Shown in pieces: positions 1-64,000 of a DNA stretch of 64,000 bases (positions within the stretch are counted from its first letter, which is position 1; every line of letters begins with the position of its first letter). The DNA comes from Halorussus ruber. Its GTDB lineage: Archaea > Halobacteriota > Halobacteria > Halobacteriales > Haladaptataceae. The position numbers and the translations under genes were made by a program. Below the pieces are notes generated by a model. It was not told the DNA's origin and ran no database searches. It saw only the letters and a program-made list of their open reading frames with translations. The stretch lies in assembly GCF_004765785.1 (NCBI RefSeq), contig NZ_ML219770.1, positions 124,001-188,000 on the forward strand, written 5' to 3'.

Positions 1-94
1 GAAGCGAAGAGAAGTATAGTTCGCACGTATCCGGCGCATACTCGCTCTTATCGACTCAATAACCATGAGGATAGCTGGCGTAGTCAGAGCCGAC

Positions 95-916
95 ATGGGA
101 ACACCGCAACTGGAGTTCGACAGCGACGTGGAGGGGCGAATCTACCGGTACGTCGAGCGCCACGGGTCGGCCACCCGCGAGGAGGTCCGCGACGAGGTCC
201 GAGTCGAGGAGAGCGCCGGGGCCAAGCCACCGCGGTCGGGCACCGAGTCGGCCTCCCGGCTCTCGGTCGCGGAGTTCAACGAGTACATCGACGACCTCCT
301 CGATTCCGGGCCGCTGACCGAGCGCGACGGGCGACTCTACGTCGAACCCGACGAGGAGGCCCAAACTTACGAGGCCGAGGAGTTCGAGTACGTGGTCCGG
401 CCCGCCGACGAGGACGACCGCGAGGCCATCGCGGCCCGAATCCGCGAGGTGGCCGACGAGGGGGCCATCGTCGTGGACGAGCGTGTCGCGGATGCAATCG
501 AACAGGACGGCGCGCTCATCCGACTCAACGAGCGCGAGTCGCGGATGTTCTTCGTGGCCGAAATTCGGCCAGAAGGCGACGGGGAGGAAGCCGAAAGCGA
601 TGGCGAAATCGTCGGCTGGGTCCACGTCCACGGCTTCGAACTCCCGGCCCGGAGCCACACCGCCGAGTTGACCGTCGGGGTCGCACCCGAGTACCGCGAG
701 CAGGGCGTCGGCGGGACGCTGCTGGAGCGGGGTATCGCGTGGGCCGACGAGGAGGACTGCATCAAGGTCTACCAGAGTCTCCCGGCGACCAACGAGGCCG
801 CTCTCGACATGCTGGACGAACACGGCTGGGAGCGCGAGGCAACTCGCGCGGACCACTACGAGGTCGATGGCGAACTCGTAGACGAGGTTCAGATGGCGAG
901 ACGACTGGACAGATAA
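95..916 (+). CDS. GNAT-family N-acetyltransferase with N-terminal helix-turn-helix-like region
   Basis: About 273 residues from the ATG at 95; an in-frame ATG at 65 gives ten extra residues and cannot be excluded. The first ~80 residues (VEGRIYRYVERHGSATREEV) look like a winged-helix segment. From about residue 105 the protein follows the GNAT fold, with the acetyl-CoA pyrophosphate loop REQGVGGTLLERG near residue 210. Family knowledge: GNATs move an acetyl group from acetyl-CoA to an amine, and the substrate cannot be read from sequence. A short Gly/Asp/Glu-rich linker lies inside the GNAT domain. The gene stands alone and converges with the AT-rich unit downstream. Confidence 0.8.
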   Translation: MGTPQLEFDSDVEGRIYRYVERHGSATREEVRDEVRVEESAGAKPPRSGTESASRLSVAEFNEYIDDLLDSGPLTERDGRLYVEPDEEAQTYEAEEFEYVVRPADEDDREAIAARIREVADEGAIVVDERVADAIEQDGALIRLNERESRMFFVAEIRPEGDGEEAESDGEIVGWVHVHGFELPARSHTAELTVGVAPEYREQGVGGTLLERGIAWADEEDCIKVYQSLPATNEAALDMLDEHGWEREATRADHYEVDGELVDEVQMARRLDR

Positions 917-1507
917 TTACATGAAGTCCTTATCTTCAACCATCTCATCTAACTCCGAGCGGGCACTAGTCGACTGATAGCCGGTATAGATACCGGAACC
1001 AGAACTCACGAAGCTGAGGGTGAAGAGTACGACTTCACCTATTGTCGTTGTCATAGATTCGGGTACAAGCCAGACAACGAGTGTTGCAAGCCCGAATCCG
1101 GCAAAAGAGATAACGGCCAACCAAAACGCCCTTTCACGATTATTTCGGCAGTCCTTATATGCTCGAACCGGCTTGTCAAGAGCCTCTAATTTGTCCTCTA
1201 GATCACCAAGATCGTCACGATCGTCAAGTACTTTGCGGAGTATCATCGCGGCCTTGCTACCGTCACTTAACTCTGTAGGAGAGTGATTATTCCCGTTCTG
1301 AGTCACGAACTGATACGCATCAGCTACGACAGGTCCTAGTTCGCCACACGCATCGTTCCAGCGGTCGCCTTGCAGAGTTTTGACTTCCTGTTTGTACTCG
1401 TCCTTCGGGTGTTCAAGATGGCGTGCGAGCATCACACCGATGCCACTCAAGACCGTGAATAGGAGTGGAAGTATCTTGAAAACAGAGACGCCAGCACCCG
1501 AGCCCAT
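917..1507 (-). CDS. Membrane protein, putative effector partner of the upstream YwgA/SocA-like gene
   Basis: 196 residues with no family I recognise. Three hydrophobic segments are visible: about residues 8-27, 127-149 and 156-176. Between the first two lies a charged helical stretch (residues 30-125) likely in the cytoplasm. It starts 8 bp after the stop of the YwgA-like gene on the same strand, so the two are almost certainly co-transcribed. Codon use and A+T content are clearly higher than in neighbours, a sign of recent transfer. Inference: a small regulator-like protein followed by a membrane protein resembles toxin-antitoxin or defence pairs with a membrane effector. An ordinary uncharacterised membrane protein is the alternative. 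Confidence 0.72.
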   Translation of the reverse strand: MGSGAGVSVFKILPLLFTVLSGIGVMLARHLEHPKDEYKQEVKTLQGDRWNDACGELGPVVADAYQFVTQNGNNHSPTELSDGSKAAMILRKVLDDRDDLGDLEDKLEALDKPVRAYKDCRNNRERAFWLAVISFAGFGLATLVVWLVPESMTTTIGEVVLFTLSFVSSGSGIYTGYQSTSARSELDEMVEDKDFM

Positions 1508-1515
1508 ATTCGTAA

Positions 1516-2019
1516 CTACACCAGTTCCGACTCGGTCGTCATTTCCGGGTATTCCATGTAGATGTACGACAGGAGTGCCCCGAGTGACCGCATAGACTGT
1601 TTGTATTTTACCCAGTCAAGGAGTCTCTTTTCGTCATCTGACCGGGATTGGTGTAAATCCCGAGCAGTAGAGTAACCACTCTCAGTAAGCTCGAACTTCA
1701 TCCCCTCGTAATCGCTATCATGTTCGTCTTCGGGGATTCGCTTGATTAAGCCCCTCTGATCGAGCGACTCAAGTATTTCGTACACTCCTTCGTCAGATGG
1801 TCCGTACTTGTGGGGTCGGAAATCGAAACCTGCACTCGTATTGAAGTGTTCTTTCAGCTTCTGCTGGAGAAGGAAAACGGCCTTCATAATTCGTGTCTTT
1901 CCGTAGATAGGACATGAACTACCGTTCTCGTTCGGGGCATATAGGAGTCGGAGTATCCACTCTTCCCGTTCGTCCAGCGTATCTGCTTTTGAGGGGGGCA
2001 TAACCCGAGTCGTTGCCAT
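1516..2019 (-). CDS. YwgA/SocA (Panacea)-like winged-helix protein
   Basis: 167 residues. The core KTRIMKAVFLLQQKL, then HKYGPSDEGVYEIL and LDQRGLI, matches the pattern of YwgA and the DUF4065/SocA (Panacea) domain: a Lys-rich first helix, a conserved YGP turn and a following helix pair. Family knowledge: Panacea domains are antitoxin modules paired with many unrelated toxins, and YwgA is uncharacterised. Residues 125-150 are charged and helical. The gene is first in a two-gene AT-rich unit with a membrane protein 8 bp downstream. The regulator or antitoxin role is inferred from fold resemblance and arrangement; a plain transcription regulator is equally possible. Confidence 0.65.
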   Translation of the reverse strand: MATTRVMPPSKADTLDEREEWILRLLYAPNENGSSCPIYGKTRIMKAVFLLQQKLKEHFNTSAGFDFRPHKYGPSDEGVYEILESLDQRGLIKRIPEDEHDSDYEGMKFELTESGYSTARDLHQSRSDDEKRLLDWVKYKQSMRSLGALLSYIYMEYPEMTTESELV

Positions 2020-2049
2020 AATCTACTCCGACACCCTTAGTTACGGATG

Positions 2050-2059
2050 TAATAATTAC
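2050..2059 (-). promoter_or_regulatory. Candidate TATA element of the YwgA-like/membrane gene pair
   Basis: An A/T-only stretch within GTAATTATTACA on the minus strand, about 31-40 nt before the ATG at 2019. It lies in an AT-rich 118-bp gap and would serve both genes. Confidence 0.35.
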
Positions 2060-2137
2060 TATTCGTAGCTCTTCAATCTTTCCATAATTTATACCAGAAC
2101 AAATAATCTACTCTATGTCGGCGTGGTTTTTCTCCTA

Positions 2138-3319
2138 TTAGGACCGTTCGGCGAACACGCCCAGAACGAGGCCTGCGACCAGGAGCGCCCCGGCGAACGC
2201 ACTCGCTCGGCCGACGAACAGGAGGCCGGAGAGGTCGGCGAGCGCGCCAGCGAGTTCCACGAGGAGACCGACGCCGACCAGCGCGACCGACGCCAGCGCG
2301 GTCCGGTTCGAGGCACCGGGGAAGGTGCCGACCGTCGGCGGGTAGAACTGGAAGGTCGCGCCGACGATGGTCAGGCCGAGGAACCCGAGGACGTTGAGCC
2401 GAAAGTGAGCCGCTATCAGTCCGAATCCCGACCCGGCGAACGCGAAGTGGAGGCCGACCAGCACGCCGAGGACGCCCGCCGCGACCCCGGCAAGGACCGC
2501 GTAGAAGCCGACCCGGCGGCGCTCCGAGCGGGCGAACAGGACGGCGTACGCGAGAGCGAAGCCGACCACGGCGAGGGCCTCCAGAACCGCCCCGGCGCGG
2601 AACCACGCCCCGCGGTAGAGACCCCACGCGAGGACCGCGGGGCCGATAGCTCCGGCGGGGAGGACGACCGCGACGAGGAGTTTCGGCGGCGAGGCGACCA
2701 GAAACCGGGGGAAGAGCCGGAAGCCGACCGCGAAAATCAGGAGCGCGGCGGTGCCAGCGGCCAGCAGGTGGGCCGTGCGGGCGAACGAGAGCGACGCGAA
2801 ACCGGGGAGTTCGAGGTGGGTCGCCGCGGTGCCGTAGCTTCCGACGAGGAGATACCCCACGACGACCGGCACGAAGGCGTTGGCGAAGCGGTCTACGGGT
2901 CGGCGGTCGGCGTTGGCCTCGCTGGTACCGGTCTCGCGGCCGGTCGGGTTGTCCCGGAGGGTCCACGCCAGCGCGGCGACGAAGACGACCACGCCCGCGG
3001 TCCAGCAGAGCGAGCCGACGAGTCCCGCGATTTCCGGGATTTCGAGGAGTGGCGCGAGTGCGAGTCCGACTGCGCCGAGCGCGGTGAGCGGGAAGTGGAC
3101 CGCGGGCGCTCGGGGAGTCGCCAGCGTCCGGTCGAAGTACGAGGGCACCAGCGAGTAGGCCTTCCCGAAGACGGTGTGGAGGACGAAGCCGTGGACCGCG
3201 AGCGTGACGCGGACGCCTCTGGGCGTTCCGACGAGCGCCGCAACCTGCCACGCGACGAGAAACAGCGCGCTCGCGGCGACGAAGCGCCGCGCCCACCGCG
3301 AGACGACTCCGGCGCTCAT
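2138..3319 (-). CDS. Polytopic (12 TM) membrane protein, possibly heme-copper oxidase subunit I/NnrS-like
   Basis: 393 residues with about twelve hydrophobic segments spread over the whole length. His-rich helices stand out: VHGFVLHTVFGKAYSLVP in helix 2, a His at the start of helix 3 (PAVHFPLTA), LHFAF in helix 9 and AAHFRLNVLGF before helix 10. Regular His in helices recalls heme-binding membrane proteins of the heme-copper oxidase/NnrS type, but I cannot confirm a full ligand set. It begins 36 bp after a beta-grasp (MoaD/ThiS-like) gene on the same strand, so the two probably form an operon. The cell-membrane location is certain from sequence; substrate or cofactor is not. Confidence 0.75.
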   Translation of the reverse strand: MSAGVVSRWARRFVAASALFLVAWQVAALVGTPRGVRVTLAVHGFVLHTVFGKAYSLVPSYFDRTLATPRAPAVHFPLTALGAVGLALAPLLEIPEIAGLVGSLCWTAGVVVFVAALAWTLRDNPTGRETGTSEANADRRPVDRFANAFVPVVVGYLLVGSYGTAATHLELPGFASLSFARTAHLLAAGTAALLIFAVGFRLFPRFLVASPPKLLVAVVLPAGAIGPAVLAWGLYRGAWFRAGAVLEALAVVGFALAYAVLFARSERRRVGFYAVLAGVAAGVLGVLVGLHFAFAGSGFGLIAAHFRLNVLGFLGLTIVGATFQFYPPTVGTFPGASNRTALASVALVGVGLLVELAGALADLSGLLFVGRASAFAGALLVAGLVLGVFAERS

Positions 3320-3355
3320 CGTGACTCGTCGGCCCCCGCATCGTCTCCAGCCATG

Positions 3356-3802
3356 TCAGCAACAGAAGATAAACGGATACATAAGTCCGACGCGGTCGCC
3401 GTCGCGGAGTTCGGTGTCGAGGCCCGCGAGGTGTTCGTTGAACTGGCCGTTGACCGCCACGCGGGCGTAGGTCCGGGTCTGCTCGCCCTCGGGGTTGGAC
3501 TTCCACGTGCCGGGTAGCTCCTCGGGCGGGTCGGCCCACCCGCTGGTCGAGGCGTCGGCGTCGGTCTCCGCGAGCAGGAGGTCCTTCACGCCGTACTCGG
3601 CGAAGAAGGCGTCGAGGAACTCCCTGAGGGTCGTCCCCTCGAAGGTGAACGAGAGTTTCGACTCGCCGATGGCGGTCCGGACGTGACCGGTGCAACGGAC
3701 CTCGACGGTTGTTTTCGTGATTTCGGTGGTCTCGGCGGTCGTTTCGGTGGCCTCCTCGGTATCGGTCTCCGATTGCTCCACCGTCCGCGCGTCTGTCTCC
3801 AT
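3356..3802 (-). CDS. MoaD/ThiS-like (ubiquitin-like beta-grasp) protein ending in Cys-Cys
   Basis: 148 residues from the ATG at 3802; an upstream ATG at 3847 would add 15 residues. After a Thr/Glu-rich N-terminus of ~35 residues, the rest fits the beta-grasp fold of MoaD, ThiS and SAMPs (VRCTGHVRTAIGESKLSFTF, then TLREFLDAFF, then RDGDRVGLMYP). Family members normally end in Gly-Gly, which is adenylated and made a thiocarboxylate or isopeptide. Here the last residues are FIFCC, so the usual chemistry should not work. The gene precedes a 12-TM membrane protein by 36 bp. Role unknown; the Cys pair could bind metal, form a disulfide or carry sulfur. The fold call is good, the function is not. 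Confidence 0.72.
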   Translation of the reverse strand: METDARTVEQSETDTEEATETTAETTEITKTTVEVRCTGHVRTAIGESKLSFTFEGTTLREFLDAFFAEYGVKDLLLAETDADASTSGWADPPEELPGTWKSNPEGEQTRTYARVAVNGQFNEHLAGLDTELRDGDRVGLMYPFIFCC

Positions 3803-3969
3803 GTCTAGGCGTACGGGTTCGGTCGTGGAATAGGGCGTTGCGAACATGTTCGGCCCGCGGGAGGCGAAAGCGGTGTCGGTGGTGGTCTATTTCTGGCGCG
3901 GCGCTCGGAGGCATGTAATTGATCCCTAAATATAGAAATACAATTTCTAAAGCAATATTCTATTATCTC

Positions 3970-4122
3970 CTGGCGCGTGCGGGCGCGGCGCGACAGCGCC
4001 GCGCCTCGCGCGCGAGGGAGTCGGCCACTTCACGTGGCCGACGAGGTTGGGGAGGCGTGAGGTTCGCGGTAGCGGTGCTGTGCGGGAGACTCCTCGGCGT
4101 CGGCAATAGCTAGCTTCCTCTC
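3970..4122 (+). repeat. Dispersed repeat family A, copy A1
   Basis: Intergenic element of ~150 bp filling much of the 422-bp gap 3803-4224, which holds no gene I can support. It opens with a GC-only hairpin (GGCGCGGCGCGACAGCGCC), carries a local hairpin at about 4022-4040 (TCGGCCAC / GTGGCCGA), then the conserved block GAGGTTGGGGAGGCGTGAGG and GAGACTCCTCGGCGTCGG, and ends AATAGCTAGCT. Confidence 0.8.
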
Positions 4123-4224
4123 GATTTCGACCCTACCCGCGCCAGTTCCGCAAATCACCGAGTTAAGTACCCGATAGCATCTCACCGCGTCCCACAGCGA
4201 TTCCACCCCACAGAAACCCAAGCC

Positions 4225-5427
4225 TTACTTATCCAGCAACGAGCGTTTCTCGGCCTCGAACGCGTCGTCGTCGATGTACCCCGCTCGGTTCAACTTCCCC
4301 AACTGCTCGATGCGTTCGAGCGGGTCCGTGTCGTCGTAGTCGATGCGACTCGTCAGAATCTGGCGCTGGACGTAGCGGATGGCGTTCACGATGTCCGCGA
4401 CGCCTGACGACGGTCCTTCGACGCCCGATTCCGGTCCCTCGACGCCCGACTCGAACTCCTCGACGCCGGAATCGGATTCCTCGGCGGCGGACGCCGGAAC
4501 GTGGACGCGGCAGACCGGTCCCCACGTCTGGCGGACGACCAGCGCGCCGCTCTCGCCGTCCTTGCTCCGGCCCTCTATCCAGTCGAGCGCGCCGTAGGGA
4601 ATCGCCGTCTCGAACTCGGCCTCGTCGTCGGCCTCGAAGTCCTCGAATCGGTAGGTGGTCTCCTCGCCGTTGATGAGGAGTCGGCGGTCGGTCACGACCA
4701 CTCGGTCGATGGGTTTGAAGGCGTTTTCGAGGTGGTCCACCGTCACGCTGGAGGCCGGAATCAAGTAGTGGGGTTGCTCGTCGTCGCCCAGCGGTTCGAG
4801 GATGCCCTCCAACTTGTCGATGTCGAACGCGCCCTCGGCGCGACTGCTGAGGCGCTGTGCCCGGCGGCGCTGGATGCCGGAGTGCCAGTTCTCGGGGAAG
4901 TCCCACGTCTCGATGTCGGTGTGGAAGATCAGAAACTCGATGATGTCGAGCAGGCGGCGCTCCTCGACCGGGTCGGCCACGTCGAAGATGTAGCCCTCGT
5001 CGTCGGTCTCGACCACGAATCGGCTGTTTCCGCTCTTCACGTCGAAGCCGGTAATCTCGTCGTAGGAGGCCGACAGCGTCTCGTCGCCCGAGTCCTGTCC
5101 GACGACGACGAAGAGCCGAGAATCGGTGAACGCCGCGACGGCCCGGTAGTTCGCGCCGGGTTCCAGCCGCGACCCGTCGCTGGTCGTGATGACGCCCGAC
5201 TCCTCGTTGTGGAAGACGTAGTGGGGTTGCTCTGCGGCGTCGAGGTGGGCCAGAAGCGACTGGTCGTGGAGGTAGCCCGACCCCGAGAACAGTCGCTTGG
5301 AGTCGGTCCGCGTGAGGACTTCGGCCGTGACGGTGTCGTCCTCGGCGCTTTCCACGACTTGAGCGACGTACTCCTCGTCGTACTCGTAGCGAATTTCGTC
5401 GTCGCCACCGCCGCCGAACAAGCCCAT
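4225..5427 (-). CDS. Double bacterial-PH-domain protein with C-terminal SHOCT-like helix
   Basis: 400 residues. Residues ~55-170 (YVFHNEESGVITTSDG, FTDSRLFVVVG) and ~215-310 (ALTDR-like VVVTDRRLLINGEETTYRF, IPYGALDWIEG) are two copies of the bPH/YokE-like beta-barrel module. The tail ERIEQLGKLNRAGYIDDDAFEAEKRSLL matches a SHOCT oligomerisation motif. Between them (residues ~325-352) lies an acidic tandem of a degenerate seven-residue unit, ESGVEGP. The N-terminus MGLFGGGG is Gly-rich. Such proteins are taken as membrane-surface sensors or scaffolds; no enzyme motif is present. Single gene; no operon partner is evident. Confidence 0.75.
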   Translation of the reverse strand: MGLFGGGGDDEIRYEYDEEYVAQVVESAEDDTVTAEVLTRTDSKRLFSGSGYLHDQSLLAHLDAAEQPHYVFHNEESGVITTSDGSRLEPGANYRAVAAFTDSRLFVVVGQDSGDETLSASYDEITGFDVKSGNSRFVVETDDEGYIFDVADPVEERRLLDIIEFLIFHTDIETWDFPENWHSGIQRRRAQRLSSRAEGAFDIDKLEGILEPLGDDEQPHYLIPASSVTVDHLENAFKPIDRVVVTDRRLLINGEETTYRFEDFEADDEAEFETAIPYGALDWIEGRSKDGESGALVVRQTWGPVCRVHVPASAAEESDSGVEEFESGVEGPESGVEGPSSGVADIVNAIRYVQRQILTSRIDYDDTDPLERIEQLGKLNRAGYIDDDAFEAEKRSLLDK

Positions 5428-5542
5428 CGTATCAACCTCGGTTAGTCAGAATACTTAATGTTTCAGATACCGGCTCGGAGTTCGGTGGAACGCGGTACCG
5501 AGACGGCGTGGTTATTTGGCCGCCGAGGCCCAACGACCCCCT

Positions 5543-5923
5543 ATGGACGAGATTTCGCTGACGGTTCCCGACGCCATCGTCGAATCGCTCCCCGCCGACG
5601 GCGAGGACGCCGCGCGGGACATGCACCGGGCGGTCGAGGGCTGGGAGGAGCGACTCAACCGGGCCATCGAGGATGGAGAAGACGAGGACGCCGCAGGTGC
5701 GGTCGTGGACGCCCTCGAACGCTTCGAGAACCGCTGGGAGCAGTACGACGACTTCGTGGCGGAACTCCGGGCGTGGGGCCAGTCGCCCATCTACGCGATG
5801 GCGTGGCGCGACCTCATGGGGTCGCTGATGCGCCAGCTCTACGACCACGAGGACCTCGGCGAGCGCATCGACCGCGAGCGCCACGCCCGCCTCGTGAGCG
5901 ACGGCATCCGACCGGGGCGATAA
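5543..5923 (+). CDS. Small acidic helical protein upstream of SAMP-like gene, unknown function
   Basis: 126 residues from the ATG at 5543 (MDEISLTVPDAIVESLPADG); an ATG at 5516 would add nine atypical residues. Predicted all-helical, with repeated Asp/Glu and two long amphipathic helices (HRAVEGWEERLNRAIEDG, VVDALERFENRWEQYDDF). No known motif. It ends one base before the ATG of a ubiquitin-like gene and leads a three-gene unit, so a role with small-modifier or molybdopterin chemistry is possible but only by context. Confidence 0.75.
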   Translation: MDEISLTVPDAIVESLPADGEDAARDMHRAVEGWEERLNRAIEDGEDEDAAGAVVDALERFENRWEQYDDFVAELRAWGQSPIYAMAWRDLMGSLMRQLYDHEDLGERIDRERHARLVSDGIRPGR

Positions 5924-5924
5924 C

Positions 5925-6215
5925 ATGCTGGAACTGCGCTTCTTCGCCAACTTCCGCGAGGCGGTCGGCCAGAAGACCCTCGAACGCGAGTACCCCGACG
6001 GGACCACGGTCGGCGAGGTCCTCTCGGACCTCGTGGACGAATACGACCTCGACGTGTTCGAGGAGGGCGACCTGCGACCCCAACTCTCCATCATGAAGAA
6101 CGGCAAGGACGTGGCCCACCTCGACGGCGCGGACACCCGACTCGACGACGGCGACACCCTGAGCGTCTTCCCGCCGGTCGCGGGGGGAAGCCTCGACGCG
6201 AGGACAGAGGGATAG
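5925..6215 (+). CDS. Ubiquitin-like small modifier / MoaD-family protein with extension past Gly-Gly
   Basis: 96 residues. It matches SAMP1/MoaD: MLELRFFANFREAVGQKTLE, then TTVGEVLSDLVDEYDLDVF, then DTLSVFPPVAGG. In SAMP1 and MoaD the Gly-Gly is the C-terminus and is activated by an E1-like enzyme. Here eight residues (SLDARTEG) follow it before the TAG, which is immediately followed by the ATG of the next gene. If functional as a modifier or sulfur carrier, the tail must be removed, as with precursor ubiquitin-like proteins. Middle gene of a tight three-gene unit (1-bp and 0-bp spacing). Confidence 0.85.
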   Translation: MLELRFFANFREAVGQKTLEREYPDGTTVGEVLSDLVDEYDLDVFEEGDLRPQLSIMKNGKDVAHLDGADTRLDDGDTLSVFPPVAGGSLDARTEG

Positions 6216-6485
6216 ATGCGCGTCGAGAAATCCTTCCGAGGCATCTCCGAGCGCCTCGCCCGGCGCTACCTCTCGAACCTCGGGGGCGAAATCGAGGGCG
6301 GCGACCCGGAGGGCGACGGCGACGTGGTGGGCGAGGAGTGGCGCGCGAGCATCTCCTCGGAGAAAGTCGAAATCGGTCCCTCGGTCAAACTCACCGAGGT
6401 CACGGTCGTCTTCGAGGGCGAGGACGAGGCGCTCGACCCCCTGATAGAAAAGTTCTCCCAGAAGGCGATGCGAGCGGGCGGATGA
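6216..6485 (+). CDS. Small protein following SAMP-like gene, DUF1952-like (MoaD-related C-terminal domain)
   Basis: 89 residues. The start codon touches the stop of the SAMP-like gene, so translation is likely coupled. The pattern MRVEKSFRGISERLARRYLSNLGG followed by EIGPSVKLTEVTVVFEGE and a final helix is what I recall for the domain fused to MoaD-like proteins in some bacteria (DUF1952); I am moderately sure. It ends RAGG, a terminal Gly-Gly not seen in its partner. Inference: a two-polypeptide version of a MoaD-plus-C-domain protein, in molybdenum/tungsten cofactor or thiolation chemistry. Confidence 0.72.
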   Translation: MRVEKSFRGISERLARRYLSNLGGEIEGGDPEGDGDVVGEEWRASISSEKVEIGPSVKLTEVTVVFEGEDEALDPLIEKFSQKAMRAGG

Positions 6486-6533
6486 AGACAGCGCGAGCGA
6501 ACAGCAGACGATGACAGCGACTCACTGCCGACC

Positions 6534-6893
6534 ATGACCGCCGACAACCCCATCGAAGGACAGGTGCTTGTCCTCACGGCCGCGAAAGCCAGCGTCGGCG
6601 GCGAGCGCGTGCCGGAACTGGTCGCGGAGGCCCGCCGAGAGTTGGAACCGCGGCGCGACGAACTGCGAAGGAAGTACGAGCGCGTCCACGAAGACGACGT
6701 GCGGGAAATCTTCCTCGCGCCGGAGGGCTTCTGGGTCGAGGTCGGCGACGATATGGGATGGGAGCGCCGAGAGCGCGAGGCGGTAGCCCGCGCGCACGCC
6801 GAGCAACTGCTTCGCGTCGGGCGGCGTGAGGGCCGGGAAAGCGAGTTCGAGACCGCGCTGGAGGTGCGGGAGGCTGTGGTTATCGGGACGTAG
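6534..6893 (+). CDS. Conserved small acidic protein, unknown function
   Basis: 119 residues, mixed alpha/beta, very charged. LEPRRDELRRKYERVHEDD is helical and followed by REIFLAPEGFWVEVGDDM; the C-terminal half is mostly helix. No known motif, signal peptide or membrane segment. It lies 48 bp after the MoaD-like cluster on the same strand and may be its last gene. Codon use is typical of the genome, supporting that it is real. Confidence 0.65.
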   Translation: MTADNPIEGQVLVLTAAKASVGGERVPELVAEARRELEPRRDELRRKYERVHEDDVREIFLAPEGFWVEVGDDMGWERREREAVARAHAEQLLRVGRREGRESEFETALEVREAVVIGT

Positions 6894-6940
6894 GATGTTT
6901 CGAGTTTCGAGGTAAGAGAGATACGTCAGTTGAAATAGAT

Positions 6941-7082
6941 TGGAAGTTTCGAAAGCCCTCGCGCGGCTTGCGGTCGCTGAGCGGGATATTCGCCACGCGC
7001 AGTTCTGCGCGCGGCGAATAGGGCCACGCTCAGACGACCAAGATGAACGCAAGCCGCGCTCGCCCTTTCAGTCCGCCGAGGG
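6941..7082 (+). repeat. Dispersed repeat family B, copy B1 (short, diverged)
   Basis: Begins TTTCGAAAGCCCTCGCGCGG and ends near CCCTTTCAGTCCGCCGAGG. Inner arms are palindromic: GCGGCTTGCGG near the left with AACGCAAGCCGC near the right, and GATATTCGCC with GGCGAATAGG around the centre. It occupies most of the 258-bp gap between two convergent genes. Confidence 0.6.
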
Positions 7083-7151
7083 TTCGGTTGTATCACCGAG
7101 CGAAGCGGGAAGTGGGTCGCGCTCTTTACGTCGCCGCCGTCAAGTCGAGCC

Positions 7152-8420
7152 TTAGTCGTCGTCAGATGTCGCTTCGGCGACTTCTCCCTCGGTCGCGTCG
7201 CGCATCGCCTCGAACCCGCGTTCGAGGTCCGCGATGAGGTCCTTGGGATGTTCGACGCCGACCGAGGCACGCAGGAGCGAGTCGGTGATGCCCAACTCGG
7301 CGCGCTCCTCGGCCGGGAGCGGCGAGTGGGTCATGCTGGCTGGGTGTTCGATGAGGCTCTCGACGCCGCCGAGGCTGACCGCGAGGGTGAACTCCTCCAG
7401 CGCGGCGACGAAGTGTTCCACGGCTTCGAGGCCGCCCGCCAACTCGAAGGAGAGGACGCCGCCGTGGCCGTCCATCTGCTCGTCGGCGAGGTCGTGCTGG
7501 GGGTGGGATTCGAGTCCGGGGTAGTGGACCGCATCGACCAACTCGTGAGATTCGAGGTAGGCCGCGACCTCCGCGGCGTTCTTCTCGTGCTGGCGCATCC
7601 TGAGCGGGAGGGTCTTCATCCCGCGCAGGACCATGTAGGCGTCGAAGGGAGCCATCACGTTGCCCATCCCGACCTGCTGGAGGAAGCCGATTTCCTGTGC
7701 GTAGTCGTCGTCCGAGAGGACCGTCACGCCGCCCAGCGAGTCGCTGTGGCCGTTGATGTACTTCGTGGTGCTGTGGACCACCACGTCCGCGCCGAGTTCG
7801 AGCGGGCGCTGGAAGTACGGCCCCATGAAGGTGTTGTCCACGCCGAGGAGCGCGTCGTGGTCGTCGGCAATCGCGGCCATCTCCTCGATGTCGCAGAGGC
7901 GCAGGAGGGGGTTGGTCGGCGTCTCCATCCAGAGCATGGCGGTCTCGTCGGTCGTGGCCTCGCGGACCTCCTCGGGGTCCGCGGCGTCCACGAAGTCCAC
8001 CGCGACGTTGAGCTTGTCGCGGAACAGCTCCTTGAGCATCGTGTTGGTGCCGCCGTAGAGGTCCTCGAAGGCGACGACGTGGTCGCCGGGTTCGACTGCG
8101 GCCATCAGCGTGGCGACGATGGCGCTGGTGCCCGAGGCGAAGGCCATGGCGTGGTCGCCGCCTTCGAGCGCCGCGACTCGCTTCTCGACCGCGTGGCGGG
8201 TCGGGTTCGAGAGTCGCGTGTAGAGGAACTCGCCGTCGTCGGGTTCCAAGTCTTCGAGCGCGGTATCCATGTCGATGCCCTCGACCGCGTAGGTCGAGGC
8301 GAGGTGAATCGGCGACGTTACGTCGCCCACCCCGCTAGCGAGGTCCGGCTCCTCGCCGTAGGTCACGGACAGCGTTTCGAACCGCTTGTCGTCGGCCCCA
8401 GTCGGTTTTTCAGAGGACAT
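7152..8420 (-). CDS. metB: PLP-dependent cystathionine gamma-synthase/lyase family enzyme
   Basis: 422 residues from the ATG at 8420. Clear Cys/Met metabolism PLP fold: TRLSNPTRHAVEKRVAALEG, the phosphate-binding SGTSAI near residue 97, Asp195 in VDNTF that contacts the pyridine nitrogen, and Lys220 in HSTTKYINGHSD as the Schiff-base lysine. Length is normal. The family covers cystathionine gamma-synthase, gamma-lyase, O-acetylhomoserine sulfhydrylase and methionine gamma-lyase, which cannot be told apart safely by eye; the symbol is a family-level guess. It acts in the cytoplasm in transsulfuration. Single gene with its own 3' region. Confidence 0.88.
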   Translation of the reverse strand: MSSEKPTGADDKRFETLSVTYGEEPDLASGVGDVTSPIHLASTYAVEGIDMDTALEDLEPDDGEFLYTRLSNPTRHAVEKRVAALEGGDHAMAFASGTSAIVATLMAAVEPGDHVVAFEDLYGGTNTMLKELFRDKLNVAVDFVDAADPEEVREATTDETAMLWMETPTNPLLRLCDIEEMAAIADDHDALLGVDNTFMGPYFQRPLELGADVVVHSTTKYINGHSDSLGGVTVLSDDDYAQEIGFLQQVGMGNVMAPFDAYMVLRGMKTLPLRMRQHEKNAAEVAAYLESHELVDAVHYPGLESHPQHDLADEQMDGHGGVLSFELAGGLEAVEHFVAALEEFTLAVSLGGVESLIEHPASMTHSPLPAEERAELGITDSLLRASVGVEHPKDLIADLERGFEAMRDATEGEVAEATSDDD

Positions 8421-8585
8421 ACACAACTACTGTATCTCCGACGCTCGGCCATTTCATTCCTTCGACTGTAAAATGCGCCGAAAGAATGTGTCGGCGGAAA
8501 ATATTACCGTCGTAAATAACGGCAGTATTTGCCGGGTGATTCGGCGAAATTTCATGGCCGGGCAATACTGCATCGAACTGGCGCG

Positions 8586-8619
8586 CGCTCGGCGGACCGA
8601 CGTATCGGTCCGCCGAGCG
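8586..8619 (-). terminator. Perfect 15-bp-stem hairpin after the GNAT gene
   Basis: CGCTCGGCGGACCGA, a 4-nt CGTA loop, then its exact complement. It lies 20 bp beyond the stop codon of the minus-strand GNAT gene. Position and symmetry suggest a transcript end or stability structure; haloarchaeal termination usually relies on T-tracts, and none follows closely, so the role is inferred. Confidence 0.5.
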
Positions 8620-8638
8620 AGTGCATCTGGATTGTCGG

Positions 8639-9187
8639 TCAACTGGCCTTCGCGTAGACGTTCTCGGTCCGTGTGGTCCCGTCGAGTTGGGTCTCGGCCT
8701 CGTCGGTCTTCTCGAACCCGCGTTCCTCGTAGAAAGTGTTGCCCATCTCGTTGTCGGCCAGCACCATCGCTTGCATCGATTCTGCGCCCATGTCGGTCAG
8801 TCGCTCCTCGATGGCGTCGAGGAGACCCGACCCGATTCCCTCGTGCCACCGGTCGGGGTGGACGTAGAGGCGCAGGATGTCGCCCTTCCTTCCGGAAGAC
8901 TCGCTTCGCTCGTCTTCCGACGTTCGAGAAGCGTCGCTTCTCTCACCGTTGTCGGTCGCGCCGTGAGCGAATCCGACGATATCGGCCGATTCGTCGTCCG
9001 TGGCGACCAGACAGACCTGCTCGTCGTCGCCGATGATTCTGGTCATGGTCTCCTCGGCGTACCACTCGCCGACGGCGTCCTCGATGACGGACTCCGGTAC
9101 TGTGTCGGCGTAAGCCTTCGTCCACGCCTCGCGGGCGAGCGACTGGATGGTCGAGATGTCGTCGTTCGTTGCTTCGCGGATTTCCAT
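8639..9187 (-). CDS. GNAT-family N-acetyltransferase
   Basis: 182 residues. N-terminus MEIREATNDDISTIQSLA is the typical first beta-alpha of GNAT; the acetyl-CoA loop is DRWHEGIGSGLLDAIEE (R/Q-x-x-G-x-G type, here HEGIGSG) and the C-terminal pattern is NTFYEERGFEKTDE. A poorly conserved Ser/Glu/Arg insertion sits near residues 82-98, just before the beta4 strand. Probably modifies a small molecule or peptide amine; the target is unknown. Single gene, own downstream hairpin. Confidence 0.85.
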   Translation of the reverse strand: MEIREATNDDISTIQSLAREAWTKAYADTVPESVIEDAVGEWYAEETMTRIIGDDEQVCLVATDDESADIVGFAHGATDNGERSDASRTSEDERSESSGRKGDILRLYVHPDRWHEGIGSGLLDAIEERLTDMGAESMQAMVLADNEMGNTFYEERGFEKTDEAETQLDGTTRTENVYAKAS

Positions 9188-9468
9188 GGTAGATGCTAGC
9201 GTAGAACGGGGTTAGCAGTAGCGGTCGGTTTCGCTCCGGGTCGTCACTGAGGAATGAGATGTTGCATTCTGGCAACAAATGCAATTTCTTAACATCTTAT
9301 TTCGTTGCTCTAGAAAATAGAATTATTGCTCGAAGATGGACCGACGGCTCCCGAGACCGGAGGCAAAAAAGAAACCGAACGCGATTAGGCGTCGCCCGAG
9401 GCCACCCTGCCGCGTGAACGCCGATTCCATCGGAACACTTTCAGTTTTCTCGCTCACTCTGTTTGACC

Positions 9469-9627
9469 ATGACCACCGATTCAGGGAGCGACGCGGACGA
9501 ACGAGAAGAAATCAACTGCGGCGACCCCGAGCTCGCAAACGGCGACTCCGCGAGCGAACGCCTCAACGAAATCGAATTCGGGGAAGACGACGGGAACTCC
9601 GTCGCGGAGATGCGCAAAAAACTGTAA
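9469..9627 (+). CDS. Small acidic protein (52 aa), unknown function
   Basis: Starts MTTDSGSDADEREEINCGDP and ends SVAEMRKKL. Highly acidic with one Cys and no membrane segment. Codon use and the acidic composition are those of genuine haloarchaeal proteins, and the frame is closed cleanly 12 bp before the convergent AOR gene. No known motif. Possible but unproven as a real gene. Confidence 0.45.
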   Translation: MTTDSGSDADEREEINCGDPELANGDSASERLNEIEFGEDDGNSVAEMRKKL

Positions 9628-9639
9628 ATCGGGGTTTCC

Positions 9640-11571
9640 TTAGTCGTCGCCCGAGACCGCCGCGCCACCCGAGCTAACGCCCGTGCCCGGCCCGATGTCG
9701 ATACCCAACGCTTCCAACTTCTCGTCGGGCACGACGCCGTCCTCCCAGCCGCGGACCTCGTAGTACTCGTCTTTCAACTGGTCGAGTTCCACGAGTTGAC
9801 CCTCGGAGCCGCCCTGTCCGGGGATGGCCTTGGGTTCGCCTTCCACAAACCGGACCGGCAGGTCGTCGTCGTCACCGTCGAAGCCGACGAGGTTGTTGTA
9901 GTAGCGTTCGAGGTTGTAGATGCGCTCGCCCGCCTCCATCAGTTCCTCCTCGGAGAAGTCGAGGCCGGTCATGCCGTTGAACTGGAGGACGTACTCCTCG
10001 ATGCCCTCCGCGAAGGCGTTGAACTTGCAGATGTCGAACGAGTCGCTGATGGCGTGGAGGTCCTGGAAGGTCGCACAGAGTTCGCCCTTCCCCTCGGGTT
10101 CGCTGGGGTCTACCTTCTCCGGAATGCCCAGAATCTCCGCCGAGGGCGTGTATCCCCGGAGGTGACACGCCCCGCGGTTCGAGGTTGCGTAGCCGATGGC
10201 CATCCCCTTCATCGACCGGGGGTCGTAGGCCGCCATCGTCTGGCCCTTCACGTCGAGGGACATGTCGCCGTCGCCGAGTTCCTCGGCGGCGCGCATCGAC
10301 CCCTCAGCGAGCAGGTCCGCGAGGTCGTCCTCGCGGTGGGCGATGCGCTCTATCATCTCTATCATGGTGTCGGCGTCACCCCAGTCGATGCCCTCGTCGA
10401 GGTGGCCTTCCTCGGTGGCCTCCATCGCCATCGCCATCGTGTTGCCCACGTCGATGGTGTCGACGCCCATGTCGTTGCACCGGTCTATCATCATGGCGAC
10501 CTTGTCGCGGTCGTCGTTCATCGAGTTCGGGCCGAGCGCCCACGCCGACTCGTACTCGTAGGACTCCATCCGGATGTTGTGGTCCTCCCCCTTGTGGTGG
10601 ACGTCGACCTCGACTTCCTTCTTGCACGCGACCGGACAGGAGTGGCAGGTCGGCTCGTCCACCAGAATGTTCTCGCGGACGTTCTCGCCCGAGACGTTCT
10701 CGGCGTCGATGTTGGGTTCGGAGGGGTCCTCCTCGGCCTCGCTGCTGGTCGAGGTGTTCCGGGCGTTCCGGGTCGGAAGCCCGTCCATCTCCTCGGTCAG
10801 GTTCATCAGGACGTTGGTGCCGTACATCGACAGGCCGCCCTCGTTCGGCGCGGTCACGTCGGACTCCTGAATCACCTGCATCGCCTGCTTGTGGCCCTCT
10901 TGGAAGGTCTCCTGGTCCGCGGGCTGGGGCATCTTGGTCGAGGACTTGACCACGACCGCCTTGAGGTTCTTCGACCCCATCACCGCGCCCGTGCCTCCTC
11001 GGCCCGAGGCCCGGTCGTCCTCGTTGATGATGCAGGCATAGCGAACCTGATTCTCGCCGCCCGGCCCGATGGCCATCACCGAGAGGTTCTTGCCGACCTC
11101 GCCCTCTACCTCGTCGCCTAACTCCTCGATAGTGTTGTGGATGCCGGTGCCCCAGACGTGAGAGGCGTCGCGCAACTCGACCTCGCCGTCCTCCACGACG
11201 GCGTAGACGGGGTGTTCGGCCTCGCCCTCGAACAGCAGGCCGTCGAACCCGGCCCACTTGAGTCGCGCCCCGGACCACCCGCCGTGGTGCGAATCGGTGA
11301 CGGTGTTCGTGAGCGGGGACTTGGTACAGATGGCGATGCGACCGCTCATTACGGTCTGGGTCCCCGTCAGCGGCCCGTTCATGAACGCCAACAGGTTATT
11401 CGGTCCGAGGGGGTCCACGTCCGGCCCCTGGTCGAAGACGTACTTCACCCCGAGTCCCCGCGCTCCGATGTACTTCCGGGCGTCCTCGTCGTCGATGCCC
11501 TCGTATGCTACGTCCTCGTCGCTCAGGTCGATTCGAGCGACGTGGTCTTGGTATCCGCCGAGGTCAGTCAT
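9640..11571 (-). CDS. aor: Tungsten-containing aldehyde ferredoxin oxidoreductase
   Basis: 643 residues, usual length for the family. AOR_N signature at the start (RIDLSDEDVAYEGIDDEDAR, KYIGARGLGVKYVF) and GPLTGTQTVMSGR, ESGRGGTG-like DRASGRGGTGAVMGSKNLK in the cofactor-binding part; [4Fe-4S] ligands in CHSCPVACKK with a later Cys in DICKFNAF; GMTGLDFSEEELMEAGERIYNLER is the classical AOR C-domain motif. Family knowledge: a bis-tungstopterin plus 4Fe-4S enzyme oxidising aldehydes to acids with ferredoxin. The MoaD-like genes at 3.4 and 5.9 kb may supply pterin cofactor sulfur. Leading TATA element close to the ATG suggests a short or absent leader. Confidence 0.93.
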   Translation of the reverse strand: MTDLGGYQDHVARIDLSDEDVAYEGIDDEDARKYIGARGLGVKYVFDQGPDVDPLGPNNLLAFMNGPLTGTQTVMSGRIAICTKSPLTNTVTDSHHGGWSGARLKWAGFDGLLFEGEAEHPVYAVVEDGEVELRDASHVWGTGIHNTIEELGDEVEGEVGKNLSVMAIGPGGENQVRYACIINEDDRASGRGGTGAVMGSKNLKAVVVKSSTKMPQPADQETFQEGHKQAMQVIQESDVTAPNEGGLSMYGTNVLMNLTEEMDGLPTRNARNTSTSSEAEEDPSEPNIDAENVSGENVRENILVDEPTCHSCPVACKKEVEVDVHHKGEDHNIRMESYEYESAWALGPNSMNDDRDKVAMMIDRCNDMGVDTIDVGNTMAMAMEATEEGHLDEGIDWGDADTMIEMIERIAHREDDLADLLAEGSMRAAEELGDGDMSLDVKGQTMAAYDPRSMKGMAIGYATSNRGACHLRGYTPSAEILGIPEKVDPSEPEGKGELCATFQDLHAISDSFDICKFNAFAEGIEEYVLQFNGMTGLDFSEEELMEAGERIYNLERYYNNLVGFDGDDDDLPVRFVEGEPKAIPGQGGSEGQLVELDQLKDEYYEVRGWEDGVVPDEKLEALGIDIGPGTGVSSGGAAVSGDD

Positions 11572-11586
11572 AGTAACGTTCTGCCC

Positions 11587-11593
11587 TTATATT
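11587..11593 (-). promoter_or_regulatory. aor: Candidate TATA element of the AOR gene
   Basis: CCAATATAAGGGC on the minus strand, about 16-22 nt before the ATG at 11571. The spacing would give a leaderless or nearly leaderless transcript, common in haloarchaea. Confidence 0.4.
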
Positions 11594-11730
11594 GGGCCGG
11601 AATCCTGTTAGTCGTTGCCGTGTCCCCGTAACCAGTATCAGTTACGTGACCGACGAAACGCCGGTCGGGGGGAATAGAGCGTCGCCGCCGACCACCGACT
11701 TTTAACTCGGTCGGTCCGAACCTCCGGCCG

Positions 11731-12165
11731 ATGAACGACGATGGGTTTCGCCTGCCGCCGTGGCTCCGGTGGTCCGCGGTCGCGTTCGTCGCCGCCGGGA
11801 TCCTGTACGCCTCGCTTCTGGACTCGCCGTCCAGCGCGGGGCTCTCCCCGATGGGTCCCTTCGGCGTGCTCGGAATGGACAAGTGGCTCCACGCGGTCGC
11901 CTACGCCGCGCTCGCCGGGACGCTCGCCACCGCGCTCGCCCCCGGCCGGAGTCTCGCGGTCGCGGCCGCGCTCGCGGTCCTGTTGGCAGTCGGCTACGGC
12001 GTCGGCATGGAGTTCGCACAGGCCTCGATTCCGGCACGGGGCTTCTCGGTCGGAGACATAGTTGCGAACGTCGTGGGCGCGTTTCTGGCAGTTCTGGTCT
12101 GGCGTCTCGGCATCGAGTTCGTAGGTCGGGCAGAGTCGGAAAAACGGCCTGAGTCCGAGGTCTGA
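11731..12165 (+). CDS. VanZ-like membrane protein
   Basis: 144 residues. Four hydrophobic segments: about 12-30, 48-68, 72-92 and 105-128. The pattern MDKWLHAVAYAALAGTLA followed by GMEFAQASIPARGFSVGDIVANVVGAFLA is the VanZ family signature (D-K-x-x-H in helix 2 and E-x-x-Q..R..S..D..A N x x G). Members are membrane proteins linked to antibiotic or lipid-envelope traits in bacteria; the archaeal function is unknown. Single gene, divergent from AOR. Confidence 0.82.
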   Translation: MNDDGFRLPPWLRWSAVAFVAAGILYASLLDSPSSAGLSPMGPFGVLGMDKWLHAVAYAALAGTLATALAPGRSLAVAAALAVLLAVGYGVGMEFAQASIPARGFSVGDIVANVVGAFLAVLVWRLGIEFVGRAESEKRPESEV

Positions 12166-12265
12166 GTTCTCGGCCGTATCCGGATTCTCGACTGAATCCC
12201 GGCTCTCGATTGTCTCTGTGCTTCCGATTGTTCCTCGGTAACGTGGAGCCATAAATACAGTAGTC

Positions 12266-12417
12266 GGCGCGCGAGCAACGCGCGCGAGGGACGAGCGAAC
12301 GACCAGAGGGAATGAGCGAGGAGGTCGAGGAGGTATGCGGTTCGCGGTCGCGGTGCGGTGACGCCTCGGCGTCGGGAGTTGCGAGCGCAATCCCGACAGA
12401 GATGTAACGAAGCTAGC
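12266..12417 (+). repeat. Dispersed repeat family A, copy A2a
   Basis: First half of a head-to-head pair in the 586-bp gap 12166-12751. Starts CGGCGCGCGAGCAACGCGCG, then GAGGTCGAGGAGG, GCCTCGGCGTCGGG, ends AAGCTAGCT where it meets the inverted copy. Confidence 0.75.
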
Positions 12418-12662
12418 TATTGCCGACGCCGAGGAGTTACCGCACAGCACCGTACCGCGACCGCGGGCCACGGCCTCCCAGCCGATTGCGTTCCTCGGCC
12501 GGAGGCCTGCGGTCCCCGTCCACCGGTAGCGAACGCTCTGGTGGGCTGTTGCGAATCGGAGATTCGCCACACCACGAAATCTCCGATTTTCGAAGCCTTC
12601 GTTCGCTCACGAAGACCTCGCACGACGACGGCTGCCACGTGGGCACGCCAGCGTGCGCCGAG
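12411..12662 (-). repeat. Dispersed repeat family A, copy A2b (inverted)
   Basis: Read on the minus strand it shares the GCTAGC end with A2a and then repeats the GCCTCGGCGTCGGCAATAGC-type block in reverse, ending at the GGCGCACGCTGGCGTGCC-type outer end near 12640-12660. It carries two extra hairpins (GCGAATC-GGA-GATTCGC near 12550 and CGAAATC-TCC-GATTTTCG near 12577) whose loops are complementary. Together A2a and A2b form a large inverted repeat ahead of the RaSEA gene. Confidence 0.72.
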
Positions 12663-12751
12663 AGCGAAGGCAACTCAGTCGGAACGACCCTCCTCATCCC
12701 CACGCCACAACCCGAAGCCGATTTACGCGCCCGGTCGCTAGACGCCCTTAA

Positions 12752-13837
12752 ATGAGCAAGCCGAGTCCGGACGTCTACGAGCAGGGGCGGGGGATGGACG
12801 CGCACAACAAGGTGATGCGCGACATCCGCGCCCAGAAGGACGAGACCTACGACCCGCACGAGCCCACCCGAGTCTGGATAGACGAGGACCGCACGCCCGG
12901 CGGCGTCTACCAGAGCCTCACCATCATCCTCAACACCGGCGGGTGTCGGTGGGCGCGCGCCGGGGGTTGCACGATGTGTGGCTACGTCGCCGAGTCGGTC
13001 GAGGGCGGGTCGGTCGCCCACGAGGCGCTGATGGACCAAATCGACGCCTGTCTCGACCACGAGCAGGAGCAAATCGAGGCTGGCGAGGCCGACGGCGAGT
13101 CGGGTCTCATCAAGATTTACACCTCCGGGTCGTTCCTCGACGAGCGCGAGGTCGGCGCGGAGACCCGCCGAGCCATCGCCGAGACGTTCTCGGACCGCGA
13201 GCGAATCGTGGTCGAGAGCCTGCCCGACTTCGTGGAGCGGGAGAAAATCGAGGACTTCACCGAGCAGGGCTTGGACACCGACGTGGCCATCGGTCTGGAG
13301 ACCGCGACCGACCGGGTGCGCCACGACTGTGTGAACAAGTACTTCGACTTCGAGGACTACATCGAGGCCAGCGAGCAGGCCGAGGCCGCCGGGGCCGGAA
13401 TCAAGGCCTACCTGCTGATGAAGCCGCCCTTCCTCTCGGAATCCGAGGCCGTAGAGGACATGAAATCGTCGGTCCGGCGGTGCGCCGAGTACGCCCACAC
13501 CGTCTCGATGAACCCGACCAACGTCCAGCGATACACGATGGTCGACCAGTTGTACTTCCGGGACGGCTACCGCCCGCCGTGGCTCTGGTCGGTCGCCGAA
13601 GTGCTGGAGGATACCGCGGACGCCGACGCCATCGTGGTCTCGGACCCGGTGGGCCACGGGAGCGACCGCGGCCCGCACAACTGCGGCGAGTGCGACGACA
13701 AGGTCCAGAAAGCCATCAAGGACTTCGACCTCCGCCAAGACCCCAGCGTCTTCTCGGAAGTAACCTGCGAGTGCGAGGCGACGTGGGAGGCCGTCGTCGA
13801 GCGCGAGAAGAGTTTCAGCCTACCGCTCGCGCGGTAG
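12752..13837 (+). CDS. raSEA: Archaeosine synthase radical SAM subunit (RaSEA)
   Basis: 361 residues. Radical SAM cluster cysteines with unusual spacing: Cys65, Cys73 and Cys76 in GGCRWARAGGCTMCGY. Other family patterns: KIYTSGSFLD, ESLPDFV, GLETATDRVRHDCVNK, and Cys pairs near the C-terminus (CGECDDK and CECEATW). Family knowledge: RaSEA works with ArcS, cleaving a lysine adduct on preQ0 at tRNA position 15 to give archaeosine. Length and motif order fit. Preceded by a large inverted repeat, so it probably has its own promoter. Confidence 0.85.
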   Translation: MSKPSPDVYEQGRGMDAHNKVMRDIRAQKDETYDPHEPTRVWIDEDRTPGGVYQSLTIILNTGGCRWARAGGCTMCGYVAESVEGGSVAHEALMDQIDACLDHEQEQIEAGEADGESGLIKIYTSGSFLDEREVGAETRRAIAETFSDRERIVVESLPDFVEREKIEDFTEQGLDTDVAIGLETATDRVRHDCVNKYFDFEDYIEASEQAEAAGAGIKAYLLMKPPFLSESEAVEDMKSSVRRCAEYAHTVSMNPTNVQRYTMVDQLYFRDGYRPPWLWSVAEVLEDTADADAIVVSDPVGHGSDRGPHNCGECDDKVQKAIKDFDLRQDPSVFSEVTCECEATWEAVVEREKSFSLPLAR

Positions 13838-13878
13838 AGAAGTAGAACAGGAGTTTCTCTCCGAAAATTCGCCCTCAA

Positions 13879-13985
13879 TCCCGGCGCGCGAGAAACGCGC
13901 GAGGGACGAGTGAGCGACCGGAGGGAGCGAACGAGGAGGTTGGGGAGGTTCGAGGTTGCGGTGTTGTGCGGTTGCGCGAGTCGGC
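13879..13985 (+). repeat. Dispersed repeat family A, copy A3 (truncated)
   Basis: Starts CCGGCGCGCGAGAAACGCGCG and continues GAGGGACGAGTGAGCGACCG and GAGGAGGTTGGGGAGG, but lacks the GCTAGC end. Its right side replaces the expected C-terminus of the neighbouring lipoprotein-like pseudogene. Confidence 0.68.
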
Positions 13986-13988
13986 TTT

Positions 13989-14429
13989 GTTCAACCGCGA
14001 CTTCGGAATCGTCACCGTCTTCGTCCGGTCATCGACGCCGACTGTAATCGCGTATTTCCGCGGCGTCCGGGGGTCGATTGCGAGTCGCGCGCCGGGAGTG
14101 AACCCGTAGGTCCCGCTGAACCACGGGTCGGCGTTTAGGTCGCCGCCGACCTCGATGACGAACGCGCGGCGCTGGCCGGTCTCGTTCCAGACTCAGACCG
14201 TCTCGCCCGGGGCCCCGCCGTCGCCGACCGCGAGCGTCGTGACGGTCGAGTCGGCCGAGGAGTCTGGCAGGGTCGAGGGTACGCTCCGGTCCGGAACGTC
14301 GCCGACCTCGCGGACCTCGGGCGGCCCGCCGACGAACGGGACCGACGACGCACGGCCCGAGAGCGAGGAGACGAGCGCGGCACCACCGGCGGCGAGCAAG
14401 CGACGGCCGAAGCGTTCGCCCCGGTTCAT
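13989..14429 (-). pseudogene. Degraded paralogue of the upstream lipoprotein (nonsense mutation and lost C-terminus)
   Basis: The reading frame starts at 14429 (MNRGERFGRRLLAAGGAALV), overlapping the stop of the upstream gene by ATGA. At 14193-14195 a TGA interrupts it where the paralogue has Trp (TV-stop-VWNETGQ against HQVWVWNDTDAE). After the stop the frame continues in good register (AFVIEVGGDLNADPWFSG, LAIDPRTPRKYAITVGVDD, TKTVTIPKSRLN) and then breaks off at repeat copy A3, where the paralogue goes on for ~45 residues. A simple TGG-to-TGA change explains the stop. N-terminal part could still be expressed as a 78-residue peptide. Confidence 0.7.
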
Positions 14430-15055
14430 GACCCCGACGCGGTCGTGGTCGAGCAGGCCATCTCGGTCGTAATCGTGAACTCCGCAATCTCCTCGCGCTG
14501 GACCGCCACGTCGGTCACCGAGTCGTTGCAGTCGAAGCGCGAGCGCGGGATTTCGACCACCTTTTCGCGGTCGCCCTCGCTGACGGTGAGTTCGTAGGGG
14601 CGTGGCTCGGCGAGTTCGATGCCGAGCGCGGCGCGAGCCCGGAACGCGACGGTCTCGTCCAGCACGGTCGTCCCGCCCGTCGAGAGCGCGAGGGTAATCT
14701 CGCGTTCCGCGTCGGTGTCGTTCCAGACCCAGACTTGGTGGGGCAGGTTGTCCTCGGGGTTCGCTACTCCCTCGCGGTCCCCGACCGAGAACGCCCGGAA
14801 CGGCGTGGCGGCGGTGGATTCTATCTTCGGAACCACCGGGACGCCGCGCTCGGCCACGGCGGCGGGGGAGACCTCCTCGGCCGTCGGCGGTGGCGAGGCG
14901 GTGGTCGTTTCGGGGTCGGTCGTGGTTTCAGTTGTAGTGGTCTCGGTTGTGGTTGATGTCTCGCCCGGCGACTCGCCGCCGGTTCCGAGACACCCTGAGA
15001 GACCGAGGCCGAGGCCGATTCCGGCGGTCCGGAGGAGGGTGCGTCTGGAGGGCAT
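14426..15055 (-). CDS. Tat-type secreted lipoprotein, unknown function
   Basis: 209 residues from the ATG at 15055; start chosen because it gives a clean signal: MPSRRTLLRTAG followed by a hydrophobic run and lipobox LSGC, typical of haloarchaeal Tat lipoproteins. A Thr-rich linker (residues ~30-55) follows, then a beta-sandwich-like region with HQVWVWNDTDAEREITLAL and a late pair of Cys (FDCNDS, EMACS) that may form a disulfide. Anchored at the outer cell surface. The gene overlaps by 4 bp with a broken paralogue downstream, so a tandem duplication took place. Confidence 0.78.
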   Translation of the reverse strand: MPSRRTLLRTAGIGLGLGLSGCLGTGGESPGETSTTTETTTTETTTDPETTTASPPPTAEEVSPAAVAERGVPVVPKIESTAATPFRAFSVGDREGVANPEDNLPHQVWVWNDTDAEREITLALSTGGTTVLDETVAFRARAALGIELAEPRPYELTVSEGDREKVVEIPRSRFDCNDSVTDVAVQREEIAEFTITTEMACSTTTASGS

Positions 15056-15361
15056 TACCGGGAGATGGTCGTCGGTTGATAAGTGTCTTCTGTCGTGATT
15101 CCCAGAGAAATACACGTATACAAGATTCTTTGAACTATGTTTTTATTTGTTTAGTGCAACTCTTTCTGTGTTCTTCGGAGGGGAAACGCCATGATGGCGT
15201 TTTCTTGAATCTCCTACTCGGTCGCATTGCTCCGTTGCGTATTCGAGGGGATACGTACCGTGTCGTCCTCTTGAAGCCCCACCCGGTCGCGGTCGCTCTG
15301 CGGCCCCTATCCGTCGCAACCACGTCCGTCGGATATGCCGCAGAGCGACTAAACTGCACGC

Positions 15362-15384
15362 CGGGAGACAAACCGCGTCTCCCG
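15362..15384 (+). repeat. Covarying hairpin C1
   Basis: CGGGAGA, loop CAAACCGCG, TCTCCCG. Seven-bp perfect stem. Confidence 0.75.
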
Positions 15385-15399
15385 AAGTCGCCCTCGCAC

Positions 15400-15422
15400 C
15401 GGAAGACAAACCGCGTCTTCCG
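15400..15422 (+). repeat. Covarying hairpin C2
   Basis: CGGAAGA, loop CAAACCGCG, TCTTCCG. Seven-bp perfect stem, differing from C1 at two compensated pairs' worth of positions (GG-A/T-CC against GA-A/T-TC). Confidence 0.75.
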
Positions 15423-15509
15423 AGCCATTGCTTCGCTTCGCTCAGCAAGACTTCGCTCGCGTGACCGCGACCGGGCGGCCCCTTCATCCCACCCCGCGGT
15501 TTTATCCGC

Positions 15510-15587
15510 CGAGCGTTCGCTGGCGGTTGGTCAGTCGAGCGTTCGCTGGCGGTTGGTCAGTCGAGCGTTCACTGACGGTTGGTCAGT
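15510..15587 (+). repeat. Tandem repeat, three 26-bp units
   Basis: Units 15510-15535, 15536-15561 and 15562-15587. The first two are identical and start CGAGCGTTCGCTGGCGGTTG; the third differs at a few positions. No unique spacers, so not CRISPR. Diverged single or double copies follow other family B elements. Confidence 0.85.
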
Positions 15588-15731
15588 CGAGCGCGCCCTC
15601 AAAGTTCAACCGAGCGCCCGCCAGCGATTCCAGCCGGGTTTCGACGTGGTTCCCTCGGTTCGCAGTCACGTCTCGCCGAGTATCTGTCGCGGGGCGAACC
15701 TATTTCCGGCGAGTGGTCGTATCGACCGGGC

Positions 15732-17096
15732 GTGAGTCAATCGGGCGAACGCGCGCCGACGAGGAGTCTCGGCCTCCTCGACGCGACGATGGTCGGCATG
15801 GGCGCGATGATTGGCGCGGGCATCTTCGTGCTGACCGGTCTCGCGGCCGAAATCGCGGGACCGGCCGCCATCCTCGTCTTCGGGCTGAACGGCGTGGTCA
15901 CGACGTTCACCGCGCTGTCGTACGCCGAGTTGGCGAGCGCGATTCCCCAGAGCGGCGGAGGCTACGCCTTCGTCAAGGAGGTGTTCGCGCCCGCCTCGTC
16001 GTTCGTCATGGGGTGGATGCTCTGGTTCGCCTACACCATCGCCGGGGCGCTGTACGCCATCGGGTTCGCCTCGAACTTCGTGGAGTTCCTCTCGCTGTTC
16101 GGCGTCCACGTGCCCGAGACCGCCCGCCTCCTCGGGGTCACGATTCCGGTCGCGGAAATCGGGTTCGCGGTGGGCATCGTCGGCCTGCTCGCGGCGCTCA
16201 ACGCCGTCTCCACGAGCGCAAGCGGCGGGGCCGAGACCGCCGTGACGCTGGTCAAAATCGCCATCCTGCTCGTGTTCGCCGGGTTCGGCGCGTTCGCGGC
16301 CGAGCCGGGCGAGTTCACGCCCTTCTTTCCCGCCGGAGAACTCTCGGTCGTGCCCGCGATGGGCCTGACGTTCATCGCCTTCGAGGGCTACGACCTCATC
16401 GCCACCGTCACCGAGGAGGTCGAGAACCCCCGCAAGAACATCCCGCGGGCCATCTTCCTGAGCCTCGCGGCGACCATCGTCATCTACCTGCTGGTCGTCT
16501 ACGTCGCCATCGGGACCCTCGGGGCCGAGCGCCTCGGCGCGGCGGGCGAGACGGCCATCGCGCAGGCCGCCGAGTCGTTCATGCCCGCCGTCCCACTGCT
16601 CGGCTCCGGCGCGTCGCTCATCGCGTTCGGCGCGGTGTTCTCGACGGTCAGCGCGCTCAACGCGGTCGTCCTCGCGTCGAGTCGGGTCGCGTTCGCCATG
16701 GGCCGCGAGCGCCAACTCCCGCCGGACTTCGGTCGCCTCCACTCGAAGTACGGGACGCCCTTCCGGGCGGTGCTGGTCAGCGCGGGCATCATGGCCGTCT
16801 CGGTCGTCGGCCTGCCCATCCAGCAGGTCGGCAACCTGTCGAGTCTGTTTTTCCTGCTGTCGTTCGTCGTCGTCAACGCCAGCGTGATTCGGCTCCGCCG
16901 CGAGCGCCCGAACGTGACCCGGCCCTTCGAGATTCCGCTCTACCCCGCGCCGCCGGTTCTGGGGATCCTCCTGAACCTCGTCATCGCGGGCTACTTCCTC
17001 GTGACCGACCCCGTCACGTGGGGGCTGGCGGTCGCGTGGCTGGCGTTCGGCGGGGGCGTATATTTATTCCTCGAACGCCGGAAGGACCAACTATGA
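15732..17096 (+). CDS. APC-superfamily amino acid permease
   Basis: 454 residues from GTG 15732 (read as Met, then SQSGERAPTRSLGLLDATMV). A longer frame upstream would run through the tandem repeat and is rejected. The N-terminus MVGMGAMIGAGIFVLTGLAA is the helix-1 substrate site of amino acid permeases; SYAELASAIPQSGGGYAF and FIAFEGYDLIATVTEEVENPRKNIPRAI are family motifs. About twelve TM helices end in a short tail. It overlaps the following TrkA-type gene by 4 bp, so a cytosolic regulatory subunit is made with it. Substrate, probably a cationic or neutral amino acid, is not readable. Confidence 0.88.
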   Translation: MSQSGERAPTRSLGLLDATMVGMGAMIGAGIFVLTGLAAEIAGPAAILVFGLNGVVTTFTALSYAELASAIPQSGGGYAFVKEVFAPASSFVMGWMLWFAYTIAGALYAIGFASNFVEFLSLFGVHVPETARLLGVTIPVAEIGFAVGIVGLLAALNAVSTSASGGAETAVTLVKIAILLVFAGFGAFAAEPGEFTPFFPAGELSVVPAMGLTFIAFEGYDLIATVTEEVENPRKNIPRAIFLSLAATIVIYLLVVYVAIGTLGAERLGAAGETAIAQAAESFMPAVPLLGSGASLIAFGAVFSTVSALNAVVLASSRVAFAMGRERQLPPDFGRLHSKYGTPFRAVLVSAGIMAVSVVGLPIQQVGNLSSLFFLLSFVVVNASVIRLRRERPNVTRPFEIPLYPAPPVLGILLNLVIAGYFLVTDPVTWGLAVAWLAFGGGVYLFLERRKDQL

Positions 17097-17752
17097 GTAC
17101 TGGCTCGCTCGACGTGGTCGTCGCGGGCGCTGGTCGCGTCGGCCTCCGGACCGTTCGAATCCTGCGAGAGTACGGCCACAGCGTGACCGTCGTGGAACGG
17201 GACCGCGACCGATGCGAGGAGATAAGCGACGAGTACCTCGCCACCATCGTCGAAGGCGACGCGACCCACCCGGACACCCTCCGGCAGGCCAACCTCGACG
17301 ACGCCGACGTCCTCGCGGCCCTGACCGGGAATCAGGGCGCGAACCTCGGCATCTGCGTCGCCGGAACGCGAATAGCCGAGGGGGAACTCCGGACGGTCGC
17401 CCGCATCGAGGACGAAGGGGCCGAAAGCTACCGCGAAATCGTGGACGACGTGGTGTTTCCCGAGGAACTCGGGGCGGTCGGGGCCGCCAACGCGGCCATC
17501 GGCGGCGACGTGCGCGCCTTCGAGGAGGTCGCGGGCGACCTCCGTCTGCTCGAAGTTCGGGTGCAGGAGGGTGCCCCCGCCGCGGGCAAGACCCTCTCTT
17601 CGGTGTCGCTCCCGCGGGGGAGTCTCGTGGTTTCCGACGAGGTCGCGGACGGAATCCCTCGCCCGGAGATGGAACTCCGACCCGGCCACACCTACATTAT
17701 CGCGGCCGAACCAGCCGTTGCCGACGAGGTGCTGAACCTCATGCAGGGATAG
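17093..17752 (+). CDS. TrkA-type (RCK) NAD-binding protein coupled to the permease
   Basis: 219 residues. Rossmann motif GAGRVGLRTV near residues 11-20, then VVERDRDRC and EGDATHPDTLRQANLDDADV, all typical of TrkA_N; residues ~140-215 (LLEVRVQEGAPAAGKTLSSV, MELRPGHTYIIAAEP) form a TrkA_C domain. Normal two-domain length. ATGA overlap with the permease suggests it gates that transporter in response to nucleotide or ion, as RCK proteins do for K+ channels. Pairing with an APC permease is seen in other haloarchaea to my knowledge. Confidence 0.85.
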   Translation: MSTGSLDVVVAGAGRVGLRTVRILREYGHSVTVVERDRDRCEEISDEYLATIVEGDATHPDTLRQANLDDADVLAALTGNQGANLGICVAGTRIAEGELRTVARIEDEGAESYREIVDDVVFPEELGAVGAANAAIGGDVRAFEEVAGDLRLLEVRVQEGAPAAGKTLSSVSLPRGSLVVSDEVADGIPRPEMELRPGHTYIIAAEPAVADEVLNLMQG

Positions 17753-17929
17753 GTCCGAGAAACTGTTTCAAGCCGGGTTTCGACGGTCTAAGCCGACCCT
17801 ACTCGCCGGATACTCGCCGGATAACAAAGTCCGCGAGGCCCGACAGTCGTCACCGGGGGTGGCACATCGAGGGCGGCGGTCGGCGACCGGGGAGTTCGCC
17901 GGACGCCGCCAATCCGGTGTGTCGGACAC

Positions 17930-18055
17930 ATGTCCGAGGGATGGGGCGACTACGAAACGATATTCTGCTCGAACGGCTGGATAGAGATCCGCAACAGCGA
18001 CGAGACCGACGACCAGTGGATAGCCAGCGACACGCCGGTCTCGATAGACCGATGA
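17930..18055 (+). CDS. Conserved small haloarchaeal protein (41 aa)
   Basis: MSEGWGDYETIFCSNGWIEI continues to TPVSIDR. Two Trp, one Cys; a compact beta-hairpin-like sequence with CSNGWIEIRN and DQWIASDTPV. I recall similar tiny proteins (CSNGWIE...W-I-A-S/T-D-T-P-V) widely in haloarchaea, function unknown. Its TGA overlaps the ATG of the next small gene (ATGA). Confidence 0.75.
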   Translation: MSEGWGDYETIFCSNGWIEIRNSDETDDQWIASDTPVSIDR

Positions 18056-18249
18056 CGGTCGGAGCGACGACGCTCGGACCGTTGGCAGTGGTACTGATGG
18101 CGATCGGACCGACAGCGGTGACCGCAGGTCCACTCTCGGCGTGGTCGCTGGTCGTAATCGTCGGCTGGCTGGTCGTGGTCGCGCTCGTCTGGCTACTCTT
18201 GTTCGCGTACGGTCGAAACCGAAACGGCAATCGGGCACCGGAACCCTGA
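18052..18249 (+). CDS. Small membrane protein (65 aa)
   Basis: Starts MTVGATTLGPLAVVLMAIGP, overlapping the stop of the 41-aa gene by 4 bp. Two hydrophobic segments: about residues 8-25 and 29-53, then a basic tail (YGRNRNGNRAPEP). No family recognised. Coupling with the preceding gene suggests they work together, perhaps the small soluble protein docking at the membrane; inference only. Confidence 0.6.
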   Translation: MTVGATTLGPLAVVLMAIGPTAVTAGPLSAWSLVVIVGWLVVVALVWLLLFAYGRNRNGNRAPEP

Positions 18250-18301
18250 CGATTGGGCTTTGCTGCGCTTCTCAGCGCTTCGTTTCTCGACGCTCCGTCT
18301 C

Positions 18302-18976
18302 TCAGGCTTCGAAACCTTGCAGGATGCCCTGACCGTCGGTCCCGCCGATGTCGGGGAGCGAGATTCGCTCGGGATGGGGCATCAGCACCGCCACGTTCTC
18401 CGATTCGCCGAGGACGCCCGCGACGTTCTCCTTCGAACCGTTGGGGTTGGCCTCGTCGGTGACGTTGCCCTCCTCGTCGCAGTAGCGGAACAGGACTCGG
18501 TCCTCGTCGTTCAGCTCCGCGAGGTGGTCGTCGGTGACCTCGAACCGCCCCTCGCCGTGGGCGATGGGCAGTTCGATGACCTCGCCCTCGTCGTAGTTGG
18601 CGGTCCACGGCGTGTCGGCGTTCTCGACCCGAACGTGGACGCGCTCGCACTGGAACCGGGCGGAGGCGTTGGTCGTGAACGCGCCGGGGGTGAGCCGAGA
18701 CTCCGAGCCGATTTGGGCACCGTTGCAGACGCCGAGAACGGGAACGCCCTCCTCGGCGGCCTCCCGAATCTCGGCCATGATGGGGCTGTTGGCGGCGATT
18801 GCGCCCGCCCGGAGGTAGTCGCCGTAGGAGAACCCGCCGGGGAGCATGATGCCGGTCGGGTCCTCGGGCAGGCCCTCCTCGTGCCAGACGAGTTCGGCGT
18901 CGACGCCGACGTGAGAGAGCGCGCGCCGGGCGTCCCGGTCGCAGTTGCTTCCGCCGAATTGGACGATGGCGACCGT
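18302..18976 (-). CDS. purQ: Phosphoribosylformylglycinamidine synthase, glutaminase subunit
   Basis: 224 residues from GTG 18976 (MTVAIVQFGGSNCDRD), the usual PurQ start; a GTG four codons earlier is possible. Class I glutamine amidotransferase: GGFSYGDYLRAGAIA, nucleophile Cys in GVCNGAQ, and His/Glu in VLMPHPERI. It supplies ammonia to PurL to convert FGAR to FGAM in purine synthesis, with PurS as third subunit. purS lies ~60 bp upstream on the same strand, so the two form an operon. Confidence 0.95.
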   Translation of the reverse strand, partial: TVAIVQFGGSNCDRDARRALSHVGVDAELVWHEEGLPEDPTGIMLPGGFSYGDYLRAGAIAANSPIMAEIREAAEEGVPVLGVCNGAQIGSESRLTPGAFTTNASARFQCERVHVRVENADTPWTANYDEGEVIELPIAHGEGRFEVTDDHLAELNDEDRVLFRYCDEEGNVTDEANPNGSKENVAGVLGESENVAVLMPHPERISLPDIGGTDGQGILQGFEA

Positions 18977-19037
18977 CACGCCGACCACCTCTCGTGGTGT
19001 CGGCAGACGGTCGGCGTCGGAGTGATGATAGCTACCG

Positions 19038-19292
19038 TCATTCTCGGGACTCGACTTCGACCTCGTAGTCGTGGATGGTCGGGTTCGCCAGCAGGCGCTC
19101 GGCCATCTCGTCGGCGCGCTCGGCGGCCGCGTCGGCCGATTCGGCGTCGAGGTCGAGTTCGAACCGGTCGGCCGACCGGAGACTCTCCAACTCGAAGCCG
19201 AGTCGTTGTAGGGCCTTCTTGGTCGTCTCTGCCTCGGGGTCCAAGACGCCCTGCTTCAGGCGAACCGTGACCGTGGCGGTGTAGGCAGTCAT
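19038..19292 (-). CDS. purS: Phosphoribosylformylglycinamidine synthase subunit PurS
   Basis: 84 residues from the ATG at 19292 (MTAYTATVTVRLKQGVLDPE), the standard length. Typical PurS pattern: KQGVLDPEAETTKKALQRLG and LLANPTIHDYEVEVE. Small dimer that bridges PurQ and PurL in the FGAM synthase complex. An in-frame ATG at 19313 would add seven residues and is less likely. Upstream partner of purQ; divergent from purU. Confidence 0.93.
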   Translation of the reverse strand: MTAYTATVTVRLKQGVLDPEAETTKKALQRLGFELESLRSADRFELDLDAESADAAAERADEMAERLLANPTIHDYEVEVESRE

Positions 19293-19445
19293 CGGTTTGA
19301 GGTGGTCGTTCATGCTCAAAAGCCCTTTCGGAATCTGCGTTCGTTTCACGAACGTGCATATCCTCGGGAATGTTGCCCCGAAACGGTCCCTTTTACCCGC
19401 GAATACCGTCAGAACCGCCACTATGTCCCCCGAACAAGTGGTACG

Positions 19446-20405
19446 ATGAGCCACCGCGAACTGACTGAAATCACGGTCGTCGGCGACGACGACACCGGAC
19501 TCGTCGCGCGCGTCACCACCTTGCTGTTCGAGCGCGAAATCAACGTCGAGGACATCGACCAGGCGGTCCGCGACGACGTGTTCCGGATGACGATGCACGT
19601 CGATACCTCGGAGATGGACGACTCCCGGGACGCCCTCCGTTCGGACCTGCGCCAACTCGGCGACGACCTCGGGGTGGACGTTCGCGTCCGGTTCCCGGCC
19701 GACCGCGAGACCCGGCGCATCGCGGTGATGGTCACCAAGGAATCCCAGTGTCTCGAACGACTCTGCGAGGCCGCCCAAGCGGGCGACCTCGACGCCGAAC
19801 TCTCGGTCGTCATCGGCAACCACCCCGACCTCCAACCGGTAGCGACCGAACACGGGATTCCCTTCCACGACATCGGCGACGCCGAGGGCAACCCCGACGA
19901 GGAGGAACTGCTGGACCTCCTCGCGGAGTACGACATCGACCTCGTGGTGCTGGCCCGGTACATGCGGATTCTCGGGCCGAACGTGGTCTTCCGGTACGAG
20001 GGCCGGATTATCAACATCCACCCGAGCCTCCTCCCGGCCTTCCCCGGCGCGAAGGCTTACCGGCAGGCCGTCGAGGCGGGAGTGCGAATCGCAGGCGTGA
20101 CCGCCCATTACGTGACGACTGATTTAGATCAGGGGCCGATTGTCGCCCAGCGGGCGTTCAACGTGCCGGACGGCGCGGGCGTCGAGACGCTGAAGGAGCG
20201 CGGCCAGCCCCTCGAAGCCGAGGTCCTGCTGGAGGCGGTTCGGCTCCACCTCGCCGACGACGTGACGGTCCACCGCGGCCGGACCGAACTCCGCGAGGAG
20301 GCCGACGAGGGCGACTACCAGCTCGGCATGGGGCCGGAACTCGACCGGACGACTCCCGACAAGCCGACCGACAGGTCGGTCGTGGTACCGCAGACCGACG
20401 ATTGA
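19446..20405 (+). CDS. purU: Formyltetrahydrofolate deformylase
   Basis: 319 residues from the ATG at 19446. N-terminal ACT domain (ITVVGDDDTGLVARVTTLLF, residues ~6-80), then the formyltransferase-fold domain with RIAVMVTKESQCLERL, catalytic INIHPSLLPAFPG and GVTAHYVTTDLDQGPI. Splits 10-formyl-THF to formate and THF, which can feed PurT-type or formate-dependent purine steps. The C-terminal ~40 residues form an acidic extension beyond the usual PurU end. Located divergently from purS-purQ, a purine-synthesis neighbourhood. Confidence 0.9.
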   Translation: MSHRELTEITVVGDDDTGLVARVTTLLFEREINVEDIDQAVRDDVFRMTMHVDTSEMDDSRDALRSDLRQLGDDLGVDVRVRFPADRETRRIAVMVTKESQCLERLCEAAQAGDLDAELSVVIGNHPDLQPVATEHGIPFHDIGDAEGNPDEEELLDLLAEYDIDLVVLARYMRILGPNVVFRYEGRIINIHPSLLPAFPGAKAYRQAVEAGVRIAGVTAHYVTTDLDQGPIVAQRAFNVPDGAGVETLKERGQPLEAEVLLEAVRLHLADDVTVHRGRTELREEADEGDYQLGMGPELDRTTPDKPTDRSVVVPQTDD

Positions 20406-20512
20406 AACGGAAGCTGACCGTAATCATTCTTTCGGTTGGTTTCAGCGGTAACGCGACGCTGGAATCCTTAACCGGCGGATAACAAAGACACCTCGTCGCA
20501 AAGCCCACGCCA

Positions 20513-21922
20513 ATGCGTTCTCGGGATGCGGTTAGAGTGTTGTTCGTCGGACTCATCGTGGCCTCGGCGTTCGTCGTCGGGTCCGGCTACCTCTCGGCCG
20601 AGAGTTCGGCGTCGGTGAATGGTCGGCCAGCATTCGACGCGCCCTCCGCGGACGGGATTACGGTGGTCGCCACCGACTCGAACACGTGGATGGGGAAGGC
20701 CAGCGACGGGCCGCGAGCGCGGGCCGAACTGGTCGCCTTCCGGTCGAACGGAAGCGTGCTGTACTACGACGACACCCACACGCGCTACTGGGACGTGGAC
20801 CCCGTCAAAAACGAGAGTCGGACCGTCGAGTACGTCGCGGCCGACCACCTCAACGCCTCGGAGTGCCACGCGACGACGCCCTGCACGAGAAACGTCGTCG
20901 AGCGCGTGAACCTCTCGACGGGCGAGGTCACGGAACTGTACGCCCGAATCACGCCGCGCAAGCACTCGACGCGGTGGCACGACGTGGACCGAGTTAGCGA
21001 GGACAGACTCGCGGTGGCCGACATCGCGCAGGACCGCGTCTACGTCGTCAACACCACGACCGGACTGGTCGAGTGGTCGTGGGACGCCCAGAGCGAGTAC
21101 CCGCTGAAGGGCGGCGGGCCGTACCCCGAAGACTGGACCCACATCAACGACGTGAGCGTGCTGGAGGACGGGACGCTCATGGTCAGCATGCGGAATCAGG
21201 ACCAAGTGGTGTTCCTCGACCGAGAGACCGGACTCGTCGAGAACCGGACGCTCGGCGAGGACGGCCGCCACGACATCATCTACGAGCAGCACAACCCCGA
21301 CTACATCAACGAGTCGAACGGCGGCCCCGCGGTCCTCATCGGCGACTCGGAGAACAACCGGGTCATCGAGTACCAGCGCGAGGACGGCGAGTGGAACCAG
21401 TCGTGGGTCTGGCAGGACGCCCGGATGCAGTGGCCCCGCGACGCCGACCGCCTGCCCAACGGCCACACGCTCATCACCGACTCGAACGGCAACCGCGTCT
21501 TCGAGGTGAACGAGCAGGGCGAGGTCGTCTGGAGCGTGGACGTGGCCTTCCCCTACGAGGCCGAGCGCCTCGGGACGGGCGACGAGAGTACGGGCGGCCC
21601 GAGCGCGGCGAAGGCCGACCTCCAGTCGAAGACCGGCGGAGCCAGTAGCACCGGGAGCGCGGCGGCCGCTGGCGGCGACGTGACGACCCAGTCCGAGAAA
21701 CCGGGCGTCCTCGACAAGACGTGGGCCGTCGTCAGGGGTCTCCTCCCCGGCCGGACCGCCAACGCGCTGATGTACGTCACGCCGGTCTGGATGGGCGGCC
21801 CGGAGGTGCTGGCGCTCGGTGCCATCGTGGTGACCCTGCTGGTCTGGCTACTGGCGGAACTCTACTGGTCGCCGTGGTCGGCCTCGTTCAGCAAACCGGT
21901 CTCGATTTCGCGCCGGAGATAA
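20513..21922 (+). CDS. Arylsulfotransferase-like (ASST) membrane-anchored beta-propeller protein
   Basis: 469 residues. N-terminal signal or anchor (VLFVGLIVASAFVVG), extracellular repeats with the ASST pattern DWTHINDVSVLEDGTLMVSM, RHDIIYEQHNPDYI and RDADRLPNGHTLITDSNGNRVFEV, a Gly/Ala/Ser linker (~380-400), and a C-terminal TM (residues ~430-452). The His in DWTHIN and HNPD resemble the active-site region of ASST enzymes, but the sulfuryl-transfer His cannot be fixed by eye. Acts at the outer face of the membrane. Single gene. Confidence 0.82.
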   Translation: MRSRDAVRVLFVGLIVASAFVVGSGYLSAESSASVNGRPAFDAPSADGITVVATDSNTWMGKASDGPRARAELVAFRSNGSVLYYDDTHTRYWDVDPVKNESRTVEYVAADHLNASECHATTPCTRNVVERVNLSTGEVTELYARITPRKHSTRWHDVDRVSEDRLAVADIAQDRVYVVNTTTGLVEWSWDAQSEYPLKGGGPYPEDWTHINDVSVLEDGTLMVSMRNQDQVVFLDRETGLVENRTLGEDGRHDIIYEQHNPDYINESNGGPAVLIGDSENNRVIEYQREDGEWNQSWVWQDARMQWPRDADRLPNGHTLITDSNGNRVFEVNEQGEVVWSVDVAFPYEAERLGTGDESTGGPSAAKADLQSKTGGASSTGSAAAAGGDVTTQSEKPGVLDKTWAVVRGLLPGRTANALMYVTPVWMGGPEVLALGAIVVTLLVWLLAELYWSPWSASFSKPVSISRRR

Positions 21923-21950
21923 GTAGTTGGCTGTTTAAACATTGTTTTTG

Positions 21951-21980
21951 TTTGTTTAGGAATTGTTTCTGTTTGTTTAG
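21951..21980. repeat. Two copies of motif TTTGTTTAG
   Basis: At 21951-21959 and 21972-21980, just after the ASST stop. The same 9-mer occurs at 15146 and 48370. Related to TTGTTTAGTC in the tandem module near 23730. Meaning unknown. Confidence 0.5.
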
Positions 21981-22049
21981 CGCCGCGTGACGGACGGGTC
22001 GTTTCACGTGGTGAATCTGCCGATGGGTAGCGCTCCGCGGGCCAACTGC

Positions 22050-22165
22050 CACCCTCGGCGGAATGAAAGGGCGACCGCGAACCGCGCGAGGGCTTTCGAG
22101 GACGTTGCAGTCCTGCCTGCTCCTGCGGTTCTGAACGCAAGGGCTTTCGAGAATACAGTCGCTAC
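22050..22165 (-). repeat. Dispersed repeat family B, copy B3 (short form)
   Basis: On the minus strand: GTATTCTCGAAAGCCCTTG, then ~60 bp, CCTCGAAAGCCCTCGCGCGG, GTTCGCGGTCGCCC, TTTCATTCCGCCGAGGG. About 90 percent alike to B6 over most of its length by eye. Lies in the 516-bp gap 21923-22438, which has no gene. Confidence 0.78.
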
Positions 22166-22223
22166 GTCTCTGATTCGCGCGGATTCTCTCGTGGCAACTG
22201 CGTACCAACGGCGGAAGTCGAAG

Positions 22224-22382
22224 GAAAGCTAGCTATTGCCGAAGCCTAGGGGACACCGCAACCGCACAGCACCGCACCGCGCCACGTCCTCCCCAACCGA
22301 CTGCGGTCCTCGGCCACGGGCCTGCGGTCCTCATCCCTCGCACGCCGATGGCGTGAGATGAACTCACGCCAGCGCGCGCCGA
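22224..22382 (-). repeat. Dispersed repeat family A, copy A4
   Basis: Minus-strand copy: outer end GGCGCGCGCTGGCGTGAG at 22365-22382, a local hairpin (GGCGTGAGATGAACTCACGCC), GTTGGGGAGGACGTGGC block, and GCTAGCT end at about 22228-22234. Confidence 0.78.
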
Positions 22383-22438
22383 AGTGGAAAATCAAGTAGT
22401 CGCAGAAAATCGGCCGTTAAACTCTTTCCAGCCGAGAT

Positions 22439-23464
22439 TCAGAGGTCTCGAACTTCGCCCACCGCGTCGGCCAGTTCCGGCGCGTCGAACAGTTCTCGGC
22501 CGACGTAGGCGTTCGTCCCGGCGGCGTAGAGGTCTCGCGCGGCCCGAATAATTTCGGCGTCGAGCGGGTCCGGCGACCGCTCGCACAGCGACTTCCAGTC
22601 GGCGATGTCGCGGTCCTTGGCCTCCCGTTTGGCCGCATCGACGGCCTCGACCCACTCGGGTTGGGTGCGCTTGTGGTACTGGCGGATGAACTCCTTGCTG
22701 ACCTGCTGGCCGTGGAAGGTGAAGCGGTTCTCGTCGAAGGTACCCACCACGTCGCCGACGCGAATCTCGCCGTCGAAGTAGAGGCACTCGATTTTGCCGT
22801 CCTCGTGGACCAACTCGGCCTCGGCGGCCTGCTCGGTCACGACGCGGTTGACCTCGCGGGCGACCTCCTCCAGTTGTCCGATGTCGGCGGTTCCCGCGAT
22901 GCGGTCGGCCTCGGCCCGCGAGAGGTAGCGGTCGCTCTCCTCGTACTTGGTCGAGAACTCCACGATGGGTTCTTCCAGTTGGACCGCGCCGTCGGGCCAC
23001 TCCTCGAAGTCCAGTCCGTGGTCGGCCGGGGTGGTCCGCCGCCGGAGGCTCGACCCCACGGGGACGCTGTTGCGGAAGACGACTTCGAGCGGAATCAGGT
23101 AGTTGTCGCCCGCCTCGGCGTGGAAGGCCTCGTAGTCGTAGTCCCGGCCCTCGCGCGGCAGGTCGGGCACCTGCGTCAGGTCGATGGCCATCTCGGTCGG
23201 CGGCTCGTCGGCCTCGGCGAGGAGCACCACGTCGCCCGACTCGGGGTCAACTACTCCTCGGTAGTGGGTCGGGATGCCAGCCTCCTCTAGCAACTCGAAG
23301 TTGCACGCACCCATCGAGCAGAGGCTCGCGCCCTTGTCCGGAATCTCGTCGGGCATCTTGCCCCAGTCGAAGACGGAGTAGTCGTCGGTGAAGACGAACG
23401 CGCCCCGCCCGAGCGTGGTCGCGGTGGGTTCGCGCTCGATGCGGAACTCCTTGACGCTCGTCAT
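22439..23464 (-). CDS. purC: SAICAR synthase
   Basis: 341 residues from the ATG at 23464 ([20 protein letters not shown]); upstream in-frame ATG at 23500 would add 12 residues. Family patterns: [97 protein letters not shown]-dependent ligation of aspartate to CAIR in purine synthesis. Length and order match the archaeal long form. Stands alone, flanked by repeats. Confidence 0.92.
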
Positions 23465-23704
23465 CGCAACCACCCGAGTCCGACAATCCGACTCGCGCAT
23501 GCCTCGGTAGTGCGTGCCCCGCTACTGCATGCCCCGTCGCTGTCGCTCATGTGCGAGGGGTCGCTGTCGCCGGACTAAGGCGTTTCCATTCCCGTGCGCA
23601 CTTTTCGATACTTTCCCGCCCGAAGTATGCACCTTCTCGCATTGCATCAACCGGCTCACCGCCGCGGCGGCGCGCTGGCCGATTGGGTTTTCGGGAGCTA
23701 TCTG

Positions 23705-23790
23705 ACCGAACTACTGAAACACTCGACTAAACAATCTACCGCGAAAGCTCGACTAAGCAATCTACCGGCAGACGCTCGGCCGACTAACTG
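23705..23790 (-). repeat. Diverged tandem ~26-bp module next to B4
   Basis: On the minus strand units start CGAGCGTCTGCCGGTAGATT, then GAGCTTTCGCGGTAGATTG, then GAGTGTTTCAGTAG, each followed by TTAGTC. Same spacing and pattern as the 15510-15587 tandem repeat, more diverged. Confidence 0.6.
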
Positions 23791-23791
23791 C

Positions 23792-23930
23792 CATGGGTGG
23801 GATGAAGGGGCCGCCCGGTCGCGCTTGCTTGGTCGCTTGCTCGACCACTATCCGCCTCGGGGGGTGCGGAGAGAGGCGGATATGTCGAGCAACGACCGCG
23901 ACCGGGCGGGGGCTTCAAAAGATGTTCACG
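23792..23930 (-). repeat. Dispersed repeat family B, copy B4 (long palindrome)
   Basis: Minus strand: ...GGGGGCTTC, arm CCGCCCGGTCGCG pairs exactly with CGCGACCGGGCGG (23811-23823 and 23898-23910), TATCCGCCTC pairs with GAGGCGGATA near the loop. Ends CCCCTTCATCCCACCC. Part of the 576-bp gap 23465-24040, which has no gene. Confidence 0.8.
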
Positions 23931-24009
23931 GCTACGATTCCGGCCGGGTCTATTCGATTCTATCTCGAAGTTCCGGAACTAACCTCGTCTCCCTGCCGTA
24001 ACCCGGCAG

Positions 24010-24017
24010 TTTTTACC
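24010..24017 (+). promoter_or_regulatory. cofH: Candidate TATA element of cofH
   Basis: TTTTTACC, centred about 28 nt before the ATG at 24041, consistent with a leaderless haloarchaeal transcript. Confidence 0.5.
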
Positions 24018-24040
24018 CCTCTAAATCCTCGTCACAGGTG

Positions 24041-25441
24041 ATGGAAGACGCGGCCCGGACGAACGTCCCGCGCGGGCGATTCGACTTCGAGTGCGTGCCC
24101 GAGACCGACCAGTCGTTCGAGAACGCTCTCCGGAAGGCGGAGGACGGCGAGCGACTCACGGTGGCGGACGGCGTCGAACTCATGACCACCGGCACCGACA
24201 GCGGGGGCATCGACCTCGCACGGAAAGAGCGCGTGCTGGAGGTGGCCGACCGCCGCCGCGCCGAGGAGGTCGGCGAGGGCGTCACCTTCGTCGCCAACCT
24301 GAACAACAACGTCACCACGGCGTGCAACACCGGGTGTCTGTTCTGCAACTTCAAGAACACCGCCCAGAACTTCGAGGAGGAAAGCGACGAGGACCACGCG
24401 GGCTTCACTAAGACGCCCGAGGAGTCCCGCGAAATCGTCTCCTCGGCGCGCGAGATGGGCATCTACGAGGTCACGTCGGTCAGCGGCCTCCACCCCGGCC
24501 TCGCGCTGGACGACGAACACGAGGAAATTCTCGAAGCCAGCGACCGGGGCGACCTGAACTACAAGGCCCCCGAGAAGTACGAGACCCACCCCGGCACCTA
24601 CCTCGAGCAGATGGAGGCGATGGACGTCGAGGGCGTCCACCTCCACTCGATGACTCCCGAGGAGGCCTACCACGCCCGGCGCGGCACCGACTGGTCCTAC
24701 GAGGAGGTCTACGGTCGCCTCAAGGACGCCGGACTCGACAGCGTGCCCGGCACCGCCGCAGAAATTCTCTCCGACGAGGTCCGGTCGGTCATCTGCCCCG
24801 GCAAAATCGGGAGCGACGAGTGGGTCGAGGCGATGGAGGCCGCCGCCGCGGTCGGCCTCGACCTGACCTCGACGATTATGTACGGCCACGTCGAGAACGA
24901 GGCCCACCGCGTGAAGCACCTGAAGCGCATTCGGGACTTGCAGGACAGAACGGAAGCCATCACCGAGTTCGTGCCTCTCTCGTTCGTCCATCACGACACG
25001 CCCCTCCACAACCGCGGGATGGTCGATGGCGGCGCGACCGTCCACGAGGACGAACTCATGATTGCGGTCTCGCGCCTCTTCCTCGACAACGTCGAGAACA
25101 TCCAGTCGTCGTGGGTGAAGTACGGCGACGAGCAGGGCCTGAAGATGCTCTCCTGCGGCGCGAACGACTTCATGGGCACCATCCTGAGCGAGGAGATAAC
25201 CAAGCGCGCTGGCGGCGAGTTCGGCGAGTTCCGGAGTTTCGCCGAGTACGTCGAGATGATAACCGCCGTCGGGCGCGTCCCGGTCGAGCGCTCGACCGAC
25301 TACCGCCAGCGGCGCGAAATCGACCCCGAGAACCCGCCGTTCGGCCCCGAACTCGGCCCGGCCGCCGACGGGACGCCGCTGGTGCCCGAGACCGACTCGT
25401 CCGAGTCGGACGCGCCGACCGAGACGCTCGCGGACGACTGA
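24041..25441 (+). CDS. cofH: FO synthase subunit 2 (radical SAM)
   Basis: 466 residues from the ATG at 24041. Radical SAM cluster Cys95, Cys99 and Cys102 in TTACNTGCLFC; EVTSVSGLHPGL, VHLHSMTPEEAYHA, GTAAEILSDEVRSVICPGK and MYGHVENEAHRVKHL are CofH motifs. With CofG it joins tyrosine-derived and flavin-precursor parts to make 7,8-didemethyl-8-hydroxy-5-deazariboflavin for coenzyme F420. The C-terminal ~50 residues are an acidic low-complexity tail. cofG and cofC lie 5-9 kb away. Confidence 0.94.
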   Translation: MEDAARTNVPRGRFDFECVPETDQSFENALRKAEDGERLTVADGVELMTTGTDSGGIDLARKERVLEVADRRRAEEVGEGVTFVANLNNNVTTACNTGCLFCNFKNTAQNFEEESDEDHAGFTKTPEESREIVSSAREMGIYEVTSVSGLHPGLALDDEHEEILEASDRGDLNYKAPEKYETHPGTYLEQMEAMDVEGVHLHSMTPEEAYHARRGTDWSYEEVYGRLKDAGLDSVPGTAAEILSDEVRSVICPGKIGSDEWVEAMEAAAAVGLDLTSTIMYGHVENEAHRVKHLKRIRDLQDRTEAITEFVPLSFVHHDTPLHNRGMVDGGATVHEDELMIAVSRLFLDNVENIQSSWVKYGDEQGLKMLSCGANDFMGTILSEEITKRAGGEFGEFRSFAEYVEMITAVGRVPVERSTDYRQRREIDPENPPFGPELGPAADGTPLVPETDSSESDAPTETLADD

Positions 25442-25472
25442 CCGGGATGTCACCGACGACTGACCCATCATG

Positions 25473-26027
25473 ATGAACACCACCCACGCCGCGATGGGGG
25501 TTACGCTGACGGCCCCGCTGGTCGCCCTCGCGCCGGAACTCGCACCAGTGGCGGCGCTCGCGGCCTTCGTCGGCGGCGTCTTTCCTGACCTCGACCTCCT
25601 CTCGGGCCAGCACCGCCGGACGCTCCACTTCCCGGTCTACTACGGAACGGCAGGACTCGTGGCGGGCGTCGCGGCCCTGTTTTCCCCGAGTGCCGCGACG
25701 GTCGGCGTCGCGTTCTTCCTCCTCTCGGCCGCGGTCCACTGCGTCGCCGACGCGGCGGGTGGCGGCCTCGAACTCAGACCGTGGGAGGCCACCGACGACC
25801 GCGGGGTGTACGTCCACCCCGCAAGCCGGTGGGTTCGACCCCGGCGCTGGATTCGCTACGACGGCGCGCCCGAGGACTTAGTTCTCGCGGGGGTCTTCTC
25901 GGTGCCGGGCCTCTTTCTGTTCGACGGGACGATTCGGACGCTCACGGTCGTCGGCCTCGGGGTGTCGGTCGTCTACGTCGCGGTCCGAAAGCGACTGCCG
26001 GGCGTCGAGACCAAGTATCTCAGGTAG
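25473..26027 (+). CDS. YdjM-like membrane-bound metal-dependent hydrolase
   Basis: 184 residues from the second of two Met codons. Four or five TM segments. Family signature: THAAMGVTLTAPL at the start, GGVFPDLDLLSGQHRRTLHF and HCVADAAGG, the His/Asp residues that define the YdjM/LexA-binding inner membrane hydrolase-like family. Substrate unknown. 31 bp after cofH on the same strand, so possibly co-transcribed. Confidence 0.82.
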   Translation: MNTTHAAMGVTLTAPLVALAPELAPVAALAAFVGGVFPDLDLLSGQHRRTLHFPVYYGTAGLVAGVAALFSPSAATVGVAFFLLSAAVHCVADAAGGGLELRPWEATDDRGVYVHPASRWVRPRRWIRYDGAPEDLVLAGVFSVPGLFLFDGTIRTLTVVGLGVSVVYVAVRKRLPGVETKYLR

Positions 26028-26057
26028 TCTCCGACAGCTGCCGGAAAATTCACGCGG

Positions 26058-26067
26058 TTATAAATTA
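26058..26067 (+). promoter_or_regulatory. Candidate TATA element of the two-component cluster
   Basis: TTATAAATTA, 51-60 nt before the ATG at 26118; the only strong AT element in the 90-bp gap. Confidence 0.5.
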
Positions 26068-26117
26068 ACGGGGAACTTCATCACACTTATGATAGGCGGT
26101 GCGAATGAGCCACATAC

Positions 26118-27614
26118 ATGGACACCTCTATTCGGGTGTTGGTCGTCGACGACAGCAGTTTCTACGCGCAACTCGTTGCCGACACTCTTGCGACGGACTA
26201 CGACATGACGACGATGACGGCGGCGGACGCGAGCGAGGGCCTCGACCGCCTCGCCGACGCGGAGGTCGATTGCGTCGTCACCGACTACCAGATGCCGGGC
26301 CGGAACGGAATCGAGTTCCTCGAAACCGCCCGCGAGCGAGGCTTCGAACAGCCGTTCATCCTCCTGACGGGGACCGGGAGCGAAGCGGTCGCCAGCGAAG
26401 CGGTCGCCGCGGGCGTGACCCACTACTTCCAGAAGTCGGAGGGCCAACAGCAGTTCGAGAAACTGGCGAACCAAATCGACAACGCGGTCGAACAGCACCG
26501 CACCGAAAAGAAGTACGAACTGTTGGTGGACAACTCGCCAGACCTCATCGCCCAAATCAGCGCCGACGGCGAGTTCGTCATGACCAACGAGGCGATGGCC
26601 GACTCCTTCGGCCTGACCCCCACCGAGTTGACCGGGCAGTCGCTCTACGAGTTAGTCCCCGAGGAGATCGCCGACGAGCGACTCGAAGTCGGCCGCGAGG
26701 TCATCGAGACCGGCGAAACTCGGCGCTTCGAGGACGGCTACGGCGGCGAGTACTTCCACAACGTCTTCGTCTCGGTTGACCTGCCGGGCGAGCGCGAGAC
26801 GTTTCAGGTCATCGCTCGGGACATCACCGAGCGCAAGGAGGCCGAAATCGAGTTGAAGGACGCCGTCGAGAAACTCGAGGAGTCGAACGCCCAGTTGGAG
26901 CAGTTCGCCTACGTTGCCTCCCACGACTTGCAGGAACCACTCCGGATGGTCTCTTCGTACATGCAGTTGCTCGAACGCAAGTACAAAGACGAGTTGGACG
27001 ACGACGCACAGGAGTTCATCGACTACGCCGTCGACGGCGCGAACCGGATGAAGGAGATGATAAACGACCTCCTCCAGTACTCGCGGGTCGACACCCGCGG
27101 GGGCGACTTCGAGGAGACCGACTTCGGGTCGGTCCTCACGCAGGCCGAGGACAACCTGCAGGTCGCCATCGCCGAGAGCGACGCCGAGGTCACTCACGAC
27201 GAGTTGCCGACCGTGGTCTGCGACGAGAGCCAGATGGTGATGCTGCTCCAGAATCTGGTGAGCAACGGCATCAAGTACTGCGACGAGGGACCGCCTCGGA
27301 TTCACGTCTCGGCCGAGCGCGACGGCGAGAAGTACGTCTTCTCGGTCAGCGACAACGGCATCGGTATTCCGGAAGACGAGCGCGAGGAGGTCTTCCGCAT
27401 CTTCTCGCGGCTTCACGGCAAGGACGAGTACTCGGGCACCGGCATCGGACTGGCGATGTGCAAGAAGATACTCGACCGCCACGACGGCGACATCTGGGTC
27501 GAGTCGGAAGTCGGCGACGGCTCGACGTTCTCGTTCACGCTCCCCGCGCGGGATGACGGTAGTAGAGAAGATGACGGAGAACGAGGAGACAGCGGAGGTG
27601 AGACCGATGAATGA
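26118..27614 (+). CDS. Hybrid sensor: receiver-PAS-histidine kinase
   Basis: 498 residues, no TM segments, so cytoplasmic. Receiver domain 1-125 with acidic pocket VVDDSS and phospho-acceptor Asp56 in [12 protein letters not shown] 135-245; HisKA with His269 in [15 protein letters not shown]; HATPase with [25 protein letters not shown] and [12 protein letters not shown]. Acidic tail. It precedes, with 8-bp overlaps, a response regulator and another receiver-kinase, so a phosphorelay is likely. The input cannot be told from sequence. Confidence 0.92.
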
Positions 27615-28056
27615 CGGATTCGGCGAACCCATCGAGATTCTGCTGGTCGAGGACAATCCCGGCGACGTGCGCCTGACCGAGGAGGCCCTCGAACAGGGCG
27701 ACGTGCTGAACAACCTCCACGTGGTCGGCGACGGCGTGGAGGCGATGAAGTTCCTCCGTTGCGAGGGCGAGTACGAGGACACCCCGCAACCGGACCTCAT
27801 CCTGCTGGACCTCAACCTGCCCCGGAAGGACGGCAAGGAGGTGTTGAAGGAAATCGACGAGGACCGGGAGCTCCGGCGGATTCCGGTGGTCGTGCTGACC
27901 AGTTCCGAGGCAGAGGAGGACATCGCCAAGAGCTACGAACTCCACGCCAACGCCTACATCACCAAGCCGGTGGACATCGACCAGTTCATCGACGTGGCCC
28001 AGAACTTAGAGGAGTTCTGGCTCTCCATCGTCAAACTTCCACCGAACGATGACTGA
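27607..28056 (+). CDS. Stand-alone response regulator (Rcp1-like)
   Basis: 149 residues from the ATG at 27607, overlapping the kinase gene by 8 bp. Receiver domain only: [17 protein letters not shown], acceptor Asp68 in [40 protein letters not shown]. The NPGDVRL pattern and ~149-aa length match the Rcp1 type that pairs with PAS/GAF kinases. No output domain, so it probably relays phosphate to another protein. Confidence 0.93.
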
Positions 28057-29143
28057 GGACGAAACAACCATCCTCCTAATCGAGGACAACGAGGGCGACG
28101 CTCGACTCATCGAGGAGATGATTCAGATGAAGGGGAGCCTGCTGGACGACAGCAGTCAGCTCTCTCCCAACATCTCGCTGGTCCACGAGGAGCGACTCGG
28201 AGACGGCCTCGACACGCTCGAAGCCGAACCGGTGGACATCATCCTGCTGGACCTGATGCTCCCCGACAGCAGCGGCGAGGAGACCTTAGACTCGGTGCTG
28301 GCCCAGACCGACGAGGAGCCAATCGTCCTGCTGACCGGCCTCAACGACCGCGAGTTCGGCGTCAACGCGGTCCAGCGCGGCGCGCAGGACTACCTCGTGA
28401 AGGGCGAAATCGACGGGGAGCTGCTGGTCCGGACGATGCGCTACGCGATGGAGCGAAAGAAGAACGAGCAGGAACTCGCCCGCCGGACCGAGCAACTCGC
28501 CATCCTGAACCAGATTCTCGAACACGACATCCGCAACGACATGAACGTGGTCCACGGCACGGGACAACTCCTGCGCGAGCAGGTCTCGGATGCCGACCAC
28601 GAGGAGTTACTCGACCGAATGCTGGACAACAGCGAACACGTCGTGGAACTCACCGAGACGGTCTCGACCCTGCTCGAAACCATCACGGGCGACCAAGACC
28701 CGAACCTCGAACCGGTGGACGCGGGTCGAGTCCTCGAATCCGAGGTCCGAAAGATTCGGACCTCCCACGGGGACGCGACCGTCGTCGTGGACGGCGAGAT
28801 TCCGGACGCCACGGTTCAGGCCAACAACATGCTCTCGTCGGTGTTCAGCAACCTGCTGAACAACGCCGTCCAGCACAACGACGCCGAGGAACCCACCATC
28901 GAAGTCGGCGTCGAGGACCGAGGCGAAACGATAGCAATCTCCATCGCGGACGACGGGCCGGGCGTCCCCGACGCACAGAAGGAGACCATCTTCGGCCGGG
29001 GAGAGCAGGGCCTCGACAGTTCGGGCACCGGCATCGGCCTCTATCTGGTCGATACGCTCGTCAGCCAGTACGGCGGGTCGGTCCGCGTCGAGGACAACGA
29101 CCCTCGCGGCGCGGTGTTCGTCGTCGAACTCGTGGCGTTGTAG
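28049..29143 (+). CDS. Receiver-histidine kinase
   Basis: 364 residues, overlapping the response regulator by 8 bp. Receiver 1-130 with Asp68 in [13 protein letters not shown] and a conserved Lys in DYLVKGE; HisKA-like helix with His159 in [18 protein letters not shown]; HATPase with [23 protein letters not shown] and [10 protein letters not shown]. The H-E-H-D-I-R-N-D box is the form common in haloarchaeal kinases. No membrane segment. Probably the third component of the relay. Confidence 0.92.
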
Positions 29144-29183
29144 CGTCGCCGAGCCACAGCGCCGACGACGTTTTCCCCGGTCG

Positions 29184-29217
29184 AGGCAGGCGATTCCGCC
29201 GCGGCGGAATCGCCTGC
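29184..29217 (+). terminator. Perfect 34-nt palindrome after the two-component cluster
   Basis: GGCAGGCGATTCCGCCG followed directly by its complement, no loop bases. Between the convergent kinase and cofG genes, where transcripts from both sides end. No T-tract follows, so the terminator role is inferred from position. Confidence 0.5.
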
Positions 29218-29329
29218 CGGACGTGAACGAAAATGGATTCGTCGTCTCGAAAAGAATTGCAACCGTTAGACAACGATTCTGATTTCTTAAACATAGCAGA
29301 GTAACTTCGGCGGGAGCTACTGACGCGAC

Positions 29330-30454
29330 TCAGACCGAGAGGACCGACCGGTACCGCTCGCCTGCTTCGTCGTCGGCCGCGATTGCTTCTCGAATCGTCT
29401 CGGAAACCCACTCGCCGTCCGCTTCGATTCTGTCGAACTCGTCGGGCAGGTACCGCCGATAGACCGGCAGGCGCTCGCGCAGTGGGACGCCCGCCTCGTC
29501 GGCGATGTCCTCCAGTTCCTTCAGCGCGGGCCACTTGTACTCGGGATTGATGTGGTCGTCGGTGACCGGCGAGACGCCGCCCAAGTCGTCCACGCCGCAG
29601 TCGAGCAACTCGCGGGTCGGCGAGAGGTTCGGCGGGACCTGCACCGAGACTTCTTCGGGCAGGCACTCGCGGGCCATCGCCACGACGCGGCGCATGGTCT
29701 CGACCGACGGCCGTTCGTAGCTCGACCGCTCGTTGGGGACGACGTTCTGGACGATGACCTCCTGCACGTGCCCGTAGCGCTCGTGCATCTCGCGGATGGC
29801 GAGCAGACTCTCGGCTCGGTCGCGCCACTCCTCGCCGATGCCGACGAGAATCCCCGTGGTGAACGGGACCCCCAACTCGCCCGCGTTCCGGATGGTGTTC
29901 AGGCGCTGGCCGGGGTTCTTGACTCGGGGTCCGGCGTGGGCACCCACGTCGGCGGTGGTTTCGAGCATCACGCCCATCGAGGCGTTCACGTCCGCGACGA
30001 GTTCCATCTGCTCGCGGGTCTGGTCGCCGGGGTTGCTGTGGGGAAGTAGGCCCTCGTCGAGTGCAATCTCGCAGACCTCGCGGAGGTAGGTATGGATGGA
30101 GTCGTGACCCCACTCCGCGAGTTGGTCGTGAATCTGCGTGTACCGGTCGTCGGGGTCGTCGCCGAAGGTGAACAGCGCCTCGGTACATCCGGCGTCCGCG
30201 CCTGTTTGGAGAATGTCTCGGACCTCCTCGGGCGAGAGGAGCGACGCCTCGCCCGGCGGGTCGAAGTAGGTGCAGTAGGTGCAGGTGTACCGACAGGCGG
30301 TGGTGAGGGGAACGAAGACGTTCTTGGCGAAGGTGAGTTCGTCGGCGGGTTCCACGTCCTCGGGGGTGATGGAGAGGAGGCGTTGTATTTCGGACTCCTC
30401 GAAGTCGATGGAAATGTCGTACTCGTCTCCTCCCGGGATGTCGGCACCTGCCAT
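29330..30454 (-). CDS. cofG: FO synthase subunit 1 (radical SAM)
   Basis: 374 residues. Radical SAM cluster Cys54, Cys58 and Cys61 in TTACRYTCTYC; GCTEALFTFGDDPDDRY, LLPHSNPGDQTREQM, SMGVMLETTADVG and GLVGIGEE-like ILVGIGEEWRDRA, VQNVVPNERS. Partner of CofH in making the F420 deazaflavin core. In other haloarchaea I recall cofG lying directly beside cofC; here a two-gene AT-rich insert separates them. Confidence 0.95.
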   Translation of the reverse strand: MAGADIPGGDEYDISIDFEESEIQRLLSITPEDVEPADELTFAKNVFVPLTTACRYTCTYCTYFDPPGEASLLSPEEVRDILQTGADAGCTEALFTFGDDPDDRYTQIHDQLAEWGHDSIHTYLREVCEIALDEGLLPHSNPGDQTREQMELVADVNASMGVMLETTADVGAHAGPRVKNPGQRLNTIRNAGELGVPFTTGILVGIGEEWRDRAESLLAIREMHERYGHVQEVIVQNVVPNERSSYERPSVETMRRVVAMARECLPEEVSVQVPPNLSPTRELLDCGVDDLGGVSPVTDDHINPEYKWPALKELEDIADEAGVPLRERLPVYRRYLPDEFDRIEADGEWVSETIREAIAADDEAGERYRSVLSV

Positions 30455-30495
30455 CCTCCGGAACTACGCGACGGCGAGGAAAAGGGTTTGGAAGT

Positions 30496-31116
30496 TCAGT
30501 CGGGCGTTTCGAGGAGGGTCCGCTGGAGGAGTCTGTCGAACGAACCGCCATCGAGTAGTGACGCCAGTTTCCGGGCCTCGTCTTCCGGGCCGTCCTCGTC
30601 CTTGTCGATACCTGCGGCGACTTCCAAGTCCTCGCGGAACGCGAGAATCGTGAATCCGGTTCGGGGGTCGTTACCGCGCTCGTTTTCCAGCGTGACGTCC
30701 TTGACGACCATCTCGCGGCATCGGCCACCACGCTCGACTTCGCCAATTCGTAGTCCTGCGCCGCGGTGACGCTGTCGGACGCGCTCCCGAATGTCGTCCA
30801 CGAAACTGTCGATATCGGTGGTATCGAGGTCCACGAGGACGTATTTTTCCACCGGTTTGGTCGCCAAGTCGCGGATGACGAACGAGAACCCACGCTTGAG
30901 GTTCGGCTTGCCGTTCTCCGATTTGACCAGCAGGTTGTGGTTGTTCCATCCACCCAAGAACGACCGAATCTTGTCGGACTCCTCGTGGAGTAGTTCGTCC
31001 TTCGAGAGATTCCCGATTACGAGGTCGTCAAGCTGTGGATTATCGTGATAGTTGTCGAAAAACTTTCGCATGAAGCGTACGTCACGCTCTCCCTCGCTGA
31101 AGACTATCTTCGACAT
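30496..31116 (-). CDS. TOPRIM-like nuclease-family protein, partner of AAA ATPase
   Basis: 206 residues. The start KIVFSEGERDVRFMRKFFDNY fits the first motif of TOPRIM domains (conserved Glu8), and YVLVDLDTTD supplies the D-x-D (Asp96, Asp98) on the next conserved strand. This resembles the metal-binding part of OLD nucleases, GajA C-terminus and PARIS AriB. The C-terminal half is charged, with no other motif. It begins 5 bp after the ATPase gene. Inference: a nuclease or effector released or steered by the ATPase. Slightly higher GC than the ATPase but still set in the inserted segment. TOPRIM call is moderate because motif spacing is judged by eye. Confidence 0.65.
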   Translation of the reverse strand: MSKIVFSEGERDVRFMRKFFDNYHDNPQLDDLVIGNLSKDELLHEESDKIRSFLGGWNNHNLLVKSENGKPNLKRGFSFVIRDLATKPVEKYVLVDLDTTDIDSFVDDIRERVRQRHRGAGLRIGEVERGGRCREMVVKDVTLENERGNDPRTGFTILAFREDLEVAAGIDKDEDGPEDEARKLASLLDGGSFDRLLQRTLLETPD

Positions 31117-31121
31117 CGAGC

Positions 31122-32408
31122 CTAAATCCCTCGAAGGTCCAGATGCAGGTCTTTCAGGTGGTGTTCGGCCTCCTCGTAGGTCGATACGTCCGCCCCGAAG
31201 TCGTCCATCTTGACCAGCGAGAACTCGTCTTCGAGATATTCGCGTTTCTCCTCGGGCATATCCATGAAGAAATCTTTGATGAAATCGTGGTCGTGCGTCG
31301 TGATGAAGAACTGGATGTTCTCGTCGCGTGCGAGGTTAATGAGGAAGTGGACGAGTTCGGCGACGTAGCCGGGGTGCATGTGAGTCTCCGGTTCTTCAAT
31401 AAGGACGATTTGGTCCTCTACTTCGTCGTCCATGAGTTCCCAGAGGAGACCGACCATGGCTTTGAAACCGTCACCCATGAAATCGTAGGGAATCGGTTGT
31501 TTCTCGCCATCTTCCGTTTCAAAAATCAGGGTATCTAAACTGAAGGTTTTCAGTCTATCTACGATACCTTTCTCTTTGATGAAGTCGCCAATGTCATCTA
31601 TTTTAACCGACTCTTGACTATCGTTGGTTTCATTAATACTCTTGGTAAGAATTGTTGATTTGATAAAGGTAGCCGAGTTTCCCGATTTTGGTTGTTTTAT
31701 AAACGTATTTTCAGGGGGAAGTCCCAATTCTACTCTTCTAGAATAAAATTCAAAATAGCCTCTTGGGCCTCGTTGATTGTGGTAGAAACCATGATCATCA
31801 ATGTCCTCGTTTTCTTGGAATTCATTCATTACATCCTTTATGATTCTTTTTATGAGCGAGGTGCTCTTTTTCCCACCCATAAAACAGGGATATTCTCTAT
31901 CTGCTGCAGAAAGTATTAAAATTTCATCTTGAAGCTCTTCAGTTGGCTCCCTAACCATATTTTCTTTTATCGCATCTACAACTGAGTTACGGATATCCTC
32001 GTAGATCTGCCTTGGTGCCCCTGTTTTTCCCTCTTCAGAGGAAATCTCCGTTCCCTCTTCCGTAGTAAATTGTGTGAGAGTCATCTGAAACCCGCCAATA
32101 TCAGAAGCGATTTCAAAAAACAACCTCTCTGCTTCCGATAGGGATGGCTTTCTTATCTCAATTTTAAGATTTTCTGAACCACATTTTCCAGAGATTTCCG
32201 TGTAATCGAAATCCCTATGAATTACGGAATCAAGGTTATTGCCGAACTCCTGAAGATTTATTGGCTCAAAAAGCAGATCAACGGCCTCCAAAAACGAGGT
32301 CTTCCCAGTGTTGTTCCTCCCAGTAATCAGATTAATATCGGTAGGCTCGAACTCGACATGCTCCAACCCCTTGAACCCCTCAACCTCGATGTGTTCGAGT
32401 TTCGTCAT
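31122..32408 (-). CDS. AAA-family (OLD/ABC-type) ATPase, likely defence component
   Basis: 428 residues. Walker A GRNNTGKTS at residues 30-38, Walker B DQIVLIEEPETHMHP and the sensor His in FITTHDHDFIKDF near residues 325-375, arranged as in OLD, AriA and other ABC-type nuclease ATPases. The middle (about 100-290) is family-specific and strikingly AT-rich, with runs such as KSTILTKSINETND; the N-terminal 30 residues (KLEHIEVEGFKGLEHVEF) are the usual first strand. Followed after 5 bp by a TOPRIM-like gene. Placement between cofC and cofG and foreign base composition indicate horizontal gain. It could also be a stand-alone repair ATPase. Confidence 0.82.
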   Translation of the reverse strand: MTKLEHIEVEGFKGLEHVEFEPTDINLITGRNNTGKTSFLEAVDLLFEPINLQEFGNNLDSVIHRDFDYTEISGKCGSENLKIEIRKPSLSEAERLFFEIASDIGGFQMTLTQFTTEEGTEISSEEGKTGAPRQIYEDIRNSVVDAIKENMVREPTEELQDEILILSAADREYPCFMGGKKSTSLIKRIIKDVMNEFQENEDIDDHGFYHNQRGPRGYFEFYSRRVELGLPPENTFIKQPKSGNSATFIKSTILTKSINETNDSQESVKIDDIGDFIKEKGIVDRLKTFSLDTLIFETEDGEKQPIPYDFMGDGFKAMVGLLWELMDDEVEDQIVLIEEPETHMHPGYVAELVHFLINLARDENIQFFITTHDHDFIKDFFMDMPEEKREYLEDEFSLVKMDDFGADVSTYEEAEHHLKDLHLDLRGI

Positions 32409-32470
32409 CGCTGTTCAGTTACACCTACCTTGGCCCTCATGATATTAAAACGGTGGCCTTCTCGCGGTCC

Positions 32471-33112
32471 CTACTCCCGAACCACGCCAACCCGACTCTC
32501 GTCGCTCGCCAACTCGAACCCCGCCCCGCGCAGCCACTCGAACGACGCGCCGGAGCCGTGAATCAGCACCTCCGCCAGGTCCGCGCGCTCGTCCACGTCG
32601 GTCGCCAGTCGGTGGGAGTCCACGACCGATACCGCGGCCCCGACCTCGCGGGCCGCCCGGCGGTGGTCGAGGTAGGAGGTCCCGTGGTAATCTACGCGAA
32701 AGTCGGGGTGGCGCGCGACCAGCGCGTTCGTCCCGCCGCCGCGGCCGGGCGCGAGGACCACGTCTCCTTCGCATTCGAAGAGGCGCGCGAGCGCCTCGGG
32801 GGTCGCCAGCGCGAGGTCGGCCATCACGACCGCGACCGACTCGTCGGTCGCTCCTTCGGTCGCGGTTTCCGCGAGTTCGCCCGCGAGGAGCGCGTTGACG
32901 GCCTCGGTCAGCGGGCGCTCGTCCACGACGACGGGCGCGTCCGCCTCGACCGGCGCGGTCGCAAGGACCTCGGGTTCCCGGCCGGTCGCCCGCACCGCGG
33001 CCAGCACGTCTTCGAGCATCGCGTCGGCGAACGCCCGGCGCTCCTCGGGCGAGAGCGCGTCGGCTAACCGGGTCTTGGGGTCGCTGGCCGCGTAGGGCAC
33101 GACGACTCGCAT
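32471..33112 (-). CDS. cofC: 2-phospho-L-lactate guanylyltransferase
   Basis: 213 residues. [20 protein letters not shown] is the nucleotide-binding start of Cof[33 protein letters not shown] and [17 protein letters not shown] follow the family pattern. Makes the activated lactate precursor of the F420 side chain. The orthologous neighbourhood in other haloarchaea (cetZ, membrane protein, cofC, cofG) is kept here apart from the inserted ATPase pair. Confidence 0.92.
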
Positions 33113-33212
33113 CTCTGTTGGGACTCGCTCGTCGTTCCTTAAGAGGGTACGGAATGGAGTCGAAGAGTGGATTCAGATGGAAATCCGACCGCTATCGTCG
33201 GTGAGGTGACTG

Positions 33213-33470
33213 TGTTGTATTCTTGAAGTCCCCGTGTCCGGTCACTTCGTCTTGGTGGAACAGTAAGTGCAAACAGCAGAACTGCCGTGGTGACGGCCTC
33301 TTGAAGCCCCCGGTCGCTCGCGGTCGCTCCTCGACATATCCGACGGACGTCGTTGCGACGGATAGGGGTCGAGGAGCGACTGAAGTGGACGCGAGCGACC
33401 GGCCCCTTCATCCCACCCGTGGTGGTTTGGGCAGTCGAGCGTTCGCTGGCGGTTGGTCAGCCGAGCTTGT
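33213..33470 (+). repeat. Dispersed repeat family B, copy B5 (reference copy, long palindrome)
   Basis: First block GTATTCTTGAAGTCCCC at ~33215, second block CTCTTGAAGCCCC at ~33298. Arms CCGGTCGCTCGCG (33310-33322) and CGCGAGCGACCGG (33390-33402) pair exactly; inner GTCGCTCCTCGAC pairs with GTCGAGGAGCGAC. Ends CCCCTTCATCCCACCC, and one diverged 26-bp module follows at ~33436-33462. The 553-bp gap 33113-33665 has no gene. Confidence 0.82.
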
Positions 33471-33665
33471 GCAGGCGAGTGAGCCGGTCGGCGCGTCCCG
33501 CGCCGACCGGTCTAAAGACAGGAATAGTTGTGTTAAGAATATCTAAACAATTTGTTAAGCAATCAAAACAACCGCCACGTTGGTCACCCCCGACGCTCCC
33601 GAGGAGAACGCGAACTCGACCCGCGCGGGTCGAGAGTTCAGAAGAGGTCCGAAAAGCGAAGCGCG

Positions 33666-34451
33666 CTATCGGAGTTTGTCGTAGTCGTCCTGCTGGTTGC
33701 GGTACCAGAGGAATCCGCCGACCACGACGACCAGCGCGAGGAGGCCAGCGCCGCCGTACAGCAGCATCTGGGTCTGCTGGTTCGACTGCTGGGAACTCTC
33801 GGCCTTGTCCTGGGCCTTCGTGGCGAGGTCAGTCGCCAACCCGAAGTTTTCGCCGTCGAAGGCGCTGATGGCGTCCTCGTAGTTACTCTGGGCTTCCGAG
33901 ACGCCCGCGCCGCTGTCCTCGGCGTCCTCGATGGACTCCTCGGCGTTCTCGATGGCCGAGCGCGCGTCGTCGCTCTCCTCGGTGTACGGCCGGAAGTCCC
34001 ACGAGTCGATGGCCTCGCTACTGCCGCCTTCGCGGACCTGATTCAGTTCCGCGAGGGAGAGGCTCTGGGCCGGGTCGTAGGTGAAGTTCTCCACCTCGGG
34101 GACCGTGCCCTCGATTTGGACCTTGACCTCGTAGGCGTCGCTCTTCTCGAGGTCGTGGTCGAACGACTGGCCGTCGTAGGACTTCTGGTCTATCTTGGCA
34201 CCGCCCTGGTCGTAGAGTTCGACGGTCCACGTCACGCCGGTCAGCTCCGTCGTCCCGTTGAGGGTCCACGAGTCGTAGTCGCTGAACGGCTTCGTGATGG
34301 TGAACGTCGTGGACACGTCCGAACCGACTTCGGCCTCGCCGGGTGCGCCGCTGGCCGACGCCGACATCGCCGCGGCGGGACCGACCGCCGAGACGACCAG
34401 CGTGCAGGCGAGCAACAGCGCGAGGAGCTTAGAAGAGTGGTTCGAGTTCAT
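33666..34451 (-). CDS. Secreted, C-terminally membrane-anchored protein overlapping cetZ
   Basis: 261 residues from the ATG at 34451; an ATG at 34460 is possible. Signal peptide (KLLALLLACTLVVSAVGPAAA), an extracellular beta-rich part (~35-150), an acidic helical region with many Ala/Glu/Ser (~170-225), and a C-terminal TM (LLYGGAGLLALVVVVGGFLWY) with a short basic cytoplasmic tail. The gene starts inside the end of cetZ (23-bp overlap), so it is translationally coupled. Inference: a surface protein in cell-shape or motility functions of CetZ. No known family recognised. Confidence 0.78.
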   Translation of the reverse strand: MNSNHSSKLLALLLACTLVVSAVGPAAAMSASASGAPGEAEVGSDVSTTFTITKPFSDYDSWTLNGTTELTGVTWTVELYDQGGAKIDQKSYDGQSFDHDLEKSDAYEVKVQIEGTVPEVENFTYDPAQSLSLAELNQVREGGSSEAIDSWDFRPYTEESDDARSAIENAEESIEDAEDSGAGVSEAQSNYEDAISAFDGENFGLATDLATKAQDKAESSQQSNQQTQMLLYGGAGLLALVVVVGGFLWYRNQQDDYDKLR

Positions 34452-35607
34452 CGTCGTCATCCTCCACTAGTTCTTCCAAGTTCTCTTCGCTCTGTTCCTG
34501 AATCTCGTCGATGTTCTCCTGTGCCTCGATGGCGACTTCCTGTAGCTCCTTGACGCGCGGGACGTTGTTCACGCCCGACAGGAGAACGACGCTGGCGACG
34601 TACTGGGAATCCGAAACCGGATAGTCGCCGCCCCGGACCTCCATGGAACCGGTCTGCTCTTCGAGCCACTTCCGCCCGCGCTCTATGCCTTTCCGATTGA
34701 GGTGCTGCGGCGGACCGCTCAACACGAGGAGCGCGCGCTCGGAGCCTTCGATTTCACAGGGCAGGGTGAGTCGGCCGAGCGCCGCCTTGCGAACCAGACT
34801 CGTGATTCGGTTCGTCGTGTTGGCGGTGTCGGTCGGTTCGTCGTCGCTCCCGGTGAACCGCGACAGCAGGCCGCTTCCGGAGTTGGCGTTTTCGACCTCT
34901 TCGGCCGCGTAGCCGATGGTCGAGACGCCACCCCCGGCGAGCGTGTTGATGATTTCGCTGGAGTCCACGACGCTCTCTGCGACCGCGTCGTCGCCGTCGA
35001 CCTCGCCCGCGCCGAACAGGATGCCGAACCGGCGGACGATTTCCTCGTTGATCTCCTCGTACCCGCTCTCGATGGATTCGCCCGACTGACGCCACGCGTC
35101 GTTGTCGAACACCATCAGGTTGTCCACCTCGCGGACGAACGTCTGGAACGACCGCGCGGCGTTCAGCGTGTAGATACCCCCCTCGTCGCTTCCGGGCAGG
35201 ATACCGAGGCCGTAGACGGGTTCGGTGTAGATGCGCTTGAGGTGCTTTGCCAGCACCGGGGCACCACCGGACCCAGTTCCACCACCCATCCCCGCGACGA
35301 TGAGGAAGGCATCGACTTCGTGAACAGGGATGTTGTCGATTGCTCCCTGAATCTCGTCTATGTCCTCTTCGGCGATTTCCGCGCCGAGTTCGTTGTCTGC
35401 TCCGACACCGTGACCTTTCACTCGGGACTGACCAATGAGGACGCGATTGTCCTGTGGGACCTCGTCGAGGCCCATCAAGTCGGCTTTCGCGGAGTTCACT
35501 GCGACCGCCGAACGGACGATATTGCTGCCCGTCCGCTGGTCGTACTCCAGGAATTTGTCGACTATCTTCCCACCGGCCTGCCCGAAACCAATCATTGCGA
35601 GCTTCAT
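34429..35607 (-). CDS. cetZ1: Tubulin-like cell-shape protein CetZ (CetZ1-type)
   Basis: 392 residues from the ATG at 35607 (MKLAMIGFGQAGGKIVDKFL); an upstream frame extension is rejected. Tubulin/FtsZ signature GMGGGTGSGGAPVLAKHLK, GTP-binding loop GFGQAGGK and NAARSFQTFVREVDNLMVFDN. The longer C-terminal domain and acidic tail (EELVEDDDDELEPLF) are typical of CetZ, not FtsZ. CetZ1 shapes rod cells and motility in Haloferax. The CetZ1 subtype call rests on position next to cofC and on pattern, so treat as likely. Confidence 0.9.
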   Translation of the reverse strand: MKLAMIGFGQAGGKIVDKFLEYDQRTGSNIVRSAVAVNSAKADLMGLDEVPQDNRVLIGQSRVKGHGVGADNELGAEIAEEDIDEIQGAIDNIPVHEVDAFLIVAGMGGGTGSGGAPVLAKHLKRIYTEPVYGLGILPGSDEGGIYTLNAARSFQTFVREVDNLMVFDNDAWRQSGESIESGYEEINEEIVRRFGILFGAGEVDGDDAVAESVVDSSEIINTLAGGGVSTIGYAAEEVENANSGSGLLSRFTGSDDEPTDTANTTNRITSLVRKAALGRLTLPCEIEGSERALLVLSGPPQHLNRKGIERGRKWLEEQTGSMEVRGGDYPVSDSQYVASVVLLSGVNNVPRVKELQEVAIEAQENIDEIQEQSEENLEELVEDDDDELEPLF

Positions 35608-35868
35608 TTTCCGGACCGTACTCCGTTGGGAGAAACACAACCGCGAAGGGGTGATAATCCTTTTGGTCCGCTCTGTACTCACCGGAAAGTCCGGATTATA
35701 CCCAATCGACGGGCGGTAAGCCGACATTTCCGACTAATCGGACCCCACCAGTCATCGGACATGTCCTTTTAAGTTTATACTTAAATAGAGATGTTAAAGA
35801 ACGGGAAAGCGTACGCTCTCGATTATCGACGGAGCGTCGGCGGGGGCGAGAACGCCGGAGGCCCGCCG

Positions 35869-36759
35869 CTACGGCCGGTCTTCTACACCGAGATACTCCG
35901 CCAGCGTCGTCAAATCGGACTCCTCGACGCCGAACGCGCCGATGTCGTTGTTCGAGACCGTGTTGTCGAGTTTGAGCGACCGGTACTGGTCGCTCCCGAA
36001 GGGGACGAACGGAATCGGGTCGGCCGCGGTCAGGCCGAGGCGCGCGAACGCCATCGGGAGGGGCAGAACCGTCACCGACTTGCCCTCCGCGCGGTAGGCG
36101 AGTTTGGTCACCTCCGCGAGCGTCAGCACCTCCGGGCCGCCGATTTCGTAGGTCTCGCCGTCGTGGTCCTCCTCGACGCCCGCCGCGAGCATCGGCGCGA
36201 GGTCTCCTATCCAAATCGGTTGGAAGCGACTCCGACCGCCGCCGGGCAGGGCCGTGACGTAGGGCGTCGTCAGCACCTTCGTGAACGAGACGAACTCGCC
36301 GCCCTCGCCGAAGATGACCGAGGGTCGGAAGATGGTGTAGTCGAGGCCCGAATCCGTCACGACTTGCTCCGCTTGGCCCTTCGCCCGGAGGTACTCGGTC
36401 GGGCCGGTCGGGTTCGCGTCGAGCGCGCTCATCTGGACGATTTTCCCCACGCCGTGCTCCTCGGCGGCGTTGACGACGTTCTGCGTTCCGCCGAGGTGGA
36501 CCTTCGTGTGGGACTTCCCGCCGGAGGGCTTGAACAGCGGCGAGAGCGCCACGAGGTTGACCACGACGTCTTGGCCCTCGAACGCGCCTTCGATGGAGTC
36601 GTAGGCGGTCACGTCACCGCGAGCGAGTTCGACGCTCTCGGGGAAGTCGGCCTCCGAGGGGTCGCGCGCGAGAGCAGTTACGTCGTGGCCGCGCTCGACC
36701 AGTTCGGGGACCAGGTACGAACCGACGAATCCAGTTCCTCCCGCGACGAGAATGTTCAT
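35869..36759 (-). CDS. Atypical SDR / NDUFA9-like NAD(P)-binding protein
   Basis: 296 residues from the ATG at 36759. NAD(P) motif [41 protein letters not shown] (the Y-x-x-x-K replacing a canonical catalytic site) and [14 protein letters not shown] are seen in complex I NDUFA9 and NmrA-like atypical SDRs. Such proteins sense or bind NAD(P)H or act as epimerase-like enzymes; substrate unknown. Divergent from tmk with a short AT-rich promoter in between. Confidence 0.88.
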
Positions 36760-36783
36760 ATCCGAAATAAGTACCGTCGGGAA

Positions 36784-36794
36784 GTAAAAGTAAC
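36784..36794 (-). promoter_or_regulatory. Candidate TATA element of the SDR gene
   Basis: GTTACTTTTAC on the minus strand, 25-35 nt before the ATG at 36759. Confidence 0.4.
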
Positions 36795-36897
36795 TGCCGT
36801 GGCGGAGGTTTCTGCCCTCGACTCGGGCCGGTCTCGGGTCGAGGGTGGCCAACCCCCGGCTCACCTCTGGCTCGACCCCGGACTCGACTCGCGGGTC

Positions 36898-36903
36898 TTT
36901 ATA
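36898..36903 (+). promoter_or_regulatory. tmk: Candidate TATA element of tmk
   Basis: TTTATA, 25-30 nt before the ATG at 36928; leaderless spacing. Confidence 0.55.
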
Positions 36904-36927
36904 CCGCGGCGAAACCACCACCCGAGT

Positions 36928-37557
36928 ATGCTCATCACGCTGGAGGGAATCGACGGGAGCGGCAAGACGACGGTCTGGGAGGTCCTCCGCGAGGAGTTCC
37001 CCGAGTTCGTCTTCACCCGCGAACCCACCGACACGTGGTACGGCGACGCCGTCGAACGCTCCATGGGCGACGACGACGCCGACTCGCTCGCGGAGTTGTT
37101 CCTCTTCACCGCCGACCACGCCAACCACCTCGCCGAGACGGTCCGGCCCGCGCTCGCCGACGGGGAAGTCGTCGTCTCGGACCGCTACTCCGACTCGCGG
37201 TACGCCTATCAGGCGGTCAGCATCGGGGACCACGTCAAGCGCCCGCTGGAGTACATCCGGGGCGTCCACCAGCCGTGGACTCGACCGCCGGACGCGACGC
37301 TCTACTTCGACGTGGACCCCGAGACGGGCGCGGCCCGGAGCGGCGCGACCAACAAGTTCGAGCAGGCGGCCTTCCTGAGTCAGGTCCAGTCGAACTACGA
37401 GCGACTCGTCGACGCCGAACCCGAGCGGTTCGTCCGCATCGACGCCTCCCGGTCGCCCGAGGAGGTCCTCGACTCGACGGTGGACGTAATCGAGCGCCTG
37501 CTCGAAGACCGCGAGGAGTCCGGAACGTCCGGCGACGGACTCGGACGCGACGAATAG
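36928..37557 (+). CDS. tmk: Thymidylate kinase
   Basis: 209 residues from the ATG at 36928. P-loop [35 protein letters not shown] and the lid region [17 protein letters not shown]. Phosphorylates dTMP to dTDP. Normal length with a 20-residue acidic tail. Neighbours are an SDR protein upstream and a membrane protein 29 bp downstream, probably in the same transcript. Confidence 0.94.
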
Positions 37558-37586
37558 ACTTTGGGCATCGGTGACGTAGCACAACC

Positions 37587-38027
37587 ATGGCAGACGAGGA
37601 CGCCGGGCGAACGCCCCCGCGAGAGCGAGGTCGAGTCGAGCGAGACGACGACGACCCCGGATTCAGCTTCTCGCTCCCGCCGATTTTGCTCCCCGACGTG
37701 CGCCTCCCCGAGCGCATCAGACTCGTCTTTCCGGTCCCCGACCCGCCCGAGAAGGTGTCGCCGCCGACCCGCGTCAGGGTCTCGTGGGTCCTGATTGCGG
37801 TAGTCCTCGCCGACGCGCTCGACGCCTTCGCGGTGGTCTGGGCCGGGCCGGAGACGCTGGCGTGGGTCCGGGCCGCGCTGGGGATTGTCGCCGCCATCGT
37901 CCTCGTGAGCGGCCCCGGTCTCCTCTACTCGTGGGAGTTGCTGGCGATTCTGGGCGGCTTCGGGTGGCTCTCGGCCGCCCCGACGCTGACTGCGCTGGTT
38001 CTCGCGCGGATTATTTTGGCGGAGTAG
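37587..38027 (+). CDS. Membrane protein, unknown function
   Basis: 146 residues. A charged, Arg/Asp-rich N-terminal ~65 residues with Pro-rich LPPILLPDVRLPERIRLVFP, then three hydrophobic helices (about 67-87, 94-112, 117-143). No known motif. Follows tmk by 29 bp. Confidence 0.7.
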   Translation: MADEDAGRTPPRERGRVERDDDDPGFSFSLPPILLPDVRLPERIRLVFPVPDPPEKVSPPTRVRVSWVLIAVVLADALDAFAVVWAGPETLAWVRAALGIVAAIVLVSGPGLLYSWELLAILGGFGWLSAAPTLTALVLARIILAE

Positions 38028-38061
38028 CTACTCTTTCACCGCTTCTTTTCACAGACCACCC

Positions 38062-38236
38062 GGCGCGCGCTGGCGCGGCGTCTTGTCGCCGCGCCGAACC
38101 GCGCGAGGGACGAGTAGCGCAGGGTGTGAGCGAATGCGAACCCCGAGCAACGCAAGAGGCTGGGGAGGCGTGAGGTCCGCGGTCGCGGTTGCGGTGCGGG
38201 AGACTCCTCGGCTTCGGCCTGAAGCTAGCTTCCTGT
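38062..38236 (+). repeat. Dispersed repeat family A, copy A5
   Basis: GGCGCGCGCTGGCGCGG at the outer end, CGTCTTGTCG loop, GAGGCTGGGGAGGCGTGAGG block, GAGACTCCTCGGCTTCGGC, ends GAAGCTAGCT. Occupies half of the 374-bp gap 38028-38401; the rest is AT-rich promoter sequence. Confidence 0.82.
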
Positions 38237-38370
38237 CACTCACCATCACCTGCGATGACGCCGCAAGAATAACTAAAAATTCCTAGGAAATTAAAAATAA
38301 TTCCTAACACAAATATATTCGTCTACCCATCATCCGACGACAAACCGCCCAGCCCCCAGAGATAACCGCA

Positions 38371-38378
38371 TTTTTACC
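38371..38378 (+). promoter_or_regulatory. deoC: Candidate TATA element of deoC
   Basis: TTTTTACC, 24-31 nt before the ATG at 38402; leaderless spacing. Confidence 0.5.
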
Positions 38379-38401
38379 GTCACGCCGTGTTTCACCCGGG
38401 T

Positions 38402-39079
38402 ATGAACGACAGCGAACTCGCCGCGAAAATCGACCACACGGTCCTCGGACCCGAAACGACCCTCGACGACGTAGAAGAACTCCTCGACGAGGCCGAGGAG
38501 TACGGCATGAACGCCTGCATCCCGCCGTGCTACGTCGCCGAGGCCGAGGAGTACGCCCCCGACGTGACCCTCGCCACCGTCATCGGGTTCCCCCACGGCC
38601 AGAACGCCACCGCGGCCAAGCGCGAGGAGGCCACCATCGCCTACGAGGACGGCGCGGACGAGTTGGACGTGGTCGTCAATATCGGGCGACTCACGGCCGG
38701 AGACGACGAGGCCGTCCGCGAGGACATCGAGGAAGTCGTCGCCGCGGTGCCGATTCCCGTGAAGGTCATCATCGAGACGGCGCTGCTCTCCGACGACGAG
38801 AAGCGCCGGGCCTGCGCCGCCGCCGAGGAGGCAGACGCCGCGTTCGTCAAGACCTCGACCGGGTTCGCCAGCGTTCCCTCGGAACGAGCAGACGACGAAG
38901 CCGTCAGCGGCGGCGCGAAAGTCGCGGACGTGGAACTGATGAGCGAGTACCTGCCGGTCAAAGCCAGCGGCGGCGTCGGTAACTACGAGCAGGCCGAAGC
39001 GATGTTCGACGCCGGGGCCGAGCGCATCGGCGCGAGTTCGGGCGTCGAAATCGTGGAGGACTTTCGGCAGAACTACTGA
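38402..39079 (+). CDS. deoC: Deoxyribose-phosphate aldolase
   Basis: 225 residues from the ATG at 38402. [20 protein letters not shown] start; [31 protein letters not shown]; Schiff-base Lys in [27 protein letters not shown]. Cleaves 2-deoxyribose-5-phosphate to glyceraldehyde-3-phosphate and acetaldehyde. The acetaldehyde could be a substrate for the AOR in the window, speculative. Overlaps nothing; converges with the YihY pseudogene. Confidence 0.95.
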
Positions 39080-39082
39080 TTC

Positions 39083-40154
39083 TCAGTCGTCGGCGGGGCG
39101 TTCGCTCCGCGCGGAGTCCCGGGCCTCCTCGTCTGCGTCCCACCGAAGCGTGACCGTCCAGCGGCGCTCGTCGCCGTCGGCCGTCCGGTGTTCGACCAGT
39201 TCCACGTCGCCGTCCGGCCGGGGGCGCTCGTCGGCGCGTCCCGAACCCATCCCGTCGTAGCGACCGGCCAGTTCGCTCCGGAGTCGGTCGAGGTAGTCGG
39301 CGACCTCGTCGCGGCCGAGGGTCTCCTCGCGTTCGATGTCGTGGCTGGTCGCGCCCCGTCTGACGCCGCCCGGTTCGCCCGAGGAGTGGTCGCCGACGAC
39401 GGCGTTGATGACCGTGCCGAGCAGGAGGACGAGTCCCGAGAAGTAGAGGTAGGTCACGACGACGACGCTGCCGAAGAAGCTCCCCGAACCGGGGTCCTTG
39501 AACGTGAGATACACCTGAAAGACGCCCTGAAGCGCCGCCCACCCGACCGCGGCGAACACGACACCGGGAAGGCTGTCGGCCATCCTCACATCGGCGTCGG
39601 GGAACCGGTAGTACATCGGCGCGAACGCGACGACGAGTCCGGCGACCAGCACCAGCGGCGTCAGGAAGCCGAGGAAGGGAATCACGTCCGAGAACTGGGA
39701 GAAGGCCGCCGTGACGCCGACCGTAGCGACGACGGCGACGACCAGCGCGACGAGGACGACCGGTCCGTCCGTCAGTTGGTCCACGAAGGAGTTCTTGCTC
39801 TCGGTCTCGTAGATCTCGGAGAAGGCGGTGTCGAGTCCCCGGAATATCTTGAGGTCCCCACACCAGGACGACCAGTCCGATGAACGACGCTCCGGCAGCC
39901 GACGAGTCGCCGCGGAATATCTCCTCGACCACGTTCGCTATCGGGCCGGGAAGCCAGTTCCCCGCGATGGCGACGATTCGGGTTTCGAGACCGCCGCCGA
40001 ACGTCGAGACGACCAGCAGGAGCAACAGGAGCGTCGGCGCGAGCGAGACGAACGCGTTGTAGGCGATACCCGCGGCCATGAACGTCACGTTCTTCTCGGA
40101 GAAGTCGGCGTACACTCGCCGTCCGAACCCCCGTGCCCGAGAGACAGTTCCCAT
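39083..40154 (-). pseudogene. YihY/BrkB-family membrane protein broken by a frameshift
   Basis: The first part, from the ATG at 40154 (MGTVSRARGFGRRVYADF, AAGIAYNAFVSLAPTLLLLL), is YihY, and the family resumes in a different frame (KIFRGLDTAFSEIYETESKN, DQLTDGPVVLVAL, FPDADVRMADSLPGVVFAAV). The frames part at about 39840 within TGTGGGGACCTCAAG, where the family expects VLVWGTLKIFRGLD; a loss of 2 nt or gain of 1 nt in that short G/C run explains it. The 3' half (39083-39784) stays open for 233 residues. Could be a sequencing error at a homopolymer. Confidence 0.75.
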
Positions 40155-40232
40155 ACTCTGGGTCGGGTCGGCAGGCAAAAAACTCGCGTGGCCGGTCGCC
40201 GAGAAACCGAAACGGACGCCGAAAAGGAATCG

Positions 40233-41003
40233 TCAGTCGTCGTCGCCCGAGGGCGACCCCTGACTCTGGCTCTGGGAGATGCTCGACGCGCTGGACCGGG
40301 CGGTGCCCGCCCAGCGGTTCATGTTGTTGGCGATGTAGTCTTTGCTTCCCCACCCGAACCCGACGCCGATGGCGAGCGCGAGGCCCGCGGCCAGACCCCA
40401 CGCGAGGGCTTGGGCGAAGATGTAGAGCAGCTCCACGTCGACGCCCATCGTGTCGAGACCGATGACGACCGCGGTGAAGTACAGGAACATCCGGACGCCC
40501 GTGGCGAAGTAGTTGGTGTACGCCGAGTGGGTCGCCGCGCGAGTCCTCGTGATGGCGTCGCCGATGAAGTCCGAGACGATGAACCCGCCGATGATGACCA
40601 GCAGACCGGCGATGAACGCCGGGAGGTACGAGACCGCGGTGGCTATCCACTCCGAGAGGATGGGGATAGCGAGCGTGTTCGCCGCCGCGAGGATAGCCAG
40701 CGCGTAGACGAACCACGCCGACACCTTGCCGAGGAAGTTCGAGAGCGCGTCGCGCGAGTCGCCCATCATCCGACCGAGAGGGGTGCCCCGCGCGCTCTGG
40801 TCGAGTCCGGCCTTGTCGGCCACGGTGGATACCACGCCACCGAGTATCCGACCGACGGCCCAACCGATGAGCAGGATGACGACAGCGCCGAACAACCGCG
40901 GGAGCGCGGCGATAATCTCCGAGAGGCTGTTACCGAGCCACTCGGGTAAGTTTCCGAACAGTTCTCCGCCGTTGGCTTGTAGCAGTACGTATGGTACGTT
41001 CAT
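40233..41003 (-). CDS. MscS-like TM-helix-repeat protein
   Basis: 256 residues from the ATG at 41003. Four to five hydrophobic segments; repeated pattern LFGAVVILLIGWAVGRILGG / LPAFIAGLLVIIGGFIVSD / LFAQALAWGLAAGLALAIGVGFGWG with Gly-rich helices is the conserved TM helix module (PF05552-type) found near small-conductance mechanosensitive channels. It lacks the MscS beta domain, and its tail is Ser/Gln-rich. Possibly a pore or scaffold in the membrane. The 447 bp upstream (41004-41450) hold no gene. Confidence 0.78.
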   Translation of the reverse strand: MNVPYVLLQANGGELFGNLPEWLGNSLSEIIAALPRLFGAVVILLIGWAVGRILGGVVSTVADKAGLDQSARGTPLGRMMGDSRDALSNFLGKVSAWFVYALAILAAANTLAIPILSEWIATAVSYLPAFIAGLLVIIGGFIVSDFIGDAITRTRAATHSAYTNYFATGVRMFLYFTAVVIGLDTMGVDVELLYIFAQALAWGLAAGLALAIGVGFGWGSKDYIANNMNRWAGTARSSASSISQSQSQGSPSGDDD

Positions 41004-41450
41004 AGTTCTCACCGGGCGGTCCCGGTAGCAGAGACCAGTCGTCGGGCGTAGTTTGTTCTTGGCCGCATACCGAACGCCGGTTTCAGGCCACGCATCGTTG
41101 GTTTTCGGGGGCTTCGAACCGGAAACCAGCCCACGAATCAAAACACTGTCAACACCGACCGGCAGCCGGACGCCTCGGTGAAACACAGCGGAACGGACAC
41201 GCGCCCGAGACATCGACGAAACAAACCCGACGAACCAGACGCTCGACCGGCCGAAACGTTAGACAGTGACGCGAGCCGGGGGTTCTGACCGATTTCGAGG
41301 GACAGTCCAGCTCCAGAGAACGTGGCGTGGCCGGGTTGCGGCGCGGTCGAAGCCCGCCGAACCGGTGGCGAGCCTGTCGGAATCAGAGAAGCTGAAACGG
41401 GATTTTTCTGTGGCCGGAAAGTTCCGAACAGCGTTCACGATAGAAGCGCG
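41004..41450. other. Gene-free stretch
   Basis: Sits between the divergently arranged MscS-like start and the exchanger's stop side. Open frames here do not have haloarchaeal amino-acid bias. I see no repeat of families A or B and nothing else I can name. Confidence 0.6.
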
Positions 41451-42455
41451 TCACGCTAAGAGGTTCGTCACGCCCGCGGTCTCCAGCAGGAGCCACCCGA
41501 CGAACGCTCCGTAGGCGGCCAGCAGGCCGTACGCCTCGCCGCTAGTCAGTTCGAGGTCGGTCCGGGCCAGCGCGAAGAAGAGGACGGTCGCCGCGACCAG
41601 CGCCGCCATCATCGGAACCGCGACGGCGAAGTTCACGGTGGTCGCGCCAGCGACGAGGACCCCCGCCGGGAGCGCCACCAACAGGTCGAAGACGTTGCTC
41701 CCGAGGACGTTGGCGAGGCTGGTCACGCCCTCGCCCTTCTGCGAGGAGCGCACGCTGACGAACGTGTCGGGGAGGCTGGTGACGACCGCGACGACGGTCA
41801 GCCCCCAGAAGAAACTCGGGATGCCGAACGTCTCCTCGAAGTCGAGCACGGCCGTGACCAGTCCCTCGACGCCGACGACGATGACGACGAGGCTGACCGC
41901 GAGCGTGGCCCAGAGTCGCCCCGGATTCGCGTCGGTGACGCGGACCTCGCGCAGGTCGCGGGTGTCGAGGTACTGGATGAAGATGTAGAGGACGTAGAGC
42001 GCGACCAGCAGGAGCGCGAGCGGTCGGTTGAGCGTGCCCGAGAGCGCCGAGTCCGGACTCGGGAAGTAGATGACCGCGAACGAGAAGACGACCAGCGTGG
42101 CCGCGACCGCGACCATGTAGAACTGGGTCTCTTTGAAGACGACCGCCCGGTCGGCTTCGAGGTTCTCGGTGCCAGCCAGCGTGGACAGGGCGGGGATAAC
42201 GAGGATGTTGAACACCGCCGACCCGATGATAGCCGCCGCCCCGAGTTCGAAGTCGCCGTGGACGAACGTGGCGATGACGGTACTCGACAGTTCGGGAAAG
42301 CTCGACCCGACCGCGGCGACCACCGCGCCCTGCACGATGGCGGGCAGGCCGTAGTAGGCCGCCAGTTTCTCGGCGGCCTCCTCGAGCCAGAGGCTCCCCT
42401 TCCAGATGACGGCTGTCGAGGCCACGGCGACGACGAGCGACCAGAGGAGGGACAC
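41451..42455 (-). CDS. CaCA-type calcium/sodium exchanger
   Basis: 334 residues, about 10-11 TM helices. The two inverted alpha repeats are plain: VGSSFPELSSTVIATF with GSAVFNILVIPAL, and VVTSLPDTFVSVRSSQKG with ANVLGSNVFDLL, each carrying the acidic residue that binds the cation. Exchanges Ca2+ for Na+ or H+. Single gene. Confidence 0.9.
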   Translation of the reverse strand: MSLLWSLVVAVASTAVIWKGSLWLEEAAEKLAAYYGLPAIVQGAVVAAVGSSFPELSSTVIATFVHGDFELGAAAIIGSAVFNILVIPALSTLAGTENLEADRAVVFKETQFYMVAVAATLVVFSFAVIYFPSPDSALSGTLNRPLALLLVALYVLYIFIQYLDTRDLREVRVTDANPGRLWATLAVSLVVIVVGVEGLVTAVLDFEETFGIPSFFWGLTVVAVVTSLPDTFVSVRSSQKGEGVTSLANVLGSNVFDLLVALPAGVLVAGATTVNFAVAVPMMAALVAATVLFFALARTDLELTSGEAYGLLAAYGAFVGWLLLETAGVTNLLA

Positions 42456-42751
42456 GGCGGAGAAATGAACGTCGGCGGCAAAGTCGATTGTGGGCCGACC
42501 AGCAGTCGGACGCGGACGGAAAAAGCGAGTTCGAGGCGGGAGAGCCGTCGATAGCGAAGGACAGACAGAGAAATAAGTATGGTTCTTAAAGACGGTATAT
42601 TGATTCCGAAAGACGTATTCTATTGTTTCCGGAGTCGTATTCCTCCGCGGGACTATCGCACCTCACGCAGAGAGTGGCAACTCCTCACGAGAAAGTTGGG
42701 GAGTCAATCCGTCGCGCTTTTGACCGCGTAGCCGAAACGTCCCGTAAGCGA

Positions 42752-44002
42752 ATGGCCCGGTATCACATCGAAACCTACGGTTGCACGTCGAACCGGGGCG
42801 AGAGCCGCCAAATCGAGCGGCGGCTCCGCGACGCGGGCCACCGCCGCGTCGAAGGCGCAGACGAGGCCGACGTGGCTATCCTGAACACCTGTACAGTCGT
42901 CGAGAAGACCGAGCGCAACATGCTCCGGCGGGCCGAGGAGTTGGAAGACGAGACGGCGGACCTCATCGTGACCGGTTGCATGGCGCTCGCGCAGGGCGAA
43001 CAGTTCCGCGAGGCCGGGGTGGACGCCGACGTGCTGCACTGGGACGAGGTGCCCGAGGCCGTCACCAACGGCGAGTGCCCGACCACGACGCCCGACGCCG
43101 AACCCGTCCTCGACGGCGTCATCGGCATCCTGCCCATCGCCCGAGGGTGCATGTCGGACTGCTCGTACTGCATCACGAAGAAGGCGACCGGGAAAATCGA
43201 CTCCCCGCCGGTCGAAGAGAACGTCGAGAAGGCCCGCGCGCTGGTCCACGCCGGAGCGAAGGAGATTCGGATTACCGGCCAAGACACCGGCGTCTACGGC
43301 TGGGACGACGGCGAGCGAAAGCTCCACGAACTGCTGGACCGCATCTGCGACATCGAGGGCGAGTTTAGAGTCCGGGTCGGCATGGCGAACCCGAAGGGCG
43401 TCCACGGCATCCGCGAGGAACTCGCGGCGGTCTTCGCCGAGAACGACAAGTTGTACAACTTCATCCACGCGCCGGTCCAGTCGGGCTCGGACGACGTGCT
43501 GGGCGACATGCGCCGCCAGCATCAGGTCGAAGAGTACGTCGAAATCGTCGAGACCTTCGAGGAGTATCTGGACTACTGGACGCTCTCGACCGACTTCATC
43601 GTGGGCTTCCCGACCGAGGAAGACGAAGACCACGCCCAGAGCATGGCGCTGCTGCGCGAGACCCGCCCCGAGAAAATCAACGTCACGCGGTTCTCCAAGC
43701 GCCCCGGCACCGACGCCGCCGACATGAAGGGGCTGGGCGGGCAGGTCAAGAAGGACCGCTCGAAGGAGATGACCGACGCGAAGATGGACGTCGTCGCCGA
43801 GGCCTACGACGCGATGGTCGGCGAGACCCACGAGGTGCTGGTGGTCGAGGAGGGTACCGGCGACTCCGTGAAGTGCTACGACGAGGCCTACCGGCAGGTC
43901 ATCGTCCAGAACGCCGACGACCACGGCGTCGAGGTCGGCGACTTCGTGGACGTGGAAATCACGGGCCACAGCACGGTCTACGCCTTCGGCGAACCGGTCT
44001 GA
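42752..44002 (+). CDS. mtaB: tRNA threonylcarbamoyladenosine methylthiotransferase (MtaB/CDKAL1 type)
   Basis: 416 residues from the ATG at 42752 (MARYHIETYGCTSNRGESRQ). Methylthiotransferase cluster cysteines: Cys11, Cys47 and Cys76; radical SAM cluster Cys133, Cys137 and Cys140 in ARGCMSDCSYC. PVQSGSDDVLGDMRRQH and TDFIVGFPTEEDEDH are family motifs; C-terminal TRAM domain (~350-416). Adds a methylthio group to t6A37 of tRNA. The extra upstream frame back to 42623 is not supported. Confidence 0.93.
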   Translation: MARYHIETYGCTSNRGESRQIERRLRDAGHRRVEGADEADVAILNTCTVVEKTERNMLRRAEELEDETADLIVTGCMALAQGEQFREAGVDADVLHWDEVPEAVTNGECPTTTPDAEPVLDGVIGILPIARGCMSDCSYCITKKATGKIDSPPVEENVEKARALVHAGAKEIRITGQDTGVYGWDDGERKLHELLDRICDIEGEFRVRVGMANPKGVHGIREELAAVFAENDKLYNFIHAPVQSGSDDVLGDMRRQHQVEEYVEIVETFEEYLDYWTLSTDFIVGFPTEEDEDHAQSMALLRETRPEKINVTRFSKRPGTDAADMKGLGGQVKKDRSKEMTDAKMDVVAEAYDAMVGETHEVLVVEEGTGDSVKCYDEAYRQVIVQNADDHGVEVGDFVDVEITGHSTVYAFGEPV

Positions 44003-44052
44003 TTCTGCGACGACGACGGCTAGCAAAAAAGCGGGGACTCGAACGGGACCGA

Positions 44053-44190
44053 CTACGGACCGGTCGTCGCGCCGCCGCTCGAAACGACTACCTTGGCCAC
44101 CGTCGACCCGGCGAGGGCGGCTGTCCAGAGCGCACTCAGCACCCGCGGCCGTTCGGAGACGAACTCCGTGAGACTGCGATTTCGACTCAT
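44053..44190 (-). CDS. Small membrane protein (45 aa), DUF7503-like
   Basis: MSRNRSLTEFVSERPRVLSA then LWTAALAGSTVAKVVV and end SSGGATTGP. One hydrophobic segment after a basic/acidic N-terminus ESERP-R-V-L. The layout (S-x-x-F-x-x-E-R-P-R-hydrophobic-G-P end) is one I recall in many haloarchaeal tiny proteins. Too short for most gene finders. Function unknown. Confidence 0.6.
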   Translation of the reverse strand: MSRNRSLTEFVSERPRVLSALWTAALAGSTVAKVVVSSGGATTGP

Positions 44191-44277
44191 CCGTACAGAG
44201 ACTCTATCCGATTGCATATATGTTTTCTCACCGTCTAATAGAACCCGAAAATAAAAGCGCGCCGTCAGCAGTCGAAA

Positions 44278-45204
44278 CTACTTCTCGGCGTTGCCGTCGC
44301 CGACCAACTCGTCGATAGTCTCGTCGGCCTTCCACTCGCCGAGTTCCTTCGGGTCCACGTGGACGAACACGTCGTCCACCTCCTCGAGTTCCCGAATCGC
44401 TTCCACCACGTCGGTCTCGATGTCGTGGGCCTCGAACAGGGTTCGGTCGCCCTCGACTTCGATGTGGAGGCTCACGTCGATTTCCGGGCCGACGTAGTGG
44501 GCGATGACGTCGTGGGCACCCTTCACGTCCGGGTGGGCGAGGGCGCGCCGGATGATTTCGACCCGGAGGTCCTCGGGCGGGGCGCTCCCGACGAGGTAGT
44601 CGATGTTGTCTTGGACGATTTCGTAGCCCGTGTAGAGGATGCCGAGCGAGACGACGCCCGCCGCGATGGGGTCGAGGACCGGCAGACCGGCCGACGAGCC
44701 GAGGACGCCGACCAGCGCCGCGCCCGCGGTCAAGATGTCGTTGCGGTTGTCCAGCGCGGTCGCGGTCAGGGCTGGCGAGTGGGTTCGCTCGGCGACGCCC
44801 ACGCAGTAGCGATAGAGACCGTACTTGACGACCGCGGTGGCGACCAGCACCGCGACCGCGGCCGGGGCGGTCGGTGCGGTCGAGACGGTGCCAGCGAGGA
44901 CCGACGAAATCGACCGCCAGAGGACAGCGCCGCCCGCCGCGAACACGCCGAGCGCGATGAACAGCGAGACGAACGGTTCGATGCGCTCGTGGCCGTGGGG
45001 GTGGCTGAAGTCGGGCGGCTGGGTCGTCAGGTAGAGTCCCGCGAGGATGACGAGGCTGTAGGCCGAGTCCGCGAGGCTGTTGACCGCCTCGGAGCCGACC
45101 GCGAGGCTTCCGGTCGTCCACCAGACGAGGCCCTTGGCGACCACCAGCAGGACGTTGGCCGCCAGCACGACCGCGCCCACTCGGCGAATCGCGCGGTTAC
45201 TCAT
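44278..45204 (-). CDS. Cation diffusion facilitator (CDF) transporter
   Basis: 308 residues. Five to six TM helices; metal-site residues in NSLADSAYSLV (helix 2) and ATALDNRNDILTAGAALV (helix 5), and FSHPHGHERIEPF between helices. C-terminal cytoplasmic domain (~210-300) with ferredoxin-like fold and VDVSLHIEVEGDRTL. Exports Zn2+, Fe2+ or Mn2+ in exchange for H+; ion choice is not readable. Confidence 0.9.
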   Translation of the reverse strand: MSNRAIRRVGAVVLAANVLLVVAKGLVWWTTGSLAVGSEAVNSLADSAYSLVILAGLYLTTQPPDFSHPHGHERIEPFVSLFIALGVFAAGGAVLWRSISSVLAGTVSTAPTAPAAVAVLVATAVVKYGLYRYCVGVAERTHSPALTATALDNRNDILTAGAALVGVLGSSAGLPVLDPIAAGVVSLGILYTGYEIVQDNIDYLVGSAPPEDLRVEIIRRALAHPDVKGAHDVIAHYVGPEIDVSLHIEVEGDRTLFEAHDIETDVVEAIRELEEVDDVFVHVDPKELGEWKADETIDELVGDGNAEK

Positions 45205-45263
45205 CGGACTGCCTTTCGGACTACCGGGACAAGGGCGTGTCGCTTACCGACGCCGGGGAGGAG

Positions 45264-45800
45264 CTACTCGACGCGAACCGCGCCGTCTCCCGACCCGTCA
45301 GTACCGTCCTGCTCGGCGAAGGCCTCCCGCACCCGGTCGTAGGTCTCGTCGAGCGCCTCCACGATGACCTTCGTGTCCGAGATGACCGGCATGAAGTTCG
45401 TGTCGCCCTGCCAGCGCGGGACGACGTGGGTGTGGAGGTGGTCGTCTATCGACCCGCCAGCGCCGTGGCCGAGGTTGAGGCCCGCGTTGAAGCCGTCGGG
45501 CGAGAGCGCGGTTTCGAGCGCGTCGAAGGTCCGCTGTTTGAGGCGGGCGTGGTCGAGCAGGACCTCCTCGGAGAGGTCCCGGTAGTCCCCGGTGTGTTCG
45601 CGGGGGATGACCATCGCGTGACCGGGGTTGTAGGGGTAGTTGTTGAACATCACGAAGGCGTGGTCGCTCCGGGCGACGACGAGGTGTTCGCGGTCGTCGT
45701 CGCGCTCGGGGAGTTCGCAGAAGACGCAGCCCTCGATTGCGTCCTCGTCGCCGTCTCGCTCGACCCACTCGATACGCCACGGTGCGAATACTTGCTCCAT
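45264..45800 (-). CDS. HIT-family nucleotide hydrolase/transferase
   Basis: 178 residues from the ATG at 45800 (MEQVFAPWRIEWVERD), the usual haloarchaeal start; ATG 45821 would add seven. CVFCELPER, NNYPYNPGHAMVIPREHTGD and the catalytic HLHTHVVPRW (His-x-His-x-His-x-x) place it in HIT proteins of the Fhit/Ap4A phosphorylase-like group. Probably hydrolyses dinucleoside polyphosphates. Cys pair CVFC may hold Zn. Confidence 0.92.
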   Translation of the reverse strand: MEQVFAPWRIEWVERDGDEDAIEGCVFCELPERDDDREHLVVARSDHAFVMFNNYPYNPGHAMVIPREHTGDYRDLSEEVLLDHARLKQRTFDALETALSPDGFNAGLNLGHGAGGSIDDHLHTHVVPRWQGDTNFMPVISDTKVIVEALDETYDRVREAFAEQDGTDGSGDGAVRVE

Positions 45801-46310
45801 GCGTCGCCCATCGTCCGCCAACAGTTAGCTTCCGGCGGTTCGAGCGCGGTCCGACCCGTCTCGGTCGTTCACGGAAATCGCCAGTTTTCCGGTCGAACGT
45901 CGTTTTCGTTTCCGGACTAAGCGTCGAGAGGAGTCTGCGCTCGTCTGAGCAGTCGTCCGACAGCGGCCAGAGGAGGGACACGCTACGCCGTCGCCCAGTC
46001 GTTCTTTCCGGGCGTGGTATTAGAGAGCCTACAGTATCCTTTCCGTGATACCACGACTCACCGTCCCTCCGGCGAGGGGGAAGCCGCCGCCTGCGGGCCG
46101 GTCGCCAGACCGTCTGCGTGCGCTCGGACGCCGGGTCCGGGGCGTCGAGCGTGGCGTGGCGGACCGCACCCGAGCCGCCCGGGCGCTCGGCTGGCCTTCG
46201 AGGCCGCTCTCGGTGCAGACGGGGGCGCCGAACCCGAGATAGCAGTTTTGCAACCGCCTCGGTTCGGTTTCGGCAGTTTCAGCGTTCGGACCCCTGTCCG
46301 CCGAACCACC

Positions 46311-46320
46311 TATTTAAAAT
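46311..46320 (+). promoter_or_regulatory. Orphan TATA-like element
   Basis: TATTTAAAAT within an AT-rich stretch 200 nt upstream of the zinc-protein gene. The gap 45801-46510 (~700 bp) has no supported gene; this could start a small RNA or a long leader. Weak. Confidence 0.3.
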
Positions 46321-46463
46321 CTTCGGCCGTTGCACGGAGTTTTTGTTTCATTACTTCTTCTAACGAGGCTATAAACTGTTTCGGGGATTCTCGTGTATTT
46401 TCGGGATGAAATCGCAAGACAGCGTCGGAATGAACGGTTCGAACGCCCCCCAACGGATTGGGG

Positions 46464-46470
46464 TTTTTAT
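46464..46470 (+). promoter_or_regulatory. Candidate TATA element of the small zinc-protein gene
   Basis: TTTTTAT, 41-47 nt before the ATG at 46511; a short leader with AGAGGAAGGTCACG before the start. Confidence 0.5.
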
Positions 46471-46510
46471 GCACCTATCAGCACAAGGAAAGACTGAGAG
46501 GAAGGTCACG

Positions 46511-46711
46511 ATGGCAACACAAAACCAGAGCTTCCAGGCGATTACGGAATCGTGCGACGAGTGCGAACGCGAGACCCCACACGAGGTCTCCGTTCAGATT
46601 CGGACCGAGAGCCAGAAGCGAGAGAACGCCGAGTTCTCGCGCGAGCCCTACCGCGTCACGGAGTGCGAAATCTGTGGCGAGACTTCTAGCCAGCGGATGA
46701 ACAACGCTTGA
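46511..46711 (+). CDS. Small zinc-ribbon protein (DUF7835-type); stop codon supplied by a transposon
   Basis: 66 residues from the ATG at 46511 (MATQNQSFQAITESCDECER, end SSQRMNNA). Two Cys pairs, CDEC and CEIC, form a zinc ribbon. I recall this as a very conserved haloarchaeal family (DUF7835). The transposon begins at 46708, so the last codon GCT and the TGA contain element bases. Joining the flanks across the element gives GCG TAA, also Ala-stop, so the insertion left the protein unchanged. Confidence 0.88.
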   Translation: MATQNQSFQAITESCDECERETPHEVSVQIRTESQKRENAEFSREPYRVTECEICGETSSQRMNNA

Positions 46712-46850
46712 CATCCTCCCCGCCCTGAAGGGCAAGGATTCCCGCGTTGGGATATTGTGGTTTACGACGTGACCTGTTCTTGAGGTGTGAATCTACCAGT
46801 TTCCTTGTCAAACAGGAACGTCGATGGCTGTGCCAACCAGCCGTTACTCC
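46708..46850 (-). ncRNA. Candidate omega RNA scaffold (tnpB 3' end plus right end)
   Basis: In IS605-family elements the omega RNA covers the end of tnpB and the right-end hairpins, with a guide read from the flank just outside. Here the scaffold would include the hairpin at 46722-46733 and the guide would be the minus strand from 46707 (GCGTTGTTCATCCGCTGGCT). That guide is the antisense of the zinc-protein C-terminal codons. Limits of the RNA are inferred. Confidence 0.45.
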
Positions 46851-48042
46851 TATCACCGCCATCCGTGGCGGGACTCGGAGATACTTTCTGTCGAATGTTC
46901 TCAGCACCGTTCACGTCCGCATTCGCCACCAAGTCGCACTCATCACAGACGTACAACCCGCGCTCAACGCGGTTCGCGTTACGCTTCCGACCGCAACACG
47001 AACACGACCTCGAGGTATCCCGCTCAGACACTTCTTCAACCGTGATGCCTTCCATCTCGGCCTTATATTCGAGGAGGTCGGTGAAGCGGTCGAACGCCCA
47101 CGAATGCAGGTCGAGGTTGCCGTGCGTGCCCCAGTTCTTCGCCTCGCTGTCCTCCTCGTCCTCGCGGATACCGGAGAGGTCGCCCACCACGATGATTCCA
47201 ACACCTTCGTCAACACACCGCTGAACGATGTGTTTTGAGAGGGTGTGGAAGTAGTGGGTGCGGCGGGCCGATTTTTTCTGGTTCAACCGTGTGGCCTGCT
47301 CGGAGTCCGAGTCGTCACAGCGAGCGATGCGTTTGCTGAAGTAGTAGTCGTCCTGCTTCAGGCAGTTGAGCGGATACAGCTCGCTGTGGCCATCTTCGTA
47401 GGCGAGTGCGGCGAAGTTGTTGATGCCGAGGTCAACACCCACCGTTTGCTCACCGGGTTCCTCTGACACTTCGATTTCGACTTTGCAGACGAAGTGCAGT
47501 TCCCACTCCTCACCAGTCCAGACTGCCCGGACTTGTTGGACGTTCTCAACGGTGGAGAGGTCAACGTCGGGACGGGTCTGGTATTCACAGAGGATGAAGT
47601 CCGACCAATACTCCTTGAGGTTCGAGCCTTTGCTGAGTCGGACGCGGTTGTACTGGGTGTCGAGTTTGAAGCCTTTGTGCTTGAACGTGACCGTGCTTCG
47701 TGGGTGTTCGTCGCCGTGTTTGCGGTAGCCGGGCGGGTTCGCGTTCGTGTCTCCGTTGTGTCGTTTGGCGTACCAGCCGGCGAACGCCTCAGCGAGTTCT
47801 TGCAAAACTCGCTGACTTGACTGCGAATGCAGGTCATCGTAGCGTTCGTGGCGCTTGAGGTAGGCGGTGAGTTCGTCGTGTTCGGGGATGTAGTCGATTG
47901 CATCCCAGACGCGACTGATTGTCCACCGTCCGACGTTCCAGAGTTTGGACGCGGCGAACCCGAGGGCGTCAAGGTCGTCGGACACCTGTTGCTGGTTCCT
48001 GATGGAAGCAGTGTAGGTGCGGGTGACGACCTGTTTCGCCAT
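46762..48042 (-). CDS. tnpB: RNA-guided endonuclease TnpB
   Basis: 426 residues, intact. RuvC-I Asp204 in VGVDLGINN, RuvC-III Asp376 in NADVNGAEN, and a zinc finger Cys347/Cys350 (CSCC) with Cys366/Cys369 (CDEC). At RuvC-II, VVGDLSG has Gly where many TnpB have the catalytic Glu (E-D-L). N-terminal helical and wedge-like region ~1-190. Only gene of its element. Family knowledge: cuts DNA next to a TAM (here TTAC) guided by an omega RNA, keeping the element in place after excision. Confidence 0.92.
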   Translation of the reverse strand: MAKQVVTRTYTASIRNQQQVSDDLDALGFAASKLWNVGRWTISRVWDAIDYIPEHDELTAYLKRHERYDDLHSQSSQRVLQELAEAFAGWYAKRHNGDTNANPPGYRKHGDEHPRSTVTFKHKGFKLDTQYNRVRLSKGSNLKEYWSDFILCEYQTRPDVDLSTVENVQQVRAVWTGEEWELHFVCKVEIEVSEEPGEQTVGVDLGINNFAALAYEDGHSELYPLNCLKQDDYYFSKRIARCDDSDSEQATRLNQKKSARRTHYFHTLSKHIVQRCVDEGVGIIVVGDLSGIREDEEDSEAKNWGTHGNLDLHSWAFDRFTDLLEYKAEMEGITVEEVSERDTSRSCSCCGRKRNANRVERGLYVCDECDLVANADVNGAENIRQKVSPSPATDGGDRSNGWLAQPSTFLFDKETGRFTPQEQVTS

Positions 48043-48476
48043 ACGTGACCTATATAGTCAATATTACTTAATAGTTCCGAGAAGCGAGGAATATCCTGCC
48101 GTGCCATCGAACGATAGTTTCTGAAAGCCCATGACAGATTCATCCCCGCCCTGAAGGCCGGGGCTTTCTCCTCGATTCTCCGTAACGCCGCCGACTTCCC
48201 CGCCGCTCGGGTGGAGGGGTTTCCGCCGTGTTTCGCGTCTGTCCGAACGCGCCGGGCCGTCGCCGGGAGACGACGGCCAGAGCGTCCATCGGTACCGACG
48301 GACGTTCGATTCGGTGTCCGGAACAACGATTCTTTTTCGAGACGAGTACCGACGAGAGAAACAAATACGTTTGTTTAGCTACTCCGAATGCTGGATAGAT
48401 ACTCGTAGAGAATTGTCCGAGTGGGGTCCTCGCTCGCGGAGGAGACCCTCGCTCGCGGAATCCCAGTCCGCTCTCG

Positions 48477-49379
48477 TCAGTTCGACTCCGTCGTCACTTC
48501 ACAGCCGTCCTCGGTCACGATGAGGGTGTGTTCCTTCTGGCTCACGAGTTTGCCGTCGTCCTCCTTGAGGACGGGGTAGCCGTGGACGATGTTGTTCATC
48601 TTGAGGCGGCGCAGGGCCATCTCGGCGCGGGGCACGTCGAGCCAGCGCTGGGCGAACGGGAGCGTCTTGAACTCCTCGGTAATCTGTTCGAGGGCCTTCC
48701 GAGCCTGTCGGTCCCGAACCGACCCCTCGCGTTCGAGGGCGAAGATCTCCTCGTCGTTGCCCTCGGTGACCTTGCCGGTGCCGTCGGTGGCGAACGGTTC
48801 GATGGCCACCACGTCGCCGACTTCGAGTTCGACGCCCTGCGAGACGGCGCGGTTCGGGATGTTGGGCGAGACGTGTTGCTGGTACTGGTCGAGACCGTGG
48901 CCCGTGAGGTTGACCACCGGGTTGTAGCCGTAGCCGTCGATGACCGACTCGATTTCCGCGCCGATGTCGCCGGTCTCGACGCCGGGTTCGACCATCTCGA
49001 TGGCGGCCTGGAGGGCCTCCTCGCTGGCTTCTTTGAGGTCCGGGTTGCCCGAGAGGTCCACCGTGATGGCGGTGTCGGCGATCCAGCCGTCGATGTGGAC
49101 CCCGATGTCGAGGTTCACCATCTCCTCGCCGAACTCGGTGTCGTCGTCCGCGGCGGGAGTCGCGTGAGCGGCCTCCTCGTCGACGCTGATGTTGACCGGG
49201 AAGGCGGGTTCGCCGCCGAGTTCTCGGATTCGGTCCTCGGCGTACTCCGCGACCTCCAACTGAGTGGTGCCGACCTCGACTCGTTCGGCGGCCTCCTCGC
49301 GGACCTGTGCGAGGATTTCGCCAGCCTCACGGTGCTTCTCGTACTTCTCGGCTTCGAGGTCCACGTCGCTACTGCTCAT
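48477..49379 (-). CDS. map: Methionine aminopeptidase (type II)
   Basis: 300 residues. Metal ligands: two Asp in NLDIGVHIDGWIADTAITVD, His in LTGHGLDQY, Glu in VVAIEPFATDG and Glu in SQKEHTLIV. The insert between the His and Glu residues and the length are type II. Removes the initiator Met from nascent proteins, cytoplasmic, two-metal enzyme. Single gene, divergent from the Thr-rich protein. Confidence 0.94.
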   Translation of the reverse strand: MSSSDVDLEAEKYEKHREAGEILAQVREEAAERVEVGTTQLEVAEYAEDRIRELGGEPAFPVNISVDEEAAHATPAADDDTEFGEEMVNLDIGVHIDGWIADTAITVDLSGNPDLKEASEEALQAAIEMVEPGVETGDIGAEIESVIDGYGYNPVVNLTGHGLDQYQQHVSPNIPNRAVSQGVELEVGDVVAIEPFATDGTGKVTEGNDEEIFALEREGSVRDRQARKALEQITEEFKTLPFAQRWLDVPRAEMALRRLKMNNIVHGYPVLKEDDGKLVSQKEHTLIVTEDGCEVTTESN

Positions 49380-49596
49380 GGATTCGTGTTGGCCTGAGCG
49401 CCGGAAAGAGTTTGCGCCTCACGATTCGGCGTCGAGCGATCTCGTCTCCGACTGGGTACATATCACCGAGCGGTTAGGGCGGTCGTACTCGAGAAATAAT
49501 TCGGCTGTAACGCCAGTAATAGCCCGTCAAAACCCCGAACGTTCCCGAACGGTTGCTCCCGTTTATTGGCGATTCCAGCGATATGATGTCCTGCAT

Positions 49597-51222
49597 ATGC
49601 AACGAGAAACAGGCGTAGTGTTGATGGTGACCGTTCTCGTCCTCGCCAGCGTCCCGCTGGCGGCCCTCGGGGGAACGTCATCGTCGTCGGCCTCCGCATC
49701 GACGGAGGGAGTGACGTTACAGAACGTGACAGTCGACCAATTGCAGTTGGCAAACGCCACGGTCGAGAACGCCACGATACAGCAGTTGCAGGTCGATAGA
49801 GTGAGCGTTGCAGGCTCCCAAGACCCGGTAGAGAACGCGACCCTGCGGAACGTCAGGCTTCAGCGGCTCTCGTTCGAGAACGTCTCGCTGGAGAGCCTGC
49901 AGACCGAAGACCAGACGCTCTCGCAGGCGCTGAGCGGGAACGCGTCGGTCGAGTCGGTCACGGTGCAGGACCTGACCATCGAGCAGATGAGCGTCTCGCG
50001 GATGAACGTCCAGAACTTCCGCGTGGAGTCCAACGCGAGCCAGAACGGCGGCCAGCAGGCGACCACGACCGCCGAAGGCGCACTTCAGGACGAGACCACG
50101 ACCGCGATGGGTCAGGAGACCACCACGGCCGCGGACGGCCAAGAGACCACCACGATGGCCGAGGGTCAGGAGACCACCACCCAGCAGATGGATGGCGGTC
50201 AGACCCAGATGGGCGACGTGTCTGTCGATAGCGCGACCATCCGGAACGTCGACGTCCAGGAGATGAACGTCCGGACGATGATCATCACGAACATCGACGC
50301 CGAGGCGCGCCAGACCGCCCAGGAGACCACCATGGCCGAGGAGACCACCATGGCCGAGGAGACGACGACCATGGCTGAGGAGACCACCACCGAGGCCGAA
50401 GAGACGACCACGGCCGAGGAGGAAACCACGATGGCCGAAGGTGGTGAGACGACCACGATGGCAGGCGAAACCACCACGCAGGAAGGCGCATTCCAAGACG
50501 AAACCACCACGGCCGCGGGTGAGACGACCACCATGGCCGAGGAGGAAACCACGACGACCGAAGAAGTCGAAGATACCACGACCGAAGAAGAGACCACGAC
50601 CGAAGAAGAGACCGGAGCGACCGGACAAGAGGGCGAGGAAACCGTCATCGAGAGCATCTCCGCCCAGACCGTGACCGTCCAGCGCGCGACCATCAACTCG
50701 GCGGCGGCCAGCGCCGTCAACGTGCAGGGAGGCCAGCTCGCAATCGTGGACATCCGCGACCTGGAGGCTCCCTCGCAGGTCGAGCAGGGCCAGCAGTACA
50801 CCGTGACGGCCCGCGTCGTCAACCTCGGTAACGACGACATCGCAAAGCAGGTGTCCTACCGAGTCGCGGGCAACGTCGTGCAGGCCCAGCTCGTGCAGGT
50901 CAACGCCGGTGCCAGCACGACCGTGACGTTCAACGTCTCCATCGGGCAGTTCCCCGGCGGGACGTTCACTCACGGCGTCTACACCGACGGCGCTCGCTCG
51001 ACCGCCCAGCTCGAAATCGCGGAGGGCAACCAGACCGACGAACAGCTGAACCAGCCCGAAGAGGAGGAGACCACCACCGCGGCGGATCAGACCACGACCG
51101 CGGCCGGTCAGACGACCACCGCGGCCGGTCAGACCACGACCGCAGAGGCAGGTCAGACCACCACCGCGATGGGCAACGAGACGACGACCGAAGCGGGCGA
51201 GACGACGACCGCGGAAGCGTAA
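49597..51222 (+). CDS. Secreted Thr-rich protein with pentapeptide-like repeats and CARDB-like domain
   Basis: 541 residues from the ATG at 49597 (MQRETGVVLMVTVLVLASVP, a signal peptide); frame extension upstream rejected. Residues ~35-145 follow a five-residue period with central Val/Leu/Ile (VTLQN VTVDQ LQLAN ATVEN), a pentapeptide-repeat beta-helix pattern. Then a Thr/Glu low-complexity linker, another short pentapeptide run (~195-215), long ETTTMAE-type repeats, a CARDB-like beta-sandwich (~385-480, QYTVTARVVNLGNDDIAKQV) and a Thr-rich tail. Thr-rich parts are probably O-glycosylated. No C-terminal TM or sorting motif, so loosely bound or secreted. Role unknown. Confidence 0.8.
   Translation: MQRETGVVLMVTVLVLASVPLAALGGTSSSSASASTEGVTLQNVTVDQLQLANATVENATIQQLQVDRVSVAGSQDPVENATLRNVRLQRLSFENVSLESLQTEDQTLSQALSGNASVESVTVQDLTIEQMSVSRMNVQNFRVESNASQNGGQQATTTAEGALQDETTTAMGQETTTAADGQETTTMAEGQETTTQQMDGGQTQMGDVSVDSATIRNVDVQEMNVRTMIITNIDAEARQTAQETTMAEETTMAEETTTMAEETTTEAEETTTAEEETTMAEGGETTTMAGETTTQEGAFQDETTTAAGETTTMAEEETTTTEEVEDTTTEEETTTEEETGATGQEGEETVIESISAQTVTVQRATINSAAASAVNVQGGQLAIVDIRDLEAPSQVEQGQQYTVTARVVNLGNDDIAKQVSYRVAGNVVQAQLVQVNAGASTTVTFNVSIGQFPGGTFTHGVYTDGARSTAQLEIAEGNQTDEQLNQPEEEETTTAADQTTTAAGQTTTAAGQTTTAEAGQTTTAMGNETTTEAGETTTAEA
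50320..50640 (+). repeat. In-gene low-complexity tandem repeat encoding ETTTMAE/ETTTEE
   Basis: Imperfect units based on GAGACCACCATGGCCGAG, about 15-21 bp, giving Glu/Thr-rich peptide. A second array with unit encoding TTTAAGQ lies at ~51066-51210. Copy number is likely to vary. Confidence 0.75.
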
Positions 51223-51285
51223 CGCGGCGCTGACTCCGATTTCGACTCTTTTTCGGGCGCAATCGACAGCCGCGGCGCTGGCGGA

Positions 51286-52227
51286 CTACTCGTCGGCGAA
51301 CGACCGAGCGACCGCGGTCTGCATCGCGTCGGAGTTGAACGCGCTCCCGGCCGTCCCGTCGCCGTCAAGGACGATGACGCCCGCCGACGAGCCGGTGAGT
51401 TCGGCGAACTCCTCGATGGCGCGGTCGGCGGCCTGCTGAGCGGTGTGGCCCGATTCGAGGTGACGGACCGCCCGGCGAGTTAGCGTGGCCTTGGCGATGT
51501 CCTCGCCCGCGCCGGTCGCGCTGGCCGCGCCAGCCGGGGCCGCGAAGAAGCCGCTGCCGATTTGGGGTACGTCGCCGACTCGACCGGCCAGCGCGAGCCA
51601 TCGCCCGCCGGTCGAGGTCGCGGCCGCGAACTCGTCGGTCTCGGGGTCGTAGGCGACCGCGCCGACGGTGTCGTGGTCCTTGGGATTGGATTCCGCCGAG
51701 TCGGCGTCTGCGGAATCGCCGTCGCCCTCCGCGCTGTCGGGGCTTCCGCCGAACTTCTCGCGGAGCCAGTCGAGGTGTTCGCTCGGACTGCCTTCGGGGA
51801 CCGAATCGAGATCGTTCCACTTCTCGCGGGTGTCCTCTGACCAGAGGTCCACGCCGGTCTCGACGCCGTAGTCCGCCGCGAGTTCGACCGCGTGGTCGCC
51901 GGAGACGAAGACGTGGGGCGTCTCCTCGAGCACGACTCTCGCGGCGCTGACGGCGTGTTCGACGCCGCGCATCGAGGAGACCGCGCCCGCTTCTCGGTCG
52001 CTGGTCATCACGCCCGCGTCGGTCCGGATTTCGCCGTCGCTCTGGACCGCGCCGCCGACCCCGGCGTTGAACCGGGGCGAGGATTCGAGGACGCGGACCG
52101 CGGACTCGACCGCGTCGAGGACCGAGGACGCTTCTGCGCCGGTCTCGGCGGCCTCGTCGAGGACTGCCTGTCTGGGTTCGGGTTCGTCGGGGTCGCTTCC
52201 GGCCCCGCCGTGGACGATGACGTGCAT
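51286..52227 (-). CDS. Isoaspartyl peptidase / L-asparaginase (Ntn hydrolase)
   Basis: 313 residues. HVIVHGGAG start; ARFNAG-like SSPRFNAGVGGAVQSDG; catalytic Thr after autocleavage in HDTVGAVAYDPE; STGGRWLALAGRVGDVPQIG substrate loop; SATGAGEDIAK. Made as one chain that self-cuts before the Thr. An acidic Asp/Glu/Ser insert of ~30 residues precedes the cut site. Hydrolyses asparagine or isoaspartyl dipeptides. Single gene. Confidence 0.92.
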   Translation of the reverse strand: MHVIVHGGAGSDPDEPEPRQAVLDEAAETGAEASSVLDAVESAVRVLESSPRFNAGVGGAVQSDGEIRTDAGVMTSDREAGAVSSMRGVEHAVSAARVVLEETPHVFVSGDHAVELAADYGVETGVDLWSEDTREKWNDLDSVPEGSPSEHLDWLREKFGGSPDSAEGDGDSADADSAESNPKDHDTVGAVAYDPETDEFAAATSTGGRWLALAGRVGDVPQIGSGFFAAPAGAASATGAGEDIAKATLTRRAVRHLESGHTAQQAADRAIEEFAELTGSSAGVIVLDGDGTAGSAFNSDAMQTAVARSFADE

Positions 52228-52349
52228 GCGAGGTGGTGGTCCCGGCGGCGTCTTAAATCCGATTCAATCGGAAAGGGAGGCGGGTCGGAGCAGCGCCCCC
52301 GACCCGCGGCGCTCGGTGATGCAGTCGAGAGGCGAACGCCCGGCCGACC

Positions 52350-52500
52350 AATCGCCAGCGAACGCTCGACTGATCAACCGACTCCCTCGGAGGAATGAAA
52401 GGGCGACCGCGAACCGCGCGAGGGCTTTCGAGGACATTGCAGTCCTATTTGCTTCTCCGGTTCTCGGTGCGAGGGCTTTCGAGAATACTGCTGTCCAGTC
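52350..52500 (-). repeat. Dispersed repeat family B, copy B6 with one 26-bp module
   Basis: Minus strand: GTATTCTCGAAAGCCCTCG, CCTCGAAAGCCCTCGCGCGG, GGTCGCCCTTTCATTCC, then CAGTCGAGCGTTCGCTGGCG. Very like B3. Covers half of the 315-bp gap 52228-52542, which has no gene. Confidence 0.8.
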
Positions 52501-52542
52501 TGCTCCGATGACTCTTCCCGCCTCAACGATAACAACAAACAA

Positions 52543-52866
52543 TCACGACGCTCGGTCGGGCAAGTCAATCTCGTCCGGCGCGGGCATCCAGAAGATGTCC
52601 AGCGACACCGCGAGGCTGAAGGGCACGACCCACACCAAAATGAGGGCCGTCCCACGGTCTTGGACCCCACTTCCGCCGAAGCCGACGAAGCCCGAGAGGA
52701 GAATCGTCGTGACGATGTAGATGAGCGGGATGAAGACCGCGGTGTAGACGACCGCGCCCCACTGGGTCGAGAGCCGGAGCCGGAAGAACCGGATGGCGAC
52801 CGCGGCCACGACGGTGTTGACGACCATGATGAGCAGGAACCCGATGATTGTCGCGGGCGAAGCCAT
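52543..52866 (-). CDS. Small membrane protein, unknown function
   Basis: 107 residues with three TM segments (about 7-25, 36-58, 72-92) and a short acidic tail. Arg-rich turn RFFRLRLSTQWG after the first. No family recognised; single gene between repeat copies B6 and B7. Confidence 0.72.
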   Translation of the reverse strand: MASPATIIGFLLIMVVNTVVAAVAIRFFRLRLSTQWGAVVYTAVFIPLIYIVTTILLSGFVGFGGSGVQDRGTALILVWVVPFSLAVSLDIFWMPAPDEIDLPDRAS

Positions 52867-53004
52867 TGGTAGACGGGTCTTGGGAGCGAGCGCTCTTGTG
52901 GCTACCGGATGCGCGATGGAAACGAGACGAAAGGAACGTCAGCGAGAGAACCGTCGGAAAGTACGTCAACAGCAGAGACGCCGAGAAGTTCGTGAACAGA
53001 GTTT

Positions 53005-53150
53005 AGAAAGCCCCCGGAGGACAAACCGCGTCCTCCGAGCCTGCGGTCGCTTTGCTCCCGCGGACACCCAAACTGTCGGTCGTTGCACGAAGCGTCTGCC
53101 GGTAGTCTGGTCCACCGAGCGCACGCTCCCGGTGGAAAACCCCACCGAGG
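53005..53150 (+). repeat. Dispersed repeat family B, copy B7 (partial)
   Basis: Starts TTTAGAAAGCCCCCGG, carries hairpin C3, then GCCTGCGGTCGCTTTGC, and ends with a diverged 26-bp-like module CGAAGCGTCTGCCGGTAG. Right next to the hmgA stop codon. Confidence 0.6.
53015..53037 (+). repeat. Covarying hairpin C3
   Basis: CGGAGGA, loop CAAACCGCG, TCCTCCG. Perfect seven-bp stem. Confidence 0.75.
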
Positions 53151-53151
53151 C

Positions 53152-54390
53152 CTACCGCCCCAAATCCTCGTGGGCGCTCGACAGGTGCTGTGAGGCCAGC
53201 GCCGCGAGGAGGGACAGTTCACCGGCCAGCGCGCCCACGGCGATGATTTCGGCGAGGGCGTTGGCGTTGCTTCCGGCGGGGTCGCCGCCGCCCCGCAGGC
53301 CAAGCACGTCGAGGGCCTCCGACTGGGTGGAGAGTTTGGTGCCGCCGCCGACCGTGCCGACCTCCAGACTGGCGAGGCTCACGCTGGCGTAGAGGGCGTC
53401 CTCGCGGGCCTCGACGGTCGTGATGGCGTTAGACCCTTCCACGACCTGCGCGGCGTCCTGCCCGGTGGCGAGGAAGGCCGCGGCGACGACGTTCGCGGCG
53501 TGGGCGTTGAAGCCGAGGCTCCCGGCCTTGGCGCTCCCGACCAGATTCTTCCGGGTGTTGGCCTCCTCGATAGCCTCCGGCGTGGTGTGAAGTCGGTCCT
53601 CAACCGTCCCGCGCGGGATTTTCACGTCCGCCGTCACGCTCCGGCCGCGGCCCTCGACGGCGTTGATGGCGGCGGGTTTCTTGTCGGTGCAGAGGTTGCC
53701 CGAGAGCGCCACGAGGGAGGCGGGGGTCTCGTCTTCGACGATTTCGGCGGCCTCGCGCGTGGCGATGGTCGCCATGTTCATCCCCATCGCGTCCTTGGTG
53801 TCGTAGACGAATCGCAGGTAGACCGAGTCGCCGACGACGTAGGTGTCCACGTCCAGCAGTTCGCCGTGGCTGGTGGTCGATTCGGCGACCTCGCGGAGTC
53901 GGTCCGTGTTCTCGCCGACCCACGAGACCACCTCCTCGGCCTCGGCCACGCCCTCGACCCGGAACACCGGCGCGCGGGTCATGCCGGACTTGGTGACGCG
54001 GGCGTCCGCGCCGCCGGCGGTGGCGATGACCGAGCAACCGCGGTTGACGCTCGCCAAGAGCGCGCCCTCGGTCGTGGCGAGGGGCAGGTAGAACTCGCCG
54101 CTGGCCGCGCCGCCCGCGACCTGCACGGGACCGACGACTCCCATCGGAATCTGGGCCGCGCCGATCATGTTCTCGATGCTCGTCTCGGTCGCCTGCTCGG
54201 CGTCGAGCGCGAAGTCGCCGACGGTGTCGAGGTCGGCGTCGGTCTCGGCCTCCAGCAGGCGTCGGCGGGCTTCAGCGGCGGTCTCGGCGTCGGTGTGGTC
54301 CTCCAGTTCGTGAAGTCTCAAGTCGCCTTCTCGGACGCGCTCGGCGAGAGCGTCCGGGTCGGTCGCGTCGTTCCCGTCAGCGTCGCTCAT
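53152..54390 (-). CDS. hmgA: HMG-CoA reductase (class I)
   Basis: 412 residues from the ATG at 54390 (MSDADGNDATDPDALAERVR). ENMIGAAQIPMGVVGP, catalytic Glu in TTEGALLASVNRG, SGNLCTDKKPAAINAVEGRG with the catalytic Lys, GQDAAQVVEGSNAIT, and His in SLASQHL-like LLAALASQHLSSAHEDL. NADPH-dependent reduction of HMG-CoA to mevalonate, the committed step of archaeal lipid synthesis; target of statins. Single gene. Confidence 0.96.
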   Translation of the reverse strand: MSDADGNDATDPDALAERVREGDLRLHELEDHTDAETAAEARRRLLEAETDADLDTVGDFALDAEQATETSIENMIGAAQIPMGVVGPVQVAGGAASGEFYLPLATTEGALLASVNRGCSVIATAGGADARVTKSGMTRAPVFRVEGVAEAEEVVSWVGENTDRLREVAESTTSHGELLDVDTYVVGDSVYLRFVYDTKDAMGMNMATIATREAAEIVEDETPASLVALSGNLCTDKKPAAINAVEGRGRSVTADVKIPRGTVEDRLHTTPEAIEEANTRKNLVGSAKAGSLGFNAHAANVVAAAFLATGQDAAQVVEGSNAITTVEAREDALYASVSLASLEVGTVGGGTKLSTQSEALDVLGLRGGGDPAGSNANALAEIIAVGALAGELSLLAALASQHLSSAHEDLGR

Positions 54391-54739
54391 ACCCGAGTGG
54401 TGAATGGGACGGCCCCTAACAGTTCCCATTCGGGTCGGGCACGCGAGTCGGCGGAGACGACTCGCCCGGCCGACCACCGAGCGGGGTCGGTGGATTCCAC
54501 TCGGGGAAAATCGCGGGACCACTTTTACTTTCACTCCGGACATGGCCGAGGTTTATTGCCCTCTCGTCCGTATCCAAAATTGGTCCCCGAGTGGTCCACC
54601 GCGAAGGGTGAGTTCCTGCCTGCCATCGTTTCCCTTCCCCTTCCGGCGCGGTACCGTTCGCGTTCGATTCGGTCTCCAGCCGTCGCTCGCAACTGTCATC
54701 CCCTGCACGGCCGCGCCTCGCCACCGCGGGACCATCGCC

Positions 54740-54874
54740 ATGACCGCGAGAACTTCCGAGAGGGATGACGTCCTCACCGATTCGCGGTTCGCACAGTTCC
54801 TTCGACTGCTGAAACTCGTGTTGACCGTCCTGACGCTCGCCGTCTCGCTGTGGAAGGCGTTGGGACTGACGTAA
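54740..54874 (+). CDS. Small protein with one hydrophobic helix (44 aa)
   Basis: MTARTSERDDVLTDSRFAQF then LRLLKLVLTVLTLAVSLWKA and LGLT. A charged N-terminus followed by a membrane-like helix with two Lys. No family recognised; the composition fits a real small membrane protein, but it is short. Confidence 0.45.
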   Translation: MTARTSERDDVLTDSRFAQFLRLLKLVLTVLTLAVSLWKALGLT

Positions 54875-54898
54875 CCGAGTCGTCTTTTCGCCGTCGGA

Positions 54899-55243
54899 TT
54901 AGCCCGCGTCGGGCCGGTCGCCCGGCCGTTCGAGATCGAAACTGTCGGCCAGCGCGAGGAGTCCGCCCACGAACAGGAGTCCAACCCCGACCCGGAGCGA
55001 GGACGACGAGTTCCCCGAGTGAAGCGCCAAGAAGAGCCATCCCGGCGCTGCGACGACGTTGCCGATGCCGCGCAGTCGGTCGCCGTCTCGGAATCCCGCC
55101 ACCGAGAACAGTAGCGATGCGAGCGCGAAGCCACCGAGGACGACCGGGAGCAGTTCGACACCGACCGCGGCGGCCGCGACACCCCCGCCGACGACCAGCG
55201 CCACGGCGACGAGCGAGAGCCATCGATTCGCGGGACGTTTCAT
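54899..55243 (-). CDS. Membrane protein, unknown function
   Basis: 114 residues, three to four TM segments (about 8-28, 30-48, 61-77, 84-99) and a short acidic tail. No motif I can name. Lies 39 bp downstream of the zinc-ribbon/winged-helix gene on the same strand, so possibly co-transcribed. Confidence 0.7.
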   Translation of the reverse strand: MKRPANRWLSLVAVALVVGGGVAAAAVGVELLPVVLGGFALASLLFSVAGFRDGDRLRGIGNVVAAPGWLFLALHSGNSSSSLRVGVGLLFVGGLLALADSFDLERPGDRPDAG

Positions 55244-55282
55244 CCGTAGTCAAACGTATCGGCGCATCGAACAAAAGTTTGG

Positions 55283-55813
55283 TCAGAGCAACCGATACCG
55301 CCCGCGACTCTCGCTGACCTCGCCCCGACGAGCCAGTTTCTCCAGCGACTTCCGAACGTAGTCGGCGGGGACGCCTCGCTCCTCGGCGAAGGCGACCACC
55401 TCGTCCTCGGTCGGTCGGTCGAGTTCCCGCAGGGCCGCCATGACGGTCTCCTTCTGGGAGGTCCCCCGCGTGCTGGCCGACCGGTTCTCGACGCGCTCGG
55501 CGGCCTCGGCGACCGCCTCGGTATCGACGCCCGAGGCTTCGAGGTACTCGTCGTCGGAGGGGCCTGCCTCCTCGATTTGGGCCTCCATCTCGGTGAAGGA
55601 GTCGAGTTCCGCGAACGCCTCGCCCTCGCCCTGCCGGTTGGCGAGCATCGACGAGCGGACCTCGCGGGCGTGGTCCTCGTCGTCGGTCTCTACGAACTTC
55701 TTCAACTTCTCGAACTTCCGGCGCTTGCCGCACCGGGGACACTGGGTGGTCTCCGGGCGACCCTCTACGATTTTGAGCGCCTGACAGTCACTACACCCCA
55801 CGACGGCGTACAT
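55283..55813 (-). CDS. Zinc-ribbon and winged-helix protein (DUF5817-like)
   Basis: 176 residues. N-terminal zinc ribbon with CSDC (residues 7-10) and CPRC (~25-28), a basic linker KKRRKFEKLKKF-like region, an acidic helical middle and a C-terminal winged helix (~120-176: KETVMAALRELDRPTEDEVV, LEKLARRGEVSESRGRYRLL). The layout matches a haloarchaeal DUF5817 family. Probably a nucleic-acid-binding regulator. Confidence 0.8.
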   Translation of the reverse strand: MYAVVGCSDCQALKIVEGRPETTQCPRCGKRRKFEKLKKFVETDDEDHAREVRSSMLANRQGEGEAFAELDSFTEMEAQIEEAGPSDDEYLEASGVDTEAVAEAAERVENRSASTRGTSQKETVMAALRELDRPTEDEVVAFAEERGVPADYVRKSLEKLARRGEVSESRGRYRLL

Positions 55814-55975
55814 GCCCGTGAGTCGGGCTTTTTGGTACGTGAATCTTCGGACTCGGACTGTAGTTGGTGGTTGAGGGAATTATATCGATGTGTTTTAGAA
55901 TGGTATTCAATCTTCTAATATGGAACTATTCACTCCCAACAGTCCGCGTGCGCTACTCCTGATTTTCCGCGGTCG

Positions 55976-56247
55976 GCGCGCGCTGGCGCGGTCGTCGTGA
56001 ACGAAGTGAACGACTGCTCGGCGGACGCAGTTTGTCCGCCGGTGTCTCTCGTGACCGCGCCATTTCGTGCGAGGGACGAGCAACGTGGTTCGAGAGAGCA
56101 AAGCTCTCTCGTCATCCCGAAAATCGGAGATTTTCGGAGACAACGGAGTGAGTAGCGCAGTCGGTTGGGGAGGACGTGGCCTGCGGTCGCGGTTGCGGGG
56201 CGGTGGCGGTCGCGGTGACGCCTCGGCTCAAGCCTGAAGCTAGCTCT
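55976..56247 (+). repeat. Dispersed repeat family A, copy A6 (with two nested hairpins)
   Basis: Outer end GGCGCGCGCTGGCGCGG, hairpin C5, then a second hairpin CGAAAATC-GGA-GATTTTCG at ~56119-56137, GGTTGGGGAGGACGTGGC block, ends GAAGCTAGCTC. In the 572-bp gap 55814-56385; no gene there. Confidence 0.8.
56019..56041 (-). repeat. Covarying hairpin C5
   Basis: On the minus strand CGGCGGA, loop CAAACTGCG, TCCGCCG. Perfect seven-bp stem; loop differs at one base. Confidence 0.75.
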
Positions 56248-56249
56248 CT

Positions 56250-56324
56250 CGTCTCGTCCATCTCCATCCCGTCCGTCTCCATCCCGTCCGTCTCCATCCC
56301 GTCCGTCTCCGTCCCGTCCACACC
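56250..56324 (+). repeat. 15-bp minisatellite
   Basis: Three exact units CATCCCGTCCGTCTC at 56265-56279, 56280-56294 and 56295-56309, with degenerate copies on both sides. Directly after the A6 end. Minus-strand frame reads METDGMETDG but is not a convincing gene. Confidence 0.8.
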
Positions 56325-56385
56325 CTCTCGTCTCTCCCATCCCTTTCCTCTCCCTACAGAGCCGAGAGAACAGACCCTCGATTTT

Positions 56386-56724
56386 TCAGTCCTGCCAGTC
56401 CGGATTCTCCCGCGGCGGGCTGAAGATGTCCACGCCCTCGACTCGCTCGTCCCCGCGGTTCTCGGCGGCGTGGGGTTCGCCACCCGGCAGGACGTACGAA
56501 TCGCCCGCGCTCACGTCGATCTCCTCGCCGTCCACGATGAACGTCAGGGTCCCCTGCGTGATGTAGCCCGCCTGCTCGTGGTCGTGGCTGTGTTCGGGCA
56601 CCTCCGCGCCGGGTTCGATGTCGAAGTGCTGGACGTTCATCTTCTCCGCGCCCGCCAGAAGCGACAGGTGGACGCCCTCGACGGCTTCGGTTGACTCCTC
56701 GGCGTCGTTGGGTACGACTTCCAT
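56386..56724 (-). CDS. Cupin-domain protein
   Basis: 112 residues from the ATG at 56724. Cupin motif 1: EPGAEVPEHSHDHEQAGYI with His-x-His and Glu; motif 2: LPGGEPHAAENRG with a His. One beta-barrel, metal-binding. Could be a small oxygenase, isomerase or sensor of cofactor; no sign of a substrate. Single gene between a minisatellite and transposon. Confidence 0.86.
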   Translation of the reverse strand: MEVVPNDAEESTEAVEGVHLSLLAGAEKMNVQHFDIEPGAEVPEHSHDHEQAGYITQGTLTFIVDGEEIDVSAGDSYVLPGGEPHAAENRGDERVEGVDIFSPPRENPDWQD

Positions 56725-56823
56725 GCGTGAGTGTACCGTAGACGGCGGGGCACCTAAAGGTTCGAGTCGGGGAAATCGGATATCGGGCAGAAAGAGGAGA
56801 GGAAAGTAACTTCGAGTCTGAAG

Positions 56824-56862
<39 letters not shown>

Positions 56863-56866
56863 CGTT

Positions 56867-58527
<1,661 letters not shown>

Positions 58528-58603
58528 CTATGCATACTATCTATATTTGGACGGGTTAAAGATTGTGTTGGAACCCCGTCTATGCCATCGTTGGCAGTTG
58601 CAT

Positions 58604-58666
<63 letters not shown>

Positions 58667-58701
58667 CCCGACGTTAGTGCGCGACGGTGGTGAACGTGAA
58701 G

Positions 58702-58930
58702 AGGAGCTAGCTATCGTCGAAGCCGAGGCGTCACCGCGACCGCCACCGCCCCGCAACCGCGGGCCTCACGCCTCCCCAACCGCTTGCGCTGCTCGGCCCC
58801 CGGAAGGCAAACCGCGTCTTCCGTGCTGTTGCGAATCGAAGATTCGCTACATCCCGAAAATCTTCGATTTTCGAACGACTCCGCTCACGAAGACCTCGCG
58901 CGGGCATGAACGCCGCGCTAGCGCGCGCCA
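58702..58930 (-). repeat. Dispersed repeat family A, copy A7
   Basis: Minus strand: outer end GGCGCGCGCTAGCGCGG, hairpin pair GCGAATC-GAA-GATTCGC and CGAAAATC-TTC-GATTTTCG, hairpin C4, GTTGGGGAGGCGTGAGG block, CGGCTTCGACGATAGC end with GCTAGCT at ~58706-58712. Fills most of the 378-bp gap 58661-59038. Confidence 0.8.
58801..58823 (+). repeat. Covarying hairpin C4
   Basis: CGGAAGG, loop CAAACCGCG, TCTTCCG. Six pairs plus one G-T at the loop end. Confidence 0.7.
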
Positions 58931-59038
58931 AACAATTATAAATAGGGTCCGAAAGCGGTCTCCGATGGCCGATTCGACCCACGCGGACCGGTTTCAAGTC
59001 CGCGCTCGGTCAAAACCCGACGTCGCTCGGAATCGCCT

Positions 59039-59566
59039 TCAGAACCGCTCTTCGACCTGCCGGAGCGTGTCGGCCATCTCCTCGGAGTTGTCCACCGTGA
59101 CGTGCGACCGCGAGATGGGTTCGAACTGCTCGCGGTACAGCCGGTGAATCTCGAAGTCGGCGTCGCTCTCGTCGTCCTCGCGGCCCGCGATTCGCTCGCG
59201 GACGACCTCCTCGGCGCACTCGACTTTCACCAGTCGGAAGGGCGCGTCCAGCGATTCGGAGATGGCGACGGCGTGGTCCCGGTAGCTCTCCGCCTTGAAG
59301 GTGCCGTCCAGTACCGCGCTCGTGCCGTCCTCGACGAGGTCGCTCGCCCGGTCGAACAACTCGCGGTAGACCATCCGGGCCTCCTCCTCGGTGTAGTCGG
59401 GGTCCGAGAGAATCTCCTTGCGAATCACGTCGGTCCGGAGGAGTCGCCCGTCGAGTCGCTCGGCGATGTCCTCGGCGACCGTGGTCTTGCCAACCCCCGG
59501 CAGGCCGCAGACCACGACCAACTGGGGCGTGGTCTGGGAGACCTCGCGCGCTTCCGTCTCAGACAT
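59039..59566 (-). CDS. P-loop kinase (AAA_33 type)
   Basis: 175 residues from the ATG at 59566; ATG 59575 would add three. Walker A GLPGVGKTT at residues 21-29, LLRTDVIRKEILSDPDYTEE substrate/lid region, VLDGTFKAESYRD, and VECAEEVVRERIAGRE. Resembles gluconate/aminoglycoside-type small kinases; substrate not readable. Single gene. Confidence 0.86.
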   Translation of the reverse strand: MSETEAREVSQTTPQLVVVCGLPGVGKTTVAEDIAERLDGRLLRTDVIRKEILSDPDYTEEEARMVYRELFDRASDLVEDGTSAVLDGTFKAESYRDHAVAISESLDAPFRLVKVECAEEVVRERIAGREDDESDADFEIHRLYREQFEPISRSHVTVDNSEEMADTLRQVEERF

Positions 59567-59735
59567 GGCGACCACCGACTCGCCGCCCTTCCGCTCGCGT
59601 CCGGTAAGTTGCCGCGCAAATCCGACTCATGTAATTATCGTAACCCACGAACCCAATCCCTTATCAAGGTGTGGAAACCCGGTTCGGGCGCGACCGCCAC
59701 CGCGATTTTCCCGACCGGCGACGTACTCGGTATTC

Positions 59736-60659
59736 ATGCTCTCGGGCTCCGATTCCGACGGTCTCGTATCTGTCGTAGTGCCGACCCACTACCGGAACGA
59801 CCGCCTCCGGCGCGCGCTGGAGAGCGTCCGCGACCAGGAGTACCGACCGAGAGAGGCCATCGTCGTGGACGGGTCCGACGACGGCCACGCCCGCCCGGTC
59901 GCCGAGGACTTCGGCGCGACCTACGTCCGCCAGAAGCGCGACGAGGGGCCGCAGGCGGGCCGGAGCATCGGCGCGAAGCGCGCCGAGGGTCGCTACGTCC
60001 AACTGCTGGACGACGACGACCGACTCCGACCGTCGAAGATTCGCAAGCAGGTCGAACTTCTCGAATCCGACCCGGAGGTCGGCGTCGCCTACTGCGGGAT
60101 GGACGACGAGGAGCGCGGGGAACTCCTCCCGAGCCCCGTCGTGCGGGGCAACGTCATCGAGCGCGCGCTGGAGATGCGGACCTTCCCGTGCGTCAACTCG
60201 ACCATGCTCGTGGAGGCCGACATCGTAGAGCGCGTCCTTCCCTTCCGCCACCGCCACGGGGCCGACGACACGGGCCTCAAAATCGACCTCGCGCTCCAGA
60301 CGCAGTTCGACTTCGTGGCCGAACCGCTGGTGGTCCGGGGCCGAACCGGCGAGTCGCTGTCCGAATCGTGGGGGTACCTCGACGGTCGGATGGATGTCAT
60401 TGCGACGTACGAACAGCTCTACCGGCGATTTCCCGACCGGATTCGCCAGCGCGCGCTCCGAGAGACCCACTATCAGGCGGGCCGGAAACGCCTCGGAGAG
60501 CGCGGGTGGTCGCCCCGCGCCACGGCGTCGTTCGCCCGCTCGGCGTGGGAGACGCCCGACGACCACGCCTACCACCTCGGGCTGTGTCTGGGGTCGGTGC
60601 TGGGTCGGCCGGGGGTGGACGCCGTGGACCGACTGTTCGGCCGCGGACGGACGCAGTAG
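59736..60659 (+). CDS. Family 2 glycosyltransferase
   Basis: 307 residues from the ATG at 59736. GT-A start VSVVVPTHYRNDRLRRALES; D-x-D region VQLLDDDDRLRPSKI; VAYCGMDDEE and FPCVNSTMLVEADIVERVLPF, DDTGLKIDLAL. Transfers a sugar from a nucleotide donor, probably for surface glycan; acceptor unknown. Followed 63 bp later by an M20 peptidase. Confidence 0.9.
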   Translation: MLSGSDSDGLVSVVVPTHYRNDRLRRALESVRDQEYRPREAIVVDGSDDGHARPVAEDFGATYVRQKRDEGPQAGRSIGAKRAEGRYVQLLDDDDRLRPSKIRKQVELLESDPEVGVAYCGMDDEERGELLPSPVVRGNVIERALEMRTFPCVNSTMLVEADIVERVLPFRHRHGADDTGLKIDLALQTQFDFVAEPLVVRGRTGESLSESWGYLDGRMDVIATYEQLYRRFPDRIRQRALRETHYQAGRKRLGERGWSPRATASFARSAWETPDDHAYHLGLCLGSVLGRPGVDAVDRLFGRGRTQ

Positions 60660-60722
60660 GTCGCTCGCCCCGAGCGATGGCACCCCGAGGTATAACGCAC
60701 CGGGGGTCGAAATACGGCCCAG

Positions 60723-61946
60723 ATGACGACCGCATCCGGCGACGACACCGGCCCCGGAGACGGCCCCGACCCCGACGGCCTCGCCGATCTCACCGACCTC
60801 GCCGCGGACCTCGTCCGCGTCCCGACCGAGAACCCGCCGGGCGACGAGCGCCCCGGCGCGGAGTTCGTCGTCGAGTGGTTCGAGGAGCGCGGCATCGACG
60901 CTCGCCTCGTAGAAGCCCCCGACCCCGAGCGAGCGCAGGCCGTGGCGTGGGTCGGCGAGAACCCCGAAACTGCGCCGGACGACTCCCCGACGCTCGTCCT
61001 GAACGGCCACCTCGACGTGGTTCCCGCGGGCGACCCCGAGTCGTGGACCCGCGACCCCTTCGGCGGGACTGTCGAGGACGGCGTCCTCTACGGTCGGGGG
61101 AGCGCCGACATGAAGACCGGCCTCGCGCTCGCCATGCTGACGCTGCGGGACCTCGCGCCCGAAATTGAATCCGGAAATCTCGACGGCTCGCTCGTCTTCC
61201 ACGCCGCGATGGGCGAGGAGACCGGCGCGCCCGGCACCCGGACGCTCCTCGACGAGGGCTACGGCGGGGACCGGGCGGTCGTGCTGGAACCAACCGACTT
61301 CCGGGTCGGGACCGCCGCGAAGGGGGTCGTCACCTACCGCGTCGGCGTCTCGGGGTCGGCCTCCCACGCGAGTCGCCCCGACCAAGGCGTCAACGCCATC
61401 GACGCTGCCAGACCCGTGTTGGCGGCGATAGACGACTACGACGACCGACTCCGCGAGCGCGAGGACCCACTCGTGGGGAAGGCCTACGCGACCGTGACCG
61501 AGTTCGAGGCCGGGACCGACTCGAACATGGCGGTGCTTCCCGGCCGGGCCGAGTTCCTCCTCGACCGGCGCATCCTCCCCGACGAGACCATCGAGACGGT
61601 CGAGGCCGAAATCGAGGACCTGCTCGCCGGAGTCGAGCGCGCGGCGGGAGTCGAGACCGACCGCTCGCTGGTCAAACACTACGCCTCGGCCGGGATTCCG
61701 GCGGACCACTCGCTGGCCGAGCGGTTTCGGGACTTGTCCGCGGAGATGGCCGACGCGCCCCGCGAACCGTGGGGACTGGAGGCCGCGACCGACGCCCGCG
61801 AGTTCGTCGCCCGCGGGACGCCAGCCATCATCTGGGGGCCGGGCGAACTCGCGCAGGCCCACACCGTGGACGAACACATCGACCTCGGGGACGCCGTGGC
61901 CGGACTGGAGATTCTGAAGAAAGGTGTGCGAGAGACGCTCTCCTAG
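60723..61946 (+). CDS. M20 family metallopeptidase / deacylase
   Basis: 407 residues. Metal ligands: His in NGHLDVVPAG, Asp in GRGSADMKTGLA, Glu-Glu in MGEETGAPG, Asp in LEPTDF; dimerisation domain ~190-300 (GSASHASRPDQGVNA). Family includes ArgE/DapE/carboxypeptidase G2; by GRGSADMK pattern it is DapE/ArgE-like. Cleaves an N-acyl or peptide amino acid; substrate uncertain. Confidence 0.9.
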   Translation: MTTASGDDTGPGDGPDPDGLADLTDLAADLVRVPTENPPGDERPGAEFVVEWFEERGIDARLVEAPDPERAQAVAWVGENPETAPDDSPTLVLNGHLDVVPAGDPESWTRDPFGGTVEDGVLYGRGSADMKTGLALAMLTLRDLAPEIESGNLDGSLVFHAAMGEETGAPGTRTLLDEGYGGDRAVVLEPTDFRVGTAAKGVVTYRVGVSGSASHASRPDQGVNAIDAARPVLAAIDDYDDRLREREDPLVGKAYATVTEFEAGTDSNMAVLPGRAEFLLDRRILPDETIETVEAEIEDLLAGVERAAGVETDRSLVKHYASAGIPADHSLAERFRDLSAEMADAPREPWGLEAATDAREFVARGTPAIIWGPGELAQAHTVDEHIDLGDAVAGLEILKKGVRETLS

Positions 61947-62662
61947 AGCGAGACGCCGTCGAGACTCGCGTCCAAGTCGTCCACGTAGTCGTTGAACGCC
62001 TCCACGAAGCGGGGCACGTCCTCGGCGAGACTCCGCACGTCGTGAGCAGCGGGCTGTTCGTACTGCGAGAGGAGGTAGATGCCGCCCTCGCCGCCGACCC
62101 GGAGGTAGGAAGTCGCGCCGTTCTCCCACTTGAGTTCCCAGCGATTCCCGCCGACGCGGGTCGCGTAAGTGCCGTACTCCCCGCCCTCGTAGCGCGCGAG
62201 TTGCCGGGCGATTTGGTCGCAGACCTCGCGGACCCGCCCGAGGATTCGCTCGCGCTCGGCGACGACCGAGTCGGTGGACTCGACCGCGGGGAAGTCAGTG
62301 GGGACCTCGTCCAGCACGCCGTCGAGCGACTCGACGTAGCGGTTGAACGATTTCACGAACTCCTCGTAGTCGGTCATCGCCTCCGCGAGGTCCTCGGGGT
62401 CCGGCGGCTGGTGAGTCGAGACGACGTAGGTCTCGCTCCGACCGCCCTCGAACAGGAGGAACTGGAGGTCTCCGGCTTCGTACTTGACGGTCCACTCGCC
62501 GTCGCTGGTCTCGAAGGTGCGCTTGCCGTAGTCGCCGCCCTGCAAGCGAGCGAGTTCGCGGGCGATTTCCCCGGCGTGACTCCGGACCCGGGCGACCACT
62601 TCGTCGCGGCGCTCGGCGGCCTCGTCGGCGTCCTCGACCGACAGGTCGAACAGCTCTGTCAT
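61943..62662 (-). CDS. Protein with a tandem internal duplication, unknown function
   Basis: 239 residues from the ATG at 62662 (MTELFDLSVEDADEAAERRD). Two ~100-residue copies: residues ~20-115 (RVRSHAGEIARELARLQGGD ... VVSTHQPPDP ... FNRYVESLDGVLDEV) and ~135-235 (RVREVCDQIARQLARYEGGE ... LLSQYEQPAA ... FNDYVDDLDASLDGV). Each has helix, beta-meander, helix. Soluble. Converges with the M20 gene (stops overlap). No domain name I recognise. Confidence 0.78.
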   Translation of the reverse strand: MTELFDLSVEDADEAAERRDEVVARVRSHAGEIARELARLQGGDYGKRTFETSDGEWTVKYEAGDLQFLLFEGGRSETYVVSTHQPPDPEDLAEAMTDYEEFVKSFNRYVESLDGVLDEVPTDFPAVESTDSVVAERERILGRVREVCDQIARQLARYEGGEYGTYATRVGGNRWELKWENGATSYLRVGGEGGIYLLSQYEQPAAHDVRSLAEDVPRFVEAFNDYVDDLDASLDGVSL

Positions 62663-62736
62663 CGGTTGCACTCGGGACGCGACGGACAAAAGGTTCGTGA
62701 CCGCGGGATTTCGCGCTCCTCTCGTCCCTCCGATTT

Positions 62737-62914
62737 GGCGCGCGCTGGCGCGGTCGTCATCGAGCGACGCGAGTGACTGCTCGACGGACGCGGTTTGTCC
62801 GTCGGTGTCTCTCGTGACCGCGCCGAACCGCACAAGAGGTTGGGGAGGACGAGGTGCGGTTGCGGGGCGCGGGCGGTGCCGAAACTCCTCGGCTTCGGCA
62901 GTAGCTAGCCTCCT
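62737..62914 (+). repeat. Dispersed repeat family A, copy A8
   Basis: Outer end GGCGCGCGCTGGCGCGG, hairpin C6, GAGGTTGGGGAGGACGAGG, ACTCCTCGGCTTCGGC, ends AGTAGCTAGCC. Fills half of the 369-bp gap 62663-63031, otherwise without a gene. Confidence 0.82.
62782..62804 (-). repeat. Covarying hairpin C6
   Basis: On the minus strand CGACGGA, loop CAAACCGCG, TCCGTCG. Perfect seven-bp stem. Confidence 0.75.
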
Positions 62915-63031
62915 CTCGCTTCCGGCCTTTTCCACGAATTCCACCTACTTTCCCTCCACGCCGACTCTTCTCTCGTCCCGCCTCGAATCCACTACCTTTT
63001 TCCTCCGGTACCGACCACCGAGCAAAGACGA

Positions 63032-63784
63032 ATGGTCGCCGAGAAACTCACCGCGCCCGACCCCGAGACCCTCGTCAGCGAGGCGAAGGCCGCCTTTCGG
63101 GACGGCGCGATGCTGACCGTGCAGGCCCGCTGTGAAGTCGAGTACGAGGGTCGGACCTCCGGCTATCTGGGGCCGGGCGACCGGATTCTGGTCGCCAAGC
63201 CCGACGGGACGTTTCTGGTCCACCAGCCGACCGGCCACAAGCCCGTCAACTGGATGCCCGGCGGCGGGTCGGTCTCGGCGCGCACTAGCGAAGACGAGGC
63301 GGTCCTCCTCGCCCGGCGCACCAACCCCAGCGAGCGCGTCGAGGCCCGGATTCTGGAGGCCTACGGGCTGACGCGCTTCGACGCGACCGACGGCGCGACC
63401 TACGAGGAGTCGGGCACCGAGGCCGAGATGCACGAGTACATCGAGGAGAATCCCGACGTGCTGGAGGAGGGCCTGCGCATCGTGGAACACGAGCGCGAGT
63501 CCAAGTACGGCTTCATCGACTTCTTCGCGCGCGACGAGTCGGGCACCCCGGTCGTCGTGGAGGTCAAGCGGATTCAGGCCACGCTGAACCACTTCGACCA
63601 GCTTCAGCGGTACGTCTCGCTGTACGAGGAGACAAACGATACCGTCCGCGGGATGCTGGTCGCGCCCAGCGCCTCCGAGCGCGTCGAGCGGGCGCTCCGG
63701 GACAACGGGCTGGAGTTCGTGGAACTCGCGGAGTTCGACACCGACGCCAAGGGCGCGACCGAGGCGAAGTTGACCGACTTCTGA
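63032..63784 (+). CDS. nucS: Mismatch-repair endonuclease NucS (EndoMS)
   Basis: 250 residues, usual length. N-terminal beta-barrel (~1-120: MLTVQARCEVEYEGRTSGYL, GDRILVAKPDGTFLVHQPTG, KPVNWMPGGG) and C-terminal PD-(D/E)XK nuclease domain with EAEMHEYIEENPDVLEEGLR, GFIDFFARDESGTPVVVEVKR and NHFDQLQRYVSLY. Cuts both strands at mismatches. Acidic linker. Starts 118 bp after A8. Single gene. Confidence 0.95.
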   Translation: MVAEKLTAPDPETLVSEAKAAFRDGAMLTVQARCEVEYEGRTSGYLGPGDRILVAKPDGTFLVHQPTGHKPVNWMPGGGSVSARTSEDEAVLLARRTNPSERVEARILEAYGLTRFDATDGATYEESGTEAEMHEYIEENPDVLEEGLRIVEHERESKYGFIDFFARDESGTPVVVEVKRIQATLNHFDQLQRYVSLYEETNDTVRGMLVAPSASERVERALRDNGLEFVELAEFDTDAKGATEAKLTDF

Positions 63785-64000
63785 CCTCGCGGCTCCGCTG
63801 GCCGTCCGAAAGCAACCGCTGGATTTATTTAAAGCACAAATATGTATTTTTAGGAATTAATTATTTATGTCTGTCTCTGTTCCCGTTCGTCTCCGATTCG
63901 ACCGCGGTTCCCTGTCACGCGCTACCGACCGCCCCGTTCGGAACTGTTTTGTACAGTAACTCGCCTATCCCACAATATTCAATGAACCGAGGAGGTTCGA
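63785..64000. other. Right-end stretch without a recognised gene
   Basis: AT-rich segment after nucS (TTATTTAAAGCACAAATATG, TTTTTAGGAATTAATTATTT). It looks like a promoter or terminator region of a gene beyond the window; nothing else is clear. Confidence 0.5.

What the first reader, a model, noticed from the sequence alone, without database searches (positions are those of the whole stretch)
30496..32408. AT-rich AAA ATPase + TOPRIM-like pair inserted between cofC and cofG: candidate antiviral system
Seen: two genes 5 bp apart, an ABC/OLD-type ATPase (GRNNTGKTS, IEEPETHMHP, THDHDF) and a small protein with Glu8 and DLD at 96-98 that fit TOPRIM. The ATPase gene is AT-rich unlike neighbours. 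Established: OLD, Gabija (GajA) and PARIS (AriA/AriB) combine such an ATPase with TOPRIM; cofC and cofG are adjacent in other haloarchaea as I recall. Inferred: a horizontally gained defence unit. The TOPRIM partner is short (206 aa) and separate, unlike GajA, so it may be a new subtype.
Basis: partly seen in the sequence, partly recalled or inferred. Interest (0 to 1): 0.82.

Follow-up and report, generated by a model that had tools for sequence, protein, structure and literature searches.

The report
Split ATPase–nuclease candidate archaeal defence pair
Two adjacent genes in a salt-loving archaeon look like an alarm protein and a nuclease that may stop virus infection; relatives carry, lack or reshuffle the pair at the same chromosome position, so it can be tested as an archaeal immune system.

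Summary
Window 31122-32408(-) encodes a 428-aa ABC/OLD-type ATPase; five bases on, 30496-31116(-) encodes a 206-aa partner with the acidic pattern of OLD-type TOPRIM nucleases (E8, D12, D96, D98, [S/T/D/N]-x-E165). The pair sits between cofC and cofG.

It is not core: found in 8 of 28 family genomes. In 391 Halobacteria genomes the ATPase model hit 17 and the partner model the same 17 plus one contig-edge fragment; the 23 copies are all adjacent, and 15 of them were not in the models.

New here: the eight cofC-cofG copies are mosaics. The ATPase insertion (86-290) falls to 31% identity where tail and partner are 95% and 86%, and the reverse also occurs. Tail type, partner class and, in Halorussus, the 42 bp before cofG go together.

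Best reading: a horizontally variable, PARIS-like sensor-nuclease pair with exchangeable sensor and effector. It fails the published PARIS rule (no DUF4435); PADLOC's PDC-M38 is the nearest two-gene model, met by relatives' partners only. TOPRIM rests on motifs and weak profile links; fold search did not confirm it. Defence is untested.

The parts
31122..32408 (-). ABC/OLD-type ATPase, 428 aa (Walker A GRNNTGKTS, FMGDGFK, Walker B LIEEPE, TTH, C-terminal LHLDLRGI; motif names recalled)
31539..32153 (-). ATPase residues 86-290: mostly helical insertion between the two halves of the ABC head; hypervariable, AT-rich module, proposed sensor
31125..31253 (-). ATPase C-terminal tail, residues 386-428, ending LHLDLRGI; its type goes with the partner class
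30496..31116 (-). partner, 206 aa, OLD-type TOPRIM nuclease candidate (E8, D12, K65, G69, D96, D98, E165)
32443..32450 (-). TATA-like TTTTAATA about 35 nt before the ATPase start, similar in other copies (read by eye)
30455..30496 (-). 42 bp before cofG; in the Halorussus copies its sequence class goes with the partner class
29330..30454 (-). cofG, right flank of the insertion
32471..33112 (-). cofC, left flank of the insertion

Best explanation
A two-gene antiviral (or anti-mobile-element) unit that works like PARIS. Shown: an ATPase with an SMC/Rad50-like head and intact ATP-site motifs; a partner with the metal-ligand pattern of OLD-type TOPRIM nucleases; constant linkage; patchy presence at one chromosomal slot in one family; modular exchange. 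Inferred, in order: the ATPase holds the nuclease inactive, using its conserved C-terminal tail as contact; its variable insertion senses a viral product; sensing frees or activates the nuclease, which cuts host or viral nucleic acid (tRNA or DNA, undecided) and stops growth before virus release. The pair moves between species by homologous recombination through the flanking cof genes, and insertion and effector-plus-tail modules are exchanged separately. I give about 0.75 to a defence role, 0.5 to sequester-and-release rather than one joint nuclease complex, 0.35 to tRNA as target.
For: ATPase: AAA_15 95.6 bits, AAA_21 88.7; best PADLOC models AriA 4.9e-28, PDC-M38A 1.7e-25, AbiLi 2.8e-25; model (pLDDT 81.5) aligns to SMC/Rad50 heads at Z up to 20.7, and Foldseek's first rows are retron PtuA chains (E 9.7e-11, TM 0.39). 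Partner: E8, G9, K65, G69, D96, D98, E165 in 17 of 17 aligned members, D12 in 16 of 17, residue 163 S/D/T/N in 8/4/3/2; TsOLD ligands are E377/D431/D433 and D381/S478/E480 (PMC7049728 passages), the same E-x3-D, DxD, [S/T/D]-x-E pattern; profile against TOPRIM halves of six haloarchaeal OLD-like proteins E 3.4e-5 but hhalign probability only 45%, three control profiles (shallower) 0.38-0.95. Linkage: 23 of 23 copies, 15 of them not in the models. Gain/loss: 7 changes on the cofG tree, 276 of 500 shuffles as low. Modularity. dN/dS 0.06-0.28 where computable. In 3 broken copies of genus g65 the partner is broken each time and the ATPase is intact in two, as expected if the ATPase restrains a toxic partner.
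Against: No activity or virus data. The window partner matches no Pfam family up to E 10; Foldseek found no match at E<=0.001 in PDB or viral models, and VIA-align's best rows are P-loop and Rossmann-like folds at Z 8.5 and below. Defence neighbours are few: of 66 neighbour proteins scanned (of 114 extracted), each of the 25 PADLOC families shown (of 59) matched one protein, e.g. a type I methylase and a type II restriction enzyme, without a background control. No relative of the ATPase in viral contigs or of the partner in phage or plasmid records; one partial ATPase hit in plasmids. Archaeal OLD ATPases can be non-defensive: Cran1 acts in the cell cycle (PMC12796447).
Confidence: 0.68

Rival explanations
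1. A single ATP-gated nuclease complex, like a split OLD or GajA: the ATPase does not sequester but is needed for cleavage, and activity is set by nucleotide level or DNA ends rather than by release of a free nuclease.
For: OLD and GajA carry the same two domains in one chain, and Cran1's nuclease half is inactive without its ATPase (PMC12796447 passages). Profile link of the partner to the TOPRIM half of OLD-like proteins.
Against: Genes are separate in all 23 copies found in 17 of 391 genomes; a variable insertion fits a protein trigger better than a nucleotide sensor (inference).
Confidence: 0.3
2. A toxin-antitoxin or element-stability pair without antiviral function: the ATPase restrains the nuclease and the locus is kept by addiction.
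For: Patchy distribution; broken partner with intact ATPase in two of three broken copies.
Against: Purifying selection and exchange of the insertion module at a fixed chromosomal place are not needed for addiction. Almost no hits on plasmids. A pure addiction module should resist loss, yet the cofG tree needs about 7 gains or losses in one family.
Confidence: 0.15
3. A host DNA-repair or cell-cycle ATPase-nuclease, as with Cran1 of Sulfolobales.
For: SMC/Rad50-like head; precedent Cran1.
Against: Cran1 is vertically inherited and essential by that paper; this pair was not found in 20 of 28 family genomes (one of these, G012, is only 62% complete).
Confidence: 0.07

Closest known systems
PARIS (AriA/AriB)
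   Same: Separate adjacent genes; AAA_15/AAA_21-type ATPase; small TOPRIM-type partner; no helicase.
   Different: Partner is not DUF4435; the ATPase's AriA match is only slightly above PDC-M38A and AbiLi. Rousset et al. report PARIS in bacterial and archaeal genomes (PMC9122126 passages); the Cran1 paper found split class 4 restricted to bacteria in its data set (PMC12796447 section 7).
PADLOC candidate PDC-M38 (ATPase + DUF3226-type partner)
   Same: Same gene order and similar sizes; bacterial partners found through the ATPase (L075, L074) match PDC-M38B at 4.1e-52 and 6.8e-36, and L075's ATPase PDC-M38A at 1.8e-90; the Halorussus partner L003 matches PDC-M38B at 4.8e-7.
   Different: The window partner has no PDC-M38B match at E<=1; archaeal partners align with extra sequence after helix 1, modelled at low confidence as a strand and helix.
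OLD class 1 / Gabija GajA / retron OLD nucleases
   Same: Same two catalytic domains and the same metal-ligand pattern.
   Different: Two genes instead of one; next-door genes are cofC and cofG, not a helicase or reverse transcriptase.
AbiL and MADS ATPase-containing systems
   Same: ATPase models AbiLi and mad3 match all 17 aligned ATPases at E<=1e-6; mad4 matches the window partner weakly (E 0.0038).
   Different: mad4 is the only PADLOC model that the window partner matches at E<=1, so no AbiLii match. Other MADS genes were not searched for in the genome.

Membership tests
PARIS | ATPase with AAA_15 >= 32 or AAA_21 >= 27 bits (Rousset et al. rule, PMC9122126) | tested here: met
   95.6 and 88.7 bits; rule read
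PARIS | adjacent DUF4435 protein, >= 27 bits | tested here: not met
   no Pfam match of the window partner up to E 10; 1 of 17 family members weakly (L060, E 0.015, 15.5 bits)
PARIS | AriA hexamer sequesters AriB; trigger releases a tRNA-cutting dimer | not testable with these tools
   known for AriAB from PMC12409363 passages and PMC11455837
PDC-M38 (PADLOC) | match of the ATPase to PDC-M38A | tested here: inconclusive
   E 1.7e-25, but AriA models score higher and 98 models match at E<=1e-6
PDC-M38 (PADLOC) | match of the partner to PDC-M38B | tested here: not met
   window partner none at E<=1; of 7 other archaeal partners tested, L003 (4.8e-7), L059 (1.7e-5) and L067 (6.7e-7) match, L010, L060, L063 and L065 do not
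DUF3226 (PF11536) | Pfam gathering score 27 bits | tested here: not met
   window none; 7 of 17 members match at E<=10, best L067 with 27.4 bits
OLD-type TOPRIM nuclease domain | E-x3-D/E, DxD and [S/T/D]-x-E metal ligands | tested here: met
   E8, D96, D98, E165 in 17 of 17, position 12 D in 16 and E in 1, position 163 S 8, D 4, T 3, N 2 (window D); ligands read in PMC7049728. That E165 is the equivalent of TsOLD E480 is my reading; it was not in register in the profile alignment
OLD-type TOPRIM nuclease domain | TOPRIM fold | tested here: inconclusive
   AF2 pLDDT 80.9, alpha/beta with E8 after strand 1 and DxD at the end of the fourth strand; no TOPRIM chain recognised among the Foldseek/VIA rows shown; the mixed alignment A5 (with bacterial DUF3226 rows) hits 2p62 E 7e-6 and 1t6t E 0.0085, which I recall, without a call, as a DUF3226 protein and a TOPRIM protein
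OLD class 1-3 | ATPase and TOPRIM in one chain | tested here: not met
   two ORFs; separate in all 23 copies
Gabija | GajB UvrD-like helicase next to GajA | tested here: not met
   neighbours are cofC and cofG

The most novel reading that the evidence does not exclude
An archaeal innate-immune locus that changes specificity by cassette exchange at a fixed chromosomal slot: the ATPase's sensor insertion is swapped independently of a second cassette made of ATPase tail, TOPRIM effector and cofG promoter, both carried in by homologous recombination through cofC and cofG. It would be a split OLD system of archaea distinct from PARIS, with relatives in Halobacteria, Nanohaloarchaea, Aenigmatarchaeota, Micrarchaeota and Thermoplasmatota.
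Probability: 0.35. Interest if true: 0.75.

Novelty: new variant of a known kind. Interest (0 to 1): 0.56.

Why it matters
The listings of my paper searches showed no archaeal split ATPase-TOPRIM pair with tested function, and the window partner falls below the published PARIS rule and the PADLOC and Pfam models, so detection that needs the partner would miss it (inference). The natural mosaics are ready-made chimeras: similar effector and tail with different insertions (G000 and G008), and similar insertions with different effectors (G000 and G001). That makes it directly testable which part senses the virus and which part must match the nuclease. Pair-free Halorussus species give natural controls.

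Tried and rejected
Gabija: rejected, no helicase next door. PARIS by definition: rejected, no DUF4435. Core gene of haloarchaea: rejected (8 of 28 family genomes; partner in 18 of 391 class genomes, one of them, G376, a fragment at a contig start). Insertion sequence: no repeat pair flanks the unit at 30300-32700 and no other convincing ORF lies between cofC and cofG in the window. Bacterial promoter/terminator scan: 2 and 2 found, 1.8 and 3.1 expected, uninformative in an archaeon. Whether the two partner classes at the cof site form one clade: undecided (AU p 0.148). ATPase N-terminal 85 residues: tree unresolved (AU p 0.27 and 0.08).

Structure: no TOPRIM chain that I recognise was listed for the partner by Foldseek (PDB, viral) or VIA-align. 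PDB sequence search with the archaeal alignment A1 and with the bacterial DUF3226 alignment A7 found nothing; only the mixed alignment A5 hit 2p62, 1t6t and, at 0.082, 4ude. Profile comparison of A3 with A7 covers 27 columns (probability 71%); A3 does not recover bacterial DUF3226 proteins by hmmsearch (E 2 or worse at Z 20000).

Searches with no match: viral contigs with the ATPase (14 pattern stretches, 0 relatives); partner in plasmids and phages. Papers: DUF3226 with TOPRIM 0, PDC-M38 or DUF3226 0.

Mended after checking: the ORF between cofC and cofG in genera g2 and g3, which I had taken for an S26 signal peptidase by eye, has no Pfam match at E<=0.001 in the four copies tested; I now call it signal-peptidase-like by eye only.

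Caveats on counts: the AU groups were named after the identity table was seen, used a plain LG+G4 model, and in the middle-segment tree two long branches (G005, G019) meet. G007's second cofG hit and partial ATPase hits in longer proteins were set aside. dN/dS comes from my own Nei-Gojobori script; synonymous sites are saturated in the middle segment of three of six pairs. Gene calls are a home-made heuristic; 66 of 114 extracted neighbours were scanned, leaving out the g65 loci L148-L151, L153, L154, L156, L157 and a few doubtful ORFs. The flank comparison used 21 of 28 family genomes, and the start of cofG in G025 was probably misplaced there.

Full report
WHAT IS THERE. On the minus strand lie, in order, cofC (32471-33112), a 428-aa ATPase gene (31122-32408), a 206-aa gene (30496-31116) and cofG (29330-30454). 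The two middle genes are 5 bp apart. A TATA-like TTTTAATA stands about 35 nt before the ATPase start and a similar stretch recurs before other copies (by eye). 500-bp GC drops to 0.372 inside the ATPase gene against 0.643 for the window. GC3 is 52% (residues 1-85), 37% (86-290), 67% (291-385) and 74% (386-428), 73% in the partner and 86% in cofG. In all eight cof-site copies the middle segment has the lowest GC3 of the gene, 36-58%, against 76-93% for cofG.

THE ATPase. Pfam AAA_15 (95.6 bits) and AAA_21 (88.7 bits). Many defence ATPase models match: AriA 4.9e-28, PDC-M38A 1.7e-25, AbiLi 2.8e-25, then GajA, Old and HEC models. The predicted model (pLDDT 81.5, pTM 0.81) gives retron PtuA chains first in Foldseek (E 9.7e-11, TM 0.39) and aligns to SMC and Rad50 heads with Z up to 20.7 (rmsd 2.8 over 256 residues). 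The halves of the head are about residues 1-86 and 285-428; residues 87-285 are a mostly helical insertion at the place of the SMC/Rad50 coiled coil (my reading). GxNNxGKT, MGDGF, EEP, H345, TTH and the C-terminal DLRG are invariant in 17 aligned archaeal members.

THE PARTNER. No Pfam family matches it up to E 10. In 17 archaeal homologues E8, G9, K65, G69, D96, D98 and E165 are invariant, position 12 is D in 16 and E in 1, and position 163 is S in 8, D in 4, T in 3 and N in 2. For TsOLD the metal ligands are E377, D431, D433 and D381, S478, E480; for P2 OLD they include D541 and E543 (PMC7049728, passages). The pattern E-x3-D, DxD, [S/T/D]-x-E is thus the same. Profile comparison with the TOPRIM halves of six OLD-like proteins from related genomes gave E 3.4e-5 for one comparison, though only 45% probability, with E8, the glycine and DxD in register but not E165; three unrelated, shallower profiles gave 0.38-0.95. 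Seven of 17 members match DUF3226 at E<=10 (best L067, 27.4 bits against a cut-off of 27) and three OLD-like_TOPRIM weakly (best 0.012). An alignment widened with bacterial DUF3226 partners hits PH0156 (2p62, E 7e-6) and 1t6t (0.0085). Against this, fold comparison is inconclusive: the model (pLDDT 80.9) has a strand-helix order that I find compatible with TOPRIM plus one extra strand-helix of low confidence, but Foldseek listed no PDB match at E<=0.001 and VIA-align's best row is a designed P-loop fold at Z 8.5 (rmsd 3.2, 127 aligned).

DISTRIBUTION AND LINKAGE. ATPase query: 13 of 59 relatives matched, of which 10 full-length family members and three partial hits in longer proteins; partner query: 9 of 59; the tenth partner (G052) stands next to its ATPase. 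With profiles, 18 of 391 Halobacteria genomes have the partner (one, G376, only a fragment at a contig start) and 17 of 391 have the ATPase at E<=1e-40: the same 17. They hold 23 copies, all with the ATPase directly upstream. Two genomes of one genus (G165, G209) hold four copies each; three of these eight are broken by stops or frameshifts, the partner in all three, the ATPase in one. Named relatives include Halorussus halobius, H. amylolyticus, Halorubrum californiense, Natrarchaeobius chitinivorans, Halopiger goleimassiliensis and MAGs of Nanohaloarchaea, Aenigmatarchaeota, Micrarchaeota and Thermoplasmatota. I call genus g1 Halorussus because contig lengths of G001 and G011 equal those of the two Halorussus records. 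More distant bacterial loci pair an ATPase of about 345-400 aa with a partner of about 200-220 aa; the three partners tested are DUF3226 (1.2e-38 to 3.5e-70), and the two tested with PADLOC match PDC-M38B.

THE SITE. All 8 pair-bearing genomes of the family (28 searched) hold it between cofC and cofG (tblastn of both genes). In G008 a TrmB-type regulator gene and in G019 the ORF described next stand between cofC and the ATPase. Of the other 20 genomes, ten have cofC and cofG adjacent (about 35-300 bp between tblastn ends), eight have an ORF that looks signal-peptidase-like by eye between them (no Pfam match in the four copies tested, one of which is the G019 copy), one (G006) has an archaeosine-synthase-type gene before cofG (DUF5591, TGT, PUA) with no cofC in the 1500 bp read, and one (G012, 62% complete) ends at a contig edge. 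On a cofG tree presence needs 7 changes, at least 6 by starred branches; shuffled labels need 7.2 on average (one gene, several weak forks). So the pair is gained and lost like an accessory gene.

MOSAICISM. Pairwise identities of the eight cof-site copies conflict by segment. G000 against G008: N 59, middle 31, C 82, tail 95, partner 86, cofG 86%. G000 against G011: N 72, middle 60, C 68, tail 58, partner 30, cofG 83%. The middle tree groups G000, G002, G001, G011 (100/99); the partner tree and the C-plus-tail tree group G001, G011, G005 (100/100 and 100/99). The partner data reject the middle's grouping (AU p 2.7e-6), the C-plus-tail data too (8.2e-5), and the middle data reject the partner's grouping (0.008) (groups named after seeing the identities). 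Synonymous divergence differs as well: for G000-G002 dS is 1.87 in the middle, 0.69 in the C part and 0.69 in the partner, which recombination explains and faster amino-acid change alone does not. The 42 bp before cofG, compared in 21 of 28 family genomes, fall into classes: G000, G002, G008, G015 (partner class alpha; scores 21-36 of 42 among themselves); G001, G011, G005 (class beta) together with the pair-free G014 and G010 (15-32); and the other seven pair-free Halorussus compared (15-30). Scores between these classes are 13 or less; alpha flanks score 8-15 with G020 of genus g3. G019, whose partner groups with alpha (94/92), carries the flank of its own genus. G014 and G010 may thus be sites that lost a beta cassette; the opposite order is not excluded.

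HOW IT PROBABLY WORKS. In PARIS an AriA hexamer holds AriB, and viral proteins such as Ocr make it release AriB, which dimerises and cuts tRNA (PMC12409363 passages; PMC11455837 read whole). By analogy the variable insertion would be the sensor and the conserved tail, which changes type with the partner, the contact to the nuclease. Both assignments are inference from covariation; substrate and trigger are unknown. The main rival is one joint ATP-gated nuclease complex as in OLD and GajA.

WHAT IS KNOWN. The window pair meets the ATPase half of the published PARIS rule and fails the DUF4435 half. Its partner fails PDC-M38B although some relatives meet it. The Cran1 study places split class 4 OLD in bacteria only in its data set and has an uncharacterised Halobacteriales clade U8 (PMC12796447 section 7); whether U8 contains this family I could not check. 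A survey of archaeal immunity in 7747 genomes has no occurrence of the words TOPRIM or PARIS in its main text (PMC12988326, find). I therefore call it a new variant of a known kind.

Noticed in passing
L044, L046-L048, L050, L051, L053, L054 (cofC-cofG gap): A conserved ORF of about 210-247 aa, signal-peptidase-like by eye, sits between cofC and cofG in 8 pair-free genomes of genera g2 and g3 (in L051 apparently split); G019 has both it and the pair, and G020 seems to keep only remnants. Four copies tested, including G019's, have no Pfam match at E<=0.001.
   Followed up: partly
L033 (G010), cofC-cofG gap: The 250-bp gap seems to hold a remnant of the TrmB-type gene that stands beside the pair in the related genome G008, plus a beta-class cofG flank: a possible scar of a lost cassette (by eye).
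   Followed up: partly
L036 (G006): A 471-aa ORF with DUF5591, TGT_C2, PUA and TGT matches (archaeosine-synthase type) stands before cofG, with no cofC in the 1500 bp read.
   Followed up: partly
L158 (G362), 6840-9889: The pair is followed by a type I restriction methylase and the start of an ORF that looks like a specificity subunit by eye.
   Followed up: partly
genomes G165 and G209 (loci L148-L151, L153, L154, L156, L157): Four pair copies per genome at different places, three of the eight broken.
   Followed up: partly
L002 (G002), 2847-3546: cofC is matched in three tblastn pieces in different frames, so it may be frameshifted in this genome or assembly.
   Followed up: no
window, about 900-2200: A second AT-rich stretch (five 500-bp windows under 0.50 GC) outside the finding.
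   Followed up: no
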